NCBI GenBank assembly: GCA_019744775.1
Contig: JAIETZ010000009.1
Span: forward strand, 1 to 64,000
Direction of reading: 5' to 3'
Source of the DNA: Candidatus Obscuribacterales bacterium
GTDB taxonomy: Bacteria > Cyanobacteriota > Vampirovibrionia > Obscuribacterales > Obscuribacteraceae
DNA length: 64,000 nt
In this document: piece after piece, positions 1-64,000 of the stretch
Layout: each line of letters opens with the position of its first letter
Position numbering within the stretch: position 1 is the first letter of the stretch
Position numbers and translations under genes: made by a program
Notes under the pieces: generated by a model
Told to the model about the DNA's origin: nothing
The model's database searches: none
Seen by the model: the letters and a program-made list of their open reading frames with translations, nothing else

Positions 1-102
1 CGAGGAATAGCCCGATTTTCATTCAACGTCAAGCCCCTATTTGACTTGACGTTATTTATTACCGTACAAGATGACAAAATGGAGGGGCCCGAAATGACAA
101 AG

Positions 103-663
103 CTAAATTAGTTCCCCCAACAACTTCTCAACCTGCGCTCGCGTCTCTTCGACCGAGCCCGAGTTATCGATCAGGTGATGTGCTTTACTCGCTTTAGCTT
201 CTTGTGAAAGTTGATTAGCCAGCCGCGCGTCTATTTCCGCGTCGGTAAAACCGTTCCGCAGCTTCAATCGCTCACGCAACTTCTGCGCATCGACATGCAC
301 AGACCAAATTTGGTCGTACTCACCTTCGAGATTTGCTTCGAATAAAAGTGGCACGAGATACGCCACAAGCGGCGCAGTGGATTCATCAGCAATCTTGCGA
401 CAAGCAATTATCGCATCCGGATGCAATATCGCCTCAAGATCCGCTTTCGCTTTCTTGTCACTAAAGACGAGTTTGCCTAATTCAACGCGATCAACCGTCC
501 CGAACCGCGCAACAACTTTCTCTCTCACGCTCTCTGAATTCGCCAAAAGATCATGAACGATCGCATCCGTATCGACAACAGTAATTCCCTTGCTTTGAAG
601 AATTGCGCCGATCGTGGATTTACCGGAGCCAATAGTGCCCGTAATCCCCAGCAGTTTTGACAC
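103..663 (-). CDS. coaE: Dephospho-CoA kinase
   Basis: CoaE phosphorylates the 3'-hydroxyl of dephospho-CoA, the last step of coenzyme A synthesis, in the cytosol. The 186-residue protein has the family's usual length. It shows an N-terminal P-loop (GTIGSGKST, residues 9-17), an early DTDAIVHDLL segment matching the family's conserved DxD region, and a C-terminal helix with the DNSGS motif seen near the lid/base site. The start is a GTG at 663-661, which shares one base with the TAG stop of the upstream gene (TAGTG), so the two are translationally coupled. The pairing with a secreted protein of unknown role does not inform its function. Identification is by motif and length and is secure. Confidence 0.93.
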   Translation of the reverse strand: MSKLLGITGTIGSGKSTIGAILQSKGITVVDTDAIVHDLLANSESVREKVVARFGTVDRVELGKLVFSDKKAKADLEAILHPDAIIACRKIADESTAPLVAYLVPLLFEANLEGEYDQIWSVHVDAQKLRERLKLRNGFTDAEIDARLANQLSQEAKASKAHHLIDNSGSVEETRAQVEKLLGELI

Positions 664-1292
664 TAAAATGTGCCCCCGTTGGACATTGATGATCCGGTGG
701 CTAACAACAAGTCATCTAAAATACCGGCAAGCGCCTGCTTGTCGCCGCGCTCAACATTCGCTTCGACAACCGACCGATTTCCCGGTACCGCTCTAACATT
801 GAATGAAATAGTCGCCGAATTTAATTGTGCTACAAGTCGGCCGGCAATACTGTCCATAAAGAGCACCATCAAGCCCTTCTTTGGGCATGTCGACAACAAC
901 GCAAAAAAAGTGTCGTCTTTGCTGCTTAGATAAACGCGCTTAGCGTCAACATTCATGCTGGGAATAAAGCGCTGTTGTATAGGTGGCGCAAAGGGCGGCA
1001 TGGAAAATGTGCTTGAAACAAAACTGTTTTTCTTCACAACACCCGCACGCCATGCAAGCGGTGGTTTTGGAATACCAGTCCCTCGTGGTGGAAGCATTTG
1101 TTCCTGTTGCATTGTGGGCAACAACGAACGATCCGGCACAGGGGGAGGCATAACAGAGGTCCCGGTGGTTTCTGTGGTTTCAGCCGGCAAAGTCGCCGGC
1201 AATTCCTGCGCGGAAACACCAGTAAATGCGCAGCTACTGAGAGTTAATCCCAGAAGAATTCGGCAGGTATTGGCAACAATTTCGGATTTCAC
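663..1292 (-). CDS. Secreted protein of unknown function
   Basis: I do not recognise this 209-residue protein. The N-terminus has a basic start and a hydrophobic stretch (residues about 10-28, ending CAFTGVSA) consistent with a Sec signal peptide, followed by a Pro/Thr-rich low-complexity segment to about residue 75. The C-terminal half (about 110-209) is more ordered, with alternating hydrophobic strands, and could be a small alpha/beta domain. The start is GTG at 1292 without an obvious Shine-Dalgarno sequence. Its stop overlaps the GTG start of coaE by one base, so it is the first gene of a two-gene operon. It is divergent from the TPR gene at 1443. The export prediction is moderate; the function is unknown. 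Confidence 0.7.
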   Translation of the reverse strand: MKSEIVANTCRILLGLTLSSCAFTGVSAQELPATLPAETTETTGTSVMPPPVPDRSLLPTMQQEQMLPPRGTGIPKPPLAWRAGVVKKNSFVSSTFSMPPFAPPIQQRFIPSMNVDAKRVYLSSKDDTFFALLSTCPKKGLMVLFMDSIAGRLVAQLNSATISFNVRAVPGNRSVVEANVERGDKQALAGILDDLLLATGSSMSNGGTF

Positions 1293-1442
1293 GATTGGAA
1301 GATTAGCAGGAGTTACTAAATTGTACGGGAAAGCTTTAGAAACATATTGTTGTAAGTAGAAGATAATTTTGCCAAGAGAACTAAAATATAGCTCTGTGCT
1401 TAGTGCAGCCTGCCAAGTATTGGCAATCGAGGTAAGATCGTT

Positions 1443-2978
1443 ATGGCTAAGAAAATCTATTTTGCGCTTCCTCTCACGCTAGTTTTAGCGACAGTGGTCA
1501 ATTGTGGTTGCCTGGAAGCCGCCACTCAGTACAAAAGAGTTACGAGACGAGCTTACAGTCACAGACCGCGAATTGCGATGCAAGTTCCAGAGACGCCGGC
1601 GAATTTGATTTCCGTCGGTGAGAAGTTCGCTCAACTGGGCGATTGGACAAACGCTCAGGCACAATTTGAGAAGGCAATTACAGCCAATGTCAACAATCCA
1701 GTTGGTCATTACAATTTGGGTGTTGCCGCAGCTCACTTGGGCAATTATGAAAAAGCAATCAACGCTTTGAACACCGCAATCATGCTGAAGCAAGATTATG
1801 TTGACGCTTACGTTGAACTCGCATGGGTTTTGAACAAGCAAGACAAATTAGATGACGCTTTGGCAGCAGCACAAAAGGCAATTGCGATTAACCCGGAAAG
1901 TTCCACAGCCAAAACAAATTTGGCAGCAATTGTAGAAAGAAAATCCGCTCTTGAAGCAAAAGCAAAACCGGAAGTTGCCACAACTGAGAATTTGCGAATT
2001 ACAAGTTGCGCAACAGCTAAACCAAGCGCTCAGGAGCAAGCGAATCTCGATAAAGCTCTTAGCGATGCACAAGAAAAGGTAAATGTCGACGATAAAAATG
2101 TTGAGGCGAGACTGGCTCTCGCTTTGACCTATTACAAGCGCGGCAATTTGATGAAGGCAAAAGAAGAAACTGAGAAAGCAATCAAGCTTGCACCAAACAA
2201 CAGCACGGCTCACGGCAATCTTGGTGTCATCTTAGGCAGCCTTGGTGATTACGCCGGACAAATCCGCGAAGAGAAAAAAGCAATTACGCTAAACGGTGCT
2301 GATGCAATTGCTTACGTCAATCTTGGTTGGGCACAAGCGCGTACCGGCAACTGGATGGATTCGTATCGTGCCTACAAGCATGCCGAAACCCTGGATACAA
2401 CTTGCCTGGAAGCCAAAGTTGGTCAAGGAATTGCTTTAGCTAAGCGCGGCCGCCAAAACGAAGCAGTGGCACTACTCAAGCAATTATGTGATGAGTCACC
2501 AAAGTCTCCATTGCCTTACATCGCAATGGGCACCGTTAGACTCGACAGAGGCAATTTGGACGAAGCAATTAAGCTCTTCAAGCAAGCCTTGGAGCTTGAG
2601 CCTTCCAACATGGAAGCAAGCGAGCGTCTGGCCGCTCTTGAGCTTGGTAAAGGTGATTGGTCATCGGCTGCTGCTCGCTACAAGGAACTAGTTTCCAGAT
2701 CTGCCGGCAACGCTGAGTGCCAAATTGGCTTGGGTCTTTCCCTTTCCAAAAACGGTGACTTCAAAGGCGCCGAAGAAGCCTTCTCCGAAGCCGTAAAATT
2801 GGCTCCGGCAAACGCCTCCGCCCACGCCGGCTTGGGACTCTCCCTAGCTGCCCGCGGCAACAAGGAAGAGGCTATCAAGGAAGTTAATAAAGCTCTTGAA
2901 TTAAACCCGAAAGAAGACTTAGCGGTCTTGCTTTTGAACAACCTGAACAAGCCAAAGGCTGTTGCGGGAGTACAATAA
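1443..2978 (+). CDS. Secreted TPR-repeat protein (about 11 TPRs)
   Basis: This 511-residue protein is almost entirely tetratricopeptide repeats, helical scaffolds for protein binding. A Sec signal peptide spans about residues 1-26 (basic MAKK, hydrophobic core, small residues before the mature part). Three TPRs follow at about 55-160, then a charged Ala/Lys/Glu linker, then eight more from about 215 to 500. They show the W/L-G-Y-A-P spacing, for example NLGVAAAHLGNYEKAI and LNPKE ends. A GAGG Shine-Dalgarno-like element lies about 10 nt before the ATG. No enzymatic domain is visible, so a periplasmic or extracellular scaffold is inferred. The gene stands alone, 178 bp before a second secreted TPR protein. 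Confidence 0.9.
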   Translation: MAKKIYFALPLTLVLATVVNCGCLEAATQYKRVTRRAYSHRPRIAMQVPETPANLISVGEKFAQLGDWTNAQAQFEKAITANVNNPVGHYNLGVAAAHLGNYEKAINALNTAIMLKQDYVDAYVELAWVLNKQDKLDDALAAAQKAIAINPESSTAKTNLAAIVERKSALEAKAKPEVATTENLRITSCATAKPSAQEQANLDKALSDAQEKVNVDDKNVEARLALALTYYKRGNLMKAKEETEKAIKLAPNNSTAHGNLGVILGSLGDYAGQIREEKKAITLNGADAIAYVNLGWAQARTGNWMDSYRAYKHAETLDTTCLEAKVGQGIALAKRGRQNEAVALLKQLCDESPKSPLPYIAMGTVRLDRGNLDEAIKLFKQALELEPSNMEASERLAALELGKGDWSSAAARYKELVSRSAGNAECQIGLGLSLSKNGDFKGAEEAFSEAVKLAPANASAHAGLGLSLAARGNKEEAIKEVNKALELNPKEDLAVLLLNNLNKPKAVAGVQ

Positions 2979-3155
2979 GAGACGACAGCAAGAAGCGAAG
3001 CAAGCGTTGCGACATAGCAATGCGCGGCGGAGCGAAGACGGGTTGCTGGATAGCAAGCGAAGGTGGAGGCGTGAGCCGGAACCGGAGCGTTAAATAGGGA
3101 ACATTAGTTGACCAGTATCGTCGGTAGGTCCGTAAGCTGGTTGGGGTAGCAACTA

Positions 3156-4196
3156 ATGAAGAAACTAGCTTTTACGTTTGCGATCATGGCCCTTTTGGGC
3201 GCGAATCCGGTATTGGCCGAAACCGCCTTTGAACAAGGCGTTCGCAGTTATCATGCCGGGCGGTATAAGCATGCCGTTGTTTTTCTAAGCCAAGCAGTTA
3301 GCCTCGATCCGACAAATTCGCTCGGGCACTACTATTTAGCTAATACGCTGACCAGGCTTAACCAAGCACAAGAAGCTTTAATCGAGTACCAAATTTGTAA
3401 GCGGTTGGACCCTACAGGACCAGTTGCCGGCTATTGCAAACAAGCGGTACAGGCAATTGCGGCGCAAGACAAACAGGTGCAGCACTTGGCTGACGCCTCA
3501 GAGGATATATCTGATAGTGGTACCACGAGGACAGAAAGCAACACTTCACGCTTAAGCAAACACCCTGATATAAATAGGGCAATGTTTGTAATTCGACGTG
3601 AAGTCGAATACGAAAAAGACAAACACAAATTGCAGGCCGAAGCCGGCAAAAAAGCAGCAATCGCATCAGCCGAACATGCTGCGCGCCAAATTAAAGAGCA
3701 GGCAGAGGCGGATATTGAACGGGCCGCCAATGAATCTTGGACAGCGGTGCCCACAGTGATACGTAATATGCTAACGAGCAACTACATCTACAATCCGGAA
3801 CTTGCACGCTTACGAGCTGACGAAATTAGAAGGAATGCCGAAGAAGCGGAAAAGAAAGCACGCAGGTTTGGCGAAATGAAGGCGGCAGAATATACCAAAT
3901 TGTCAGCGGACAAACAAAAAGTTTTGGACGAAGTGGCTGTTAATCTCAGAAGCCAAATGGAACAGCCGGCCGGACCAAGTGGTGTCAAGTTGCAGCCGGT
4001 CGGAACAGATTTATATGTTCGTTACTATGGCAATTACGGAAAATCAGGCACTGCCAACGGTGCCCGCCCGCAGGGAATAAACAGCCGTCTGGAACTTCGT
4101 GGACAGCGCGCCACCGGCAAATTCGTGAACGATGAGCAGGGCGGTACGGCAAATTCTCGAATTATTAAGATGGTTCGTGGAAAAGTTTTGCATTAA
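3156..4196 (+). CDS. Secreted protein with N-terminal TPRs and central coiled coil
   Basis: The 346-residue product starts with a clear signal peptide (MKKLAFTFAIMALLGANPVLA, cleavage after about residue 21). It is followed by roughly two TPR units (residues 23-90: FEQGVRSYHAGRYKHAV, then NSLGHYYLANTLTRLNQAQEA). A long Lys/Glu/Ala-rich helical segment (about 150-275) looks like a coiled coil, and the C-terminal 70 residues are Gly/Arg-rich and probably flexible. It resembles the preceding TPR protein only in architecture. A structural or scaffolding role outside the cytoplasm is inferred; no catalytic motif is seen. The gene is followed directly by the strong promoter of the structured RNA at 4241. 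Confidence 0.82.
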   Translation: MKKLAFTFAIMALLGANPVLAETAFEQGVRSYHAGRYKHAVVFLSQAVSLDPTNSLGHYYLANTLTRLNQAQEALIEYQICKRLDPTGPVAGYCKQAVQAIAAQDKQVQHLADASEDISDSGTTRTESNTSRLSKHPDINRAMFVIRREVEYEKDKHKLQAEAGKKAAIASAEHAARQIKEQAEADIERAANESWTAVPTVIRNMLTSNYIYNPELARLRADEIRRNAEEAEKKARRFGEMKAAEYTKLSADKQKVLDEVAVNLRSQMEQPAGPSGVKLQPVGTDLYVRYYGNYGKSGTANGARPQGINSRLELRGQRATGKFVNDEQGGTANSRIIKMVRGKVLH

Positions 4197-4203
4197 TTTT
4201 GCA

Positions 4204-4233
4204 TTGACACCGCTTCGAAAAACCCGCTATGAT
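4204..4233 (+). promoter_or_regulatory. Strong sigma70-type promoter of the structured RNA
   Basis: A perfect -35 box TTGACA (4204-4209) and a near-consensus -10 box TATGAT (4228-4233) are separated by 18 nt. The predicted transcription start at about 4240-4241 coincides with the first base of the closing stem of the downstream RNA, which argues for a dedicated non-coding transcript rather than a simple mRNA leader. Confidence 0.8.
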
Positions 4234-4240
4234 TTTTTTA

Positions 4241-4440
4241 GTCTCGGTCTAGGGCAATGCATAAAAGTTTTGTCCTACAAATATCGAGAAAACGGGGTTC
4301 CAACTCGAGACGATGACGTATACCTATGAACCTTGTTCGTCGGATACAAAAGGAGTAGGAAACGGTTAAGCGTTAAGGCGGTCCCCCACCTGGGAAATCC
4401 TGGGTCAAAACTCGACAGCTGGTCCTCGGCTGAGACCAAT
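4241..4440 (+). ncRNA. Structured small RNA, probably 6S RNA-like
   Basis: The region between the strong promoter and tsaE has no ORF but folds as a closed rod. The 5' end (4241-4255) pairs with the 3' end (4422-4436) in about 14 base pairs with one mismatch (T4250/C4427), followed by a T-run at 4440-4444. Inside, further helices are possible, for example 4250-4257 with 4270-4277 and a helix joining GUAUACC at about 4318-4324 to GGAUAC at about 4342-4347. Length (about 197 nt), a long closing stem beginning at the transcription start, and single-stranded purine-rich interior segments are the hallmarks of 6S RNA, the RNA-polymerase-binding regulator. I infer that identity from shape, not sequence homology. 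An unrelated regulatory RNA or a tsaE leader remains possible. Confidence 0.55.
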
Positions 4441-4458
4441 TTTTGAAATAAACCAAAT

Positions 4459-4971
4459 ATGCAATTCGAAGCTACCACTTTTTTGATTGACACGGAGGCT
4501 AGCAAGGCTCTGGGTCGCGAGCTGGGAAAGGCTATCGAGGAACGAGCTGTCATTGCCTTGTTGGGCGAACTGGGTGCCGGCAAGACAACCCTCGTTCAAG
4601 GCTTAGGAGAAGGCTTGGACGTCACCGAGACTATAAATAGCCCTACTTTCACGATGCTAAATGAATATCATTCGGGCAGACTACCGCTCTATCATTTAGA
4701 TCTTTATCGCTTTTCCGAAGATCCCGAGTTAACCTTTGGGCAAACCGGACTTGAATTATTCCTAGCCGAATTGAATGAAATTCAGCAAACTAAAGGCATC
4801 GTAGTTTTGGAATGGGCCAACTATCTGAAACAGTATCTTCCCGATGATCACTTGGTCGTTAAGCTAAATTACACGGAAGATCGTCTTGGCAGGATTGCCA
4901 CACTGTTCGCCAACGGCGCCAACTCCGGCAAAATTCTAGAAAGACTTCCTGACAAAGTTATTTCTTCCTAA
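4459..4971 (+). CDS. tsaE: tRNA threonylcarbamoyladenosine biosynthesis ATPase TsaE
   Basis: TsaE is the ATPase that works with TsaB and TsaD to make N6-threonylcarbamoyladenosine at position 37 of ANN-decoding tRNAs. The 170-residue protein shows the Walker A loop GELGAGKT (residues 36-43) and the family blocks SPTFTMLNEY (61-70), LYHLDLYR (77-84) and VVLEWA (115-120, Walker B-like). The length is typical, with a modest C-terminal extension. No Shine-Dalgarno sequence precedes the ATG, and the start lies only about 15 nt after the T-run of the structured RNA. Translation may therefore depend on read-through from that RNA's promoter or on a leaderless-like start. Confidence 0.93.
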   Translation: MQFEATTFLIDTEASKALGRELGKAIEERAVIALLGELGAGKTTLVQGLGEGLDVTETINSPTFTMLNEYHSGRLPLYHLDLYRFSEDPELTFGQTGLELFLAELNEIQQTKGIVVLEWANYLKQYLPDDHLVVKLNYTEDRLGRIATLFANGANSGKILERLPDKVISS

Positions 4972-5042
4972 TAATTGTTATAGTTTAGTCGGGGTAATAA
5001 TCAATATATGTAGAGAGGGTTCGCTGGTTGTTTAGACGACCA

Positions 5043-5051
5043 TGCTATACT
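5043..5051 (+). promoter_or_regulatory. Extended -10 promoter of topA
   Basis: TGC followed by TATACT (5046-5051) forms an extended -10 element. The -35 region (about 5023-5030) is only weakly matched. Transcription would start near 5058, after the upstream in-frame codons at 5028, which supports translation of topA from 5103. Confidence 0.5.
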
Positions 5052-5102
5052 CTCGCTTCGTTCGAATACTTGACATACATTATAAGGAAGCAACAAGTTC
5101 CA

Positions 5103-7412
5103 ATGGCAAAATCACTAGTAATTGTTGAGTCGCCAGCCAAAGCGAAAACAATAAGTAAGATCCTCGGCAAAGATTTTCAGGTCAAGGCATCAATCGGTCA
5201 CGTTCGCGATCTACCGCGCAATAAGCTGGGAGTGAACGTTCGTAAGAATTTTGAACCGGAGTACGAAGTTCTCCGCGAAAAAGAACCAATCGTAAAAGAA
5301 TTAAAAGAAGCAGCGAAGGAAGCAGATAAAGTTTACCTGGCACCAGACCCTGACCGTGAAGGTGAAGCCATTGCCTGGCACTTGTCTGAGTTGTTGAACT
5401 TGCCGAAGAGCAAATTGCATCGTATTGAGTTCAACGAAATTACAAAAGAAGCTGTTTTAAAAGCGATCAAGTCTCCTCGCCAAATCGATAAGCGTCTAGT
5501 TGATGCTCAACAAGCGCGTCGCGTTTTGGATAGATTGGTCGGCTACAAGATAAGCCCACTTCTCTGGCGCAAGGTCAATGGACGTTCGGCTGGTCGCGTA
5601 CAAAGCGTTGCCGTTCGTTTGATCTGTGAGCGTGAAGCAGAAATTGATGCGTTCGATCCACAAGAATATTGGTCTATTAAAGGTGAATTTTCGCGTGCTC
5701 GTTCTAAGCAAGCATTCACGGCTGCTTTGTCCAAGTGGCAAGGTAAGCGTGTTATTGCTGCAACTGATAAGCAAACAGCCACCTCGATGATTATTTCAAC
5801 CGAGAAAAAGGCAAAAGAAATCCTCAAGGCTACAGAAGGCAAGGATTTCAAAGTCTCTTCAGTTACGGACAAGGAAAGTCAGCGTCAAACACCGCCGCCT
5901 TTCATTACATCAACACTGCAGCGTGAAGCAGCAACTCAACTTGGTTATCCGGTAAAGAAAACCATGCAAGTTGCCCAATCACTATATGAAGGTGTCGAGC
6001 TTGGCTCGCAAGGACCAGTGGGTCTTATCACCTACATGCGTACCGACTCGACACGTATTGCCAGTGAGGCACAAGATGAAGCGCGTGCTTACATCAAGGC
6101 CACCTACGGCAAGCAGTACATTCCGGACAAACCGAAACAATATACGCGTAAAGCTAACAACGTGCAGGATGCCCACGAAGCAATTCGTCCAACTGCAGCT
6201 TCCCATACACCGGAGTCTCTCAAGGGACATTTAAACAACGACCAGTTCAAGTTGTACAAGCTGATTTGGGAACGCTTTTTAGCCAGCCAAATGACGCCTG
6301 CTGAATTGGTTACAACATCTGTTGAGATAGAAGCTGGTGATGCTGTATTCCGCGCTTCGGACACCAAAGTCAAATTCGCCGGTTTCACACTCGTCTATAA
6401 CAGAATGGCTAGTGACAGCGATGACGAGGAAGAAGAAAAGACAAGCTTGCCCGAATTGAAAAAAGGCGAAGCGGTCAATTTGAAGAAGCTTGATCCCAAG
6501 CAGCACTTCACTCAACCGCCACCACGCTATTCAGAAGCCAGCTTGGTTAAGACGCTTGAAGAACTCGGTATCGGCCGACCATCAACATACGCAGCAACAG
6601 TTGCCACAATTGTTGATCGTAAATATGTTGAGCGTTTGCAAAAGCAATTGTCTCCTACCAAATTAGGTCAGGCCGTCAATTTGCTTCTCGTTGAGCACTT
6701 CGGCGATATCGTTGATGTTCGCTTTACGGCCGACATGGAAGCCAAACTCGACCAAATAGAAGAAGACAAAGTCGAATGGCACGGCATGCTGAAAGACTTC
6801 TACACGCCTTTCGGTGCAACTCTGAAGAAGGCACAAGAGAACATGGACAAAGTCCTTATTCTCTCTGACCACAAGTGTCCAACATGCGGTCAAGCCATGG
6901 CAGTGCGTTCATCACGATTTGGTCAGTTCTTGGGCTGCGTCGGTTATCCGGAATGCAAAACCAAAATTGCCTTGACCAAGGATGGACAGCCGGTTCCAGA
7001 AGATCGTCCTTCTGAAGAGAAGTGCACGACCTGTAAAGGACCGATGCTTATTCGCTATGGTAGATACGGTGATTATCTTGCTTGCGCAGCAGAAGACTGC
7101 AAAGAACAACGTCCGATTCTCAAATACACAGGCGTTGCCTGCCCTCGCGAGGGTTGTGGCGGCCAGATAATTGAGAAGAAGTCGTGGCGCGGCAAAATGT
7201 TCTACGGATGCAGCCATTATTCTGCCAAGAAATGCGAAACAGCATTTTGGTACCCGCCTGTTATTTCCGGCGGACCAAAAGGCGACAACAAGTGTCCTAA
7301 GTGTGCCCATTTGCTCATCTACAAGACACTTAAGCGCGGCGACCAGATTGCTTGCTCCGTCAAGGAATGCGGTTTTGCTGAACAAGCCACCGGTCTGGAA
7401 AAGCACGCGTAA
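5103..7412 (+). CDS. topA: DNA topoisomerase I
   Basis: TopA is a type IA topoisomerase that relaxes negative supercoils by nicking one strand through a catalytic tyrosine. The 769-residue protein begins with the Toprim domain (SLVIVESPAKAKTI, then DPDREGEAIAWH with the metal-binding DxD). The central gate domain contains the active site (ITYMRTDSTRI, tyrosine in TYMR). It ends in four C4 zinc-ribbon modules (pairs CPTC/CxxxxxC from about residue 590 to the end). Start choice: an in-frame upstream extension to 5028 exists, but the ATG at 5103 follows AAGGAAG (5084-5090), matches the family N-terminus and lies after the predicted promoter. It is a single gene, not obviously in an operon. Confidence 0.96.
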   Translation: MAKSLVIVESPAKAKTISKILGKDFQVKASIGHVRDLPRNKLGVNVRKNFEPEYEVLREKEPIVKELKEAAKEADKVYLAPDPDREGEAIAWHLSELLNLPKSKLHRIEFNEITKEAVLKAIKSPRQIDKRLVDAQQARRVLDRLVGYKISPLLWRKVNGRSAGRVQSVAVRLICEREAEIDAFDPQEYWSIKGEFSRARSKQAFTAALSKWQGKRVIAATDKQTATSMIISTEKKAKEILKATEGKDFKVSSVTDKESQRQTPPPFITSTLQREAATQLGYPVKKTMQVAQSLYEGVELGSQGPVGLITYMRTDSTRIASEAQDEARAYIKATYGKQYIPDKPKQYTRKANNVQDAHEAIRPTAASHTPESLKGHLNNDQFKLYKLIWERFLASQMTPAELVTTSVEIEAGDAVFRASDTKVKFAGFTLVYNRMASDSDDEEEEKTSLPELKKGEAVNLKKLDPKQHFTQPPPRYSEASLVKTLEELGIGRPSTYAATVATIVDRKYVERLQKQLSPTKLGQAVNLLLVEHFGDIVDVRFTADMEAKLDQIEEDKVEWHGMLKDFYTPFGATLKKAQENMDKVLILSDHKCPTCGQAMAVRSSRFGQFLGCVGYPECKTKIALTKDGQPVPEDRPSEEKCTTCKGPMLIRYGRYGDYLACAAEDCKEQRPILKYTGVACPREGCGGQIIEKKSWRGKMFYGCSHYSAKKCETAFWYPPVISGGPKGDNKCPKCAHLLIYKTLKRGDQIACSVKECGFAEQATGLEKHA

Positions 7413-7453
7413 AGCTGTTCGTAACTTGCCTCCCATCGTGCCCTGCCTCCGTA

Positions 7454-7473
7454 GGGGCGCATTGCATGCGCCC
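7454..7473. repeat. Short palindromic repeat, copy 1
   Basis: GGGCGCAT and ATGCGCCC (7455-7462 and 7466-7473) form an 8-bp perfect inverted repeat around TGC. The same core recurs at 33323-33341 and, in the opposite orientation of the asymmetric centre, at 43664-43682. This copy sits 3' of topA and 5' of the protease gene. Confidence 0.75.
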
Positions 7474-7554
7474 GCCTGCGGATTCTACGAAACCCCACTG
7501 GCGCTGCGTATAAGCCCCATTGAGGGCTGATATTAAATTGGTTATTCTCTCGCC

Positions 7555-8451
7555 ATGATAGTTGAAATGCTCATGGTTGCTGCGTTATTTGGCTCTGGTC
7601 CCCAGACTGGGTCTTCGATTGACTGCGAGATAGCCTCTCCTGTCGCTAAGCCGGGTAAGCATTTTGATGTTTTGTCGGAAAGTAAGAAGGACCGTTTTAT
7701 CCCAACTCTTAGCGAAGGCAGACCGGCTCTTGACGATAACCTGACTGTCTACAAAGGACAGTCACAGGCCGCCGTAAATTACTGTCACGCAGTCAATGCC
7801 AGTGTGCTCCTTATCAAAGAAGGTCCGGATATGGCAGCTGCTGCTTCCGGGCAAGTATCCTGCTGGGGGAGAAATATCTGGGAGAGCGCCGGACCGTCTG
7901 CCGCCACTGGATTTTTTGTAGACAAGAATGGACTAATCGCTACCAACAGTCATTTCGTTAGAGACAAAAAGAAAATCTTTGCTCGTGTTGCCGACGGTAC
8001 ACTTTATCCAACCGAAACAATTTACGCTGATGCGCAAAACGATATTGCAATTTTGCGAGTACAAAAGAAAGCTGATAGCGAAAAATTTTTCGCGCTGAAA
8101 TTAGGTTCTTCGGAAAATTTGCAACCAGGTGATGAATTGAACATTGTCGGTCATCCGTTGGCGAGAATCGATTTGTTTATTTCACCTGGAAAAGTAGCAA
8201 CACTTGATGGAGAAACATCAAGACAAATTGCATCCATAAGGCCTGATGTAGTTCAGAACAAATTTTTGAAACTCACCAACCACATTGAATTAGGAAATTC
8301 CGGATCGCCTGTTCTTGACAAAAATTCCAAAGTTGTTGCAATTTGTTTTGCTCGTTATTGTCGCTCGAAAGGTGCCGTTCCAATTTTGACGCTTGCCACC
8401 AGAGCAGAACTTATTCAAAACGCTTTAGACGAAGCCAAAAAGAGTAGATGA
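7555..8451 (+). CDS. Trypsin-like (S1C/DegP-type) serine protease without PDZ domain
   Basis: The 298-residue protein carries a chymotrypsin-fold protease domain at about residues 110-290. The catalytic triad is visible as His133 (TNSHFV), Asp163 (NDIAIL) and Ser249 (GNSGSP), in the order and spacing of HtrA-family proteases. No PDZ domain follows, so it would be a single-domain enzyme. The N-terminus (MIVEMLMVAALFGSG) is hydrophobic and may be a short signal peptide or anchor, and a roughly 90-residue uncharacterised segment precedes the protease domain. Two cysteine pairs could form disulfides, consistent with export. It has its own transcription unit by spacing. A periplasmic housekeeping protease is likely; the substrate is unknown. 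Confidence 0.85.
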   Translation: MIVEMLMVAALFGSGPQTGSSIDCEIASPVAKPGKHFDVLSESKKDRFIPTLSEGRPALDDNLTVYKGQSQAAVNYCHAVNASVLLIKEGPDMAAAASGQVSCWGRNIWESAGPSAATGFFVDKNGLIATNSHFVRDKKKIFARVADGTLYPTETIYADAQNDIAILRVQKKADSEKFFALKLGSSENLQPGDELNIVGHPLARIDLFISPGKVATLDGETSRQIASIRPDVVQNKFLKLTNHIELGNSGSPVLDKNSKVVAICFARYCRSKGAVPILTLATRAELIQNALDEAKKSR

Positions 8452-8619
8452 CAAGCGGGGGTTGATGGTTACAACTTTGTTGCAAAAGATTCTCAATAAC
8501 ACCATTGCCTGTATTATCTACACATCGAGAGACGGAATACTTATCAAGTGGTATTAGGCACGTGGCCTGACTCATTCCACCTTCTCTTGGATTCTTTGAT
8601 CTAGAACAGGAAACTATTG

Positions 8620-9804
8620 ATGAAACCCCCAACAGCCAGAAGGCTTCAGCCGGTGCGTCGCAAGCACGCTGAAACGCATCGAGGACTGTTTCTTGTTGAC
8701 AATAAGCCGGAAAGTCCATTGCCATCCGCAGTAGCGGCTGCTTCGATCGGTGTTATTGGTTCAGGAAACACCGGACTGGCTCTCGCTTGTTATTTGTCCA
8801 ATCAGCAACATTCGGTCTCCATTTTGACCAGAGACCAACAGAAAGTCGAAGCCCTTAGTAAGTTCAAGCACATTGGTGCGGAAGGCCGCCTGGAAGGCTC
8901 TTTTCCAATCCAAGGAATTACAGCTGATCCGCAAGAATTTTGTGCGACGTCTGAAATCATTTTTGTAGCAACTGTTGCCACTGCCTACAGGCAAGTCGTA
9001 GCCAAGCTCATTCCTCATTTGCGCCCTGGGCATCAGATCGTTCTTTTCTCGAGTAAATTCGGCGGCAGTCTTGAAGTCTCGAAGATGATTGCCGATGCCG
9101 GCGTAAAAGGTGTTTCTGTTTTAGAAACAGACGCGCTGTTTGCTTGTCGCGCACAAGCCGATGATTATGTAGCCATCAAAGGCATCAAGCAATGGACACT
9201 CTTCTCTGCCCCGAAAAAATCAGAGACCACCCGCTTGGAAAACCTCATCAATCAGTTCTTCCCTGACTTGGAAGCGGCGCAGAATGTAATTCAGAGGGGA
9301 ATCACCGACTTCGGGGCCGTCGCGCACCCTGTGACGATGCTGGTCAATATGAATCCCATTGATCGCAAAGAGCCGTTTCTCTTTTACGTTGATGGATTTA
9401 CTGAAAAGACAGTTTTATTGCTGGAACAGATGGAAAGAGATTTCCGTTCGGTTGCAGAAGCGTATGACACAACTCTCATACCGATGCATGAACTTCTCAA
9501 GCGTTATTACGGTTGCGAAGATTGCTGCTTGTACAACGCAATTCGCACTGTGCCTGCTTATCAATCAATTACTGCGCCGAGCACGCTTGACCACCGCTAT
9601 ATCAGCGAAGACGTTGCCTGTACGTTAGTACCGCTTCAGCAATTGGCGCAGAAAGCCGGAGTGAAGACTCCTATGATAGACTCAGTGGTTAACATCGCAA
9701 CCATACTTTCAGGTGATGATTTGAGCCAGTCTGGCCGCACTCTTGAAAAACTTGGTTGGGCTGGTAAATCGCACAAGGATATAATCAGGCTCATCAATGA
9801 GTAA
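8620..9804 (+). CDS. NAD/NADP octopine/nopaline dehydrogenase family protein
   Basis: The 394-residue protein has an N-terminal Rossmann fold (IGVIGSGNTGLALACYL, glycine-rich GxGxxG near residue 46, then SILTRD at the end of strand 2). The C-terminal helical domain is of the opine dehydrogenase type (DFGAVAHPVTMLVN, with the His that in family members acts in catalysis). Such enzymes reductively couple an amino acid with a keto acid. The substrate here cannot be read from sequence. The ATG at 8620 is chosen over a TTG at 8617 because AGGAA lies about 8 nt upstream. The last 8 bases overlap the next gene, a metabolite exporter, so the pair may make and export (or import and use) an opine-like metabolite. 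That link is inference. Confidence 0.83.
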   Translation: MKPPTARRLQPVRRKHAETHRGLFLVDNKPESPLPSAVAAASIGVIGSGNTGLALACYLSNQQHSVSILTRDQQKVEALSKFKHIGAEGRLEGSFPIQGITADPQEFCATSEIIFVATVATAYRQVVAKLIPHLRPGHQIVLFSSKFGGSLEVSKMIADAGVKGVSVLETDALFACRAQADDYVAIKGIKQWTLFSAPKKSETTRLENLINQFFPDLEAAQNVIQRGITDFGAVAHPVTMLVNMNPIDRKEPFLFYVDGFTEKTVLLLEQMERDFRSVAEAYDTTLIPMHELLKRYYGCEDCCLYNAIRTVPAYQSITAPSTLDHRYISEDVACTLVPLQQLAQKAGVKTPMIDSVVNIATILSGDDLSQSGRTLEKLGWAGKSHKDIIRLINE

Positions 9805-10708
9805 TCAGGGTTTTATCGTTACTGCCTGGGTGTCACTTGTACTTTTGGCAGCATCGATTGAACCAATTATCGTAAAACTAGGCTACAGTGCGTCTTGCAC
9901 TCCTTTTCAGTTGCTGGCCATCAAGAACATAGTGGCGGCAATTGTTGTTTTGCCTGTAACTCGCGTATGGCGATGGGTGGGGCTGAAAGGAATTAGCAAA
10001 ATTGCCGGAGTCTCGACTCTACTTTTGTTGAATAACTTGTTTGTTCTTTTAGGACTGCAATCATTGCCTGCTGTAATGGTAGTCACATTGTTGGCATCGA
10101 CACCGGCATTGGTGGCATTCATTAATCAGTGGCTCGGTCGCGACAAACTCGATTTCAAATTCTGGGTTGGGTTTGTTCTGTGCTTAACAGGCGTTGCGTT
10201 CACGGTTGAAGTTAATTCGATTGGGTTTGCTACAGCAGGTATTGGCTATATCGCTCTGGCAATTCTTTGCTCTGCGCTATATCGCGTGCGGATGGAAGAT
10301 GTGACGGCGAAGTACAGCCCCTTGGTTGTATCCAACTACATTTTCTTGATTAATGCTTGTGTTACGGCTGTTTTCCTTTTGCCACTGATAGGCAATTTGC
10401 CGCAGACGGCATGGCCTATCGGTATGTGGATGGGCTTAGCCGGCGCAATTGCTAACGTAGCATTTTTGATGGCACTCTTTCTTGTAGGCTCTACACGCAT
10501 TTCAATCATCACTATGTTGCAGCCACCAGTTGTTATTGTTGCGGCGTCGATGATTTTGAAAGAGCCGTTGACCATTATGCAAATTGCCGGCATTGCTATG
10601 GTGATGCTCGGTATTTATATGGCTCACGTAAGACGCATCAAAAAGGAAGCTGTTCCTAGTCAAACTATCGAGGCTTTACCAGAAGCCGCCTTGGTTGGTC
10701 GCGATTAG
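9797..10708 (+). CDS. EamA/DMT-family transporter
   Basis: This 303-residue integral membrane protein has about ten hydrophobic helices arranged as two repeats of five. Each repeat corresponds to an EamA domain (about 10-140 and 155-290), with the typical GLQSLPAVMVVTLLASTPAL and repeat-two LVGSTRISIITMLQPPVVIV segments. DMT-superfamily members export amino acids, nucleotide-like compounds or other small metabolites across the inner membrane. The start overlaps the end of the opine-dehydrogenase-like gene by 8 bp, indicating translational coupling and a shared pathway. It ends immediately next to the convergent ClC gene without an intergenic base. Confidence 0.9.
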   Translation: MSNQGFIVTAWVSLVLLAASIEPIIVKLGYSASCTPFQLLAIKNIVAAIVVLPVTRVWRWVGLKGISKIAGVSTLLLLNNLFVLLGLQSLPAVMVVTLLASTPALVAFINQWLGRDKLDFKFWVGFVLCLTGVAFTVEVNSIGFATAGIGYIALAILCSALYRVRMEDVTAKYSPLVVSNYIFLINACVTAVFLLPLIGNLPQTAWPIGMWMGLAGAIANVAFLMALFLVGSTRISIITMLQPPVVIVAASMILKEPLTIMQIAGIAMVMLGIYMAHVRRIKKEAVPSQTIEALPEAALVGRD

Positions 10709-12037
10709 TTACGACTCAGCAGCGTGTTGTTTGGCTAACTGTTTCTTGAAAGACAGGTCCAAAAGCTTGTCGTAGATAGAGCCTTTCGAAATGCGCTCGC
10801 CGACTATGAATGCAACAATACAGGAAATCATAAGCGGTGAGACTAGATTCAAATCGTTGCTCATTTCAAAGACAATAACAATTGCCGTAATGGGCACACG
10901 CACAACAGCAGAGAAAAATGCGCCCATGCCTGCAAGTGCGTAAGTTGTAGCGGCTCCGTAACCCAAAGTTGATTGTTCAACAAGACCGACCAAATAGCCT
11001 AATGCAGCTCCAAGCACCAGGCTTGGTGCGAATAGTCCGCCTGGTGCGCCTGAGCCATAGGCAAGTATAGTCAAAATAAATTGAGCGGCAAAAGCAACTG
11101 CAGCCATCTGCCAGTCAGCTTGTCCCGAAATAAGCATTTCTCTCAGCCCGGCATTATCGCGAAAGAATGGCGGCAGGTAATAGATGATTAGGCCAGTCAT
11201 TAGCCCCGCTAATCCGACACGATAAGTTAGGCGAAGAGGAAGGTGATTGTTGAAGGCGAGACATTGAAGAACAGCACTGTTAAACAAACTTCCCAAAATG
11301 CCCGCAAGTATTCCCAGCAAAACATAATATGGAATTTCCCATCCGGAAAACGATGTTCGCAAAGTCTCTTCTAGAAGATTCAAGTTGAGTGTCTGTGCGT
11401 TTGCTGAACGTGAAACTATAGCTCCGATGAAGCAAGCGATAGTTGCTGTTCCTAAAGTCACAGAAGAAATGTCTTTCAATAACTCTTCGATGATGAATAA
11501 AACTCCAGCCAAAGGTGCGCCGAAAGCGGCAGCAAGTCCTGCTCCGGCTCCTGCGGCAATCAAATGCTTCTTGTGTTCCGGTGCACCCGGTAACATTTTA
11601 TTGAGTTCAACAGCCAGTGATGCGCCGACTTGAACCGTTGGTCCTTCTCGTCCTAGCGCTAAACCTGAGCCAATGGCGATTATGCCACTTACTAACTTGG
11701 TGGCGGCTACTCGAAACCCAAGAGGTACATTTATTCCTTTAACAAGAGCTTTTACCTGAGGAATGCCGCTGCCGGAAGCTTCCGGTGCAAAGTGCTCAAC
11801 CATAAATCCGGCGATAAGACCGCCCAACAAACCAAATCCAGGAAGAATGTAATAGGCCGGCAACGCGAATGAGTAATTGACTCTAATTGTTCCGAGCCAA
11901 TCAATACCCCATTTCACAACACCGGCGGCAAGTCCTGCTGCTAGCCCAATTATGCAAGCTTGAAAGATGGCTAGATGTTCCTTTTCTTTGAAAAGGGATA
12001 ACACTTTTTTACCAATACTGTGTGACGTTGACTTCAC
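10709..12037 (-). CDS. ClC-family chloride channel/transporter
   Basis: The product is a ClC-type anion transporter of the inner membrane with about 18 hydrophobic segments. The three anion-pathway motifs are present: GSGIPQVKA, GREGPTVQ with the gating glutamate, and the late GMGAFFSAVVRVPITAIVIVFE block. The gating Glu and the following internal Glu pair (LFIIEE) suggest a proton-coupled antiporter rather than a channel. A longer frame starts at 12073. I prefer the GTG at 12037 because it forms a GTGA overlap with the upstream stop and has AGAGAGGG about 5 nt before it, giving 442 residues. It is the second gene of an operon with the DUF2339 membrane protein. Confidence 0.9.
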   Translation of the reverse strand: MKSTSHSIGKKVLSLFKEKEHLAIFQACIIGLAAGLAAGVVKWGIDWLGTIRVNYSFALPAYYILPGFGLLGGLIAGFMVEHFAPEASGSGIPQVKALVKGINVPLGFRVAATKLVSGIIAIGSGLALGREGPTVQVGASLAVELNKMLPGAPEHKKHLIAAGAGAGLAAAFGAPLAGVLFIIEELLKDISSVTLGTATIACFIGAIVSRSANAQTLNLNLLEETLRTSFSGWEIPYYVLLGILAGILGSLFNSAVLQCLAFNNHLPLRLTYRVGLAGLMTGLIIYYLPPFFRDNAGLREMLISGQADWQMAAVAFAAQFILTILAYGSGAPGGLFAPSLVLGAALGYLVGLVEQSTLGYGAATTYALAGMGAFFSAVVRVPITAIVIVFEMSNDLNLVSPLMISCIVAFIVGERISKGSIYDKLLDLSFKKQLAKQHAAES

Positions 12038-14067
12038 GAACCCTCTCTTGTGTCTTTGCTGCTGAATTTCCAATAGGCGAAATTGCCGATGAGGATAATT
12101 ATGCCGGCGGCAATGAATGACAGAACGCGATAGATAAACTCAGCTTTAGCCATATCAAAGAAGAGGAGTTTGAATAAGAGTGCACCAAAAACAGCCAATC
12201 CAAATACACGATATATCTTGTCGGTAAATTTGAATCCTAAAGCTAAGAGTGCCAGCCCTTCCAGTCCCCAGCACAGTGATACGAATTGCTTGTCTATGTG
12301 AATTGCCAGGAATGTGGTGAACAATGCAACGGCACCACCTGTGTAATAAGCGTGCAATTTCGATGCTCGTCGCACGGACTTGTAGACATAACTTGCCACA
12401 AAAAATGACATGATCGTTAAAAGAGAAATCCACCAGCTGTTGCGATCACAAGTACCAATCTCGGCAAAAAATGCCCAGAGGTACAGCAGCGCTGCAATGA
12501 TGCGCAAGAATTTGCTGTTAAGCCATGCACCGAGTAAAAGATAAGCTAATCCCTGATATGCCCAGGCAATCGCCAGTAGGGATTTTACGTTTGCATCCAA
12601 AGGCATTCCCCAAGCAATTGCTGAAGCAATGGCAAAGTAGACGTAGTGGGTGTATTTGTGTTCTATCCGTCCTTGATACGAATAGAACAAAGGCATTTTG
12701 TAATAACAGCCGGCTATTGTCAGACAAAGCGCGATGAAATAACCAATGAATTGAGTCCATGGGATATTCCAGGGACCAAGCACCAGACTTGTCTGGTTGT
12801 CCAAATCAACGGAAAGAAATCGCAATAAGATAGCGACGGACAAAATCATGGCAAACCAGCGGAAGCTGCGGAAATTGTTTTTCAGACCGATAGCTACTAC
12901 GATAGGAATTTCAGCAGCCCAAACAATGCTTGCCCATTCGCCGCTTAGTTTCATTGTTAGAGCAGCGGTTATCAGGGCAAGAGCTGAGAGCATATGCACT
13001 CGGCTTGTCGTCAAAAGATTTCTGGATCTTGAAAGAGACGCCCATCCGGTAAGAAGCAGTCCGGAGAAGAACAAGTACAAATAACGCAAGTCGGCATACT
13101 TTGTCTCCATGTTTTCCATTGACCAGTTGGTAAAGGATGCATTGTTGATAAGGATGCCACCGACTAGGTGCTTGCGACTGCTTGTTTTTTCCTCAGAAAG
13201 AGTGAGAGCAAGCGCATTGAACACTAGCCAGTAAATTGCCAGGACTACCGCACGAGCAAAGAATCCCTCTTGTTCAGAAAGGCTTACTTGGAAGCTGTCG
13301 GCCAGTCTAAAGATGTAGATACCGTAGGCTGCAGCTACGCCGTAGAAGTAGAGTCGGCTCCAGCCTGTTTTAGCGACGAGCCAGGACAGTGCACCAAGTA
13401 AGAGAGTCAGGCTGAGCGCGGTGAAAGCATCGGCTGTACTTGTTGCAACCGTAATAAAGCCGAGAATAATCGCCAGGAGTCCGAGATTTTCCGATTGGCA
13501 TTTCAATGAATGGGCAACAATTGCTGCTGAGACTATAGAAAGTAGAGTCAAATCAACAATTGGATTATTGAGGATTCTGACCGAATCAAAGTAATACATT
13601 GCATACGTCGTGAAATACGTAAGCGCCCAGCCGCCACCCATAAGGTTGTTGCCTATCCACTTATTTCCTTTGCCTTCTTTTGTAGACAACCAGTGTCCGC
13701 CGGCCAGCATTGCGGCGCCGACTACATAGCCTGTTGCGATCTTGGCAAACGGTCCAAAGAATTGAAAGGAAAAGAGAATGAGGAAGACCACGCCCAAAAC
13801 AAGTAGACCAATGCCAAGACGGTTAAGCCAATACAGTCCGATCTTGGCTTCCAGGCTTTGTTTCTTTGCAAGAGGTTTAGCCGCAGGCTCCAGAACAGGT
13901 TCCGGCGCTTTAGCAACAGCTTCGGTTTTAGTTGCCGGAGGTGCTGCCGGTATATCGGGTGTTAACGATTGTTGCCCAATTCTTTTTTCCAAGTTAGTCA
14001 AACGCGTTGCTATTTCTTCAAGAGCACTGCGTAGCTGCTGAATCTCGTTTGAAAGATCGCCGTCCAT
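12034..14067 (-). CDS. DUF2339 large multi-spanning membrane protein
   Basis: The 677-residue protein has an N-terminal coiled coil (residues 5-35, EIQQLRSALEEIATRL), a Pro/Ala/Glu-rich linker to about 75, and then roughly 18-20 hydrophobic helices to the end. This is the DUF2339 architecture (predicted membrane protein). Conserved-looking loops such as LSTKEGKGNKWIGNNLMGGGWALTYFT typify the family. The function of the family is unknown. Its stop overlaps the GTG start of the ClC gene by 4 bp, so the two are co-translated. The promoter region is shared with the divergent purF side (14068-14188). Confidence 0.85.
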   Translation of the reverse strand: MDGDLSNEIQQLRSALEEIATRLTNLEKRIGQQSLTPDIPAAPPATKTEAVAKAPEPVLEPAAKPLAKKQSLEAKIGLYWLNRLGIGLLVLGVVFLILFSFQFFGPFAKIATGYVVGAAMLAGGHWLSTKEGKGNKWIGNNLMGGGWALTYFTTYAMYYFDSVRILNNPIVDLTLLSIVSAAIVAHSLKCQSENLGLLAIILGFITVATSTADAFTALSLTLLLGALSWLVAKTGWSRLYFYGVAAAYGIYIFRLADSFQVSLSEQEGFFARAVVLAIYWLVFNALALTLSEEKTSSRKHLVGGILINNASFTNWSMENMETKYADLRYLYLFFSGLLLTGWASLSRSRNLLTTSRVHMLSALALITAALTMKLSGEWASIVWAAEIPIVVAIGLKNNFRSFRWFAMILSVAILLRFLSVDLDNQTSLVLGPWNIPWTQFIGYFIALCLTIAGCYYKMPLFYSYQGRIEHKYTHYVYFAIASAIAWGMPLDANVKSLLAIAWAYQGLAYLLLGAWLNSKFLRIIAALLYLWAFFAEIGTCDRNSWWISLLTIMSFFVASYVYKSVRRASKLHAYYTGGAVALFTTFLAIHIDKQFVSLCWGLEGLALLALGFKFTDKIYRVFGLAVFGALLFKLLFFDMAKAEFIYRVLSFIAAGIIILIGNFAYWKFSSKDTREGS

Positions 14068-14123
14068 GCGAATTAAATCTTGCCTTTTGGGGGTTACTCA
14101 ACCATTTTAGGTCAGAAATGCTA

Positions 14124-14152
14124 TTGGATCTAAATCAATTTTGAAGTATGCT
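14124..14152 (+). promoter_or_regulatory. Candidate promoter of the purine operon
   Basis: TTGGAT (14124-14129) and TATGCT (14147-14152) are separated by 17 nt, an acceptable but weak sigma70 match located about 37 nt upstream of the purF start. No PurR-box-like or riboswitch-like structure was recognised between this element and the AAGGAG ribosome binding site at 14172-14177. Confidence 0.4.
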
Positions 14153-14188
14153 TCACTTGACCTTGTCGAGTAAGGAGAACGCTCTGGC

Positions 14189-15646
14189 ATGTGCGGTGTA
14201 ATTGGTGTCGCTGGAAACGCCGATGCAGCTAGAGAAGTCTTTATCGGTCTGATGAACCTGCAACATCGCGGGCAGGACGGCGCCGGAATATTAACTGCGG
14301 GCGCACCGGGAAATTCCCTTTTCAATTTGCAACATGGCAGCGGGCTCGTCGAAAACGTATTTTCGGAACGCGCCTTTAAGAGTTTGCGCGGCTCGTCAGC
14401 AGTTGGGCACACTCGTTATGCAACCATCGGTCGCAAAGACCCCAATCTATTGCAGCCATTCCTGGACTACGAGTCGGGAATAGGCATTGGGCACAACGGC
14501 AATATCGTCAATTGTTATGCGCTTGCTGACGAACTAATCAGCAAAGAAGGCATAACACCCATGCGCACAAATTCCGATTCGGAAGTAATTTTGCACTTGC
14601 TGGCAAAGTATATGAAGCCGGGCGAGTTTAATTCCGACAATCTTTTTTCTGCGATAAAGACAGTGATGAGTAAATTGGTCGGGAGTTATGCCGTTATTGG
14701 TGTTGATCGCGACGGCAACTTGTTTGGCTTCCGCGATCCGCACGGCATTAGACCGCTTGAATTAGGTAAGCGCGTAAATGGTGACGGCAAAGTTACTTAC
14801 GCTCTTGCCAGTGAAACGGTTGCCTTGAGCTATCTTGGCTATACGGATATTTCTGAAGTGAAGCCGGGTGAAGCAGTTTGGATTAGCAGCAACGGCGAAC
14901 TCAAGCGACAAGTTATCGAGTCCGCATCATATTCGCCATGTATGTTTGAGTGGGTCTATTTCTCGCGTGTCGAATCAGAGACAGGCGATTTGAGTATTTA
15001 CCAGGCAAGATTCAAATTAGGAGTCTTGTTGGCTGACCAATTGAAAGACCGTGGTATTAAAGCCGATGTCGTTGTGCCTGTGCCGGAGACAAGCCGAGCG
15101 GCGGCAATTGCTATCGCCGAATCAATGGATTTGCCTTTCCGCGAATTGCTGATCAAAAACCGTTATGTCAACAGAACCTTCATTCTGGAAGATCAAGAGT
15201 CCCGACAGGAAGCAATTAAGAGAAAACTTTTCCCGATTGCCCAAGAAGTGGCCGGCAAGCGTTGTCTAGTTGTCGATGACAGTATTGTGCGCGGCAACAC
15301 CGCCAAGCAAATAATTGAATTATTGCGTCAGGCTGGAGCCAAAGAAGTAATACTTGTATCGACTTGTCCGCCGATTGCGCATCCTTGCTATTACGGAATC
15401 GACTTCCCCAGCAAAGCCGAGTTAGTCGCATGTGGTCACAGCGACAAGGATGTAGCTGACGAGTTGGGAGCGGACTTGGTCGTCTACCAATCTATGGAAG
15501 GGCTCAAAAATGCGCTCAACCAAAGATCTCTTTGTACAGGTTGTTTGACAGGACAATATCCAACCGATATTTCGTTTGGACAGGAGTTTGAAACCAGGCG
15601 ACTGAATGACCGCAAAAAACTAGCTAATCAGGGAGCAAAACAATAA
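14189..15646 (+). CDS. purF: Amidophosphoribosyltransferase
   Basis: PurF makes phosphoribosylamine from PRPP and glutamine, the committed step of purine synthesis. The 485-residue protein starts MCGVIGVAG, so Cys2 becomes the N-terminal glutaminase nucleophile after Met removal with no propeptide. The glutaminase domain (2-235) shows HTRYAT and RTNSDSE, and the phosphoribosyltransferase domain shows the PRPP loop VVDDSIVRGNT. Cysteines in SPCMFEW, in the STCPP...HPCYYG region and in SLCTGCLTG match the set that binds a 4Fe-4S cluster in the Bacillus-type enzyme, so an oxygen-sensitive cluster is inferred. AAGGAG lies 11 nt upstream. First gene of the operon; its stop shares one base with the purE start. 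Confidence 0.97.
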   Translation: MCGVIGVAGNADAAREVFIGLMNLQHRGQDGAGILTAGAPGNSLFNLQHGSGLVENVFSERAFKSLRGSSAVGHTRYATIGRKDPNLLQPFLDYESGIGIGHNGNIVNCYALADELISKEGITPMRTNSDSEVILHLLAKYMKPGEFNSDNLFSAIKTVMSKLVGSYAVIGVDRDGNLFGFRDPHGIRPLELGKRVNGDGKVTYALASETVALSYLGYTDISEVKPGEAVWISSNGELKRQVIESASYSPCMFEWVYFSRVESETGDLSIYQARFKLGVLLADQLKDRGIKADVVVPVPETSRAAAIAIAESMDLPFRELLIKNRYVNRTFILEDQESRQEAIKRKLFPIAQEVAGKRCLVVDDSIVRGNTAKQIIELLRQAGAKEVILVSTCPPIAHPCYYGIDFPSKAELVACGHSDKDVADELGADLVVYQSMEGLKNALNQRSLCTGCLTGQYPTDISFGQEFETRRLNDRKKLANQGAKQ

Positions 15647-16434
15647 TGCGCATCAATGTGTTGTTTGGCAGCGAATCGGATAAGGGAATCTTCGAGCCGC
15701 TGTGTAATGGGCTGCGGGCAATTGGCGGAGTTGACGTATTCTTCGAGGTTTGTTCGGCGCACCGGGACCCTGAACGCCTTCGCGCAATAATCAGCGAAAA
15801 GCCTTGCGATCTATATATAACAGGCGCTGGATTAGCGGCGCATTTACCGGGAGTAGTCGCCTCGCAAACAACTACGCCTGTAATCGGCATTCCCTGTAAT
15901 GACATATTGCTTGGTCATGATGCCTTGCTATCGATTATTCAGATGCCTAAAGGGGTGCCCGCGTTGGCAGTCGGTGTAAGTGCCGTCGATCACGTAGTTG
16001 CATTTGTCACTTGGTATGTTCGCAATATCGGCACAGCGCCGACTTTGCGAATCAATGCTCCACAATGGGCAAACAAACAAATCGAGCAATTCAAAATTCC
16101 TCTGCAAGCGATTGGATGGCAGTTTATTGACTATCTTGCTGAAAGTAGTTCAGCGCCTAATGTGCTTGATGTTGTTCTTGCAGATTTAGCAACAGCTTCT
16201 GTGCAGGTCAACAAAAAATGCGAGACATTTATTGCCTTGCCGGTAATTGAATCAACACCATTTCAAGGAGACCCACGCGGCATATCGACAATTACTGCGC
16301 AAGGTGGTGTGTGGGTAGGAATCAACAATATTACGAACTTACAAATTGCCCTATTGGAACTCTTTCCAATTTCTATAAAAGAAAAAGATCTTCTCAAAGA
16401 ACTCAAGGGAGGCGTGAAACAAAGTGTCCGTTAA
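15646..16434 (+). CDS. purE: PurE-type N5-CAIR mutase/AIR carboxylase with degenerate second PurE copy
   Basis: The first 125 residues are a complete PurE core: FGSESDKGIFE, the signature SAHRDPERL, AGLAAHLPGVVA, TPVIGIPCND and LLSIIQMPKGVPALAV. PurE converts AIR to CAIR or rearranges N5-CAIR. Standard PurE is about 165 residues, whereas this one is 262. Residues about 153-242 look like a second, decayed PurE copy: AIGWQFIDYLAESSSAP mirrors AIGGVDVFFEVCSAHRDP, and FIALPV...GGVWVGINNITNLQIALLE mirrors VIGIPC...GVPALAVGV. The SAHR motif is lost there. No purK is in the operon; Arg in SAHR leans to the class I type, so a purK elsewhere or direct carboxylation are both possible. Its start overlaps the purF stop and its end overlaps purC by 11 bp. 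Confidence 0.87.
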   Translation: MRINVLFGSESDKGIFEPLCNGLRAIGGVDVFFEVCSAHRDPERLRAIISEKPCDLYITGAGLAAHLPGVVASQTTTPVIGIPCNDILLGHDALLSIIQMPKGVPALAVGVSAVDHVVAFVTWYVRNIGTAPTLRINAPQWANKQIEQFKIPLQAIGWQFIDYLAESSSAPNVLDVVLADLATASVQVNKKCETFIALPVIESTPFQGDPRGISTITAQGGVWVGINNITNLQIALLELFPISIKEKDLLKELKGGVKQSVR

Positions 16435-17605
16435 ATTACAAGACAAAAAATTGATATACGAAGGATCAGTAAAACGCGTTTTCAAAAACGCTGACGGTAA
16501 CCTGTTGTTTCAATATACAGATGACTATTCTGTTTTTGATTGGGGCAAAATGCCTGACACTATTGCCAACAAGGGACGAGCATTGGCAATTATGGGAGCG
16601 CATTTCTTCAACCATTTGGCAGATGCAAAAAATTGGTCTTCCTTGCCGAATAGTCTGCATCTAAAGAGATTCAACCAACCTTGGTTGAAAGAACGCTTCG
16701 GGCATAAAGTCTACTCGACACTCTTGAGTAAGCACGGTGTCAGAAGCCACTACAAGGGACTCGTCGACGAGCAGAACAGAGAAATGACACTGAAGGCTGC
16801 CGCTGAAGAATTGCCATATTTGTCCGTCGTTGAAGCTTCCGTCATCAGACCGAAACCGGTTGTGCTTGCTAATCAAAACGTATATCACTATGAGCCACTA
16901 ACTGAATCAGAACCAGCTAAGCCGCGTTTGGTTCCATTGGAAGTGATTTTCCGCTTTGGCATGCCGGCGGGAAGTTCGCTTAAAGGACGCTTGGAAAAGG
17001 ATCCTTCATACGCAAAAATTCTTGGTCTTGAAGGCGTTCCTGCTGAAAATAGTTGGTTTGATAAACCAGTCATTGAGTTTTTCACAAAGCTGGAAGACAA
17101 GGACAGACTACTTACGGCGCAAGAAGCTTTGCTAATTTCCGGTCTGAGTCCAGAGCGCTTTGAAGAATTGGTTGAACTGGCTCGCGATCTGGCTATTGGA
17201 CTCTATGTCTTATTCGCTGAAAGAGGCATTGAGCTCTGGGATGGCAAATTTGAATTTGCTGTCGACAAAAATGGCTTGTTGCTCGTAGACAGCATTGGTC
17301 CGGACGAGTTGCGTCTTATCTACAAAGGCGTTCACCTCTCTAAAGAGATGATCCGTCAGGTCTATCGTGGATCAAGCTGGGAGAAAGCAATTAAAGAAGC
17401 GCAAACTATCGCCAAGCAGAAGGGACGCACTGACTGGAAAGAAATTTGCCGCATTGAACTGAAAGAGGAACCTAAGCATTTGCCGGCTCCAGCCAAAGCT
17501 ATGATTGATCAACTCTATGGAGTCATCGTCAATCAGTTGGTGGGCGAAGAAATTTTTGCCAACCAGCCGACGCTCGATGAATTTGTCGTTATGGTGAATT
17601 CATGA
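16424..17605 (+). CDS. purC: SAICAR synthetase, long divergent form
   Basis: PurC joins CAIR to aspartate with ATP to form SAICAR. The N-terminal half is recognisable (IYEGSVKRVF, DDYSVFDWGKMPDTIANKGRALA), and the ATP-grasp-like SAICAR core continues to about residue 310. At 393 residues it is 90-150 longer than common bacterial PurC. The usual late signature (DExxTPDSSR) reads VDSIGPDELRL here, an unusual variant. The GTG start at 16424 follows GGGAGG about 11 nt upstream and lies inside the purE 3' end (11 bp overlap); the ATGA overlap with purD follows. Position between purE and purD supports the call despite the divergence. Confidence 0.88.
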   Translation: MSVKLQDKKLIYEGSVKRVFKNADGNLLFQYTDDYSVFDWGKMPDTIANKGRALAIMGAHFFNHLADAKNWSSLPNSLHLKRFNQPWLKERFGHKVYSTLLSKHGVRSHYKGLVDEQNREMTLKAAAEELPYLSVVEASVIRPKPVVLANQNVYHYEPLTESEPAKPRLVPLEVIFRFGMPAGSSLKGRLEKDPSYAKILGLEGVPAENSWFDKPVIEFFTKLEDKDRLLTAQEALLISGLSPERFEELVELARDLAIGLYVLFAERGIELWDGKFEFAVDKNGLLLVDSIGPDELRLIYKGVHLSKEMIRQVYRGSSWEKAIKEAQTIAKQKGRTDWKEICRIELKEEPKHLPAPAKAMIDQLYGVIVNQLVGEEIFANQPTLDEFVVMVNS

Positions 17606-18882
17606 AGAAGCCTGTGAAAATTCTGGTCCTGGGCGGAGGGGGGCGTGAAAATGCTCTTTGTTGGAAGCTCGCGCAAAGTCCTGTGTGCGAAGAGATCTAT
17701 TGCGCACCAGGCAACGGCGGCACGGCAAGTCTCGATAAAGTAAAAAACCTCGATATCGACATCCTCGATTTCAACACGGTAAAGAAGTTCTGCAAAGACG
17801 AGCCTATTGATCTTGTCGTGGTGGGACCGGAATTACCTCTGTCTCAAAGCATCGTTGATGTGCTTGAGGCGGACGGCATTCGTGTCTTTGGCCCTAACAG
17901 ACAAGGTGCTTGCCTCGAGTGGAGCAAAGCTTACGCCAAGGAATTCATGGAAAACGCCGGCATCCCGAATGCAAAGTTTGAGGTCGTCGATTCACTTACT
18001 AAGACCGAAGCCGTAATCAAAAACCATTGGGCGAGAGTCATAAAGGTTGATGGTTTGGCAGCCGGCAAAGGCGTTTTTGTTTGTGCTGATGAAAAGGAAG
18101 CTCAAGAAGCAGCCGAAAAAATATTCAAACAAAGAGCATTTGGCGATGCAGGCAACAAGGTAGTAATTGAAGAAAAACTATCCGGTGACGAGCTGTCACT
18201 TTTAGCTTTGTGTGACGGCACAAACCTTGTGCCGATGCTTGCCAGTCAGGACCACAAGCGTCGTTTTGAAAACGACAGAGGACCAAACACTGGCGGCATG
18301 GGTGCATATGCTCCAGTTGAACTCTACAAGCGCCATGAAAAGGCTATTGAGGAACATGTGTTAAACCCAATTCGCAAAGCTCTAAAAGAAGGCAAACTTG
18401 TTTTCAAAGGAGTGCTTTTCATTGGTCTTATGATCAGTGACAAGCCGTATGTTTTGGAATTCAATACAAGATTTGGCGATCCGGAAACACAGACGATATT
18501 GCCATTGTTGAAATCCGATCTGTTAGAGGCTCTTTGGGCTTGCACTGAAAAGACGCTGGATAAAGTAAAACTAGAATGGTCTAGTAACTCAAGTTGTTGT
18601 GTTTGTTTGGTTGCAGACAACTACCCGGAAGGCTCGTCCAAAGGACAGCGAATTGAAATATCGTCGGATATTGAAGATGCTGTTGTGTTTCATGCAGGCA
18701 CGAAATTAGCTGATGGTAAGTTAGTAACAAACGGTGGACGAGTTTTAAACGTTGTTGGTGTGGCTCCCACAATGTCTGAGGCCATCGCCGCCGCTTACAA
18801 TGCAATTCCATCGATAAAGTTTACCGGCATGGCTTATCGCCGCGATATTGCCAGGAGGGCGTCAGCTTGTCCATCCGTCTAG
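17602..18882 (+). CDS. purD: Phosphoribosylamine-glycine ligase
   Basis: PurD (GAR synthetase) ligates glycine to phosphoribosylamine with ATP. The 426-residue ATP-grasp enzyme has an N-terminal domain with LVLGGGGRENALCWKL and VVGPELPLS, the ATP-grasp centre with KVDGLAAGKGVFVC and GPNTGGMGAYAP, and the metal-binding EFNTRFGDPETQ. All catalytic blocks are intact and the length is normal. It begins with an ATGA overlap on the purC stop and overlaps purN by 16 bp, so it is translationally coupled on both sides. Confidence 0.96.
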   Translation: MKKPVKILVLGGGGRENALCWKLAQSPVCEEIYCAPGNGGTASLDKVKNLDIDILDFNTVKKFCKDEPIDLVVVGPELPLSQSIVDVLEADGIRVFGPNRQGACLEWSKAYAKEFMENAGIPNAKFEVVDSLTKTEAVIKNHWARVIKVDGLAAGKGVFVCADEKEAQEAAEKIFKQRAFGDAGNKVVIEEKLSGDELSLLALCDGTNLVPMLASQDHKRRFENDRGPNTGGMGAYAPVELYKRHEKAIEEHVLNPIRKALKEGKLVFKGVLFIGLMISDKPYVLEFNTRFGDPETQTILPLLKSDLLEALWACTEKTLDKVKLEWSSNSSCCVCLVADNYPEGSSKGQRIEISSDIEDAVVFHAGTKLADGKLVTNGGRVLNVVGVAPTMSEAIAAAYNAIPSIKFTGMAYRRDIARRASACPSV

Positions 18883-19487
18883 CAATACTTGTATCGGGAC
18901 GCGGCTCCAATATGGAGTCAATTTTGCGCGCGATAAAGGATGGCGAATTGGACGCAAAGGTTGAATTAGTCCTGTCTAACAACTCAGAAGCATTGGCATT
19001 GGTTACAGCTCGCAAATATGGCGTCCATGCAATTGCCGTGGACAACAAAGGATTGTCGCGCGAAGAGCATGAGAAAAGAGTGCTTAGCGAATTGGCTAAC
19101 TACGAAATAGATTTGGTTGTGCTCGCCGGTTACATGCGCATTCTCACGAGCAATTTCCTTCAGCAATTCAAACACAAGGATGGCTACTTCAAAGTGATAA
19201 ATATTCACCCGTCGCTGTTGCCCGCATTTCCAGGGGCAAATGCGTACGAAGATGCTTTCAAATACGGGGTGCTTGTGTCAGGCATAACGGTTCACTTGGC
19301 TGACGAAAAGGTTGATCATGGACCTATTCTGGCTCAAGAGACATTCTCTCGCCTGGAAAATGACACACTAGAGTCGTTCAAGTCCCGCGGACTATCTGTG
19401 GAACACAAGCTGTATCCAAGAGTATTGCAGTCTATCGCAAAGAATGGCATTCGTCTTTTGCCCAACGAGGAGTTGATAAAACAGTGA
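18867..19487 (+). CDS. purN: Phosphoribosylglycinamide formyltransferase
   Basis: PurN formylates GAR using 10-formyltetrahydrofolate. The 206-residue protein starts with the nucleotide-binding loop LVSGRGSNMESIL and carries the catalytic Asn-His-Asp set in INIHPSLLPAFPGANAYEDA and DHGPILAQE (usual family form: NIHPSLLP...D). The start is an uncommon TTG at 18867, defended by a perfect AGGAGGG at 18853-18859 with 7 nt spacing. It lies 16 bp inside the purD end. The N-terminus matches the family immediately after this TTG, so the start choice is firm. Confidence 0.95.
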   Translation: MSIRLAILVSGRGSNMESILRAIKDGELDAKVELVLSNNSEALALVTARKYGVHAIAVDNKGLSREEHEKRVLSELANYEIDLVVLAGYMRILTSNFLQQFKHKDGYFKVINIHPSLLPAFPGANAYEDAFKYGVLVSGITVHLADEKVDHGPILAQETFSRLENDTLESFKSRGLSVEHKLYPRVLQSIAKNGIRLLPNEELIKQ

Positions 19488-22400
19488 TGGAAACTTCGTT
19501 GCAGGAAAAGCTAAACGGCAAAACAAGAAATTCAGACGCAGTCGTTTGCGTAGCTGTTATTCCTAAGGGTGGATTTGTAGACAACCACAACTTCCCTCTT
19601 TATTGGATTTCTGGCTTTGACGGCAAAGATGCTGGGCTGCTGGAGAATCTAAAAGAAGTTTTGGCTGATGAACTTTTAGAAGATGTTTGGACAGCCAACG
19701 TACAAGACAAAAGCAAGTGGCTGGATATCTGGCGTGGAGAAGGTTTTGTCTATTTTGCCGAAAGACAATTTTTGCCGGGCGTCACCGACAACTTAGGCAA
19801 AACAGTTGAAGAGGCATTGAAGTTAAAGGGCATTGGAGATATTCGAGTAGCATCAGGTCACGGATTTCTCTTTACCAAAGATGCCGGCAAGGTTGATGCA
19901 AATCTATGCCGTTACAAGTTTTTCCACCCACTTACGGACAAGTTTGTGGTGCATGACGTCAGTGGTAAGGAAGCCGATTTCCTTGATTTTCCTGAAGTCA
20001 ATTTGCCGGAGCCCAAACAAGTTCAAGTTGTTTGTCTTGATGTAAGCGATACGGAATTAATGCGCATTAGCAAAGACGGCATTCTAGCCCTCAATCTTGA
20101 TGAGATGAAAGCAATTGCCGGACATTTTCAAAATGCCGCAGTTCGCAAGGAAAGAAAAGCTCTAGGAATGCCAGAGTGGCCGACTGATGTTGAATTGGAA
20201 GTAATTGCGCAGACCTGGTCCGAACATTGTAAGCATAAGATTTTCGGCGCCAATATTACCTATACGTCTGCGGACAAAGAACCCGTACAAATCAAAAGCT
20301 TGTACAAGACTTATATACAAGCGGCAACCAAAAAGCTGGCGGAAGATCATCCATCTATTGGTGAGCGCCTTTTATCAGTTTTTGAAGACAATGCAGGTGT
20401 AGTTCGTTTCAACGATAAAACCGCAGTCTGTTTCAAGGTCGAAACACACAACTCCCCGTCGGCACTTGAGCCATATGGTGGAGCGCTCACAGGAATTCTT
20501 GGAGTTAACAGGGATATTCTTGGCACCGGACTTGGCGCAAAGCCGATTGCTAATACAGATATCTTCTGTTTTGCGTATCCATCAAAAGAATTGGCCGACA
20601 GACCTACGATGTTACCTGCAGAAACAATCATAAAAGGCGTTCGCAAAGGCGTTGAGGATGGTGGCAACAAGAGCGGCATCCCAACAGTAAATGGCGCAGT
20701 CTACTTCCACCCTGGGTATCGAGCAAAACCTTTGGTCTTTTGTGGCACGGTCGGCATTATGCCGTTGAACGTAGCCGGCAAAGTCGCTTATGAAAAACAT
20801 ACACAAGTAGGCGATGTAATTGTTATGGCCGGTGGCAGAGTCGGCAAAGACGGCATTCATGGAGCGACGTTCTCATCAGAAGCTCTGCACGAAGATTCAC
20901 CAGTGTCAGCGGTGCAGATAGGAGATCCGTTTACTCAGAAGCGACTATTGGACTTTGTTTTAGACGCGCGTGATGCCGGGTTAATAACTGGTATAACAGA
21001 CAATGGCGCAGGCGGACTTTCTTCATCAGTTGGTGAAATGGCTCGTATCACCGGTGGCGCGACAATTGATCTGGATAATGTTCCACTCAAGTATCCAGGG
21101 TTGGCTGATTGGGAAATAGTTGTTTCGGAATCACAGGAACGCATGACTATTTCAACTCGTGATTTCGATGCTTTGCGGAAGTTAGCTGATAAGCATCACG
21201 TCGAAGTGACGAATATTGGTACGTTCGACAAGAATGGCTATTTTGTAATTAGAAGAAAAGGCAAGCCGGTTGCTTGTTTGAATCTTGAATTTCTCCACGA
21301 TGGCTGCCCGAAACTAGAGTTGGTAGCCGAGAGAATAACCACAAAAATCAGCGAATCTTTGAGCAAGGAGCCAACAGATTTAACTCCCATTTTGCAGGAT
21401 TTATTAGCCCACCCAAATGTCAGCAGCAGAGAACAAATAATCAGGCAGTATGACCACGAAGTTCAGGGTGGCAGCGTTGTTAAACCCTTGATGGGTCCTC
21501 AGCAGCAAGCGCCTTGTGATGGTGCGGTCATAAAACCGATCTACGGCGATAAATTGGGACTTGTAGTCTCCAATGGACTTTGTCCACAACTGAGCGAAGT
21601 CGATGCTCACTTGATGGCCGTATCGGCAGTCGATGAGGCTGTTCGTAATGCCGTCGCTGTTGGCGCAGATCCGGAACAGATTTATATCCTCGATAATTTC
21701 TGCTGGCCCGATCCTGTAGTCTCTGAAAAGAACAAAGAAGGCAAAGCTAAACTCGCGCAACTTGTAGATACCTGTGTTGGACTTTACGAGGCGGCAATTG
21801 CCTTTCGAGCACCGCTTATTTCCGGCAAGGACAGCATGAAAAACGACTTTGATGATGGCGTTGTACGGTTGTCTATACCGCCGACGTTGCTTGTGTCGGC
21901 AATGGCTATTATGCCCGATGCTGAAAAAGCAGTGACCATGCACTTCAAAGAAGCCGGCGATACGATTTACCTATTGGGTTGCGCAGGATTGGGAATTTCC
22001 GGCAGTCTCTATGGACGACTACAAGGAATTAAGTCGAGCATCAAAGCAGAATTTAAACCAGAAACGGCCGCTGGTATGTACCGCGTACTTCATAAGCTGA
22101 TTATGCAGTCGATGATACGCAGTTGCCACGATATATCAGATGGTGGATTAGCTGTCGCAATAGCTGAGTCAATAATCGGCGGTAACTGTGGGGCGACAGT
22201 ATCTGGATATGCAATTCAGGAAGCGGCATTCTCAGGCTCCAGCAAAGGACAAGAATTGAGCCGTATGGATTTGGCTTTGTTTGCCGAAGGTCCAGGCAGG
22301 ATGCTTGTTTCAATTGCAAAAGAAAATGAGTCTGCATGGGAAAAACAGTGGCAGAATGTAACTGATGTTTTTTGTATCAAGCTTGGTGAAGTAACATCCA

Positions 22401-22501
22401 CCAAAGAGTTGCGCATTTTGGATTCGAAAATGAATAACATTATGCGCGTGAATGTCGATAAGTTGCAGTCGTCGTGGCAGACGGCTTTGCCCATTGATTA
22501 A
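19487..22501 (+). CDS. purL: FGAM synthase, fused PurS-PurL without glutaminase domain
   Basis: The enzyme amidates FGAR to FGAM with ATP and ammonia delivered by PurQ. At 1004 residues it is longer than small PurL (about 740) and shorter than large PurL (about 1300). The N-terminal 200 residues fill the place of PurS-like domains, and two PurM-like halves follow (WSEHCKHKIF, ETHNSPSALEPYGGALTGI, GKDSMKNDF, CHDISDGGLAVAI). No class I glutaminase domain is present; it is supplied by the next gene. This fused-PurSL plus PurQ arrangement is known from some other bacterial groups. The ATG at 19487 overlaps the purN TGA; a GTG at 19484 is the alternative start. Confidence 0.94.
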   Translation: METSLQEKLNGKTRNSDAVVCVAVIPKGGFVDNHNFPLYWISGFDGKDAGLLENLKEVLADELLEDVWTANVQDKSKWLDIWRGEGFVYFAERQFLPGVTDNLGKTVEEALKLKGIGDIRVASGHGFLFTKDAGKVDANLCRYKFFHPLTDKFVVHDVSGKEADFLDFPEVNLPEPKQVQVVCLDVSDTELMRISKDGILALNLDEMKAIAGHFQNAAVRKERKALGMPEWPTDVELEVIAQTWSEHCKHKIFGANITYTSADKEPVQIKSLYKTYIQAATKKLAEDHPSIGERLLSVFEDNAGVVRFNDKTAVCFKVETHNSPSALEPYGGALTGILGVNRDILGTGLGAKPIANTDIFCFAYPSKELADRPTMLPAETIIKGVRKGVEDGGNKSGIPTVNGAVYFHPGYRAKPLVFCGTVGIMPLNVAGKVAYEKHTQVGDVIVMAGGRVGKDGIHGATFSSEALHEDSPVSAVQIGDPFTQKRLLDFVLDARDAGLITGITDNGAGGLSSSVGEMARITGGATIDLDNVPLKYPGLADWEIVVSESQERMTISTRDFDALRKLADKHHVEVTNIGTFDKNGYFVIRRKGKPVACLNLEFLHDGCPKLELVAERITTKISESLSKEPTDLTPILQDLLAHPNVSSREQIIRQYDHEVQGGSVVKPLMGPQQQAPCDGAVIKPIYGDKLGLVVSNGLCPQLSEVDAHLMAVSAVDEAVRNAVAVGADPEQIYILDNFCWPDPVVSEKNKEGKAKLAQLVDTCVGLYEAAIAFRAPLISGKDSMKNDFDDGVVRLSIPPTLLVSAMAIMPDAEKAVTMHFKEAGDTIYLLGCAGLGISGSLYGRLQGIKSSIKAEFKPETAAGMYRVLHKLIMQSMIRSCHDISDGGLAVAIAESIIGGNCGATVSGYAIQEAAFSGSSKGQELSRMDLALFAEGPGRMLVSIAKENESAWEKQWQNVTDVFCIKLGEVTSTKELRILDSKMNNIMRVNVDKLQSSWQTALPID

Positions 22502-22517
22502 AAAGGAGGTGGCGAGC

Positions 22518-23270
22518 ATGATAGCAAAAGCATTAGTACTTTATGGAGACGGCATTAATTGCGATCTTGAAACGGAATATGGCTTGTCGATTGCCGGATT
22601 TTCTCCTGAGAGAATTCATGCCACGGAATTATTGAAAACACCAGGAAAATTAAGCGAATGCCAAATGCTTGTCTTGCCTGGTGGGTTTTCTTTTGGAGAC
22701 GAAATCGCCAGCGGCAAAGTTTTGAGCATTGAGTTGAAGCAAAGAATAAGCGCGGCGCTGCATGAGTTTATTGACAAAAAGGGCTTAGTAATAGGCATTT
22801 GTAATGGCTTTCAAATACTTGTTCAGCTTGGTATTTTGCCGGTTTCAAAAAGTGGTGCACAGAAAGTCGTCAGCCTTGCTCGCAACAGTGGCGGTAAATT
22901 TATCAATCGCTGGGTCAACTTGTCTGTAGTTAACGAACATCAAAGTCCATTTTTTGCCGGATTGAAAGAAATTGATTTGCCGATTCGCCACGGAGAAGGA
23001 CGACTTACTTTAGGTGTCAACCCAGGTAAGGAGGTTTCTGAGTTGGTCAGTAAACATACCGTGCTGCGTTATCGCGATGACGTAAACGGCAGCTACGAAA
23101 AGGCAGCAGCTCTCACCAACGAACAAGGAAATGTTCTTGGACTGATGCCGCATCCGGAAGCATTTATTCGTTGGTCACAACACCCAAGTTGGACAGACTC
23201 TAAAAAAGAACCCAGTGAGACACCTCATGGTTTGGTCATTTTACAAAACGCCCGCAAGGCACTTGGTTAA
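22518..23270 (+). CDS. purQ: FGAM synthase glutaminase subunit PurQ
   Basis: PurQ hydrolyses glutamine and passes ammonia to PurL. The 250-residue class I amidotransferase shows LPGGFSFGDEIASGK, the nucleophile Cys95 in GICNGFQIL, and the HPE of the triad in LMPHPEAFIRW. The reading frame is open upstream to 22452 inside purL, but AAAGGAGGTGG at 22502-22511 sits 7 nt before the ATG at 22518, and the family N-terminus begins there. It is separated from purL by 16 bp that hold only this ribosome binding site, among the strongest in the window. Confidence 0.95.
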   Translation: MIAKALVLYGDGINCDLETEYGLSIAGFSPERIHATELLKTPGKLSECQMLVLPGGFSFGDEIASGKVLSIELKQRISAALHEFIDKKGLVIGICNGFQILVQLGILPVSKSGAQKVVSLARNSGGKFINRWVNLSVVNEHQSPFFAGLKEIDLPIRHGEGRLTLGVNPGKEVSELVSKHTVLRYRDDVNGSYEKAAALTNEQGNVLGLMPHPEAFIRWSQHPSWTDSKKEPSETPHGLVILQNARKALG

Positions 23271-23284
23271 GCAGGAAGGAAATA

Positions 23285-24283
23285 ATGGCGGCAGACACAT
23301 ACGCAAAAGCTGGAGTAGACGTTAAACGAGCAGAAGAGTTCGTCAAGCGCCTGAAGAATCAGTCGTTAAGGCAAGGACACGAAACTCTCTGGGAAGCTGC
23401 CGGTGGTTACGCTGCTGTTTATCCAGTATCGGCAAGTAGAGCCGTCGCTGTTACTACAGATGGTGTCGGCACGAAGTTGCTTGTTGCCAATGAGTTGAGT
23501 AAATTTGACACGATAGGTATCGACCTTGTTGCGATGTGCGCCAATGACCTCATTTGTGTGGGCGCGCAGCCGACTATTTTCCTTGATTACTTTGCTATTG
23601 GAAAACTGGAAGACAACGTCGCTGATGAAGTAATTGCCGGCATAGTCAAAGGCTGCGATCAAGCAGGCATGCTATTGGCAGGCGGTGAGACGGCGGAAAT
23701 GCCGGGACTCTATGCACCAGGTCACTTCGACTTAGCTGGTTTCGCTCTAGGGCTTGTATCCAAAAGCAAACTAATTACAGGCGGTGAAATACGCCCAGGT
23801 CAAAAACTAATTGGTGTCGCATCAAGCGGCATACACTCCAATGGCTTGTCTTTGGCTCGTAAAGTCCTTGCTGACGACAAAGCAAGTTGGCATGATCTTT
23901 TAACGCCCACTCTAATTTATGTTGAACCAGTCAATGAAATTCTCGGCAGACGTCCCGAAGCAATTAAGGGCATGGCGCATATAACTGGCGGCGGCTGGCG
24001 AAACCTTTTCCGGTTGAATGACACTGTTGGTTTCCATTTTGAAAACAGACTACCGGTGCCGGACATTCTGCAAAAAATTGGTCGGACAGTACCGGAAGAA
24101 GAAATGTACAAGACATTCAACATGGGCATGGGATTGGGAATAATCACCGATGATTCCCATCAACAACTGGTTCTGGAATGCCTTAAAGAAGCTGGTTTTA
24201 CAGCGCAAGTGGTTGGTTCAGTTACAGATAAGCCGGGAGTGATCACCATTGCCGGTTCTCAAATTGTCATCAAGGAGGAATAG
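23285..24283 (+). CDS. purM: Phosphoribosylformylglycinamidine cyclo-ligase
   Basis: PurM (AIR synthetase) closes the imidazole ring from FGAM with ATP. The 332-residue protein shows TTDGVGTKLLVA, the MCANDLICVGAQPTIFLDYFA block, GGETAEMPGLY and the C-terminal HITGGGWRNL...FNMGMGLGIIT, all typical. The length is normal. AGGAAGGA lies just before the ATG. It follows purQ by 14 bp and precedes purH by 2 bp, inside the same operon. Confidence 0.96.
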   Translation: MAADTYAKAGVDVKRAEEFVKRLKNQSLRQGHETLWEAAGGYAAVYPVSASRAVAVTTDGVGTKLLVANELSKFDTIGIDLVAMCANDLICVGAQPTIFLDYFAIGKLEDNVADEVIAGIVKGCDQAGMLLAGGETAEMPGLYAPGHFDLAGFALGLVSKSKLITGGEIRPGQKLIGVASSGIHSNGLSLARKVLADDKASWHDLLTPTLIYVEPVNEILGRRPEAIKGMAHITGGGWRNLFRLNDTVGFHFENRLPVPDILQKIGRTVPEEEMYKTFNMGMGLGIITDDSHQQLVLECLKEAGFTAQVVGSVTDKPGVITIAGSQIVIKEE

Positions 24284-24285
24284 AA

Positions 24286-25917
24286 ATGGCTCTAGGTGCA
24301 GGTGAAGGGTCCACCGGTGTAGTGGCAAGGGAGAATACAAAAGTGAAAACAGTCCTTGTTAGTGTTACGGACAAAACCGGTCTAGACAGATTTTTGAAAA
24401 GACTTGAGCGATTCGACGAACTCAAGCTTATCGGAACAACCAGCACACACAAATTTTTGACCGGCAATAATTTTGCCTGCACTAAGGTTGAAGAGTTGAC
24501 CAATTTCCCGGAGATTCTTTCTGGTCGAGTGAAGACACTGCATCCACGCGTGTTTGCCGGAATTCTTGCCCGTCCGTCAAAAGAAGATCGCGACTGCTTG
24601 TCCGAGATGGACATTCAAGAAATTGATCTGGTCATCGTAAATCTCTACGCCTTTGAAAAGAAATTGAGCGAAGGATTGCCGGAAGCGAAGATGATCGAGG
24701 AGATTGATGTCGGTGGTGTAGCTCTGTTGCGTGCTGCTGCTAAAAACTTCGAGCGCGTTGCTGTAATAAGCAGTCCCGAGCAATACGATATGGTTATCGA
24801 AGAACTTGATGCAGCTGGTGGCAAGTTTACTCTTGAATTGAGACGGAAACTCGCATATGCCGCTTTGAGTCGGACAGCTGCGTATGACGCCAGCATCTCA
24901 GCTTATTTGCATGAACAAGTAGAGAAGAATTCGTGCGACAAGTGCGATCACACTAGTTTCACGATGCCTGAGTCGGTTTCATTCAATCTCGTGAAGTATC
25001 AAGATTTACGCTACGGCGAAAACCCACACCAAGCAGCAGCTTGGTATTCTCCGATGGGCAAAGATGCCTGGAAGGTGCCGTTCCTGCAATCGCAGGGTAA
25101 GGACATGTCCTCCAATAACATCATCGATACTTACTGCTTGTTGCGTTATCTGCGCGAATTTGAGGAACCTGTTGCTTGTTTGATAAAGCACAACAACCCA
25201 TGCGGAATTGCATTAGGTAAAAATATAGACGAAGCTTTTGACAAGGCTTATGCCTGTGATCCACTTTCCGCTTTTGGTGGTGTCTTTGGGTTTAATGGCA
25301 AGGTCGGCGCGAAGCTTGCGACAAAGATAACAGAGAACTTTGTAGAAATTGTTCTCGCTCCTGAATTCGACAAAGAAGCAATGGATATCTTCAGCAAGAA
25401 GAAAAACATTCGCGTCCTGAAATTGAATCCGGAAGCAAAATCACAAATCGGCGCACGTCCATGGCAAATTCGTGATTTGAAAGATGTCGGTGTCTTGGTT
25501 GAGCAAGATATGGAAGCGCCTGTAAAAGCAGCTGATTTCAAATGCGTCACCGAAAAGAAACTGGATGCAGGTTATGAACAAGACATCGCCTTCACCTGGT
25601 CCATTGTTAAGCACTTAACTTCAAATGCAATATTTGTTGCTCGCCATGGTTTGTCTCTAGGATTCGGTATCGGACAAACAAGCCGCATTGCCAGTGTCAA
25701 TCACGCCTTGACTCAAGCAGGAGCAAACGCAAAAGGAGCCGTTCTGGCAAGCGATGCGTTTTTTCCGGCTACGGACAACATTGAATCAGCAGCAAAAGCG
25801 GGTATTTCAGTGATTATCCAACCAGGTGGCAGCATCAAAGATGACGAGGTAATCGGTGCCTGTAATAAGGCTGGAATCGTCATGCTATTCACTGGCCAAC
25901 GGTGTTTCCGTCATTAA
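24286..25917 (+). CDS. purH: Bifunctional AICAR transformylase/IMP cyclohydrolase
   Basis: PurH performs the last two steps to IMP. The N-terminal MGS-like cyclohydrolase domain (from about residue 21: VLVSVTDKTGLDRFL) includes SGRVKTLHPRVFAGIL. The AICAR transformylase domain shows YGENPHQAAAWY, the catalytic KHNNPCGIA and the usual C-terminus FTGQRCFRH. The 543-residue length is slightly above usual because of about 20 extra N-terminal residues before the MGS domain. The ATG at 24286 is nevertheless supported by AAGGAGG 7 nt upstream. A GTG at the domain border is a possible alternative start. Last gene of the operon, followed by a hairpin at 25954. Confidence 0.95.
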   Translation: MALGAGEGSTGVVARENTKVKTVLVSVTDKTGLDRFLKRLERFDELKLIGTTSTHKFLTGNNFACTKVEELTNFPEILSGRVKTLHPRVFAGILARPSKEDRDCLSEMDIQEIDLVIVNLYAFEKKLSEGLPEAKMIEEIDVGGVALLRAAAKNFERVAVISSPEQYDMVIEELDAAGGKFTLELRRKLAYAALSRTAAYDASISAYLHEQVEKNSCDKCDHTSFTMPESVSFNLVKYQDLRYGENPHQAAAWYSPMGKDAWKVPFLQSQGKDMSSNNIIDTYCLLRYLREFEEPVACLIKHNNPCGIALGKNIDEAFDKAYACDPLSAFGGVFGFNGKVGAKLATKITENFVEIVLAPEFDKEAMDIFSKKKNIRVLKLNPEAKSQIGARPWQIRDLKDVGVLVEQDMEAPVKAADFKCVTEKKLDAGYEQDIAFTWSIVKHLTSNAIFVARHGLSLGFGIGQTSRIASVNHALTQAGANAKGAVLASDAFFPATDNIESAAKAGISVIIQPGGSIKDDEVIGACNKAGIVMLFTGQRCFRH

Positions 25918-25953
25918 ATCTGACGATTTGTCTGGCAAGCGTGCTTGATCCGA

Positions 25954-25988
25954 TGCCCAAAACCGAGCCTAGGCTTGTGTTTTGGGCA
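25954..25988 (+). terminator. Hairpin terminating the purine operon
   Basis: TGCCCAAAAC (25954-25963) and GTTTTGGGCA (25979-25988) are perfect 10-bp arms. The loop contains a further self-complementary AGCCTAGGCT (25966-25975). It lies 37 nt after the purH stop. A T-rich tail is weak, so it may stall transcription or protect the 3' end rather than act as a classic rho-independent terminator. Confidence 0.65.
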
Positions 25989-26101
25989 TTTGGTTTGAGT
26001 GGCAAATATTATGCGCCATGGGAATTTCCCCACTGACTGCATTCCTGGCCAGGACTATGATTGAGCCACGACCCAGACCACAATCTAGAGAGGATTGGAC
26101 A

Positions 26102-27931
26102 GTGGCAGACGGAAATAAGAGCAACGATCGCCCCCTAGACGATCATTCGCCAAAGACAATAGATGCGAATAAGCGATTACTCGAAGAAATTGCAGGACGC
26201 GGTTTTCAATTAGCTCTAATTGGTGAAGGCTTGGTCGCCGGTGGCATAAAGGATGCCGGCAAAGAGTTACGGGTTGACAACCTTTGGAATCTTGGCGGCG
26301 AAGCGGCTGTTTCGGCAGGCGCTGGGAGTGTTCTGGGCGCGGTATTAGTAAGCAAGCAAAATGGTTTGAAATTGGCCATCGGTGCAATTGGCACATTAGG
26401 CGGCATGGCATATACAGCTTGCAAATTCGATCAGTACAGCAAGAACAAAGAATTGTCCAAAGCGCTGGATTCGGTTTATAAAAAGCGTGATTGGAAGACT
26501 TTTGATAAGCAAACAAAAACAGCAGAAAAGATTTTGGGCAAGGAAGGCTTTGATGCCGGATTTGCCGGACTAACAGGATCTGCCGGTCTTGTCGCTGGAA
26601 TGAAATTTGCGCCAGGCTTGACTAAAAAATATGCGCCTGCTGTTGGTGAATATATGTTTGGCAAAGTGCGTGGAGACAAGGTTGCGTCTTTGGCACGACA
26701 GTCGGTTAGTGGTACGCCCTTCAATCGTGATCTCAAAAGCTTTGTGAATAAAGTAAGTCATGGCGATGTTCATGTGGCAAAGGCCGCTGAGCAAACAAAG
26801 ACATTTATCTTTGACAAAGACAATCGCATTTCCAATATCTTCATTCGAAAAGGCGCTAGCGCCGAAGATATTCAAAGGCACGTCATGGTTGGTTCTTTGG
26901 CTGACAAAATTGGTCTCGATAAATCAGCATTTCGCATCGCCATGGAAGGTGCTGAGAAAGCTAACTATCATGCTCCTCGCCCCTATGATTTAGAGCGCGC
27001 AGCCGCTGAAGGAGTTGCTTTTGCTGACTCGCAAGTTGGTCAACTAAGAAAACTACAGGGTGCTCAAAGATACTCGATTGAGGGTAGCGAAGCTTATCTT
27101 CGTAAGACTCAAGGAAATGATTACACGGAATACTTGCGCAAAGCTCTTGGTCCGTGGTCGGGTAAGAAGGATGCTGAAGCAAGAAGTCTAGTTGTTAACG
27201 TTTCTGTGGCAGAGCCGACTGATGTCATAACCCATCGCGTAGCCAGTGAAAACCTAGCCGGTTTGGGTATGCAGCAAAATGAGTTTAACTTGGCTGCAGC
27301 GAAAAACAAGCTTATCCAAGGAATGGACGAAGCGCAAAAGAAAGAAGCCGTTAGAGCTGTTTCTTATTATCTAAAAGGACATCCAATAAGTACAGGTTTG
27401 TCCAATGCAGATAGAAATGCCGGATTGGAAAAACTATCTAGAGAACTCACCCCTCTACAAATTGACCTCATAACCAAGCGCATGGCGGAATTTGATCCGC
27501 AATATTTTCCACATCATTGGTTTGAAGGACAGGTTCTGTCAGCCGTAGATAATCTAGTTTCAAGCGGAATAATGCGAGATGCCACAAAAACCCACAAGCT
27601 TCTCTGCAAACTCGCCGGACAGGTTGGCAAGGCTAATGTCGAAGCAGCCGATTTGCTTATTAACTGTGCTAGAAGTAACGGCATGAGCGAGGAGCAATTG
27701 ATGAAAAAAGGTGTTGCTGAGACAGGCGCCAAAGTACTGAAAGAACTGCTTGATACCAAACAGAACCAGCTCATTGTTGACTTGGCACTTGCCTTGAAAC
27801 ACCTCGAAGCAAGGACTAGTTACAAAGACGTATTTGCTGTAAGAACCATGCGTGATTTGGGTTTCAAGTCGGAAGACATCAACGCTCAATCCATCGCCGA
27901 TCATGTCGGTCGCTTGTTGCGTAAGCCTTAA
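26102..27931 (+). CDS. Unrecognised helical protein with Gly/Ala-rich N-terminal membrane-like segments
   Basis: I do not recognise this protein (about 609 residues). After a polar N-terminus, the first 200 residues hold several Gly/Ala-rich hydrophobic stretches (LALIGEGLVAGG, AAVSAGAGSVLGAVLV, LAIGAIGTLGGMAY, GLTGSAGLVAGM). They could be membrane-inserting or a glycine-zipper assembly. The remainder is alpha-helical, charged and largely repeat-free. The frame opens upstream to 25982, but that lies inside the terminator hairpin. ATGs at 26018 and 26057 have poor ribosome sites, while GTG 26102 has AGAGGA about 7 nt before it, so I choose it without certainty. A TATTAT (26007-26012) could be its own -10 box. 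It overlaps the convergent hydantoinase gene by 4 bp. Confidence 0.62.
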   Translation: MADGNKSNDRPLDDHSPKTIDANKRLLEEIAGRGFQLALIGEGLVAGGIKDAGKELRVDNLWNLGGEAAVSAGAGSVLGAVLVSKQNGLKLAIGAIGTLGGMAYTACKFDQYSKNKELSKALDSVYKKRDWKTFDKQTKTAEKILGKEGFDAGFAGLTGSAGLVAGMKFAPGLTKKYAPAVGEYMFGKVRGDKVASLARQSVSGTPFNRDLKSFVNKVSHGDVHVAKAAEQTKTFIFDKDNRISNIFIRKGASAEDIQRHVMVGSLADKIGLDKSAFRIAMEGAEKANYHAPRPYDLERAAAEGVAFADSQVGQLRKLQGAQRYSIEGSEAYLRKTQGNDYTEYLRKALGPWSGKKDAEARSLVVNVSVAEPTDVITHRVASENLAGLGMQQNEFNLAAAKNKLIQGMDEAQKKEAVRAVSYYLKGHPISTGLSNADRNAGLEKLSRELTPLQIDLITKRMAEFDPQYFPHHWFEGQVLSAVDNLVSSGIMRDATKTHKLLCKLAGQVGKANVEAADLLINCARSNGMSEEQLMKKGVAETGAKVLKELLDTKQNQLIVDLALALKHLEARTSYKDVFAVRTMRDLGFKSEDINAQSIADHVGRLLRKP

Positions 27932-30900
27932 CCCCAGCCGCCTCCGCCTGGTGTTTCGATGGTAAAGACATCGCCTGGTTCGACAGTGGACGATGCTGTT
28001 GCTGCAAAGTCGTCCTTGCAGCCTCTGCTGCGCTCTATGTAATTCTTGCCTGGCAGAGCTTCTTGTCCCCCGTGAATGCCAAACGGAGCTATTCTGCGTC
28101 GGTTTGAAAGAATGGATGCGGTCATTTTTTCTTTAAATCGTAGGCGGCGAATTACACCATTGCCCCCATGAAACTTTCCTTTGCCACCGCTATTTTGCCG
28201 AATGGCGAATGATTCAAGGACTACAGGATAACGATTTTCCAAAACTTCCGGATCTGTTAGTCGCGAATTGGTCATGTGTGTCTGTACGGCATCGGTGCCA
28301 TTGAATGATGGACCAGCCCCGGAGCCGCCGCAAATTGTTTCGTAGTACTGGTAATTATCGTTGCCGAAGGTGAAGTTGTTCATGGTGCCTTGCGAGGCGG
28401 CCAAAACCCCCATAGCGGCATACAGACAATCAACAATTGCCTGTGACGTTTCCACATTGCCTGCTACGATAGCTGCTGGATATTTAGGGCTTAGAAGTGA
28501 ACATTCTGGGATTACCAGTGTTAAAGGTTTCAGGCATCCTTCGTTGAGGGGAATATCATCGTTAACGAGTGTGCGGAAAACATAGAGGACAGCCGCTTTT
28601 GTGATTGCCGCCGGTGCGTTGAAGTTAGTTGCCTGTTGAGCGGATGTGCCGGTGAAATCAATTTTTGCTGAGCGGTTTTTTTGATCTATCGAGAGCTTAA
28701 CAGTTATCTGGCTGCCATCATCAAGCGAAGTGGTAAAGCTTCCGTCTTTTAGATTGCTTATCGCGCGTCGTACGGATTCTTCGGCGTTTTCTTGGACGTA
28801 ATGCATGTAGTCAATTACGGTTTGTTGCCCATAACGCGCAATTAGCTGTTCTAATTCGCGTAAGCCTTTTTCGTTTGCTGCGATTTGCGCCTGGATATCG
28901 GCAATATTTTGAGCTGGGTTGCGCGCTGGATATTTTCCTTTGGTTAATAGCGAACGAAACTCGTGTTCGTGGAATGTGCCGTCACTGACCAGTAGGAAGT
29001 TATCTATTAGTACGCCTTCCTCTTCAATTGTTTTGCTTGACGGCGGCATTGAGCCCGGAGTTATGCCTCCAATGTCGGCGTGATGGGCTCGCGATGCTAC
29101 AAAGAAAACAGGCTTGTTTGCTGAAGTGGTAAATACGGGAGTTACAACGGTGATGTCCGGTAGGTGGGTGCCACCGTTGTAGGGATTGTTTAGCGCGTAG
29201 ATATTTCTTGGTTTAATCGAGTCTTTGTTGGTTTCAATAACGCTACGGATACTGTCTCCCATTGAGCCCAGATGCACCGGGATATGTGGCGCATTTGCTA
29301 TGAGATTTCCCTCGCTGTCAAAAATCGCGCAAGAGAAGTCGAGACGTTCTTTGATGTTAACTGAATGACTGGTGCTTTGCAGTGTGACGCCCATATTTTC
29401 AGCTATGGACATGAATAGGTTATTGAACAATTCCAATTTAATTGGATCTACCTTTTTGGAAGAATCGTCAATAGCCATTTGTTGCTGTTGATTTGCGATG
29501 GCAGTCAATACAAGGTGACCTTCCGGATTTGTGGTTGCTTGCCAGCCGGGCTCGACGATGTTTGTGCCGGTATCTTCAACTATGATTGCCGGGCCGATTA
29601 TGCTTTGCTTTGCCTGTAGTCGATTTCGCTCGTAAACAGGGGCTGAATGCCATGCATTGCCGGAGAAAAACTTGGTTGTGCTGATTTGTTGCGCGGGGGT
29701 GATTGTTGATTCACTCTTGGTTGCTGGTTGTTTCATTTTGCCTGTCGCATCGACAGCAATTGACTCAACTATTAATTGCTTGCCTAGCAACGCGAAGCCA
29801 AAAAGCCGCTGATGTTTTTCGGTGAAACTCTTCGCCATCTCTTCCTGGACGGCAAAATCAATCTCTATCGTGCTGTCAGAGCCCTGATAGCGCATCTGTA
29901 CTGTGCGTTTTACATCTATTGATTCAACAGGAATAGCTTGTGTTTCCAGGCCTCCCCTTGCCTCATTAATCAGTCTTGCAAAATAATTTTCAACTGTTTG
30001 CAGATTTTCCTTTGATAGAGGAAGCTCAACTGTTTGTTGTCTAATGACACTCATATCCGCAAGTCCAATACCGTAGGCGGAAAGGACTCCTGCGTAGTTG
30101 TGAATAAATACCGTCTTTATTCCTAGAGACTGGGCAATGAGACAAGCATGCTGCCCACCTGCACCACCGAAACAACAAAGGGCATATTCGCTAACATCAT
30201 GCCCGCGCTCAATGGATATCTTTTTAATTGCGTTGGACATCTTCTGTACAGCAATGGTGAGGAAGCCCTCCGCTATTTGTTCAAGTGGCGAATCAATTCC
30301 GAGTTCGGCGAATTTTGTTTGCACGACAGCTTTGTCTAAAGGCTCGTTGCCCGTGCCGAATATGTGCGGGAAATGATCAGGTTGTATCTTGCCCAAAAGG
30401 ACATTACAGTCTGTGACGGTCAACGGACCGCCCTTGCGATAACAAGCTGGGCCTGGATTAGCGCCGGCAGATTGTGGACCAACGCGATATCGTTGTCCGT
30501 CAAAGCTAAGAATGGATCCACCACCGGCAGCCACCGTGTGTATGGCAAGCATTGGTACACGAATTCGTGTTCCGGCAATTTCTGTTTCTTGAGTTCGTTC
30601 AAGCGATCCATCAAAGTGAGATACGTCTGTTGATGTGCCGCCCATATCGAAAGCGATGATTTTATCGAAGCCGGCCTTTTGACTTGTCTTGACTGCTCCA
30701 ACAATTCCGCCAGCCGGCCCGGATAACAGACTATCTTTGCCACGGAAGGATTTCCCCTCTACAAGTCCGCCGTTTGATTGCATAAAGACAAGCTTGCACT
30801 CCGGAAGATCTTTAGTCAGTTCGTCAACATACCGGCCTAATACGGGAGACAAATAGGCGTCGGCAACGGTGGTGTCTCCTCGGGAAACAAATTTGATGAG

Positions 30901-31470
30901 CGGACTTACTTCATTGGAGACAGAAATGTTGGTGAAACCAATTTGCTTTGCCAGTTGTTTCAGCTTGTCTTCATGCGCTGGATATCGATAGCCATGCATT
31001 AAGACAATGGCGCATGAGCGAAATCCGTCCGCGTATGCTTGTTGCAAATCTTGAAAGGCAATGTCTGGATTGAGCGACACAAGTATTTCGCCATCGGCAC
31101 CAACTCTTTCGCTGACCTCAATTACACGCGAATAAAGCACATCGGGCATGACGATATGGCGAGCAAATATATTCGGGCGGTTCTGATAACCTATGCGCAG
31201 AGCGTCGGCGAATCCTTTTGTCGTGACAAATACGGTCTTTTCACCTTTACGCTCAAGTAAGGCGTTGGTGGCAATTGTCGTTCCGACCTTAACCATGGAT
31301 ACTTTGTCTTGTCCGCTTAGTTGCTGGACGGCAGCAACTGTTGCATCTCTGTAATGATCCGGATTGTCGCTAAGCAATTTGCGGACGTGCACAGCCCCGT
31401 CTGGCGCCACTGCCACGACATCGGTGAATGTGCCACCACGATCAACGAAGAATTGCCAGCCGCCTGACAT
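27928..31470 (-). CDS. Fused 5-oxoprolinase/hydantoinase (HyuA-HyuB)
   Basis: The 1180-residue protein fuses the two halves of ATP-dependent 5-oxoprolinase/hydantoinase-type enzymes. The HyuA half (about 1-520) shows [25 protein letters not shown] and [14 protein letters not shown], the actin-fold ATP-binding elements. The HyuB half (from about 670) starts [20 protein letters not shown] and carries [28 protein letters not shown] and [29 protein letters not shown]-type blocks. One-chain forms are typical of 5-oxoprolinase (ring opening of 5-oxoproline to glutamate), which is my preferred reading. Hydantoin or other lactams cannot be excluded. The ATG at 31470 is used rather than TTG 31473. It is a single cytosolic gene. 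Confidence 0.9.
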
Positions 31471-31549
31471 CAAAATGAGCTACCAATAAGGTTTCTAAGT
31501 ATATAGACTATTGACTTGTACATGATAGGTCACTTGAGGCAACTGGTGC

Positions 31550-32545
31550 ATGATAAGTAACTCGCTTCGCGAAATGATTTGGATATCAAGAAGATTTGCC
31601 TCTGCGCCGAAAGTATTTGCATTGATGTCGTCAGTGTCATTAAGTATCGGTAGTACCATCGCTTATTCCGAATTTGCTTATGCCGAAGTTCAGCGCAAAG
31701 AAAATTTGATTTCTTCCAGTGACATACCAAGGCAAGTTCAAAAAAATACCAAAAAACACTTGTTCTGGCACAAACGAAAAATTGCCCAAGCTGAAGTTGA
31801 TACCAGTTCAAACGATGCCACTAGTCCGGTCAATTTTTTAAACGATAGCAACGTAAAACCAACCAAAAAGAGAAATGTACTATTGGCAACATTTTACAAG
31901 CCTGTCGAGCGCTTGAAAGGGCCGCTATTGGAATTGAAAGATCCTATAAGAGATCTTCACGCACCCTTAAAACAAATGTCTGTCGACATGACCGAGTTAG
32001 AACATGATGTGGCTTCCTTGCGCGACCCAATTGTCGGATTGCAGTTGCACGTCGATAAACTACAAAGACCAATTGTTGATTTACAAGCACCAATTGCTAA
32101 TTTGGATGTGGAGATTAAGAACCTCGTTGGACCAATGGCTGGCGTGAATTCAGAGTTAGCTTCTCTACAATCATCGTTAGCCGGTGTAAAGGCATCGACA
32201 GCCAGTCTTAACCAGCCCCTAACGGTGCTTTCGACGAAGGCTGGAATTATTGCCCAGCCGATAGACAAGTTGCACGCCAACGTCAAAGGATTAGAGGGTG
32301 GCGTTAACCAGCTTTACGACAAAGTTGCCAATTTGAACAACGGTGTCACTTCCCTTTCAACTCCGGTTACCAATCTGGCCGGACAGGTCGATTTGCTTCA
32401 ATCTGAAGTAAGAGGATTGAAGCGCGAAATTCACGGTATCAAAGGAGCGCTCATCGCCTTAGCAATCAGTGTTCCGGTGGCTATTTTACTGGGTGCAATT
32501 TTGGGCGCGATCGTACACCTAGTATCTAAGAATGGACGCAAGTGA
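31550..32545 (+). CDS. Membrane-anchored repeat coiled-coil protein, unknown function
   Basis: The 331-residue protein is not a family I recognise. An N-terminal hydrophobic stretch (residues about 20-45, ending SEFAYAE) looks like a signal sequence. A Lys/Asn/Ser-rich region follows. From about residue 120 to 290 the chain is a continuous heptad-like repeat with the pattern P-I/L-x-x-L-x-x repeated (PIVGLQLHVDKLQRPIVDL and so on). A C-terminal transmembrane helix (about 300-323, ALIALAISVPVAILLGAILGAIV) precedes a short basic tail. Regular prolines at heptad starts are unusual for a coiled coil and suggest a kinked rod or beta-like fibre. Its stop overlaps the next gene's GTG by 4 bp, so the two are likely partners at the envelope. 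Confidence 0.78.
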   Translation: MISNSLREMIWISRRFASAPKVFALMSSVSLSIGSTIAYSEFAYAEVQRKENLISSSDIPRQVQKNTKKHLFWHKRKIAQAEVDTSSNDATSPVNFLNDSNVKPTKKRNVLLATFYKPVERLKGPLLELKDPIRDLHAPLKQMSVDMTELEHDVASLRDPIVGLQLHVDKLQRPIVDLQAPIANLDVEIKNLVGPMAGVNSELASLQSSLAGVKASTASLNQPLTVLSTKAGIIAQPIDKLHANVKGLEGGVNQLYDKVANLNNGVTSLSTPVTNLAGQVDLLQSEVRGLKREIHGIKGALIALAISVPVAILLGAILGAIVHLVSKNGRK

Positions 32546-33309
32546 AAATTCGTAACGCTGTTATTTGTTTCGCTGTGCTTGTTTACACGGCGTCTTTTGG
32601 TTGGTCCTCATCAGCTAAAGTGCTGGAAGGAATATCCGACCACAGTTCCGGATTGCCGCCTCTGGATGCACAATACCGTCCCGGAGCCAGGTTTGATGAC
32701 GTTGCACCGGCTAAAGTTCAGCCGCTTAACAAGTGGTATCACATTCCCGATTGGTTGGCGGGTGTTTGGCAAAGCAAACAACATTCGTTGATTTACCAAT
32801 TTAACTACAAGACAAAAAAAGAGTGGGAAGCAAAAAACAGATTTTCTTACTACCTTGCCGAAGAAAGATTCGGCAAACAAAAGGACAGTCAAGGCGGCAT
32901 TTGGGATTTGCCGTTGACTCCGCTGATAAACAAGGCCCTGAGCAAGGATTTTGTTAGCTACCACCACATAACCAACATCGAATACCTCTACGTGGGCGAC
33001 GATGGCATGGTGATGCGTGTCAGATCAGTCGTCACTCTTGTTAGTCGGGCTGGTTCGGAGATAGTCTCTGCCTATCAACAAGAAAGCATTTCAACCAGAC
33101 TGCCGGCTGGTGAAAACCTCATGCGCGTGAGGGATTCCATTAAGGTTTATGACATTGAAGGTCATCCTCTAAGGCGCAGCAAGGTGGAAGCAATAGCCAC
33201 GCGAGTTGGTCCTTTCGAACCGCTCAATGAGCGCAATGGGCTTGATTTAAAGGCAATGTTCTTCGATTTTTTAAAGAGCGAGAAAAAGGATTCTCTCATC
33301 CCGCTTTGA
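32542..33309 (+). CDS. Secreted protein of unknown function
   Basis: The 255-residue product starts with a signal peptide (MKIRNAVICFAVLVYTASFG, cleavage about residue 25). The mature part is about 230 residues with many aromatic residues (WYHIPDWLAGVWQSKQ) and alternating strand-like segments. This is reminiscent of lipocalin-like beta barrels that open with a G-x-W motif, but I cannot confirm that. The GTG start sits in a GTGA overlap with the preceding membrane-anchored rod protein, so co-translation and a shared envelope role are inferred. It is followed by a 17-bp perfect inverted repeat at 33314 that probably ends transcription. Confidence 0.75.
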   Translation: MKIRNAVICFAVLVYTASFGWSSSAKVLEGISDHSSGLPPLDAQYRPGARFDDVAPAKVQPLNKWYHIPDWLAGVWQSKQHSLIYQFNYKTKKEWEAKNRFSYYLAEERFGKQKDSQGGIWDLPLTPLINKALSKDFVSYHHITNIEYLYVGDDGMVMRVRSVVTLVSRAGSEIVSAYQQESISTRLPAGENLMRVRDSIKVYDIEGHPLRRSKVEAIATRVGPFEPLNERNGLDLKAMFFDFLKSEKKDSLIPL

Positions 33310-33313
33310 CGTA

Positions 33314-33350
33314 ATTTAATACGGGCGCATTGCATGCGCCCGTATTAAAT
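33314..33350. repeat. Palindromic repeat, copy 2, long hairpin and likely terminator
   Basis: ATTTAATACGGGCGCAT (33314-33330) and its exact reverse complement (33334-33350) flank TGC. The central GGGCGCAT-TGC-ATGCGCCC is shared with 7455-7473 and, inverted, with 43664-43682. It begins 5 nt after the stop of the preceding gene. The perfect 17-bp stem would form a stable RNA hairpin, and as the AT flanks include TATTAAAT it could act as a terminator in either direction. Confidence 0.85.
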
Positions 33351-33441
33351 GGCGAACTAGTGGTTCCACCATTGCCGATTAGAGGCGGGCAGATTAAATT
33401 ATGAGCGTCTGAAAAGCTACATCAGATGCGGGTTTTAATCC

Positions 33442-34830
33442 ATGTCAAATCAAGTTCCGTTGGAAAATGTGCCGGCAACGCAGGAAGTTTCTGCAAAAGA
33501 CGCCGGCTCTGCCGATTTAGCAGAGTATCGCGCTCCCGGACTTCTAGCGCATGCTAAAGACGGTTGTGGTTGCCACGGCGCCAAAACCAAGACTCAAGGC
33601 GATACCGGCTCTGCCAAAGATAATCTGGAGAAGAAGTCGGTGAATTCTGCCGGTCTGCAGAGCGAAGTCTGTCAGGGTGAAGTGGTGGTGCCTGTTTTTT
33701 TTACTACCGAACGTAAGCCTGTTTTGGACAAACAAGGACGAGTTACCGGGTTTGCAGACGAGCCTAACTATGTGGAAAAAGACGGCTCCGTAGAAGTTGA
33801 AGTGACCCGCGGCAAAATATACAAGCGCTTCAAGGTTGATAGAGGTTGCCGGGCGACCAGGGGCGAAGTCGAAAGTATCGGCTGGAGAACAGGCCCACAA
33901 TGCATGGGTATGAAAACAGACGAAATTCAGACGTTAAGCGAAGAGAAGTACTTCGCTGAATTGAACGCGTCGCTGGCCAATGGCTACACCGACAAAATTG
34001 ATCTTTTCGCGCCTGGATACAGCATTAGATTTACAGGTGGTGTTGGACAGGCTTCAGAGATCGAAGTCGGCGAATTGAAATCAAGGAAGCGTGGCGATTT
34101 TAACACCGATATCGAACAGGCTTGTGACGTAGCTGGACACGGCGCTCATCCGGTGGAATTGTTTTCCTGGGCATCCAATGGACACATGCTTGGGTATCCT
34201 GCCGATGATCGCAATGTGAAGTACAGTCTATTTGGTACCTGGCGCAACGAGCTTCAACTACGTGGTGAAAAAATCCTCGGCGGGCCGAAATCCATGAACG
34301 TAATTGTTCACAGTAAATTTGCCGAGCCGGAAATCGAGTCCATGTGGATTCGCGGAATGTTGAATAGCTGTCAGACAAAGCCGCAGGAAAAGTTCAATAA
34401 GATTGTTCTTTGTGCCTCCGACTATGGTTTGCGCACATTCGCTCTCATGGCTGACAAAGTTGCTGAAAATACAGACGAGCTTTCAGCTGCTGTTAATCCC
34501 AATGACAAAGCTCTATGGCTGTCTAAGCTGGCCCATGGTGGTGAACTCCCCTTGGGAATGGCTTCACCGGCAGACGTAATGAAATACCATAAGCAACTAC
34601 AGCATGTTCGCTTTATAAATTACGGGTCGGCAATTCAGCCGCCGAAAGGATATGATCCCAGGCGCTGGGCAGCTTATTATGTAAGCCATTTTCCGCCGGG
34701 AGCTGTCATTGCCAAGATTACAAATAATCGTGAAAATGACATGTCCGACGGCATGTGCATGAAGGAAGTGCCCGGCACAAATCATTTGTATTATGAGTTA
34801 ACCACTGATTGCTCTCTGCAAAAGAAGTAA
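33442..34830 (+). CDS. DUF900-like alpha/beta hydrolase, divergent and probably inactive
   Basis: The 462-residue protein opens with a polar, Cys-containing segment (DGCGCHGAK near residue 40). From about residue 85 it aligns by eye with the DUF900 alpha/beta-hydrolase family: VPVFFTTERKP at the domain start, VELFSWASNGHMLGYPAD where the family has a FSWPS...LGY block, and MNVIVHSKFAEPE where the nucleophile elbow is expected. The elbow usually reads HSMG. Here the Ser remains but the following Gly is lost, and the oxyanion HGF/HGY position reads APGY. Both changes suggest loss or alteration of catalysis. No signal peptide is seen. Upstream is the palindromic repeat; downstream an SDR gene 35 bp away may be co-transcribed. 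Confidence 0.66.
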   Translation: MSNQVPLENVPATQEVSAKDAGSADLAEYRAPGLLAHAKDGCGCHGAKTKTQGDTGSAKDNLEKKSVNSAGLQSEVCQGEVVVPVFFTTERKPVLDKQGRVTGFADEPNYVEKDGSVEVEVTRGKIYKRFKVDRGCRATRGEVESIGWRTGPQCMGMKTDEIQTLSEEKYFAELNASLANGYTDKIDLFAPGYSIRFTGGVGQASEIEVGELKSRKRGDFNTDIEQACDVAGHGAHPVELFSWASNGHMLGYPADDRNVKYSLFGTWRNELQLRGEKILGGPKSMNVIVHSKFAEPEIESMWIRGMLNSCQTKPQEKFNKIVLCASDYGLRTFALMADKVAENTDELSAAVNPNDKALWLSKLAHGGELPLGMASPADVMKYHKQLQHVRFINYGSAIQPPKGYDPRRWAAYYVSHFPPGAVIAKITNNRENDMSDGMCMKEVPGTNHLYYELTTDCSLQKK

Positions 34831-34865
34831 TAGAATAAATACAACTGATTTGAAAGGGAATGCAA

Positions 34866-35582
34866 ATGAAGCGCCTAGCTGTAGTAACCGGTGGCAATCG
34901 CGGGTTAGGCTTTGAAGCTTGCCGTCAACTGGCGAAAAAAGGCATCGATGTAATCCTTACAAGTAGGGACGCCAAGAAAGGACAAGCCGCCGCCGACGAA
35001 TTAAAGTCTGCCGGTTTGCCGGTGACGTTTCATCAATTGGATGTTAATTCTGAAGAGAGTATTTCAGCCCTGAAAAACTTCATTGAGAAGGAGCATGGCA
35101 AGCTGGATATTCTTGTGAACAATGCCGGTGTCATGATTGATCGCAAGAACAACGGTGATGAATACCCATCTGTTTTAAAGGCAGAATTAGAAACTTTCAG
35201 ACAGACCATGGAGAGCAATGTCTTTGGTGTGCTCAGGCTTTGTCAGGTATTCATTCCGCTCATGAAAAAGAACAATTACGGACGCATAGTCAACGTCTCG
35301 TCGGGAATGGGGCAGCTGTCTTACATGAGTGGTGGTTGGCCGGCTTATCGGGTTTCCAAAACAGCACTCAATAGCTTGACCGCCATTCTTGCCTATGAGG
35401 TTAAGGACACCAATATTTTGATCAACTCTGTGTGCCCAGGTTGGGTGAAAACAGAAATGGGCGGACCAAATGCCACGCGCAATGTCGAAGAGGGTGTGGA
35501 CACAATGGTATATTTGGCCACATTGCCAGATAACGGACCGAGGGGCAAATTGCTCAGAGATCGTCAGATAATTGCTTGGTAG
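34866..35582 (+). CDS. Short-chain dehydrogenase/reductase
   Basis: A classical SDR of 238 residues: cofactor loop TGGNRGLG (8-15), NNAG in DILVNNAGVM (about 85-88), Ser145/146 in NVSSGMG, and the catalytic Tyr161-x-x-x-Lys165 (YRVSK). The loop GNRGLG and Arg at the end of strand 2 (TSRDAKK) suggest NADP(H) preference, as in carbonyl-reductase-like enzymes. The substrate is unknown. An ATG at 34860 is in frame, but AAAGGG ends directly before it, so the ATG at 34866 with 7 nt spacing is the better start. Only 35 bp separates it from the DUF900-like gene, so they may be co-transcribed. Confidence 0.92.
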   Translation: MKRLAVVTGGNRGLGFEACRQLAKKGIDVILTSRDAKKGQAAADELKSAGLPVTFHQLDVNSEESISALKNFIEKEHGKLDILVNNAGVMIDRKNNGDEYPSVLKAELETFRQTMESNVFGVLRLCQVFIPLMKKNNYGRIVNVSSGMGQLSYMSGGWPAYRVSKTALNSLTAILAYEVKDTNILINSVCPGWVKTEMGGPNATRNVEEGVDTMVYLATLPDNGPRGKLLRDRQIIAW

Positions 35583-35735
35583 TCAAGGGGTGGTCCCCAA
35601 GCCATCTTCAAACGGGCGCCTGCTTTCGGGAGCCCGGTAGACACATATCTTAAAATTCCACTTTGAAACCCGGTTTTGTATAGCTGAATAGGGTATTCAA
35701 GAGATAGGTTCGACTATCTTTGAGAGGACCGGGAA

Positions 35736-36749
35736 GTGTTCACTAAAGCGTTAAATGGAGTCTTCGCTACATGCTTGGCCGCAACGTTCAGCTTGTCTGG
35801 TATTCCTTGTAAGGCTGAAGTTGTTCGCCAGGATTTTGTGAAACTGGGCAATGAAGATCATCGCCCTATATATGAATGGCGCGACGCCAACCTATCCCCC
35901 AAAGGGGTAGTGGTAACCATTCATGGCGTCAGCTTGCACGGTGGTGTGTTTGATGCCGTTGCGAGATATTTGGCTTCAGAAGGCTACATAGTATTGTCAC
36001 CTGATTTAGTTGGACATGGACGTCGTTATTACGATAAAGATGTTCCGGACTTTGACCCTGTAGCTGACTATGAAAAAGCAGAGGTTGATTTACTTCAAAC
36101 GATGAAAGAAATTCGCTCTGAGTATCCGACCACGAAGATTTTCTGGTTCGGTGAAAGCTTGGGATCGAACTATGCTGTACGCATGGCGGCAAAGCGTCCT
36201 GAACTGGTAGATGGACTTATCTTGTCTGCTCCGACAATTCGTCGTCATCATTCTGCACCGGCAAAACTGATGACCGAGATGTGCATAAACACAGTCGTCA
36301 ATCCGAGTAAGCAATTATCGTTAAAGAAGTATGCTATTAACTATCTTGCCGACGATCCAAAAATCACATCGGATTATCTGGCAGATCCGCTAATGCGCAA
36401 GTCGTTGAGTCCGCAAGAACTTTTATCCTGCAGGAAAGTGATTAAGACAACTCTACCGTATGCTGATGAGATCAAGAACAATGTGCCTATTCTTGTAATT
36501 CAAGGAACATTGGACAAAATGGTTCAAGCTACGGCAGCAGAAGAATTTATGTCCCGCATAAAGTGCAATGATAGAACTTTGCATTGGGCGGAAAACCGCG
36601 GACATATCCTATTTATGACGTCGCACGTGCAGCCGGATTTGGAAGTCGTCGTTGACAGATGGCTGAATATGCATTTGGAAAAGCCGGAAATATACACCAC
36701 GGCTAGTGATGTTCAAGAAACCACTGCTCACGGCTCTATCGCGAACTAA
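35736..36749 (+). CDS. Secreted alpha/beta hydrolase (lipase/lysophospholipase-like)
   Basis: The 337-residue protein has a signal peptide (residues 1-28, ending GIPCKAE). The hydrolase fold of the monoacylglycerol lipase/lysophospholipase group follows: oxyanion segment TIHGVSLHGGVFD (61-73), nucleophile elbow GES141LG, acid Asp in VIQGTLDKMVQ, and His in WAENRGHILF near the C-terminus. The Cys in GIPCKA lies near the cleavage point but does not form a clean lipobox. The start is GTG at 35736 with GAGAGGA about 8-9 nt upstream. Substrate unknown; a periplasmic or outer-surface esterase is inferred. It ends with a 4-bp convergent overlap with the Rieske gene. Confidence 0.88.
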   Translation: MFTKALNGVFATCLAATFSLSGIPCKAEVVRQDFVKLGNEDHRPIYEWRDANLSPKGVVVTIHGVSLHGGVFDAVARYLASEGYIVLSPDLVGHGRRYYDKDVPDFDPVADYEKAEVDLLQTMKEIRSEYPTTKIFWFGESLGSNYAVRMAAKRPELVDGLILSAPTIRRHHSAPAKLMTEMCINTVVNPSKQLSLKKYAINYLADDPKITSDYLADPLMRKSLSPQELLSCRKVIKTTLPYADEIKNNVPILVIQGTLDKMVQATAAEEFMSRIKCNDRTLHWAENRGHILFMTSHVQPDLEVVVDRWLNMHLEKPEIYTTASDVQETTAHGSIAN

Positions 36750-37051
36750 GCGTCGACTTCGACATCATCGCCTTCTACGCGGCATTTGTATTCATTGACG
36801 TTGCTTGCGCCTGGTCCGCTTAAGTGCGCGCCAGTTGTTACATCAAAAACAGCTGCGTGCCACGGGCAGGTGACGTTGTTGCCGTTCAATGTACCTTCAG
36901 ACAGCGGACCGCCTTTGTGTGGGCAGGCGTCGTCGATGGCGTAGTATGTTCCGCCTACATTGAAGAGGGCAATGTTTTTTCCGCCCACAACAACGCACTT
37001 GCCTTGACCTTCAGCAACATCGCTTGTTTTTGCAACTTTTGTAAATGACAT
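36746..37051 (-). CDS. Rieske-type 2Fe-2S ferredoxin
   Basis: The 101-residue protein is a soluble Rieske domain of the dioxygenase-ferredoxin or NirD-like size. Cluster ligands are Cys43 and His45 (CPHKGGPLSEG) and Cys62 and His65 (CPWHAAVFD), with the correct 16-residue gap. Such proteins pass electrons to an oxygenase or reductase. No oxygenase lies next to it, but the upstream gene on the same strand is an old yellow enzyme 40 bp away. That makes an OYE-ferredoxin operon plausible and the electron acceptor uncertain. Confidence 0.93.
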   Translation of the reverse strand: MSFTKVAKTSDVAEGQGKCVVVGGKNIALFNVGGTYYAIDDACPHKGGPLSEGTLNGNNVTCPWHAAVFDVTTGAHLSGPGASNVNEYKCRVEGDDVEVDA

Positions 37052-37091
37052 TTGTAGTGACTCCTTAACTTCAACTTGTTATACCTGTAAT

Positions 37092-38162
37092 TTATGTGGC
37101 TCGCAAGTATTGCTTGGGCCAATTTCCTTTTTGTTTGAGAGTGGAAGCAGCGTGTAGCGGCCAGTACGGATCGCGCAACATTTCACGTGCTAGAAGAACT
37201 AAATCGGCTTTACCATCTTTGATGATGTCATCTGCTTGTTGCGCAGTCGTGATTAAACCAACAGCTCCTGTAAGTATCTTTGCCTCGTGTCTTATCCGTT
37301 CGGCAAAAGGTACCTGATAGCCTGGCTCAACAGGAACTTTTGCATAGGAAACTAGACCACCTGATGAGCAGTCGACAAGATCAACTCCTCTGTCCTTTAA
37401 CTCTTTTGCCAATAAAACCGCCTCATCAATATTCCAGCCACCATCGGCCCAGTCGGTAGCGGAAATGCGCGTAAACAGCGGCATATCGGCAGGTATTACT
37501 TGACGAATTTCAGTGGCGATTTCCAGTAACAAACGCATTCTGTCTTGCAATCCGCCGCCATATGAGTCCGTCCGCTGGTTGCTCAACGGCGAAAGAAATG
37601 AATGCAATAGATAGCCGTGTGCTGAGTGAATTTCAATAATTTTGAAACCCGCTTTAGTCGACCGCTTTGCTGCCGCCACAAATGCTTTCTTGATGGTGTT
37701 GATTCCTTCCAAACTCAACTCTTGCGGAGTGGAGTACTGTTCGGAAAATGGAATTGCGCTTGGTCCAATCGTTTGCCATCCACCATTGTTAGGCGACAGC
37801 GGAGTGTTACCTTCCCAAGGCACTGGCGTTGATGCTTTGCGTCCAGCGTGAGCTATTTGAATTGCAGGAACAGATCCTTGTTCGGTGATGAATTTCGCTA
37901 CACGCGCCAACGGCTCAATGTGCATGTCGTCCCAAATTCCCATATCGGCTGGACTTATGCGACCACGTGCTTCTACTGCTGTTGCTTCAACCATCACCAT
38001 GCCGGCACCGCCTACAGCGCGGCTACCTAGATGGACAAGGTGCCAGTCAGTTGCTTTGCCGTCTTCCGATGAGTACTGGCACATCGGTGAAACTGCTACG
38101 CGATTAGGAAGTGTGACTGAACGAATAGTAAGTGGCGAAAACAAATTGTATTGCGCTGGCAC
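37092..38162 (-). CDS. Old yellow enzyme-family NADPH/FMN ene-reductase (YqjM/NamA-like)
   Basis: The 356-residue TIM-barrel flavoprotein belongs to the OYE family and the class typified by Bacillus YqjM: LFSPLTIRSVTLPNRVAVSPMCQYSS at the start (the Cys is the redox-tuning residue of this class), active-site HSAHGYLLHSFLSP with the His pair, NQRTDSYGG, and FMN-binding VLLAREMLRDPYWPLHAA at the end. These enzymes reduce activated C=C bonds such as enones. The physiological substrate is unknown. A Rieske ferredoxin gene follows 40 bp downstream. Upstream lies the terminator of the LRV-repeat gene, so this is the first gene of its unit. Confidence 0.94.
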   Translation of the reverse strand: MPAQYNLFSPLTIRSVTLPNRVAVSPMCQYSSEDGKATDWHLVHLGSRAVGGAGMVMVEATAVEARGRISPADMGIWDDMHIEPLARVAKFITEQGSVPAIQIAHAGRKASTPVPWEGNTPLSPNNGGWQTIGPSAIPFSEQYSTPQELSLEGINTIKKAFVAAAKRSTKAGFKIIEIHSAHGYLLHSFLSPLSNQRTDSYGGGLQDRMRLLLEIATEIRQVIPADMPLFTRISATDWADGGWNIDEAVLLAKELKDRGVDLVDCSSGGLVSYAKVPVEPGYQVPFAERIRHEAKILTGAVGLITTAQQADDIIKDGKADLVLLAREMLRDPYWPLHAASTLKQKGNWPKQYLRAT

Positions 38163-38218
38163 TGAGACTTCCTCTTGCGAACTGAATTTTGAAAATGTGG
38201 AAGGTTAGCCTAACACAC

Positions 38219-38258
38219 AAAAAAGAAGAGAACCACCCTTAGGGAAGGTGGTTCTCTT
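38219..38258 (-). terminator. Rho-independent terminator after the LRV-repeat gene
   Basis: AAGAGAACCACC (38226-38237) pairs perfectly with GGTGGTTCTCTT (38247-38258), loop 9 nt. Read on the minus strand, the stem is followed by a T-run from the A-run at 38219-38224. It lies about 95 bp after the stop of the gene at 38354. Confidence 0.85.
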
Positions 38259-38353
38259 GGGATTGGTTTCTGCAGCTTCTGCCAGGGGGGGCGGGTTAGC
38301 GACGCACGGGCCAGTTCGTCGCGTAATCCAGGCTTGGCTGCCGGAACCCAAAC

Positions 38354-38809
38354 TTATGCCGCGCACCCCAAAGCTGGTTGGGCTACCACAGACAGCGTTT
38401 GGGCCGCGCGGCTGGCAACGTATGGATTATCGTCTGCGGTTAAAGATTGGAGTATGTTGGCCGGAGTTGTATAGCTCTCGGCTAGGGCATAACGGACATC
38501 ATCATGTTGATCTAGTGAAAGAGCTAACACTAAGGGTGAAGGAACGTTAGGATTTTCTGCAACACTTAGACGCACATCCCAATGTGGATCAACGGCTAAT
38601 CTTTCTAATATATCCACTGGAGTATTGGGATTTTCTGCTACTTGCTTGCGGACTTTCACCGAGGTATCAGTAGAAAGTTGGGCCAGTTCTTTGAGGGAAG
38701 TGGTGGAGTTACCGGCCAGGATGTATCTTTCCTGATGCCCCCATGACGTTACATCCGGTACAAACGGATGCTTTCCGCTAAGAATTAGCACGTCTCTCAA
38801 AAAAAACAT
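38354..38809 (-). CDS. Leucine-rich-repeat-variant (LRV) protein
   Basis: The 151-residue protein is made of LRV-type helical repeats of about 24 residues: SVKVRKQVAENPNTPVDILERLAVD, then WDVRLSVAENPNVPSPLVLALSLD, then DVRYALAESYTTPANILQSLTAD, and a last partial unit. LRV proteins are solenoids of alternating alpha and 3-10 helices and are thought to mediate interactions. The N-terminal Fe-S module found in the Azotobacter prototype is absent. The ATG has an excellent AAGGAGG 7 nt upstream. It is a single gene ended by the terminator at 38219. Confidence 0.85.
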   Translation of the reverse strand: MFFLRDVLILSGKHPFVPDVTSWGHQERYILAGNSTTSLKELAQLSTDTSVKVRKQVAENPNTPVDILERLAVDPHWDVRLSVAENPNVPSPLVLALSLDQHDDVRYALAESYTTPANILQSLTADDNPYVASRAAQTLSVVAQPALGCAA

Positions 38810-39014
38810 TTTAAGCCTCCTTCTTAAAAACTACCCTAACGTCCCTTGACCTTTAGTTTTTTCTTTGTTGCCTCCCCTTGCTTCGTGTTTTCAATTTATC
38901 GTTGATGTGTGGAAGTTTTGTGGAAGTCTTCAAAAACCAAGATTAAATCCCGAAAGCGCCACCAGGCGGCACTTGGAAGGCTTTGAGTGAATGGGGTTAT
39001 TCTGCTTCTTCTAC

Positions 39015-40280
39015 TTATTTAGATGTCGAGGCAATAACAAATGGCGGCAAGATTGCACGACCGGGAAGGGTAACAGTAAACGCAGATCCTTCACCTTCCG
39101 TGCTGGCCACGGTTACCTCGCCATTGTGTGCTTGAGCTATTGATTTGACGATTGCTAATCCAAGACCTGATCCATCTCCTGATCCAAGAGAGCTGTTTAC
39201 TCTATAGAAGTGATCGAACACGTAAGGCAGCTCATTCTTGGGAATGCCTATGCCGGTATCAGCTACGGTTAAAACCACTTTGCGCTCGCGCGATGTAAGA
39301 CTGACAGTTACGACAGACCCCGGCTTGGAATATTTGAGCGCGTTCTTGAGCAAGTTAGACACGAGCAATCGAAGAGCAACAACATCACCCTCAAAGTAAA
39401 GCGCATTGAGTTCACCGCACTGTAGGATAATACCCTTTTCGTTGTAGAGTGCCTCAAACTCTGCGATTGTCTGACGAACTAATTCATCGAATTTGAATTT
39501 TTCGATAGTCGGTCTATATTCAGGGCTTTCCATTTTTGCCAAAAGTGTCAGTGTTTTGATGATTGAGTCCATACGTTCGGTTGCGCGGTGAATAACTGGA
39601 ATCTGCTTGGGAGCAATGGATTTCTCGGACAACTCTTCCTCTAGTGTCTCGCTATTGATTTGAATAATACTTACAGGAGTAGCCAATTCATGTCCGGCAT
39701 AAAGCAAGAATCGCTTGAGCACGTCGAAGCTTTTCTCAATTGGTGCGACAGCTCGCCCTGCGTACGCATAACCGGCAAAAGCAAGGCTGGCTAGAAGTAA
39801 GGGTGCAACCCACGATAACATGAATAGGAAGTGGGTGACCGGTCTGTCTCTCTCTGTGGTGGGTAACTGCACCTGCAAATAGCCGCAGAGTTTTCCGCGA
39901 TCGTTGAAGAGCGCGCGCGAATAGACCTTCATCTTTTGTGCTTGATCGACAATCTCTCCCTGATCTTTTATAAGAATGGGTGTGCCGTGCAAACCGTAGT
40001 CATAGACTAATTTTTCATTGGCATCGAATAATTGTATGGTTGCCGATCTTTCGAATGGCTCATCCAAGACATGTTTTTCCCAGCGCATAATTTTTGGTGT
40101 GGGTCCGCTGAGGTCAATACCAGGTCTTATTTCAGTGCTTAGCAACACAAGTTCTCTGGTGAGAGCTTCATCCAGTTTGTTGTTGAAATAGACAAATCCA
40201 AGGGTTGTTAAAAGACCATAGATAACTGTGGACAACAACACAAACAGCAACGTTAGTCTAAATCTAAGGCTCTTAAACAT
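39015..40280 (-). CDS. Two-component sensor histidine kinase
   Basis: The 421-residue kinase has a transmembrane helix at 8-30, a periplasmic sensor region of about 120 residues, a second helix at about 150-172 and no clear HAMP domain. The dimerisation/phosphoacceptor helix carries His197 in YAGHELATPVS, followed by the ATPase with LLKNALKYSKPG (N box), DTGIGIPKNELPYVFDHFYR (G1/F) and GDGSGLGLAIV (G2). The sequence around His197 lacks the usual Arg (HELRTP), having Ala instead, which is tolerated in the family. The ATG overlaps the TAA of the response regulator by one base (TAATG). The signal is unknown. Confidence 0.94.
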   Translation of the reverse strand: MFKSLRFRLTLLFVLLSTVIYGLLTTLGFVYFNNKLDEALTRELVLLSTEIRPGIDLSGPTPKIMRWEKHVLDEPFERSATIQLFDANEKLVYDYGLHGTPILIKDQGEIVDQAQKMKVYSRALFNDRGKLCGYLQVQLPTTERDRPVTHFLFMLSWVAPLLLASLAFAGYAYAGRAVAPIEKSFDVLKRFLLYAGHELATPVSIIQINSETLEEELSEKSIAPKQIPVIHRATERMDSIIKTLTLLAKMESPEYRPTIEKFKFDELVRQTIAEFEALYNEKGIILQCGELNALYFEGDVVALRLLVSNLLKNALKYSKPGSVVTVSLTSRERKVVLTVADTGIGIPKNELPYVFDHFYRVNSSLGSGDGSGLGLAIVKSIAQAHNGEVTVASTEGEGSAFTVTLPGRAILPPFVIASTSK

Positions 40281-40954
40281 TACCGCGCCTCGAATTTATA
40301 ACCCATGCCGTGAACAGTGCTAATCATTGATTCGCCCGTTGGCATATCAATTTTCTTGCGCAAATTTTTGATGTAGGTACGTACTGTGTCCGGCAACATC
40401 AGTGAATCAGACGGCCATACTCTGTCAACGAGAGCCTCCGCACTAAATACTTGATTGCTGTGCCGCATGAAAAATTCAAGTAGTGCATATTCTTTAGGCA
40501 GCAAGTGTAATGGTTTGTCGTTTTTGGTGATGGTTTTTGCAAGAGGATCAAGAGTCAAATAGCCAATAGTAATTATTGTCCCTGCTGTTTGCGCCGGTCT
40601 GCGCAACAAGGCTCTCACGCGTGCGACTAACTCTCGCAAATGAAACGGCTTAGTCAGATAATCATCAGCGCCGCAATCGAGACCAGCTTCTTTGTCTTCC
40701 AGCGATGCCCGAGCTGTAAGCATCAAAATTGGAGTTGTCCCTTTGTTAGAACGAAACTTGCGACAAATATCCAATCCACTGGCGCCGGGTAGCATCCAAT
40801 CAAGAATTATTAGGTCGTATTGATACAAGCGTAAGCACTCCAGTGCTTCGTCGCCATTGGCCACAACTTCAACGACATGCTTTTCGCGTGTCAGTGTGTC
40901 ATTTATCGGACCCGAAAGGTCGGCTTCGTCTTCAACCAATAGTATCTTTGCCAT
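40280..40954 (-). CDS. OmpR/PhoB-family response regulator
   Basis: The 224-residue regulator has a receiver domain (1-118) with acidic pocket EDE (8-10), phosphoacceptor Asp52 (IILDWMLPG), Thr in LTARAS and Lys in YLTKPF. The winged-helix DNA-binding domain (about 128-222) includes HLLPKEYALLEFFM and the recognition helix region ending VRTYIKNLRKKI. It is the first gene of the two-component operon. The 206-bp region upstream, shared with hicB, contains a 17-nt palindrome (41053) that might be an operator for either gene. Confidence 0.95.
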   Translation of the reverse strand: MAKILLVEDEADLSGPINDTLTREKHVVEVVANGDEALECLRLYQYDLIILDWMLPGASGLDICRKFRSNKGTTPILMLTARASLEDKEAGLDCGADDYLTKPFHLRELVARVRALLRRPAQTAGTIITIGYLTLDPLAKTITKNDKPLHLLPKEYALLEFFMRHSNQVFSAEALVDRVWPSDSLMLPDTVRTYIKNLRKKIDMPTGESMISTVHGMGYKFEAR

Positions 40955-41052
40955 TATTTACTTATACATCAATTCTGACTAAATATCGTAGATGACATCA
41001 AGTGAACAACAAAGCTTGGTTGTAAAGTACCTGTTTTATTTCGCAAGTTGTG

Positions 41053-41069
41053 TTTCGCATTATGCGAAA
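41053..41069. promoter_or_regulatory. Perfect palindrome, candidate operator
   Basis: TTTCGCAT-T-ATGCGAAA is an 8-bp perfect inverted repeat around one base, in the divergent region between the response regulator and hicBA. It lies just upstream of a TATACT (41085-41090) that could be the -10 box of hicBA, with the palindrome covering the -35 position. A preceding TTTCGCA at about 41040 gives a partial extra half-site. A site for autorepression by HicB or for the response regulator is inferred from placement. Confidence 0.5.
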
Positions 41070-41160
41070 TTAGCACCCGTGGTTTATACTAAAAGAAATA
41101 GTAAGTCTGTACAAAAAAACAATAGGGGTATGCTGAAAATAGATAGAACGGTCGAATAAA

Positions 41161-41367
41161 ATGATAGAAATAACTTTCCTAATCGAAGAAGCTCCAGAAG
41201 GCGGCTATACGGCCAAAGCCATAGGTGAATCCATATTCACGGAATCGGAAAATTTGACTGATCTGAAATCCAGCATTCTAGATGCTGTGCACTGCCATTT
41301 TGAAAGCGATAAGTTGCCTAAACTGATTCGCTTGCATTTTGTAAGAGAAGAATTGCTTGCCGTATGA
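41161..41367 (+). CDS. hicB: HicB-like antitoxin
   Basis: The 68-residue protein has the short HicB partial RNase-H-like fold: strand ITFLIEEAPEGGYTAKAIGESIFTE, then DLKSSILDAVHCHF and a last strand IRLHFVREE. It has no C-terminal DNA-binding domain. Proteins with this exact layout are sometimes mis-annotated as 2-oxoisovalerate dehydrogenase fragments. It precedes and overlaps (ATGA) the hicA remnant, which is what secures the call. Antitoxins of this kind neutralise the HicA mRNA interferase and may autoregulate; here the toxin is frameshifted. Confidence 0.82.
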   Translation: MIEITFLIEEAPEGGYTAKAIGESIFTESENLTDLKSSILDAVHCHFESDKLPKLIRLHFVREELLAV

Positions 41368-41608
41368 GGCTGCCGCGTGACGTTTCCGGTAAGGATCTGC
41401 AGCTCTTAGTGTCTTTGGTTACACTGTTACACGACAAACCGGCAGCCACATTCGGCTAACTATGACTCAGAGTGGCGAGCATCATATTACGATTCCTGCG
41501 CATAGTAACTTACGAATTGGTACTCTCTTGTCCATAGTTAATGGAGTGGCCGAGCATTTCAAAATAGATCGTAGTGCTGTTGTTGACAGGATTTTTAAAG
41601 CAAGATAG
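41364..41608 (+). pseudogene. hicA: HicA-like mRNA interferase toxin, frameshifted
   Basis: From the ATG at 41364 the frame reads MRLPRDVSGKDLQLL, the usual HicA/YcfA N-terminus, then runs into a TAA at 41457. Switching frame at about 41406-41408 gives SVFGYTVTRQTGSHIRL, then SGEHHITIPAHSNLRIG and the C-terminal LSIVNGVAEHF...RIFKAR up to TAG at 41606-41608. These are the double-stranded-RNA-binding-like fold blocks, including the catalytic His in GSHIRL. One base appears missing (or two extra) near 41406. An internal ATG at 41462 could restart only the C-terminal 48 residues, without the His. A sequencing or assembly error is the main alternative. Confidence 0.85.
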
Positions 41609-41622
41609 GCGCAGGCGGAGCG

Positions 41623-41654
41623 AAAAAAGCCCCCGAAGAATGTCCGGAGGCTTT
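41623..41654 (-). terminator. Rho-independent terminator after the gene at 41674
   Basis: AAAGCCCCCG (41626-41635) pairs with CGGAGGCTTT (41645-41654) with one mismatch. On the minus strand the stem is followed by six T from the A-run at 41623-41628. It serves the minus-strand gene ending at 41674 and may also stop hicBA transcription from the other side. Confidence 0.75.
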
Positions 41655-41673
41655 CTGTTAATCGTTCCGTGAT

Positions 41674-42558
41674 TTATGTTGTGACGACAATTGCCCGGTA
41701 AGGACGTTTGCCTGATTGAGGACCTTGTCCGCGGAAGAATAGATTTGCCCAGTCATCGGGAGCGAAATCTTTTTGAATGCCATTTACCCAACAGCCGAGT
41801 GCTTGTTGTTGTCCGTTTTTGGGATTGCGTGGGTATGGTTTGTAACCAACTTCCCAGTCGTATTTGATTTGTCCTTGCCAGACAATGGCATCGGAGTCAT
41901 CGAGAATGGTTAAGTGGTCGCCGTCTTTTAGATGCACTTGATCTGCATATGGATTTTGCCGGTGTGCATATTCGGTGACAATCCAGTGAAAGCCTTCGGA
42001 GCCTGTCTCGCAGTAGACATCGAGAAAACCTTTTTTGATTTTGCTGGTTGCATCTTCAAGCACGCTGTCTTCTATTACTGAATCAACAATGTCCAGTCCT
42101 TGCAGGAAAGGGACAATATCAGGATGGCAGCGAATATTGCAGAGTGGAAATTCCTTGCCGCTAATATCGCTTATCAATCCGCTGGTGAATATTTTGCTGA
42201 ATTTAGTGTAGAGATAGCTTTTGAAGGCGACGAATGTGAGAAAGTCTGCTTCAGTATCTTGCGTTGTTTGCAATTTTAGATACGGTGGCAGATCTTTGAA
42301 AAACACGGTGTAGCGTTTGTGTTCCGTTTCCTTCTTGGTGCGTATTGAGACAAGTGTTGCTTGGTTGGAAAGTATTTGTCTATGGATTTTTCGGGGTATG
42401 GGTTGTTGATTTTCGCGAAGAAAAGCGACCAGTATTCCTCGCATTGTCCCGACAGGCACCCAGGTAGAAGTTATCTTTCCGTTTTTCTTGCAGTAGTTGT
42501 CGAACAAATTACCGAACCAAAGCATATGCTGCATTGGTGTGAGTATGAGATCATGCAT
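41674..42558 (-). CDS. Unrecognised protein
   Basis: I do not recognise this protein (294 residues from the ATG at 42558). It is soluble, without signal peptide or membrane segments, with mixed alpha/beta predicted character and several aromatic-rich strands near the C-terminus (GCWVNGIQKDFAPDDWANLFF). The middle contains LCNIRCHPDIVPFL, an isolated Cys/His cluster with no recognisable metal motif. A longer frame reaches 42669, but the chosen ATG overlaps the upstream gene's stop by 8 bp, the usual coupling pattern here. The pair forms an operon closed by the terminator at 41623. Function unknown. Confidence 0.68.
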   Translation of the reverse strand: MHDLILTPMQHMLWFGNLFDNYCKKNGKITSTWVPVGTMRGILVAFLRENQQPIPRKIHRQILSNQATLVSIRTKKETEHKRYTVFFKDLPPYLKLQTTQDTEADFLTFVAFKSYLYTKFSKIFTSGLISDISGKEFPLCNIRCHPDIVPFLQGLDIVDSVIEDSVLEDATSKIKKGFLDVYCETGSEGFHWIVTEYAHRQNPYADQVHLKDGDHLTILDDSDAIVWQGQIKYDWEVGYKPYPRNPKNGQQQALGCWVNGIQKDFAPDDWANLFFRGQGPQSGKRPYRAIVVTT

Positions 42559-43633
42559 CGTTTTCACCCGTGTCTTTGATATTTTGTATGAGCGTCTCGG
42601 CCTCCGATTTAAGACCTTGCAGCCGTTCGTGTACTGGAAAATCTTTGAATCGATAGTCATCAAGACCATCTCGTTTGCCTTCCAGGTATTTCTTCCATTC
42701 TTTGCTAATCATATTTGTTTCAAACCAGGCAGTGAGAATAGTCATGTATTTTTCACAGATCCTCACCGCATGGCGGCAAGAATCAGCTGCATCTGTGGGC
42801 TTCCGTAATTCAAGTTGAATATTGGCCAAGTACAACCACAATGCCGGCAATTCACTTGGATCTTTTATTCCTGCTCTATGGCCCCTCAAATTATCGGGGA
42901 GAACAGCATTTTCATTGGAAGGGTCGTTAAGTGCATTGCACGTAGACGCCAGGCATTCAACTGCTTTTTTAGGGTTGCCCGTTAGGTGGTGCAGTCTGGC
43001 GAGATGGCGTGTTGTTTTTAACAAGTCATACGCATCGTATGAGTGACGTAAGTTGTTGTATCCCTGGAAACTCCTTTCGAGCAGGGTTTGTGCTGGCGGT
43101 ATGCCGTCGATGTGATAGTTACCTTCATAGAATTTGGGCGCAGCTTGTTTTTTTCTTTCGTGAGCGGTAAGCAACAGGTCTATTGCTGGTTCTGCACGAT
43201 CTAGTTTGGAAAAAGATGATTGCAATAGCCACGACAACTCGTTGAGAATTATCTGGGACGAGAACTTAATTGCCTGATCGTAATTAGCCGCGTTCAAGTA
43301 GTGGCGGCTGAGCGTTAAACAGTCTTCTAAGATCTTCATTTTGCCATTGTGTCTGAGGAACTCGCGGCGGACAATTATTTGGTCAACTACGTCAGTCCAA
43401 ATGACAGAATCACCATCTTCCTTGAGATATTTCCGGTAGAGCTCTAGAAATTCTATGTCTTCTGCAAACAAGTCATCGAATTTAATCGAGTACTTGCCGA
43501 AGAATGCATTTAGTATTGCTTCCCAAAGCGTTTTGCATGACTCAAATCCATGTTCGGCAGCTTGCGCTTTTGCTGAACTCATGCAGGCGCGTTTCAGCGC
43601 TTCAATCTGTATGGGTTTAAGGTTATTGTTCAT
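42551..43633 (-). CDS. Unrecognised, probably TPR-like helical protein
   Basis: The 360-residue protein is predicted all-helical. Several 34-residue-like units can be seen (LTLSRHYLNAANYDQAIKFSSQII, TTRHLARLHHLTGNPKKAVECLAST, LWLYLANIQLELRKPTDAADSCRHAV), so degenerate TPRs are likely in the middle and C-terminal parts. There is no signal peptide, in contrast to the secreted TPR proteins elsewhere in the window. It is translationally coupled to the unknown gene downstream (8-bp overlap), suggesting that the two products act together. The third palindromic repeat lies 28 bp upstream of its start. Confidence 0.7.
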   Translation of the reverse strand: MNNNLKPIQIEALKRACMSSAKAQAAEHGFESCKTLWEAILNAFFGKYSIKFDDLFAEDIEFLELYRKYLKEDGDSVIWTDVVDQIIVRREFLRHNGKMKILEDCLTLSRHYLNAANYDQAIKFSSQIILNELSWLLQSSFSKLDRAEPAIDLLLTAHERKKQAAPKFYEGNYHIDGIPPAQTLLERSFQGYNNLRHSYDAYDLLKTTRHLARLHHLTGNPKKAVECLASTCNALNDPSNENAVLPDNLRGHRAGIKDPSELPALWLYLANIQLELRKPTDAADSCRHAVRICEKYMTILTAWFETNMISKEWKKYLEGKRDGLDDYRFKDFPVHERLQGLKSEAETLIQNIKDTGENDA

Positions 43634-43660
43634 CGGGGTCTCCTAAGTGGGAAAAGTGAA

Positions 43661-43685
43661 TAGGGGCGCATGCAATGCGCCCCTA
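43661..43685. repeat. Short palindromic repeat, copy 3
   Basis: TAGGGGCGCAT (43661-43671) and ATGCGCCCCTA (43675-43685) form a perfect 11-bp inverted repeat around GCA. The core is identical to the copies at 7455 and 33323 when read on the opposite strand. It lies between two minus-strand genes. Confidence 0.85.
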
Positions 43686-43734
43686 CAAGGACCAGGATTA
43701 GCGACAATGTGTGTGGCGATGCCGACAAATGTCG

Positions 43735-44010
43735 TTAGCGACAATGGCTGTGGCGATGTCGTCTGTAATTGAAGTGACGGTATCGCTTCATTCGGAATTG
43801 ACGATGGCGGCGACGTTGGCCGCATTGAATTGGCTGGTAGTATCCACGCTGAGTCCAGTATGGATAGCGTCGATATGAACCAGGGCAGGAATAGTTGTCG
43901 TAACAACCAGAGTTGTTGTAACAGCCGTTATCAGCCGATGCGGGTTCAACGCTGCCAACGTTCAAGGCAAAAATCATTGTCAGAGGTAGAAGTAGTTTTG
44001 CAATGTTCAT
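43735..44010 (-). CDS. Small secreted Arg/His/Tyr-rich protein
   Basis: The 91-residue product starts at the ATG at 44010, preceded by an excellent AAGGAG 8 nt upstream; the in-frame extension to 44091 is discarded. The signal peptide is residues 1-26 (MNIAKLLLPLTMIFALNVGS, then ASA). The mature protein has an N-terminal Cys/Tyr/Asn-rich part (DNGCYNNSGCYDNYSCPG) and a strongly basic C-terminus rich in Arg, His and Tyr. Composition suggests binding of metal, nucleic acid or envelope polymers, but this is inference. It lies 28 bp after the XRE-type regulator and may be co-transcribed with it. Confidence 0.72.
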   Translation of the reverse strand: MNIAKLLLPLTMIFALNVGSVEPASADNGCYNNSGCYDNYSCPGSYRRYPYWTQRGYYQPIQCGQRRRHRQFRMKRYRHFNYRRHRHSHCR

Positions 44011-44038
44011 AATTTGACTCCTTGCAAATTCGTTGTTG

Positions 44039-44485
44039 CTATTGTTTTTTCGATTTCTTAGGCGGCTTCGCAGAAAGGCGAGCTTTTGCATTTAGGGCAC
44101 CCATTACGCGTTGCATGTAGGCAACGGTTACGTTTTGGTATGCCGTTTGCTCGTCGCTTTGAATTTTGCGAGCTTCTTCGCCTAGAAGTGCTGCCAAATC
44201 CACCTGTGATAAGCCGTGGGCTATTCGCAGGCAGACTAGTTGTTGTCCGAGTCCGACGAACTCGAAAAGTTTTGGCAGCTTTCCTTCTTTGAGTTGCTCG
44301 TAAACAGCAATATCTTTTCTTGCTGTTTTTAGCTTTCTCATATCAGGAGTCATCAGCCGCTTGCGTTCTTTGCGATTGATGCCGTCTCGTTTGTATTTTT
44401 GACTCTGTTTGATGACCTGGCTGCTTAGTTTGGTCAATTCCCTTTTAGCAGCGAGATACTCTGAGTCTGTAAGTATGAAAGACAT
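44039..44485 (-). CDS. XRE-family helix-turn-helix regulator
   Basis: The 148-residue protein has a basic helical N-terminal half (residues 1-75, likely a coiled dimerisation region). The Cro/C1-type helix-turn-helix follows at about 76-135: LVCLRIAHGLSQVDLAALLG with the typical GLSQVDLA turn, then TAYQNVTVAYMQRVMGAL. The layout (charged helix first, HTH last) resembles antitoxin-like or small regulatory XRE proteins. It sits 11 bp downstream of the intradiol dioxygenase on the same strand, so it may regulate that operon. The ATG is preceded by AGGAAG. Confidence 0.82.
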   Translation of the reverse strand: MSFILTDSEYLAAKRELTKLSSQVIKQSQKYKRDGINRKERKRLMTPDMRKLKTARKDIAVYEQLKEGKLPKLFEFVGLGQQLVCLRIAHGLSQVDLAALLGEEARKIQSDEQTAYQNVTVAYMQRVMGALNAKARLSAKPPKKSKKQ

Positions 44486-44496
44486 GCAAAGTCTTC

Positions 44497-45462
44497 CTAC
44501 AGGGATTCCAGTGTGGAGAATCGAAGCAAAGCGCTTTCTACAACGGGCGCTTCATTCTTCTCCTTCACCGTTACGACAAATTTGGCCTTGTGGAATCGCC
44601 AATGGCCGCTTCGTAAGTTGGTGTCGCGTCCTGAGATCTTTTTGCTTTCCAGATGAATGTGCAGTCTGCTGTTGCCCAGCTTCTTGTTTATCATCTGGGT
44701 GAATCTGTCCATGCCGACGCCGAGGTAGGCGGCGTCTTCATAGGCTTGCGCGATTTTCTTCATGTTTTCCGGCAAAGTGCCAACTTCGCAAGCAGCTAGA
44801 ATCATCGTTTGGTCGACAAGTCTATCGATGTTCATTTCTCGTGCGCGCTTGAGATTTGGTTTTGGCATCAGCTTGCGCATGACAAAATTGAAAACACCAA
44901 CTTGAGCGTCGGCGAATAAGAAGCTAACTACCGGTAAATAATGGACTAGGAGTTCCGGCTTGAAGAAGCCCGGTCGTTTGATGTCCAATTGATTGTACGG
45001 GTCGTCCTGGAAGTAAAGTTGTGTGATTAGCTCCGAGTATCCTTCTGCTTCGACAAGGATATGTACGTGAGCTGGTCGTGCCTCCAGTCCTTCCTCGGGA
45101 ATAGGATAATTGCCGGGACGAAGGAAAGTAAACGAATAGGAATTGCTCAGTAAAAGTGAATCAGCTTTTACGCGTCCTCGATAAGTGTGTTGTGATGGCG
45201 GTATGTCTACCGGATTGCCACTTGCGTCTTGATTGTCGTAGATGCCGTCGGGATCGGCTAGCCATACATGCACGGTTGGGTTCGGGACAATTGATCCATC
45301 GGTGGAAAAAATTTGTCCGGATAATCTATGAAGAATGCCCATTACTCCTTGCGGAGCCATGTGTGATTGCCTTGGCGAATCTAGAAGGAAATATGGTCCT
45401 TCTACTTGCCTTGGTGTGGGCATCATATGTCGAGACTTGGAAAGTGTTTTTCTCTTTGACAT
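44497..45462 (-). CDS. Intradiol ring-cleavage dioxygenase-like protein
   Basis: The 321-residue protein matches the Fe(III) intradiol dioxygenases (catechol/protocatechuate/hydroxyquinol type): PRQVEGPYFLLDS at the start, HVWLADPDGIYDN with the first Tyr ligand, TYRGRVKAD, FLRPGNYPIP with the second Tyr, and RPAHVHILVEAEGY with the two His ligands. All four iron ligands therefore seem present. The C-terminal 130 residues are an extension beyond the usual domain. The ATG at 45462 follows TTTGGAGAA at 8 nt; a TTG at 45477 is less likely. There are no other aromatic-degradation genes nearby, so the substrate is open. It is followed by an XRE regulator. Confidence 0.86.
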   Translation of the reverse strand: MSKRKTLSKSRHMMPTPRQVEGPYFLLDSPRQSHMAPQGVMGILHRLSGQIFSTDGSIVPNPTVHVWLADPDGIYDNQDASGNPVDIPPSQHTYRGRVKADSLLLSNSYSFTFLRPGNYPIPEEGLEARPAHVHILVEAEGYSELITQLYFQDDPYNQLDIKRPGFFKPELLVHYLPVVSFLFADAQVGVFNFVMRKLMPKPNLKRAREMNIDRLVDQTMILAACEVGTLPENMKKIAQAYEDAAYLGVGMDRFTQMINKKLGNSRLHIHLESKKISGRDTNLRSGHWRFHKAKFVVTVKEKNEAPVVESALLRFSTLESL

Positions 45463-45582
45463 TTTGATGTTCTCCAAAGTGGTTTTGCAGATCGGTGTTT
45501 AACCGAAGAGTCGGCTTAGTGTTTTTTACTCCTGTGGAAGCGAATTGCCGCCACGCACGTTGCAATAGCGGCTAGTTAGGGA

Positions 45583-45612
45583 AATGCAGCAGAGTATTTA
45601 CTCTGCTGCATT
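45583..45612 (-). terminator. Terminator hairpin after the GHL10 gene
   Basis: AATGCAGCAGAGTA and TACTCTGCTGCATT (45583-45596 and 45599-45612) are perfect 14-bp arms separated by two bases, placed 3 bp after the stop codon of the gene at 45616. On the minus strand only a short T-run (TTTCCC) follows, so termination efficiency is uncertain, but the hairpin is very stable. Confidence 0.75.
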
Positions 45613-45615
45613 GAC

Positions 45616-47481
45616 TTAGTCTTGATCCGGTAGCGCTGTCGTCGGTGTCAATTGCTCCCTTAGCTTTGCTTTTTGGATGGCAAAGGTAAGGACCGATTTG
45701 ACGTCATTAAGCGAGTTGGTCAAGTAGTCAACTCGCAGGCTGCGCTTTACCATTGATTCCAGGCTCAACCATTTGTTGACGGACTTTTGCAACTCTTCGA
45801 CTTTGTCCATAACGGCATCCAAGTCTTGGGATTTGCTGGAGTCGTTGACTTGCAAGAGTGCTTGTCGAACTTCTTCGACTTGCGTAAGAATCTGGCTGTC
45901 CTCTTCTTGGGTGGCCAAAACTTGTTTGCAAGTTCCGCCGGAGCATTTGTAAATGCACGCGGCGAATTCATCAAACATCAGTTGTGTGCCTCGGACTGGC
46001 TGCAAATGCGGCGAAGCAATTGCCGGTTTGCGATAAGGTCCCAGTTTGAGATATTTGATTTTCTCAACATCCAACTGGGCCGTCGCAAAACCTGTCGTAC
46101 CGAGTGCACCCATTTTGCGTGATTCGTCTATGCGATCGATTACGCCTACTCCGTCTGCAATACGGAAGTAGGGAACACTTGGGTAGACAAAGCAACCACT
46201 GCCAACGGAGCGTTTGACAAACTTGGAATCAGCAACGAAGACATCTAATGACTCGTCGTAAGTCATTGGATTGAGGGTGTCAATCCAGCCATTTTGAGTC
46301 CATGGTTCCCAGTCTTGCTGAATGATGCTCAGGCGCAATTCACGTCTGAATGCATAAACAGCAGCGGAAACAACAAGACCCGGCTTGGCTCTTTTGAGAG
46401 TCAAAGAAATGTCTTGCACAAATTTGTTGACCTTGGAAGTTTTCCAGGCTTGCCAGGCTTTTCTTGTCTGATCATCGAGATTGGACAAGTTCAAACCCGT
46501 TTCTTTTTCAAACGCAGCTCGGCTGGCTTTGTCGTATCCAACTTCTGTGCCGACTTTCTGGAAAGGAAAGCGAATGTAGTCGAGTTGAAGTCCATCGATA
46601 TCCTTGCGGGATACTTCGAGAATCATCGCCTTGAGAAATTCGCAACCGGGAATGTTGGCAGGGCTTATCCAAGTTTCCTTGTCAGCCTGAGGAGGAAAGA
46701 CAGAACCGTTGGAAGCACGCAAGGCCCAATCCGGATGCTTTTCAATGACAGGACCAGGATAATCACCTGGTTTGCCGAGCATGGGGTTGAGACCTCGATT
46801 GCCTACAGCAAAAACTCTTGCCCAGACATGGAATTCCATGCCACGCTTGCGTGCTTCTTGCAGAGCACATGCAAGCGGGTCGTATCCGGCGGCAAGCTTG
46901 GGATACTTGGGCAGTAAGTCGCTGTCGCACATGGCATATCCGCCGTTGTTGTATTCGAAATACACAACATTGAAGTGCGCTTGTTCCATTGTGTTGAACA
47001 AGTCGGTCATGCCTTTGGCGTCTTTGGTGCCGACAATTGTGCCGCGGTCAAGCCAAATGCAGCGAGCTTCAACCGCTCTGCTCGGCATAGACATGCCGTA
47101 GGACAGAGCAAATGTGCTGCGCGCTTGTCTGTATTCGTTGCGGGCTTTGTCGGCTTGATTTGCAGCAGCCGCATCGTTGAATGCTTTCTGGTGTGCTTGA
47201 GCTTGCTGCTGTGTTTTCTTCACTTCAGCCATCGGCACATCTAGATTTAGCTGTTGTGCTGTTTGAATTGAATCGGCAAGAGCCTTGGCGCGTTCGTCCA
47301 GGTCTGCGCGCATTGCCGCATAATCAACCGTGCGTTCGTCAGCAATTATCTGAGAAGCTTGGTTGTTATCAAACAACATTGGGTCTTCGGCAAACGCAGG
47401 AGACAAATTTGTTAGTGTAAGCATCGCCAATGCGAACGCCAAAGCGCGCGCGATGCCTGATTTTTTAACCAAGCTTCTCAT
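45616..47481 (-). CDS. Secreted glycosyl hydrolase-like 10 (GHL10) protein
   Basis: The 621-residue protein has a signal peptide (from the ATG at 47481: MRSLVKKS then a hydrophobic core ending SPAFA). A helical segment (about 45-135) precedes the GHL10/DUF187 TIM-barrel domain: VEARCIWLDRGTIV, HFNVVYFEYNNGGYA, GMEFHVWARVFAVGN, ISPANIPGCEFL, DGLQLDYIRFPF and DTLNPMTYDES. This is the usual layout of putative exported glycan hydrolases. The C-terminal 130 residues are helical, likely coiled coil. GGAG lies 8-9 nt before the chosen ATG; a longer frame to 47526 is discarded. Terminators flank it on both sides. The substrate is unknown, perhaps cell-wall or extracellular glycan. Confidence 0.88.
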   Translation of the reverse strand: MRSLVKKSGIARALAFALAMLTLTNLSPAFAEDPMLFDNNQASQIIADERTVDYAAMRADLDERAKALADSIQTAQQLNLDVPMAEVKKTQQQAQAHQKAFNDAAAANQADKARNEYRQARSTFALSYGMSMPSRAVEARCIWLDRGTIVGTKDAKGMTDLFNTMEQAHFNVVYFEYNNGGYAMCDSDLLPKYPKLAAGYDPLACALQEARKRGMEFHVWARVFAVGNRGLNPMLGKPGDYPGPVIEKHPDWALRASNGSVFPPQADKETWISPANIPGCEFLKAMILEVSRKDIDGLQLDYIRFPFQKVGTEVGYDKASRAAFEKETGLNLSNLDDQTRKAWQAWKTSKVNKFVQDISLTLKRAKPGLVVSAAVYAFRRELRLSIIQQDWEPWTQNGWIDTLNPMTYDESLDVFVADSKFVKRSVGSGCFVYPSVPYFRIADGVGVIDRIDESRKMGALGTTGFATAQLDVEKIKYLKLGPYRKPAIASPHLQPVRGTQLMFDEFAACIYKCSGGTCKQVLATQEEDSQILTQVEEVRQALLQVNDSSKSQDLDAVMDKVEELQKSVNKWLSLESMVKRSLRVDYLTNSLNDVKSVLTFAIQKAKLREQLTPTTALPDQD

Positions 47482-47497
47482 AGCTATTTCTCCAATT

Positions 47498-47523
47498 AAA
47501 AAGGCGCAGCCAAAGCCGCGCCT
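47498..47523 (-). terminator. Rho-independent terminator after the TPR gene at 47545
   Basis: On the minus strand AGGCGCGGC, loop TTTG, GCTGCGCCT (47502-47523) forms a 9-bp stem with one G-U pair, followed by TTTTT (47498-47502). It separates the upstream TPR gene from GHL10. Confidence 0.85.
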
Positions 47524-47544
47524 CATAGAGTTATATCGTTGAGA

Positions 47545-48426
47545 CTATTTTTTCGGAGTCTCAGGATTTTTTGTAGTTTCTTGACAGAGGTCCCTGATTT
47601 GTTGGCGGAGCTGTCGCGCTTGAGAGCCTGCGGGATGATTGCGATCGACTATTTTCAGACCTTCAACGTATAGCGTTACCGCTTTGGTCTTGTCTCCGAG
47701 TCGAAAAGCTAAATCTGCCAAGTTGTAATACGACTCGACAAGGAAATAACTGTTTTTGCCATAGATGGATACTCGGATGTTGTGTGCTCTTTCTCGCAAC
47801 TCCAATTCTTTCTGGTAGTTCTTTTGGATTTTTTGCAAGTCAGCAAGTCTGTCCAAGCAGCGAGCAACTTCGTAATTGTCCGACGATTGGGTTTCGACCT
47901 TGACGGTTACTTTTGTAGGAAGATCCGGCGGACCGAATTCTTCTGTCAACTTAAGAGCCGTCTGTAGAGCTTCCTCTGCGTGGGCGAAATCTTTAGCCGC
48001 GGTGTATGTGTCGGCCAAATCGTTGTACGTGTCGACAAGAGAGATGCCGCTTTTGCCGAGAGCTTTTTGTGTGTTGAGTAGCTCCTGGAAAATTTCAACG
48101 GCGCCTTTGTACTTGCCTTGATTTTTCATTTCGTTGGCAACGCTGCCGGCCAGTTCTCTCAGATCGCTTTCCAGTCCGCGCTCTTTTGATGTCTCCCTCA
48201 GCAGCAACACCACTTGTGGTTGTACCCGTTCAGGGTATTCCATCATGTGTTCATCCCATGCGGAGGTAATGTTCTCGCCGCGAGTCATGTCGTATTGCAC
48301 GCATGCCGGCAAGCTGTATGAAGTAATTGTGGGTGTTGCTTCCAGTGTGAAACAGGCAAGACCGAAAACAGCAGCGAACACCACTGTGATAAATGTCACA
48401 GATGAATCTCTTAACCCATTATTCAT
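47545..48426 (-). CDS. Secreted TPR-repeat protein
   Basis: From the ATG at 48426 (GGAGGT 8 nt upstream; the longer frame to 48483 is discarded) the product has 293 residues. It has an N-terminal signal peptide or anchor (SVTFITVVFAAVFGLACFTLEA). The mature part carries about four TPR-like units of the Kinesin-light-chain type: GKYKGAVEIFQELLNTQKALG, LVDTYNDLADTYTAAKDFAHAEEALQTAL, LADLQKIQKNYQKELELRERA and SYYNLADLAFRLGDKTKAVTLY. It is a protein-binding scaffold without catalytic motifs, placed just upstream of the secreted GHL10 protein but insulated by a terminator. Confidence 0.84.
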   Translation of the reverse strand: MNNGLRDSSVTFITVVFAAVFGLACFTLEATPTITSYSLPACVQYDMTRGENITSAWDEHMMEYPERVQPQVVLLLRETSKERGLESDLRELAGSVANEMKNQGKYKGAVEIFQELLNTQKALGKSGISLVDTYNDLADTYTAAKDFAHAEEALQTALKLTEEFGPPDLPTKVTVKVETQSSDNYEVARCLDRLADLQKIQKNYQKELELRERAHNIRVSIYGKNSYFLVESYYNLADLAFRLGDKTKAVTLYVEGLKIVDRNHPAGSQARQLRQQIRDLCQETTKNPETPKK

Positions 48427-48862
48427 AGGTTGACCTCCGTAAAAATAAAAAGCTGTTCCAGACCACGGCAAAACAAGCAACACGCAAAATGCTTGTCGCT
48501 TGTTTGAAAACTTGGGTGGTTACTTCTTTCGGGTTGTTCTAGAAGTTCTTATTGAATTAGTTGTGGATCTGGTATTTGAACTTACGAATTATTAGATCTA
48601 ATTGTCAAGGAAAATTAAATATAAAGCTAAGAGGGGCGGTCTTTTCGACCACGCAACGGCGGCAAAATTCGATTGGATGTGTCCTGATGTGAGTACTTGA
48701 TAATCATTCTCCAATTAGCGCGGCTCGCGAAACACGCCTTCCAGTGTCAAATTCAGCGTTGTGGATAGGAAAAATGAAGATCGCTTTGAAACAGGTTTTC
48801 ATGATTTCCAAGTTGCTAAATGCCGTGAGTAAGACGCTTATTCCAAGCGGATTGCCGAACAG
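48427..48862. other. Intergenic region between divergent TPR gene and clpC
   Basis: These 436 bases separate the start of the TPR gene from the clpC promoter. I see no supported gene. A 30-codon frame at 48774-48866 (ATG after AGGA) ends on the clpC -35 box and is too short and featureless to call. The stretch around 48545-48630 is AT-rich and may hold the minus-strand promoter. Confidence 0.5.
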
Positions 48863-48889
48863 TTGACGAGAGAGACTGTCTGTTAGAAT
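48863..48889 (+). promoter_or_regulatory. clpC promoter
   Basis: TTGACG (48863-48868) and an extended -10, TG-T-TAGAAT (48881-48889), with a short 15-nt spacer offset by the TGn element. Transcription would begin at about 48896, giving a 33-nt leader with GGGAGG at 48912-48917 before the ATG. No CIRCE or CtsR-like repeat was recognised. Confidence 0.6.
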
Positions 48890-48928
48890 GGAATCACATT
48901 AGAGGACGTTAGGGAGGCTCTGCCCAAC

Positions 48929-51463
48929 ATGTTTGAGAGGTTTACCGAAAAGGCCATTAAGGTCATCATGCTCGCGCAAGAAGAAGCGCGCCGGTTAGGC
49001 CACAATTTTGTGGGCACCGAGCAGATTCTTTTAGGGCTGATCGGCGAAGGCACAGGAATTGCCGCCAAGACTTTGAAGTCGATGGGCGTCAATTTAAAGG
49101 ACGCTCGCGTCGAAGTCGAGAAGATAATCGGTCGCGGCTCCGGATTTGTAGCTGTCGAAATTCCATTTACACCTCGAGCAAAGAGAGTTTTGGAGTTGTC
49201 CTGGGATGAAGCCAGACAACTTGGTCACAATTACATAGGTACAGAGCACCTACTACTCGGACTAATTCGTGAAGGCGAAGGCGTTGCCGCCCGCGTCTTG
49301 GAAAATCTCGGCGTCGACCTTACTAAAGTCCGCAGCCACGTCATTAGACTTTTGGGTGAAACAAGCGCTGCCACAACAGGCGGCGGCGGTGGTGGAGCAC
49401 AAACCGGCACTGGACGCTCGAAGACCCCAACATTAGATGAATTCGGCATGAACCTGACCCAGGCTGCCAGCGAAAATAGGCTGGACCCGGTTGTTGGACG
49501 TGAAAAGGAAATTGAGCGCGTTATCCAAATTTTGGGACGCCGCACCAAAAACAACCCGGTTCTAATTGGTGAGCCAGGTGTTGGTAAAACAGCTATCGCT
49601 GAGGGACTGGCAATTCGCATCACCAATGCTGATGTGCCGGATATTCTCATGGACAAGAAAATCGTCATGCTGGATATCGGACTTCTGGTTGCCGGTACAA
49701 AATACCGTGGTGAATTCGAAGAACGCTTGAAGAAGATAATGGATGAGATTCGCTCGGCCGGCAATGTAATGCTGGTCATCGACGAATTGCATACATTAAT
49801 TGGCGCAGGAGCTGCCGAAGGTGCAATTGATGCGGCAAATATCTTGAAGCCGGCACTTGCCCGTGGCGAACTACAATGTATCGGTGCCACAACAATGGAC
49901 GAGTACCGTAAGCACATTGAGCGCGATGCTGCTCTTGAGCGCCGCTTCCAGCCGGTAATCATCGATCCGCCGTCTGTGGACGAAACAATTGAAATTCTGC
50001 GCGGATTACGTCCTAAATATGAAGAGCACCACCGCTTAATCATTTCCGACGAGGCAATTGATCAAGCAGCTAAGCTCTCCGACAGATACATAAGCGACAG
50101 ATTCTTGCCGGATAAAGCTATCGACTTAGTTGACGAAGCTTCTTCCCGCGTGCGTTTGCGTGCCAGCTCTTTGCCGCCTGAAGGTAAGGAAGTTGAGCGC
50201 GAATTGCGTAAAGTTCGTCGTGATAAGGAAATGGCTATTCGCAACCAAGAGTTTGAAAAGGCCGCTTCGTTGCGTGAATCAGAAACCAAACTTTCTGAAA
50301 AGATTCGCGATATCCAAACACAATGGAAGGCCAAGCAAGAGACAGAAAAACCAACTGTTAACGGCGAAGAAGTTGCTTACGTTGTAAGCTCCTGGACAGG
50401 CATTCCTCTGTTGAAGCTAACAGAAGGCGAATCCGAGAAACTACTTCATATGTCCGATGTTCTGCACCAGCGCGTAATTGGTCAGAACGAGGCTGTTGAA
50501 GCTGTTTGTAAGGCTATCCGCAGAGCTCGCGTCGGACTGAAAAATCCAATGCGTCCTATTGGTAGCTTCATCTTCTCCGGTCCGACAGGGGTCGGTAAAA
50601 CCGAATTGGCTAAGGCTCTTGCCGGCTATTTCTTCGGCTCCGAAGATGCTCTCATTCGTATAGACATGTCCGAATTCATGGAGCATCACACCACATCTAA
50701 ATTGATCGGTTCTCCTCCAGGATACGTCGGCTACCAGGAAGGTGGCCAGCTAACCGAAGCCGTACGTCGCAAGCCGTACAGCGTGGTTCTTTTCGATGAA
50801 ATTGAAAAAGCCCATCCGGATGTATTCAACGTATTGCTGCAAATCCTTGATGACGGACGCTTGTCCGACAGTAAGGGACGCACGGTTGACTTCAAGAACA
50901 CAATTATCATCATGACCTCCAACGTTGGAGCTCAGTTTATTGATAAGACTGCTCTGCAAGTTGGCTTCCAGCAAGCTGCTAAGGACATCGAGCACACCGA
51001 GCGTTATAAGAAGATCAAGGAATTGGTAATGGATTCGATGAAGAAGACATTCCGTCCGGAATTCTTAAACCGTATCGACGAGATAATCGTATTCCAACAG
51101 CTCACCAAGGAAGAAATCCGTCGCATCGTCGACCTTATGTCGGCAGACCTACAAAGCCGCATCAAGTCGCAAGGCATGGAACTTGTCGTCACCGACGAGT
51201 GCAAGGACTTCATTGCCAAAGACGGTTACAACCCGACTTACGGTGCTCGTCCGTTGCGTCGCTCTATCCAGCGTTATCTGGAAGATGCGCTTGCTGAGCA
51301 AGTCTTGCAAGGCAAGTTCAAAGAAGGCGACACCATCACGACCATTCTTGATGGTGAAGAAGTCCACTTTGATAAGACGCCGGCGAAGAAACCGAAAGCC
51401 GAAAAGGTTGCAGCTGGTGATGATAAGTCTGAAGGAAAAGGCGACAGCTCTGAAAAGAGATAG
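48929..51463 (+). CDS. clpC: ATP-dependent Clp protease ATPase subunit ClpC
   Basis: ClpC is the AAA+ unfoldase that feeds proteins to ClpP. The 844 residues contain two Clp-N repeats (about 5-145, [22 protein letters not shown] twice in variant), a Gly-rich linker, AAA-1 with Walker A GEPGVGKT and Walker [10 protein letters not shown], a middle domain with UVR-like [18 protein letters not shown], and AAA-2 with GPTGVGKTE and [11 protein letters not shown]. The C-terminal domain ends in a charged Lys/Glu tail. The ClpP-binding loop region (IGF/L type) should lie in AAA-2 but was not pinned. It has its own promoter at 48863 and ends exactly against the convergent gene. Confidence 0.96.
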
Positions 51464-52033
51464 TTAGTCCTCGAGCTTCAGCTCTCCACGCTCATATCTA
51501 TCAATTAGCTCTTTGAAGCTAGTTGTATCTTTCCTGCTCATGTATAGGTGAATGTACGGAAATTTCTTGTCAGCTATTGCAAATGCAGGCAGCTTATCCA
51601 TTAGGGCACACGCTTTGATAAAGTCTTTGCCTTCTTCGCTGCTGACCAGGGCAAAAGTCGCGCCGCCACCGAGAGAGCGTGCAAGCTCGACCATCTCGCC
51701 TTTCATTTTCTTGTCGTTGTCATCCGTTTCGCGATAAAAGAAAGTGCATAAAGGACCAGTTGTCTTGTCGACCAAGACTGCATACTCCATGCTGGTATGA
51801 ATTTGGGCGGTATGGTCTTCGGAGACCCTAACGTCAGGAATACCGGCCAATTTTTCAAAGAAGCGATTCTTAGCTGCAGCAATTCGCTCAAGCAAATTGG
51901 GCTTGTGCTCAGGCTTTGCCGCTGGTTTGTCCAGCGAATCCGCAAGAAGAAACTCGTGATTAGCCCGCTGGTTTACTTCCAGCAAGCCTTTTTCCACATC
52001 GGTTGGGCAGTCGCTTGATTCGAAGGGATACAT
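51464..52033 (-). CDS. Unrecognised soluble protein
   Basis: The 189-residue product is not a family I recognise. There is no signal peptide. After a polar N-terminus (1-45), residues about 60-185 alternate strand-like hydrophobic segments and helices (MEYAVLVDKTTGPLCTFFYRET, GGGATFALVSSEEGKDFIKA, FPYIHLYMSRKDTTSF). The pattern is compatible with a thioredoxin-like or other small alpha/beta fold, without a CxxC motif. It ends immediately at the clpC stop in convergent orientation. The function is unknown. Confidence 0.65.
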   Translation of the reverse strand: MYPFESSDCPTDVEKGLLEVNQRANHEFLLADSLDKPAAKPEHKPNLLERIAAAKNRFFEKLAGIPDVRVSEDHTAQIHTSMEYAVLVDKTTGPLCTFFYRETDDNDKKMKGEMVELARSLGGGATFALVSSEEGKDFIKACALMDKLPAFAIADKKFPYIHLYMSRKDTTSFKELIDRYERGELKLED

Positions 52034-52117
52034 TGCTACTCCAGATGGGAGCAGCCTAGCAAAATGCTAATGAAACAGACATGTGGTAATTACGAAGAAA
52101 TTACAGACGTACATGGC

Positions 52118-53341
52118 TCATTTCGCTGACTTATCCAGATGAGACACCCATATCTCTGCGGCTTTCGTGTGCTGTTCGATTCCCGAACCGAATCTTTCCA
52201 TGAGAATCTGTAGATCTTGTCTGTTTTGACCACTATCCACAACTGGTGCAAATACGACAAACTCTTGTTTGGCTGTTTTTCGCTGAAACGGAATAATTAT
52301 CTCAACGCCATTTGCGCTGTTTTTATTTTTGCTGGCATATTCCCGCACTCTAACCACGACGGTATCCCTTTTCTTGTTATCTAACGTGATAAACGCATTG
52401 AACGCTAACACTGCATTTGTTGCGCGAGAGGGGTTTTGAATCAGCCACTGCTCTCCCTTTTTTATGCCCTCCTCCATGGTGGGACATGCTAAGCGATCCA
52501 TCTTTTTGCCTTTCTTGGATTCAGACATGACAAATGGAATCAAGTCCTCCCCGTCAGCAACACAATAGATAGCATGGGCAGCCGCAAAGCCAGCCAGCTT
52601 CATGCTATCCTCCGATTCAGTTGCATCGTCCTCATTGAAGTCGAGCCATCCGTTTGATAGTGGTTTGAAACTGGGCCACCACCTGTACCAACCTCTACCG
52701 ATCACTCGTTCCTCCTTCACAAGACTAAATAACCGAGTGTCCTCGTCGAGTTTTGAATTGTCGGCCAAGACCAAAAGCTTTCCGGTAGGGACGCGAATGC
52801 TTTTCTTCTCCCCTGTTTTGATGGAAGAGCCGGTTCCGTATTCTTCGAACTTATTAGCAGGTTGCCTAGCCTCATTGCCATATTGGTTTTCGACGAAGTT
52901 CTTTCCATTTAGTACAACGCCTTTACCGCCGACGAATTCTATTTCGTCTCCCGGCAGTCCTACTACTCTTAGCGCATAAACTGCCTCGTGGGGTAGCATG
53001 GGCAAGCCCGTAAGGCGGCCAGGCACATATATGGGGCTTTGCGATGGCTCATCCACATAGTAACTTACAATTTCTCCACGAGTGTGCGCATAGCCAAATA
53101 TCCGCGACATCTTTTCAAAGACAACCCGGTCATTCCGCATTAGGGCCGGTCGCATTCTGTCTGTTGAAATCACACGTGCCTCGATAAATTGTCGGACGAA
53201 GACAAGCTTCGCTAGCAGGAGTAGCACACCTATTCCTATCAGCATAAATACGAACGAAATACGATTCACAGATAGACTCCTCGCCTGATCGGATTCTGCC
53301 GAGTTTGACGTGCTTGTTTTCCGAGTTAGGGTTACGGACAT
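52118..53341 (-). CDS. Inactive signal-peptidase-I homologue fused to an uncharacterised domain
   Basis: From the ATG at 53341 the protein has 407 residues: one transmembrane helix (28-50), then the S26 signal peptidase core. Family boxes are clear: ISTDRMRPALMRNDRVVFEK (box B), YALRVVGLPGDEIEF (box D) and LADNSKLDEDTRLF (box E). The catalytic Ser, which precedes Met in box B, is Arg62 here; the general base Lys, which precedes Arg in box D, is Leu124. Both are lost, so peptidase activity is not expected. The C-terminal domain (about 255-407, AAHAIYCVADGEDLIPFVM) is a separate uncharacterised unit. It starts 10 bp inside the preceding gene. The longer start at 53413 is not favoured. Confidence 0.78.
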   Translation of the reverse strand: MSVTLTRKTSTSNSAESDQARSLSVNRISFVFMLIGIGVLLLLAKLVFVRQFIEARVISTDRMRPALMRNDRVVFEKMSRIFGYAHTRGEIVSYYVDEPSQSPIYVPGRLTGLPMLPHEAVYALRVVGLPGDEIEFVGGKGVVLNGKNFVENQYGNEARQPANKFEEYGTGSSIKTGEKKSIRVPTGKLLVLADNSKLDEDTRLFSLVKEERVIGRGWYRWWPSFKPLSNGWLDFNEDDATESEDSMKLAGFAAAHAIYCVADGEDLIPFVMSESKKGKKMDRLACPTMEEGIKKGEQWLIQNPSRATNAVLAFNAFITLDNKKRDTVVVRVREYASKNKNSANGVEIIIPFQRKTAKQEFVVFAPVVDSGQNRQDLQILMERFGSGIEQHTKAAEIWVSHLDKSAK

Positions 53342-53922
53342 TGGCTCTCTGGAAAGCATGAGCTGAGCAGACTCAGAATTATAGATAAGCAACCAATGGT
53401 AATCAGCACCCAATTCCCTTTAGTGAATTTACTGTTGATTTCACAATTAGGATCTGCCGTGAGATTGAGATCGTTAATGTACTTCTGAACGAATAATAGT
53501 GGGACAAAAGCAAGCAACCCCACAAAATCTAAAATCATTGTCGAGTGACTAAGCATCGTATTTAACTTGGTGTCAGCCATCACAGTCGGCATCTTTTCCA
53601 AGTATTCTGCAATTACTCCAGCCAAAAAAATGATAAGCCAACTTACATAGATACGAATAGGAGAAAAGCTTTCCGCAAATCCCATCGATGTGCCAGTATC
53701 ACGAATTTCTAGCAGCAACGAATGCAAATACAGCGGACTAAACCAAGATCGCATGAAAGGCAGAACTTTCTTTTTCTTGATGTTGCTGACATACAACCAA
53801 TTTTTAAACGTCCACCACAACAAATAAAAGTTGAGGGTGCAGACCGACATAACGGTCAATTTAAATCTTGAAACAGGAAAGAAGCAAGGTGTCTTTGCTG
53901 CCACAATGGTGCTTGTCGTCAT
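53332..53922 (-). CDS. Four-helix membrane protein, uncharacterised family
   Basis: The 196-residue protein has about four hydrophobic helices (about 22-42, 88-110, 127-147 and 170-190). Its N-terminal motif FPVSRFKLTVMSVCTLNFYLLWWTFKNW, then FMRSWFSPLYLHSLL, is what I recall from an unnamed bacterial integral membrane family, so the fold is probably conserved although the function is not known. Its 3' end overlaps the pseudo-signal-peptidase gene by 10 bp, so the two are translationally coupled and may form a membrane complex (inference). There are 134 bp to the upstream GT51 gene on the same strand. Confidence 0.75.
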   Translation of the reverse strand: MTTSTIVAAKTPCFFPVSRFKLTVMSVCTLNFYLLWWTFKNWLYVSNIKKKKVLPFMRSWFSPLYLHSLLLEIRDTGTSMGFAESFSPIRIYVSWLIIFLAGVIAEYLEKMPTVMADTKLNTMLSHSTMILDFVGLLAFVPLLFVQKYINDLNLTADPNCEINSKFTKGNWVLITIGCLSIILSLLSSCFPESQCP

Positions 53923-54056
53923 TTAAGTAGCTTCTCCTTGGTGTTTGGCAAAGAAATTTGATCCGCTCAACAAGTATGGACCGAGCGTGTTTACCGAATT
54001 TCAGTATATTAGCAAATTGGACAATGAGGATCTTTAGGAATAGATTCTGAACATGT

Positions 54057-54929
54057 CTAGGCGCCATTGGCGGTGGCGAGCGCGTTTGAGAGCACATAGT
54101 TAACCTCAGCCTGTAGTCGTTTTGAGAAAAGAACCTCGCGATTTGCCTGCGTTGCTTGCTCTTTATTTATGTATCCGTATTCGGTCATCATTCGTATAAC
54201 TTGATGCTGTCGGGCTCTCGCAGCAGGAAGATTCTCCTTGAGACTGAGTATTGAAGGAGATCGGATCAATCCAGCCAAAAATGCTGACTGAGCTATAGAC
54301 AGATTCGCTGCTGGCACCCCAAAATATGACTTTGAAGCAGCTTCAATTCCGTAAGCGCCACGACCAAAATAGATGGTATTGAGATATGCTTCCAGAATTT
54401 GTTTTTTTGTATACCTATCTTCGAGCTCCACCGCCAAAATCAACTGACTGAATTTTCTCCTTGCTGTGCGCTCTTCTTGGTCCAAGAAGCCGATCTTTGC
54501 CAACTGCTGGCTAATCGTTGACGCACCCTCGATCATGTTTCCGGCTTTTATATTGTCAATTCCTGCTCTGATCAATCCTAGCGAATCAATTCCACGGTGT
54601 TCATAAAATCGATGATCCTCTGCAGCTAACACCGCCAATTGCATCCACTTTGATATCTTTTCAAGCCTCGCATTCCTAAGACCAGAACCATGCGACTCAG
54701 ACTCTATGGTCGATAGATCAGCGGGCGGTACCTTCAGATATGTTGACAATAGTGGCAGTCCTAGGACTCGTAACAACAGCAGTGTCGTGATACCACACAG
54801 TAAAAGCCACAAAACCATATTAACTTTGCGATTCAGTCGTCTCACATCACTCAACCTTCCGAAGCCATCCAGATTTGGAGACGAATTGAAATTGGGACGG
54901 CTCAAATGTGCTTGCCAAAGCGGCGCCAA
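54057..54929 (-). CDS. Monofunctional GT51 peptidoglycan transglycosylase
   Basis: The protein polymerises lipid II into glycan strands at the outer face of the inner membrane. After a soluble tail and one transmembrane helix (about 38-62), the GT51 domain shows the catalytic Glu104 in LAAEDHRFYEHRG, EGASTISQQLAK, the RRKFSQLILAVELE block, LEAYLNTIYFGRGAYGIEAA and SLSIAQSAFLAGLIRSPS-like sequence (here AANLSIAQSAFLAGLIRSP). There is no transpeptidase domain, so it is MtgA-like or a PBP1 derivative cut after GT51. The in-frame start at 54929 is a TTG without a Shine-Dalgarno sequence; an ATG at 54818 just before the helix is the alternative. Confidence 0.86.
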   Translation of the reverse strand: MAPLWQAHLSRPNFNSSPNLDGFGRLSDVRRLNRKVNMVLWLLLCGITTLLLLRVLGLPLLSTYLKVPPADLSTIESESHGSGLRNARLEKISKWMQLAVLAAEDHRFYEHRGIDSLGLIRAGIDNIKAGNMIEGASTISQQLAKIGFLDQEERTARRKFSQLILAVELEDRYTKKQILEAYLNTIYFGRGAYGIEAASKSYFGVPAANLSIAQSAFLAGLIRSPSILSLKENLPAARARQHQVIRMMTEYGYINKEQATQANREVLFSKRLQAEVNYVLSNALATANGA

Positions 54930-55038
54930 ATGGTAATGAGTGTTTTATTTGATTTATCATTTGATGCCATGAAGATTATGCACTTAGAATATAGCATCTA
55001 ATGGACCCTCAACAGCTCGGAACAATAGAAGCGTCACC

Positions 55039-55602
55039 ATGAACAAATTTAATTCAGAGCAATTCAAAGAAAAACTTATGTACGGTTGGAGAATGTTTTT
55101 CTTTGGTTGGCTAGGTGCAATGAGTGTCATCGTTGCAGTGGTACTGTTAATCACATGCTCGTTTTCTCTTTGTTCCCTTCCATCGGACAGTGACCTTATT
55201 TCACAGTTTCAAAAGAAAAAGCCTGTTCTTCTCAAACTTCTCGAAATGTCCAACGAAGATGAAGATTTTGGCAAAATTACTAGAGAATATCTTGGCCCTG
55301 CTTGGGTTGGAGGCATGCCCAAGGATAGATGGCAAACTTACCGCGAGCTGTTCGACTCATTAGGACTGCGCTATGGAGTAGAGCGCTTTGATAATGACGA
55401 TGTTCTTTTCGTAGTAGCCACTAATCTAGCTGGTGATGCGAAAGGATACGCTCATCTTTCGCACCCTCCAAAACGGTTGGTTTCCAGCCTGAAGGATTCA
55501 TCGTTGTTTGGTTTTTGGCACGACAATCCTAGTCTCGGTGGTGGACCAGCGTACCGAGAAATTCAAGATGGTTGGTATCTATGTCGCACAATTCAGTTTT
55601 AG
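55039..55602 (+). CDS. Membrane-anchored protein with the repeated domain of the gene at 56244
   Basis: The 187-residue protein has one transmembrane helix (18-42) and an outer domain (about 52-187). By eye this matches the domain that occurs twice in the gene at 56244: FQKKKPVLLKLLEM, WQTYRELFDSLGL, DVLFVVATN, and the end REIQDGWYLCRTI. The KGYAHLSHPP segment (KGY, then PP, then L..SL) resembles an unnamed bacterial family I recall, usually a small lipoprotein-like protein. No catalytic residues are seen. It is the first of three co-oriented genes with 36 and 8 bp spacing. Divergent from the GT51 gene. Confidence 0.7.
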   Translation: MNKFNSEQFKEKLMYGWRMFFFGWLGAMSVIVAVVLLITCSFSLCSLPSDSDLISQFQKKKPVLLKLLEMSNEDEDFGKITREYLGPAWVGGMPKDRWQTYRELFDSLGLRYGVERFDNDDVLFVVATNLAGDAKGYAHLSHPPKRLVSSLKDSSLFGFWHDNPSLGGGPAYREIQDGWYLCRTIQF

Positions 55603-55638
55603 CCACATAACACGCTAATTGGAGATGTTTAAAGAGTC

Positions 55639-56235
55639 ATGAAACCTATCAATGCTGCTCAAATCGCAAGACACATATCCAAAATTGCAACAATTGGGAT
55701 CTTGGGATGGACGTCAGCATTGCTAACACTAGTTATCGCTCTAAGCTCTGGTTACAGTTTCATCAACCCGGCTTTTAATTCGTTTTTATACTACTCCCTG
55801 TTCCTTTGTCCAACGATACTCTTTATTTTCTTTGCTGCCTCAACACTACCAAAAGTTCTGAAAGTCATTGGCTGCTGTGTTCTTTTGCCGGTTTCATTGG
55901 TTTTTCTTCTAGGACTGCTCATGACCGGTCCTGATATTAGAACTATCCTTCGGGATAGGGTTGACCCATCAGATGAGTTCATTTGTTCAGTACCGCTTGG
56001 CTCCAGTAGAATCGCCGCCTATAGGACTAACGGTGGTGCTACAACGAACTTTGGAGTGGATATAATGCGACAGCGCTTTATTTTGCCAGGAATTAAACAT
56101 TCAGTAGGCGAACGCTACGAATATGGAGCAGCCGATGTTGAACTGGATCCCATAGACAAACTACAACTCAGATGCCACATATGTCCCACTGACGATGGCG
56201 TATTTTTGGAAGATTCGATAATTACTGCGCAATAG
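55639..56235 (+). CDS. Membrane protein of the YRTNGGATT-type uncharacterised family
   Basis: The 198-residue product has three to four hydrophobic helices within residues 15-110 and a C-terminal soluble part with the motif AYRTNGGATTNFGVDIMRQRFILPGIK. I recall this motif (YRTN-C/G-GATT-x-FG...LPG) from a widespread family of small envelope proteins without known function. Placement between two proteins that share a repeated domain, spaced by 36 and 8 bp, suggests one operon. I infer an envelope location, but no biochemical role can be stated. Confidence 0.7.
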   Translation: MKPINAAQIARHISKIATIGILGWTSALLTLVIALSSGYSFINPAFNSFLYYSLFLCPTILFIFFAASTLPKVLKVIGCCVLLPVSLVFLLGLLMTGPDIRTILRDRVDPSDEFICSVPLGSSRIAAYRTNGGATTNFGVDIMRQRFILPGIKHSVGERYEYGAADVELDPIDKLQLRCHICPTDDGVFLEDSIITAQ

Positions 56236-56243
56236 GACTAAAC

Positions 56244-57740
56244 ATGTCACCTCAATACCTTGACTCATCTGAAACAACACTTCAAATGAGTAATGCACAA
56301 ATTTTTTTATATGGCGTTTTTGCAGCAATCGTTGCGCTTTGCTTTACTTGCTGTACTTCCATAGGCTTCTGGCAGTTGAGCAGGCTTGATTCCGAATCCG
56401 AAAACGATTTTAATCAATCCAATAATGTTCAAACCAACATTGACGAGTCGGCTTTGAATGCCAGCTTGTTGAAATACTTTGGTCACTCAAATTCTACGCA
56501 CATTGAACACAGGCTACTCAAGCCCTATATCGACCCGTATAAAAATGCCTGTTACCCTTGGGTATATTTATTCGACAAGACCAAGCTATTATCACAAGGC
56601 ATCACAGAGGTACATGGTGGTAAGACAGATTTACGCATTACTAAATTTGTGAATTCAAAGATGATAGTGGAAGAGCCAGCTTTTGCTGCCGACCTAGTGC
56701 CTGGTTATGCGTCAATAAAACTGTTCAAAATTGCACGTCGAGCCGAACCTCAACTCACGAGCATGAAGAATGCATCTGAGCTCAAGCAGATTTTCCAACA
56801 GAACGAATCGATCTTTGAAAAAGTCAAAGAAATGCTTGCATCGGAAAAAGCCATTAATAGAGTGAGCTTCTGTCATATCAATGATATTTGGATACCGGAC
56901 TATCCAGAACTACCATCGCGAAAAGATACAATTTTGCCTACAAAGCGCTACAACGAGTACCTAACGCTACTTGATCAATGTCAGTGCGTGTCTGTATCGT
57001 ACGGTTCTGAAATAGGGCGCCGTCTACCAACTTCCGGTAATGAGATTTGGTTTCAAATGTGGCAATCGTTAACTGGTCAGCAGCTAGCAGAATGGATTGT
57101 GTACTCCAAAGATGGTTCCATTCCGAAAAATTCGCTTAAACAAGGTAGCATAGACTCATTTGTACCTAGAGATAAAAACCACAGATGGGTTGCTGTGCCC
57201 ATTAATACAAATTGGTATATCGTGCGCGGTTATCGCGCCAATCCATTAGGCACACCGGATGAGTACAGCCCATCTGACGAATGGTTAAGGACCTTATATC
57301 GTGACCAAAAGAATAAATTGGCAGAACTTGCAGATATGCTTGCTCGCGACAGATCGCTTCAGGCAGTCGAGCCTGACTATGTTCAAGCGTGGAAGTCCAG
57401 CAGGCTACCAATAAATAAAGCTATAGAGCAAGGAATCATAACGTCTTCCCGACATCAAAAATACTTTGACCTCTTAGTATCACTTCGTTGCATAAGTTGT
57501 GGTTTCGAGTCCGAAACATCTAAAAACAACACAAACGAACTTTGGTACTACTTCTGGATGTCCAATCATAATAAAGCGGGCAAGTTTCTCGTCTTCAATA
57601 AATCAGGACGATTGCCGTCTGGGTGCACTGAGGTAACCAGCACGGACATAGGGGATTTCAGGCATTCAAAGGAGACGCTGTATAAATGCGTAAGGATTGG
57701 ACCTCAATGGTTTATTGTGTCCGCGGTTTGGGCCGAGTAG
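56244..57740 (+). CDS. Membrane-anchored protein with two tandem copies of an uncharacterised domain
   Basis: The 498-residue protein has a transmembrane helix at 19-43, an additional domain to about 170, then two tandem copies of one domain, about 181-327 and 350-494. Matching landmarks are FEKVKEMLA / LAELADMLA, KRYNEYLTLL / RHQKYFDLL, NEIWFQMWQS / NELWYYFWMS, WIVYSKDGSIP / FLVFNKSGRLP and NTNWYIV / PQWFIV. The gene at 55039 carries a third copy. Duplication and divergence within one operon is evident; the copies share no recognisable catalytic residues and could be binding domains. It follows 55639 by 8 bp. Confidence 0.72.
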   Translation: MSPQYLDSSETTLQMSNAQIFLYGVFAAIVALCFTCCTSIGFWQLSRLDSESENDFNQSNNVQTNIDESALNASLLKYFGHSNSTHIEHRLLKPYIDPYKNACYPWVYLFDKTKLLSQGITEVHGGKTDLRITKFVNSKMIVEEPAFAADLVPGYASIKLFKIARRAEPQLTSMKNASELKQIFQQNESIFEKVKEMLASEKAINRVSFCHINDIWIPDYPELPSRKDTILPTKRYNEYLTLLDQCQCVSVSYGSEIGRRLPTSGNEIWFQMWQSLTGQQLAEWIVYSKDGSIPKNSLKQGSIDSFVPRDKNHRWVAVPINTNWYIVRGYRANPLGTPDEYSPSDEWLRTLYRDQKNKLAELADMLARDRSLQAVEPDYVQAWKSSRLPINKAIEQGIITSSRHQKYFDLLVSLRCISCGFESETSKNNTNELWYYFWMSNHNKAGKFLVFNKSGRLPSGCTEVTSTDIGDFRHSKETLYKCVRIGPQWFIVSAVWAE

Positions 57741-57776
57741 ATTAACCTAGACTGATGAAATTGGTGCGTCACAAAA

Positions 57777-58103
57777 TTAACGAACCTCTGGGATTAGCAA
57801 ACGCGATTGAGCCGCTTTACATATCGACCGAGCCTCGGGTGATGGTGGACAATTATTTTGAACCTCGTCATTTAACTTGACCATGATCATCGGGGGATTT
57901 TCCAAATAGGAAAATAGGGTTTGGATTACTGGTGGCAAATAGCTCTGATCCAATTCGTATTTAAACGAATGTCTTTCACGGATCAGATTAGCCGAGAGAT
58001 CGACCGTAACATCAACCTGTCCTAATCTTTGACATTCGAACAACATTGAGAATTCCGGATCAGCAATGGAAAAACTACAATTACCCTGCAGAGTTTCATA
58101 CAT
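57777..58103 (-). CDS. Small unrecognised protein, possibly immunity-like
   Basis: The 108-residue product has the ORF ends and charge pattern of a real small protein but no family I can name. The N-terminus MYETLQGNCSFSIADPEF and the central segment FKYELDQSYLPPVIQTL resemble small WapI-like or other immunity-type proteins in general shape (beta-rich then a terminal helix). This is a weak impression. It lies on the minus strand next to a decayed ORF at 58141 and an IS3 remnant, in the accessory stretch before the RHS gene. Confidence 0.5.
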   Translation of the reverse strand: MYETLQGNCSFSIADPEFSMLFECQRLGQVDVTVDLSANLIRERHSFKYELDQSYLPPVIQTLFSYLENPPMIMVKLNDEVQNNCPPSPEARSICKAAQSRLLIPEVR

Positions 58104-58140
58104 TGTTAACGGCTTTTCAAAACCGTCGCTTTTTGGCTTC

Positions 58141-58350
58141 TTAGAGATGAGCTAACTGGGACTGGAGATACCTGCTAACAAATTGCTGTTGCCTAGTAAT
58201 TATTATGATCGCTGCGGAAAGCAACAGGCAATCGAACCGTGATTCAAATGTCCATTTTTTATGTTCATCGTTGCCATCCCTCAGCACATGAATAACCTGT
58301 GCCCATCTGGCAGGACTGCTCTTGCTCGGTAGTTCGTCTATGAGCTGCTC
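58141..58350 (-). pseudogene. Decayed ORF fragment
   Basis: On the minus strand a 69-codon open stretch ends with TAA at 58141-58143. It reads like protein (ARWAQVIHVLRDGNDEHKKW, then ESRFDCLLLSAAIII) but has no plausible start, and stop codons appear just upstream in the same frame (58351-58353, about 58370), where the sequence still looks coding. I interpret it as the 3' remnant of a broken gene of unknown family, next to the IS3 remnant. Without comparison this is only a moderate call. Confidence 0.45.
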
Positions 58351-58413
58351 TTATAAATTCTCGTCAAGCTAACTCACTCGATTAAGCCAAAACGCAGCGG
58401 TCTTCAAAAACCG

Positions 58414-58707
58414 ATGACACAGTATGCAAGTGAGATATTCAGAGCGGAGCTACAGTTTCGTGGCTGTGTACAGAGCATGAGCGAAAAAGGTAATTGTTGG
58501 GACAATGCTGTGGCCGAAAGCTTCTTTGGTTCGCTGAAGCGCGAAGCTATTTACCACTACCGCTTTGCCACCAAGTCTCAAGCAAAAGCCTGCATCTTTG
58601 ATTACGTCGAGGCCTTTTACAACAGATTTCGATTACATTCCGCGTTGAATTACTTAATGCGTTGTATTCGCTTTGCTCCGGTTCGCTTATTCGATTTCGT
58701 CCGGTGA
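58414..58707 (+). pseudogene. IS3-family transposase (OrfB) remnant
   Basis: The 97-codon ORF contains the C-terminal integrase signature of IS3-family OrfB: QYASEIFRAEL, MSEKGNCWDNAVAESFFGSLKREAIYHYRF with the catalytic Glu, and EAFYNRFRLHSALNYL. The first two catalytic Asp regions are missing because the ORF begins at the QYAS block, normally preceded by DRGSQ. After HSALNYL the sequence diverges (MRCIRFAPVRLFDF). It is a truncated, non-functional fragment. No terminal inverted repeats or target duplication were identified. Confidence 0.85.
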
Positions 58708-59132
58708 ACGCATACTTAACACCGACCCAAAAAGGTCAAAAAGTAGAAAAGGCGGCCTAGGCGTTCATTTCAGAACTCCGAGTCCGCCTAATCTAGGGAA
58801 GGACAAATTCCAATTCTCCAAAGTATCTGCTCCGCAGAACTTCTCGTAATTCATTGAAAACACTTGTTGATTCGTCCTACTAGTTGTTGCCTACTGTCGA
58901 TAAACCCATACAAGTTTAAGTTACTTTGTGTAGTATACTTTCAACTCTAAATGCATTGAACAGAGGCTTGAAAAGTCTAAGATTGCTATCATTGTCGCTG
59001 ATAGACATTAGTTATCAAAGATGTTAGACATGTATTTTTGTATAAGAAAATAACAGACACTTGCAAGGTTTGATTTGAGGGAACTTAGTCGGATTCAACT
59101 ATAAACCTTGAATGATATTAAGGACTTTCATA
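58708..59132. other. Intergenic region with possible IS scar
   Basis: No supported gene in these 425 bases. AGGCGG and CCGCCT (58750-58790 region) are short inverted arms that might mark an element end. A TATACT at 58934-58939 could serve as -10 box for the DUF1493 gene, but no good -35 precedes it. A 27-codon minus-strand frame near 58790-58875 looks protein-like but is too short to call. Confidence 0.4.
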
Positions 59133-59534
59133 ATGGAAAACCAAAATTCAAATTCAGAGGAAGCATTGATCGAACGCGTAAAAGCTTTCTTGGAAATCGA
59201 AGTCAATGCCAACCGTGCTGAACTTACTTCCGCGACCAGATTATTCCATGATCTAGGAGTAACAGGTGATGAAGCAAGTGATCTGCTCGTGCATTTTCAA
59301 AAAGAGTTCAACGTGGACATCAAAGATTTCTCGTTTGATGATCATTTTACGTGGGAAGTTCCGTTACTTTGGCCAATTGTTCCATTCTATTGGCCGTTAT
59401 TGCTAAATTCATCCTTTCGAAAACAAGTATTTCGATCTAGAAAGCGCACCGACTCGATGTTAATTCCTCTTACCGTCGCAGACCTAGCTAACGCAGCAAA
59501 AACGGGTCGTCTTCTCAGTCATTCACGTAATTAA
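59133..59534 (+). CDS. DUF1493 acyl-carrier-protein-like protein
   Basis: The 133-residue protein (ATG at 59133, AAGGA 8 nt upstream; a longer frame to 59112 is discarded) matches the DUF1493 family. It has an acyl-carrier-like helical start (EEALIERVKAFLEIEVNANRAELTSATRLFHDLGVTGDEASDLLVHF), then FNVDIKDFSFDDHF and the C-terminal PLTVADLANAAKTGRL. The Ser that carries phosphopantetheine in true ACPs (DSL) is absent here; the corresponding point reads GDEASD. It is therefore not an acyl carrier. The gene ends 45 bp before the stop of the RHS gene, in convergent orientation. Function unknown. Confidence 0.78.
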   Translation: MENQNSNSEEALIERVKAFLEIEVNANRAELTSATRLFHDLGVTGDEASDLLVHFQKEFNVDIKDFSFDDHFTWEVPLLWPIVPFYWPLLLNSSFRKQVFRSRKRTDSMLIPLTVADLANAAKTGRLLSHSRN

Positions 59535-59578
59535 AGGAAGCAACGGGAGTGGATAAATACCACCCCCGTCTTAACTAT

Positions 59579-62500
59579 TTACCGGAGTTGCCTCATTGTT
59601 GAACTAAATGCTTCATTTTCAGCATTCAGTTCAACCTTTCTTGCTAGTTCATTTATCACTATCTTACCAACTGCAATCGGGAAGGTAAACCTACGAGCCA
59701 ACGTAGAAATCTTGCCTGACATTGCTCCACCCTCCCAGAGTGATGGTGTATGAACCCTTATCCCAGGCGGAAACCGTTCGTCAGCAATTCCAGCAAGTCC
59801 ATTCAAGATTTGCGACGCTTTACCCGCTACTACCGAACCAGTTGTAGTCCAACCTCCCTTAGCACCTAGCACCATCGGCTTTGGCCACGGCATCAACATG
59901 GATGCTGATCCAACCAATACAGCATTATGCCGTAGATCAATATCAGCAATTGATGAGTTGTGTGCATCTTGATATTGAAGCGATAGCCTCTCTGAAACCG
60001 ATTGGCTAAGATGCGGGGGTGGCGGCGCTTGTGGAGCCCCGGCAACCGGAGCCGCCGAACCAGTGCTTGCAGGTGCTGCGTGCGCAGCTTGGCCAAACAG
60101 GGTCCAATACGCTAATGCTGCCATGCCTCCAAAAGCAAAGATCGGAAGCAGACTAAAACCGACAGCATAAGCTCCCAAACCAATGCCTGTGCCTAGGAGC
60201 AAGCCATGCCCGAAAGCCGCAGTGCCCGGTCCTATGGTTGAACCAGCACTAGCTGCAACTGAAACGCCTCCTTTTAACAAGGTGCTACCAATTTTTATGG
60301 CATCTTCAATGAAGAGTCCCGTTGAATCACTAAAATTAACCGGATTACTGCCAGCATATTCATAGAGATTCATTCCACCTTTATACCCAATCGGATCAGG
60401 CTGTAGGAATCGTCCAATCTTCGGTGAGTAGTGACGAGCTTTGTAGAAGTACAAACCCGTCTCTACCTCGAAGAATTGCCCGGTGTAGCCTATGCGAATG
60501 TCTGTCAACGAGCCAGAGACAAGTTGTCCATACGGCGCATAGACATTAACGCGCGTCGGCATTCCTGTCGAGTCCGTGGTCAGAATTGTCGAGCCGGTCT
60601 CGTCACCGTGCAGATAAGTGACAGTGCTTGTCCCGGCGTCAACAACAAAGAGACATTCATCGAGCGACATACCATACACATAGCGGCGGAGCAAATTGCC
60701 GGTCGTGTTGTCGTATTCTTCTATCCGTTGCATTCCGGAATAAAGATAGCGAGTTGCACTTGTGCTGGTTGTCTTCAGTGCCAGCCTGCCAAATGGGTCG
60801 TACTTATATGCAACTGTTCCGCTAGGTGTTGTTACCGATATGAGCCTGCTTTCGAGGTCATAAGCATAGGTGTTGGTGCCATCGCTAACCAAGCAACCAT
60901 TGTCGTCATAGGTGTATGTTGCACTATCAACTGACGGATACTGATTTAAGTTATTGGCAGATCCATAAGTAATGGTGGTTGCAAGACTTGGCTGCCACAA
61001 GAAATTGCTATTGCTTGCTCTCTTGCTTTGGCTTTGCCCAGCGTCATTTCTTGAATAACCAAAATCAACTCTTGACGGCGTGCCAAGTGTTGTATTTGGT
61101 TTCAAGCCACCAATAGTCATGCCGACAAGATTGTCCACCTTATCATAGCTGTAGCCTTGACCAGTACCATTGCCGTTTGTCTGAGACATTCTTCTAGAAG
61201 CTGTGTCATACGCAAAAGCAACACTTGCGTTGAAGCCGGATACAGAAGTCAATCTGTCCAGTTGATCAAACACGTGCGTTACGTTATTACCACTACCTGG
61301 ATAAGCAAGAGTGGTGACGTTGCCGTTTTTGTCCATGGTGGCAGTTACAGTCTTGCCATCAGGATATCCTTCTTGATACATACGCCCTGCAGCGTCATAT
61401 GCAAGAGAGAATGTGCCGGTGGATGGATCACCAGTGACAGTCGGTGTTGATACCGTCAGCGTCCTTCCAGCTAGGTCGTAGGTGTAACTAACAACAGCAC
61501 CTGAGCTTGGCGTTTTAGTGACCAGCCTGTTGAGGCGGTCATACGCAAAGCCGTAAGTAATTTCAGCTCTTGTTGTAGCCGAAAGAACATTATCGAGATT
61601 GTCATAGGTAACAGATTCGAGCGTTGAATCAGGATATGCAGTCTCAATAGGTCTGTCGAAGCCGTCGTAGGTGTATTGAGTTGTGTTGTTGTTGGCGTCT
61701 TTGACTGACTGGACTTTGCCGTTGGTTGTGTACGTCAGCGTCTGCTGCACTTCCCCATCGACAGAGCTTGTAAGCGGTCTGCTAATAGCATCGAAAGTAG
61801 ATGTAGCAGCATGACCAAGAGCGTCAGTGACTTTAGACACGCGGCGCAAGTTGTCGTATTCGTAGCGGGTGGGAATAGCCTGGCTGCCTTCGCCGACATT
61901 AACAGGACCGACAACAGTTGCCACCTTATCATCGATGGTGAAAGTTGTTGTAGTTACCTGAGTGTTGGAGTCGGTTGATGCCAGGCTGCGCGTTTGAATG
62001 ACATTGCCGTTGGCATCGTAAGTCATATACGCTGCTTGATTTTGTGGCGATGGACCTGTCACTTGTGTTGGTTGCCTGTTGGCGTTGTAGGCGGTTGTCG
62101 TGACATTGCCTTTGGGATCAGTCGACGTCAGCATATTGCCTACAGAGTCGTAGGTAAATTGACTCTGAATGTTCAGTCCGCTTGGATTAATGCTTGTAGA
62201 AAGCAAGTCATGCGTTACTGAGTCATAGCTGTTGCTTGTGACAATGCCTGTCGGGTCAGTTGTAGTGAGCACCTGTCCGAAAGTATTGTAGGTGTAGGCA
62301 GTTGTCGGCTGAGTGCCGCCAATAGTTGCTGCCGGCTGCACAACTTGCGTTACTTTGCCTGCGCCGTTTTGCCCAACTCCTGCATATGACTTAGACGTCA
62401 CCCGGCTTTGCGGATCAGTCACGGTGGCAACTTGGCTTGTCCAGGTTGAGTCATAGGTCATTGTGGTGGTGCGGCTACTTAATCCAGAGCTTGGCTTGGG

Positions 62501-63748
62501 ATTTTGCGTTATCGTCAACACATTGCCGTTGGCATCGTAAGTGCTAGAGACGGAATTACCTTCCGGCTGAGTAACTAACACAGGACGTTCCAGTCCGTCG
62601 TAAAGCGTCGTCACAGATTGTCCAAGGGCGTTGGTTGCCTTGACGATATTGCCTTTGGCGTTGAAAAACATCCATCGGCTTGTGTTATTCGGCGCTGTTT
62701 CCTGACTGCGACTGCCTGCTAAGTAAAAGTTCCAGATGTTGTTGTAGGCATCTTTCTGTTGTTTTACTCTGTGCAAGCTGTCGTAGATATTTTCCACAAC
62801 AGGCGAAGTTGGGTTGGCTGGTCGAAAGACTTTGGTCAATCTTCCCCGCTGGTCGTATTGATACGTCGTCTGGTTGTTCAGTGGATCAGTGACCGAGTCC
62901 AAATTGCCGGTAGTGTAATTGATGGCGAAAGCAACTGAGTGGTTGTTGCCATCGTTAACAGAAGCCAGTTGACCATAGCCGTCATAGACAAAGTTGATTT
63001 GTCTGAATCCATTGCTTACCTGCGTCAACCATCCACCAGTGCTATACGTGAAAGCAATAGCATTAGCAGACGGCAGGAATGGGTATTCAATCTTGTTGAT
63101 CGTGCCGTTGGTGTTGAAAGTGAATTTCACCTTCTCTGCCGTCGTCAAAATATATTGACCGGAGGTCAACACAAGTTGAGCAGCACGATTCATTCCAACT
63201 GGTGGCAAGTAACTACCATCTGGCAACAGTGTGAATAGAGCTGTACCACTACCCAACTTCAGACGGACAACATTGTTTATCAACTGTTTGTTCAGGAAGC
63301 ACTGGACAATACAGCTAATGACGACATTGTTGATGGGCAAAGTATTGTCGCTTAATGCAATGTCTCTCGTTACGTATAACGCTACGATTGCTGCAGCAGC
63401 TCCACTTACTTGCTCATCTCCCAAGGCGACGAAGCCTTCGGAGTTAGCCTTCGCGTTCATTTGCCAGTTGTGAGACCAACCAAATCCCATTCCTTGGAAG
63501 GTTAAACGCAATGCCGTGTTATAGCTACGCGTGAATGATAGCGAATACGGTTCGCCCTGATTGCCGACAGTCAAGTCGGTGCTTGAGTATTCGTATCTTC
63601 CATTGTGCATGTTGACGCGTGCGCTTTGATTGGCGCCGACTGCGGGCATCCCGAAGCCGTTGCTTTGGCGCGCAATGAAGTCGTTAATTGCAAACGACCC
63701 AAGTCTTGAGCCACTGATAATCGGAAACTCTCCTGGCAATGTTGACAC
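59579..63748 (-). CDS. RHS-repeat protein with novel C-terminal tip
   Basis: The 1389-residue protein is an RHS/YD-repeat protein. The N-terminal 90 residues hold a DUF6531-like opening (MHNGRYEYSSTDLTV, LSFTRSYNT). Residues about 90-1100 contain YD repeats with many Y-D-x-x-G-R-L/x-T/V motifs (TYQYDQRGRLTKV, YEYDNLRRVSKV), forming the beta-cage shell. The RHS-associated core (GLYFYKARHYSPKIGRFLQPDPIG, then NLYEYAGSNPVNFSDSTGL) ends at about 1146. The last 243 residues (59579-60310) are a variable tip with hydrophobic stretches and a Pro-rich hinge, of no known toxin family. The GTG start has AGGA about 7 nt upstream. No T6SS/VgrG genes are nearby and no signal peptide is evident. Confidence 0.9.
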   Translation of the reverse strand: MSTLPGEFPIISGSRLGSFAINDFIARQSNGFGMPAVGANQSARVNMHNGRYEYSSTDLTVGNQGEPYSLSFTRSYNTALRLTFQGMGFGWSHNWQMNAKANSEGFVALGDEQVSGAAAAIVALYVTRDIALSDNTLPINNVVISCIVQCFLNKQLINNVVRLKLGSGTALFTLLPDGSYLPPVGMNRAAQLVLTSGQYILTTAEKVKFTFNTNGTINKIEYPFLPSANAIAFTYSTGGWLTQVSNGFRQINFVYDGYGQLASVNDGNNHSVAFAINYTTGNLDSVTDPLNNQTTYQYDQRGRLTKVFRPANPTSPVVENIYDSLHRVKQQKDAYNNIWNFYLAGSRSQETAPNNTSRWMFFNAKGNIVKATNALGQSVTTLYDGLERPVLVTQPEGNSVSSTYDANGNVLTITQNPKPSSGLSSRTTTMTYDSTWTSQVATVTDPQSRVTSKSYAGVGQNGAGKVTQVVQPAATIGGTQPTTAYTYNTFGQVLTTTDPTGIVTSNSYDSVTHDLLSTSINPSGLNIQSQFTYDSVGNMLTSTDPKGNVTTTAYNANRQPTQVTGPSPQNQAAYMTYDANGNVIQTRSLASTDSNTQVTTTTFTIDDKVATVVGPVNVGEGSQAIPTRYEYDNLRRVSKVTDALGHAATSTFDAISRPLTSSVDGEVQQTLTYTTNGKVQSVKDANNNTTQYTYDGFDRPIETAYPDSTLESVTYDNLDNVLSATTRAEITYGFAYDRLNRLVTKTPSSGAVVSYTYDLAGRTLTVSTPTVTGDPSTGTFSLAYDAAGRMYQEGYPDGKTVTATMDKNGNVTTLAYPGSGNNVTHVFDQLDRLTSVSGFNASVAFAYDTASRRMSQTNGNGTGQGYSYDKVDNLVGMTIGGLKPNTTLGTPSRVDFGYSRNDAGQSQSKRASNSNFLWQPSLATTITYGSANNLNQYPSVDSATYTYDDNGCLVSDGTNTYAYDLESRLISVTTPSGTVAYKYDPFGRLALKTTSTSATRYLYSGMQRIEEYDNTTGNLLRRYVYGMSLDECLFVVDAGTSTVTYLHGDETGSTILTTDSTGMPTRVNVYAPYGQLVSGSLTDIRIGYTGQFFEVETGLYFYKARHYSPKIGRFLQPDPIGYKGGMNLYEYAGSNPVNFSDSTGLFIEDAIKIGSTLLKGGVSVAASAGSTIGPGTAAFGHGLLLGTGIGLGAYAVGFSLLPIFAFGGMAALAYWTLFGQAAHAAPASTGSAAPVAGAPQAPPPPHLSQSVSERLSLQYQDAHNSSIADIDLRHNAVLVGSASMLMPWPKPMVLGAKGGWTTTGSVVAGKASQILNGLAGIADERFPPGIRVHTPSLWEGGAMSGKISTLARRFTFPIAVGKIVINELARKVELNAENEAFSSTMRQLR

Positions 63749-63783
63749 AAATTCCTATTACATAGAATTGAATAGTTTCCTAG

Positions 63784-64000
63784 ACGGACTACAAATTATG
63801 TTATGAGGAAGATAGCGCTAGTATTACTATTCCTTATTGGCATGAACAGATAGATACTTTGAAGGTTTTTCAAAAAGCCTGGAATTGTTTGGACATTTTT
63901 CAAGATCAAGCTGGCTTATCCGTTTTTGATCCACAGCTCGAGCAAGTTCTAGATTTGAAAACCGACTTTCCTATTGTCGTCAATTCTTATGAACTCTGTA
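63784..64000 (+). CDS. Partial unrecognised ORF running off the window
   Basis: After a TAG at 63781-63783 one frame stays open for 72 codons to the window end and reads like protein: ITIPYWHEQIDTLKVFQKAWNCLD, then GLSVFDPQLEQVLDL (given in pieces; positions 63823-63960). It has no ATG, GTG or early TTG start, so it may be 5'-truncated, use a start I cannot see, or be a pseudogene. It is divergent from the RHS gene. Identity unknown. Confidence 0.5.

What the first reader, a model, noticed from the sequence alone, without database searches (positions are those of the whole stretch)
52118..53922. Signal-peptidase-I pseudoenzyme coupled to a four-helix membrane protein
Boxes B, D and E of signal peptidase I are well kept, yet the catalytic Ser and Lys are Arg62 and Leu124. 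Keeping the scaffold with both catalytic residues gone suggests a binding role (for example holding signal peptides or a partner). It is fused to a separate C-terminal domain and overlaps a membrane protein gene by 10 bp. I know of no described function for such a pair.
Basis: partly seen in the sequence, partly recalled or inferred. Interest (0 to 1): 0.65.

Follow-up and report, generated by a model that had tools for sequence, protein, structure and literature searches.

The report
Dead signal peptidase with membrane partner
A bacterial gene keeps the shape of the enzyme that trims export tags off proteins but has lost both of its cutting residues; it overlaps a membrane-protein gene, and several relatives of this bacterium carry similarly damaged copies also overlapping a membrane-protein gene, so it probably binds proteins rather than cuts them.

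Summary
Window 52118-53341(-) encodes a 407-aa protein matching SPase I (PF10502 E 4e-20; TIGR02227 E 8e-25). Gap-free alignment puts Arg62 at the Ser nucleophile and Leu124 at the Lys base. No lysine lies between residues 78 and 139 and Ser59 falls on a conserved Pro column, so no alternative dyad is apparent. The genome has two intact SPase I genes. Pseudo-SPases are not new: S. pyogenes SipA (closest solved structure, Z 12.4) and S. aureus SpsA also lack the dyad.

New here: in this bacterial family (50 genomes held, Obscuribacterales) accessory SPase I paralogues lost a dyad residue in several lineages. The small clade holding the window protein (long branch, support 96/84 and 89/79) consists only of such proteins. 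Each has an upstream membrane-protein gene whose stop overlaps its start by 4-10 bp. In relatives that partner is UPF0259/YciC-like; in the window it is an unrelated DUF4234-like protein never found beside an SPase elsewhere. The architecture recurs, this exact pair does not.

Most likely: a non-catalytic, membrane-anchored, SipA-like binding factor. New variant of a known kind.

The parts
52118..53341 (-). SPase I-like pseudoenzyme P0001, 407 aa (stop included in coordinates)
   Evidence: PF10502 E 4e-20, TIGR02227 E 7.6e-25; AlphaFold model matches SipA/LepB/SpsB
53195..53251 (-). N-terminal transmembrane helix, residues 31-49
   Evidence: hydropathy; helix 13-52 in the model
52673..53227 (-). 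Peptidase_S26 match, residues 39-223
53156..53158 (-). Arg62 codon (AGA) at the position of the catalytic Ser (box B)
52970..52972 (-). Leu124 codon (CTA) at the position of the catalytic Lys (box D)
52694..52768 (-). box E region, residues 192-216; D194, N195, D201 kept, five near-invariant residues replaced
52139..52612 (-). C-terminal extension, residues 244-401, absent from other SPases; weak relative only in L035
   Evidence: low-confidence in the model
53332..53922 (-). P0002, 196-aa membrane protein (3-4 helices), DUF4234-like family
53332..53341 (-). 10-bp overlap of P0002 stop and P0001 start
53934..53939 (-). AAGGAG ribosome-binding-site-like sequence before P0002
   Evidence: read by eye

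Best explanation
P0001 is a catalytically dead accessory SPase I. Shown by sequence: an N-terminal membrane helix, then an SPase-fold domain with Ser->Arg and Lys->Leu, then an extra C-terminal domain; its gene overlaps that of a small polytopic membrane protein. Inferred: the two are co-translated and form a membrane complex in which the SPase-like domain, outside the cytoplasmic membrane, no longer cleaves but uses the scaffold and its peptide cleft to hold an exported client or signal-peptide-like segment (as proposed for SipA), with the C-terminal domain giving specificity and the polytopic protein anchoring or relaying. True signal-peptide cleavage is done by the two intact SPases of the genome.
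For: Dyad replaced in a gap-free alignment; two intact paralogues; 407 codons open and 22 of 38 near-invariant positions kept despite a very long branch, where about 2e-10 of random 407-codon frames would stay open; closest solved fold is SipA, a functional non-catalytic SPase homologue (PMC4049620). Sub-clade {L005, L006: Ser->Thr; L082: Lys->Thr; window: both} supported 96/84 and 89/79, all with an overlapping upstream membrane gene. In L020 the catalytic Ser is the only one of 38 near-invariant positions lost (37/38) and it has the same kind of partner: selective loss of catalysis, not decay. Purifying selection on noncatalytic relatives (TK pair dN/dS ~0.2, NK ~0.06). No dyad-intact canonical SPase has a multi-helix upstream gene (0 of about 30) against 7-8 of 9 noncanonical or accessory ones.
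Against: No orthologue of P0001 itself was found, so selection on it cannot be measured. Its partner P0002 is from a different family than the partners of its relatives (profile comparison: no similarity) and is not beside an SPase in other genomes. Arg62 and A123 change the cleft, and box E is eroded, so peptide binding is uncertain. Mutating the cleft of SipA did not abolish its function (PMC4049620), so even in the precedent the cleft may not be the working surface. No sortase in the genome, so not a SipA-type sortase pilus.
Confidence: 0.5

Rival explanations
1. Scaffold only: the SPase domain is merely a membrane-anchored extracytoplasmic platform for the C-terminal domain; the old cleft has no role.
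For: 16 of 38 near-invariant positions lost, including much of box E and the residue before the dyad; unique C-terminal extension; SPase-TPR fusions with dead dyads in six relatives look like the same use of the fold as a carrier.
Against: Close sub-clade members L005, L006 and L082 have no C-terminal extension yet are also noncanonical.
Confidence: 0.25
2. Degenerating gene: an island-borne accessory SPase that lost function and is drifting.
For: Long branch (1.7-2.2 changes per site); located in a stretch absent from the same place in a congener with lower GC (0.42-0.45 against ~0.48); loss of both dyad residues given 16/38 losses has probability ~0.17 by chance (computed).
Against: Open frame of 407 codons with tidy gene overlap and recognisable fold after extensive divergence; relatives with similar divergence (L131, L137) keep the dyad, relatives with little divergence lose it.
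Confidence: 0.15
3. Active peptidase with a rearranged catalytic centre.
For: Ser59/Thr60 lie close to the nucleophile position; Ser and Lys swaps are known in other hydrolases (general knowledge).
Against: No Lys between residues 78 and 139; Ser59 sits on a conserved Pro column; box E residues that position the base are also changed.
Confidence: 0.05

Closest known systems
Streptococcus pyogenes SipA (PDB 4n31; PMC4049620)
   Same: SPase I fold, N-terminal anchor, both catalytic residues replaced (Asp/Gly there, Arg/Leu here); best structural match to the model (Z 12.4 over 137 residues)
   Different: SipA works in sortase-dependent pilus assembly beside pilin and sortase genes; here there is no sortase in the genome, a C-terminal domain is added and the neighbour is a membrane protein
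Staphylococcus aureus SpsA
   Same: Inactive SPase I paralogue lacking both catalytic residues, beside active SPases in the same genome (PMC12445088)
   Different: spsA adjoins the active spsB (from general knowledge); here the pseudoenzyme is at its own locus with a membrane gene
LepB / SpsB (active type I signal peptidases)
   Same: Fold, membrane helix, box B and D backbone motifs
   Different: Dyad lost; box E eroded; extra C-terminal domain
Accessory SPases of the same bacterial family: L005, L006, L082, L020, L113, L126
   Same: One N-terminal helix + SPase domain, upstream polytopic membrane gene overlapping by 4-11 bp; four of the six lack a dyad residue
   Different: Partner is UPF0259/YciC-like, no C-terminal extension, fewer substitutions

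Membership tests
Type I signal peptidase (S26A) | Homology over boxes B-E | tested here: met
   PF10502 72.9 bits (cut-off 22.9), TIGR02227 87.7 bits (cut-off 47)
Type I signal peptidase (S26A) | Ser-Lys catalytic dyad | tested here: not met
   Arg62 and Leu124 at the two columns
Type I signal peptidase (S26A) | Signal-peptide cleavage | not testable with these tools
   needs an assay
Non-catalytic SPase-like proteins (SipA/SpsA kind) | SPase fold with both dyad residues replaced | tested here: met
Non-catalytic SPase-like proteins (SipA/SpsA kind) | Peptide-binding cleft retained | tested here: inconclusive
   I58, M63, L67, Y122 kept, A123 and R62 changed (mapping to LepB cleft from general knowledge); no coordinates available to inspect
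SipA-type pilus assembly factor | Sortase/pilin locus | tested here: not met
   no sortase (PF04203) match in the genome; neighbours are transglycosylase, DUF4234-like, thioredoxin-like, ClpC
DUF4234 (PF14018), for P0002 | Pfam model match | tested here: inconclusive
   P0002 itself no match; relatives of the same family match, L074 E 1e-9 over cut-off, others below it
Conserved P0002-P0001 two-gene system | The same two families adjacent in other genomes | tested here: not met
   homologues of P0002 in about 20 genomes have no S26 gene in the flanks held (mostly about 1.5 kb a side); no P0001 orthologue in 50 family genomes or by the GTDB scan

The most novel reading that the evidence does not exclude
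A two-gene module specific to Obscuribacterales: a small polytopic membrane protein (interchangeable family) translationally coupled to an accessory SPase I that has lost catalysis in several lineages, working as a membrane-embedded signal-peptide or client-capture complex rather than a peptidase. The window holds its most derived form, with both catalytic residues gone and a client-specificity domain added.
Probability: 0.35. Interest if true: 0.65.

Novelty: new variant of a known kind. Interest (0 to 1): 0.45.

Why it matters
Bacterial pseudo-signal-peptidases are known from few Gram-positive cases, and only SipA has a demonstrated role. A diderm lineage in which accessory SPases lost dyad residues in several branches (Thr, Ala, Asn, Asp or Arg for Ser; Thr, Arg, Gln or Leu for Lys), often with nearly all other conserved positions kept and with an overlapping membrane partner, gives a comparative set for asking what a non-cleaving SPase fold does.

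Tried and rejected
Alternative dyad from Ser59 and a nearby Lys: rejected (no Lys in residues 78-139; shifted alignment would break M63-x-P65-x-L67). P0002 as remote relative of the UPF0259-like partners: profile comparison found nothing. Conserved P0001-P0002 pair: not found. Defence-system match: none in PADLOC. C-terminal domain fold: model too poor (pLDDT 29-57). Promoter and terminator scan uninformative. Papers on pseudoenzymic SPase I beyond SipA/SpsA: none found in the held library.

Full report
What is there. On the minus strand two genes overlap by 10 bp: P0002 (53332-53922, 196 aa) and P0001 (52118-53341, 407 aa). P0001 has one membrane helix (res 31-49), a Peptidase_S26 domain (res 39-223; PF10502 E 4e-20, TIGR02227 E 7.6e-25) and about 160 further residues with only one weak relative, in a 443-aa protein of genome G009 that is not an SPase (E 6e-8). 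The window's family is Obscuribacterales: loci of the same search that carry names are Obscuribacterales/Melainabacteria MAGs.

The dyad. In alignments with 71 dyad-intact family members and the genome's own two intact SPases the nucleophile column holds Arg62 and the base column Leu124, without gaps. The chance that both dyad residues are among 16 losses of 38 is about 0.17, so in this protein alone the double loss is not striking; the relatives make the case.

Relatives. Among distinct S26 domains in about 50 genomes of the family, most are Ser/Lys but a set is not: Thr/Lys (L005, L006), Ala/Lys (L020, L114, L119), Asn/Lys (L117, L123, L125), Asp/Lys (L112), Ser/Thr (L082), and Ala/Arg, Ala/Gln or Ser/Arg in a group fused to tetratricopeptide-type repeats (L128-L130, L132, L133, L135). 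L020 keeps 37 of 38 near-invariant positions and lacks only the catalytic Ser; L005 and L006 keep 36; conversely the diverged L131 and L137 keep only 23 and 26 but retain the dyad. Loss of catalysis is thus uncoupled from general decay in this family. The Thr/Lys pair evolves under purifying selection (dN/dS about 0.2) as does the Asn/Lys trio (about 0.06, dS near saturation). Whether Thr can act as nucleophile in these is untested.

Tree and partner. P0001 groups with L082 (96/84) and then L005/L006 (89/79); its branch is long (1.7-2.2), so this is suggestive. L005, L006, L082, and outside this sub-clade L020, L113 and L126, each follow a UPF0259/YciC-like membrane gene whose stop codon overlaps the SPase-like start by 4, 4, 4, 4, 11 and 8 bp. 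L113 and L126 keep Ser/Lys, so the partner is not tied to loss of the dyad. Canonical SPases with a close upstream gene (about 30) have no multi-helix one. In the window the upstream gene is a DUF4234-like protein unrelated by profile to the UPF0259-like ones; its homologues elsewhere are not beside S26 genes. Hence the arrangement is recurrent but this pairing of families is so far unique. The rows are not independent: the L005/L006 pair differs by dS of only about 0.5-0.6 although in two genera, while canonical SPases of species within one of those genera differ by dS 1.4-2.8, which suggests transfer of the two-gene unit.

Locus. In a congener (G002) the TPR gene, clpC and the thioredoxin-like gene are in the same order, but P0001, P0002 and the transglycosylase gene are missing there, and GC falls from about 0.48 to 0.42-0.45 from 53 to 60 kb: an accessory stretch.

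Structure. The AlphaFold model of P0001 is confident over most of the SPase domain (pLDDT mostly 75-95, lower around 150-170 and 196-202) and poor from about 231 on. Foldseek finds SpsB, SipA and LepB; the second aligner ranks SipA first (Z 12.4, 137 residues) ahead of LepB (Z about 10.5). The alignment fed to the model consisted of SPases, so the fold is expected; only the similarity in size and shape to SipA adds a little.

Mechanism. Best supported is a non-catalytic membrane-anchored binding factor, by analogy with SipA, which is essential for pilus polymerisation although Asp and Gly replace the dyad (PMC4049620). Shown: dyad loss, membrane helix, gene overlap, recurrence in relatives. 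Inferred: interaction with P0002, binding of exported clients, role of the C-terminal domain. It is not a SipA-type pilus factor: the genome has no detectable sortase. Rivals are a scaffold-only use, decay, and unusual catalysis, in that order.

Novelty. Pseudo-SPases are a known kind (SipA; SpsA listed as inactive in PMC12445088). The additions are the diderm lineage, the repeated dyad loss, the overlapping membrane partner and the C-terminal fusion: a new variant of a known kind.

Noticed in passing
L128:3947-5068, L129:4001-5044, L130:1479-3980, L132:2624-4648, L133:2219-4747, L135:2549-4438: A well supported (100/99) group of SPase-like proteins with Ala/Arg (or Ala/Gln, Ser/Arg) at the dyad, fused to tetratricopeptide-like repeats and often long low-complexity tails (348-843 aa), in six genera of the family.
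   Followed up: partly
L117:1980-2636, L123:2962-3639, L125:2986-3660: SPase paralogue with Asn instead of the catalytic Ser, syntenic in three species of one genus, strongly constrained.
   Followed up: partly
L131:3806-5857: ClpC-type N-terminal repeats fused in one frame to a dyad-intact SPase I domain in genome G022.
   Followed up: no
L005/L139 and L006/L138: Thr/Lys SPase plus UPF0259-like partner are much closer between two genera (dS ~0.5-0.6) than canonical SPases are within one genus (dS 1.4-2.8), suggesting horizontal transfer of the pair.
   Followed up: partly
L057:1258-1956, L053:1297-1968: Homologues of P0002 carry an N-terminal zinc-ribbon-like cysteine motif before the membrane part (Pfam zinc-ribbon hit just under cut-off in L057).
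   Followed up: no
window 53000-60000: GC drops from ~0.48 to 0.42-0.45; with the missing genes in the congener this looks like a variable island beside clpC.
   Followed up: partly
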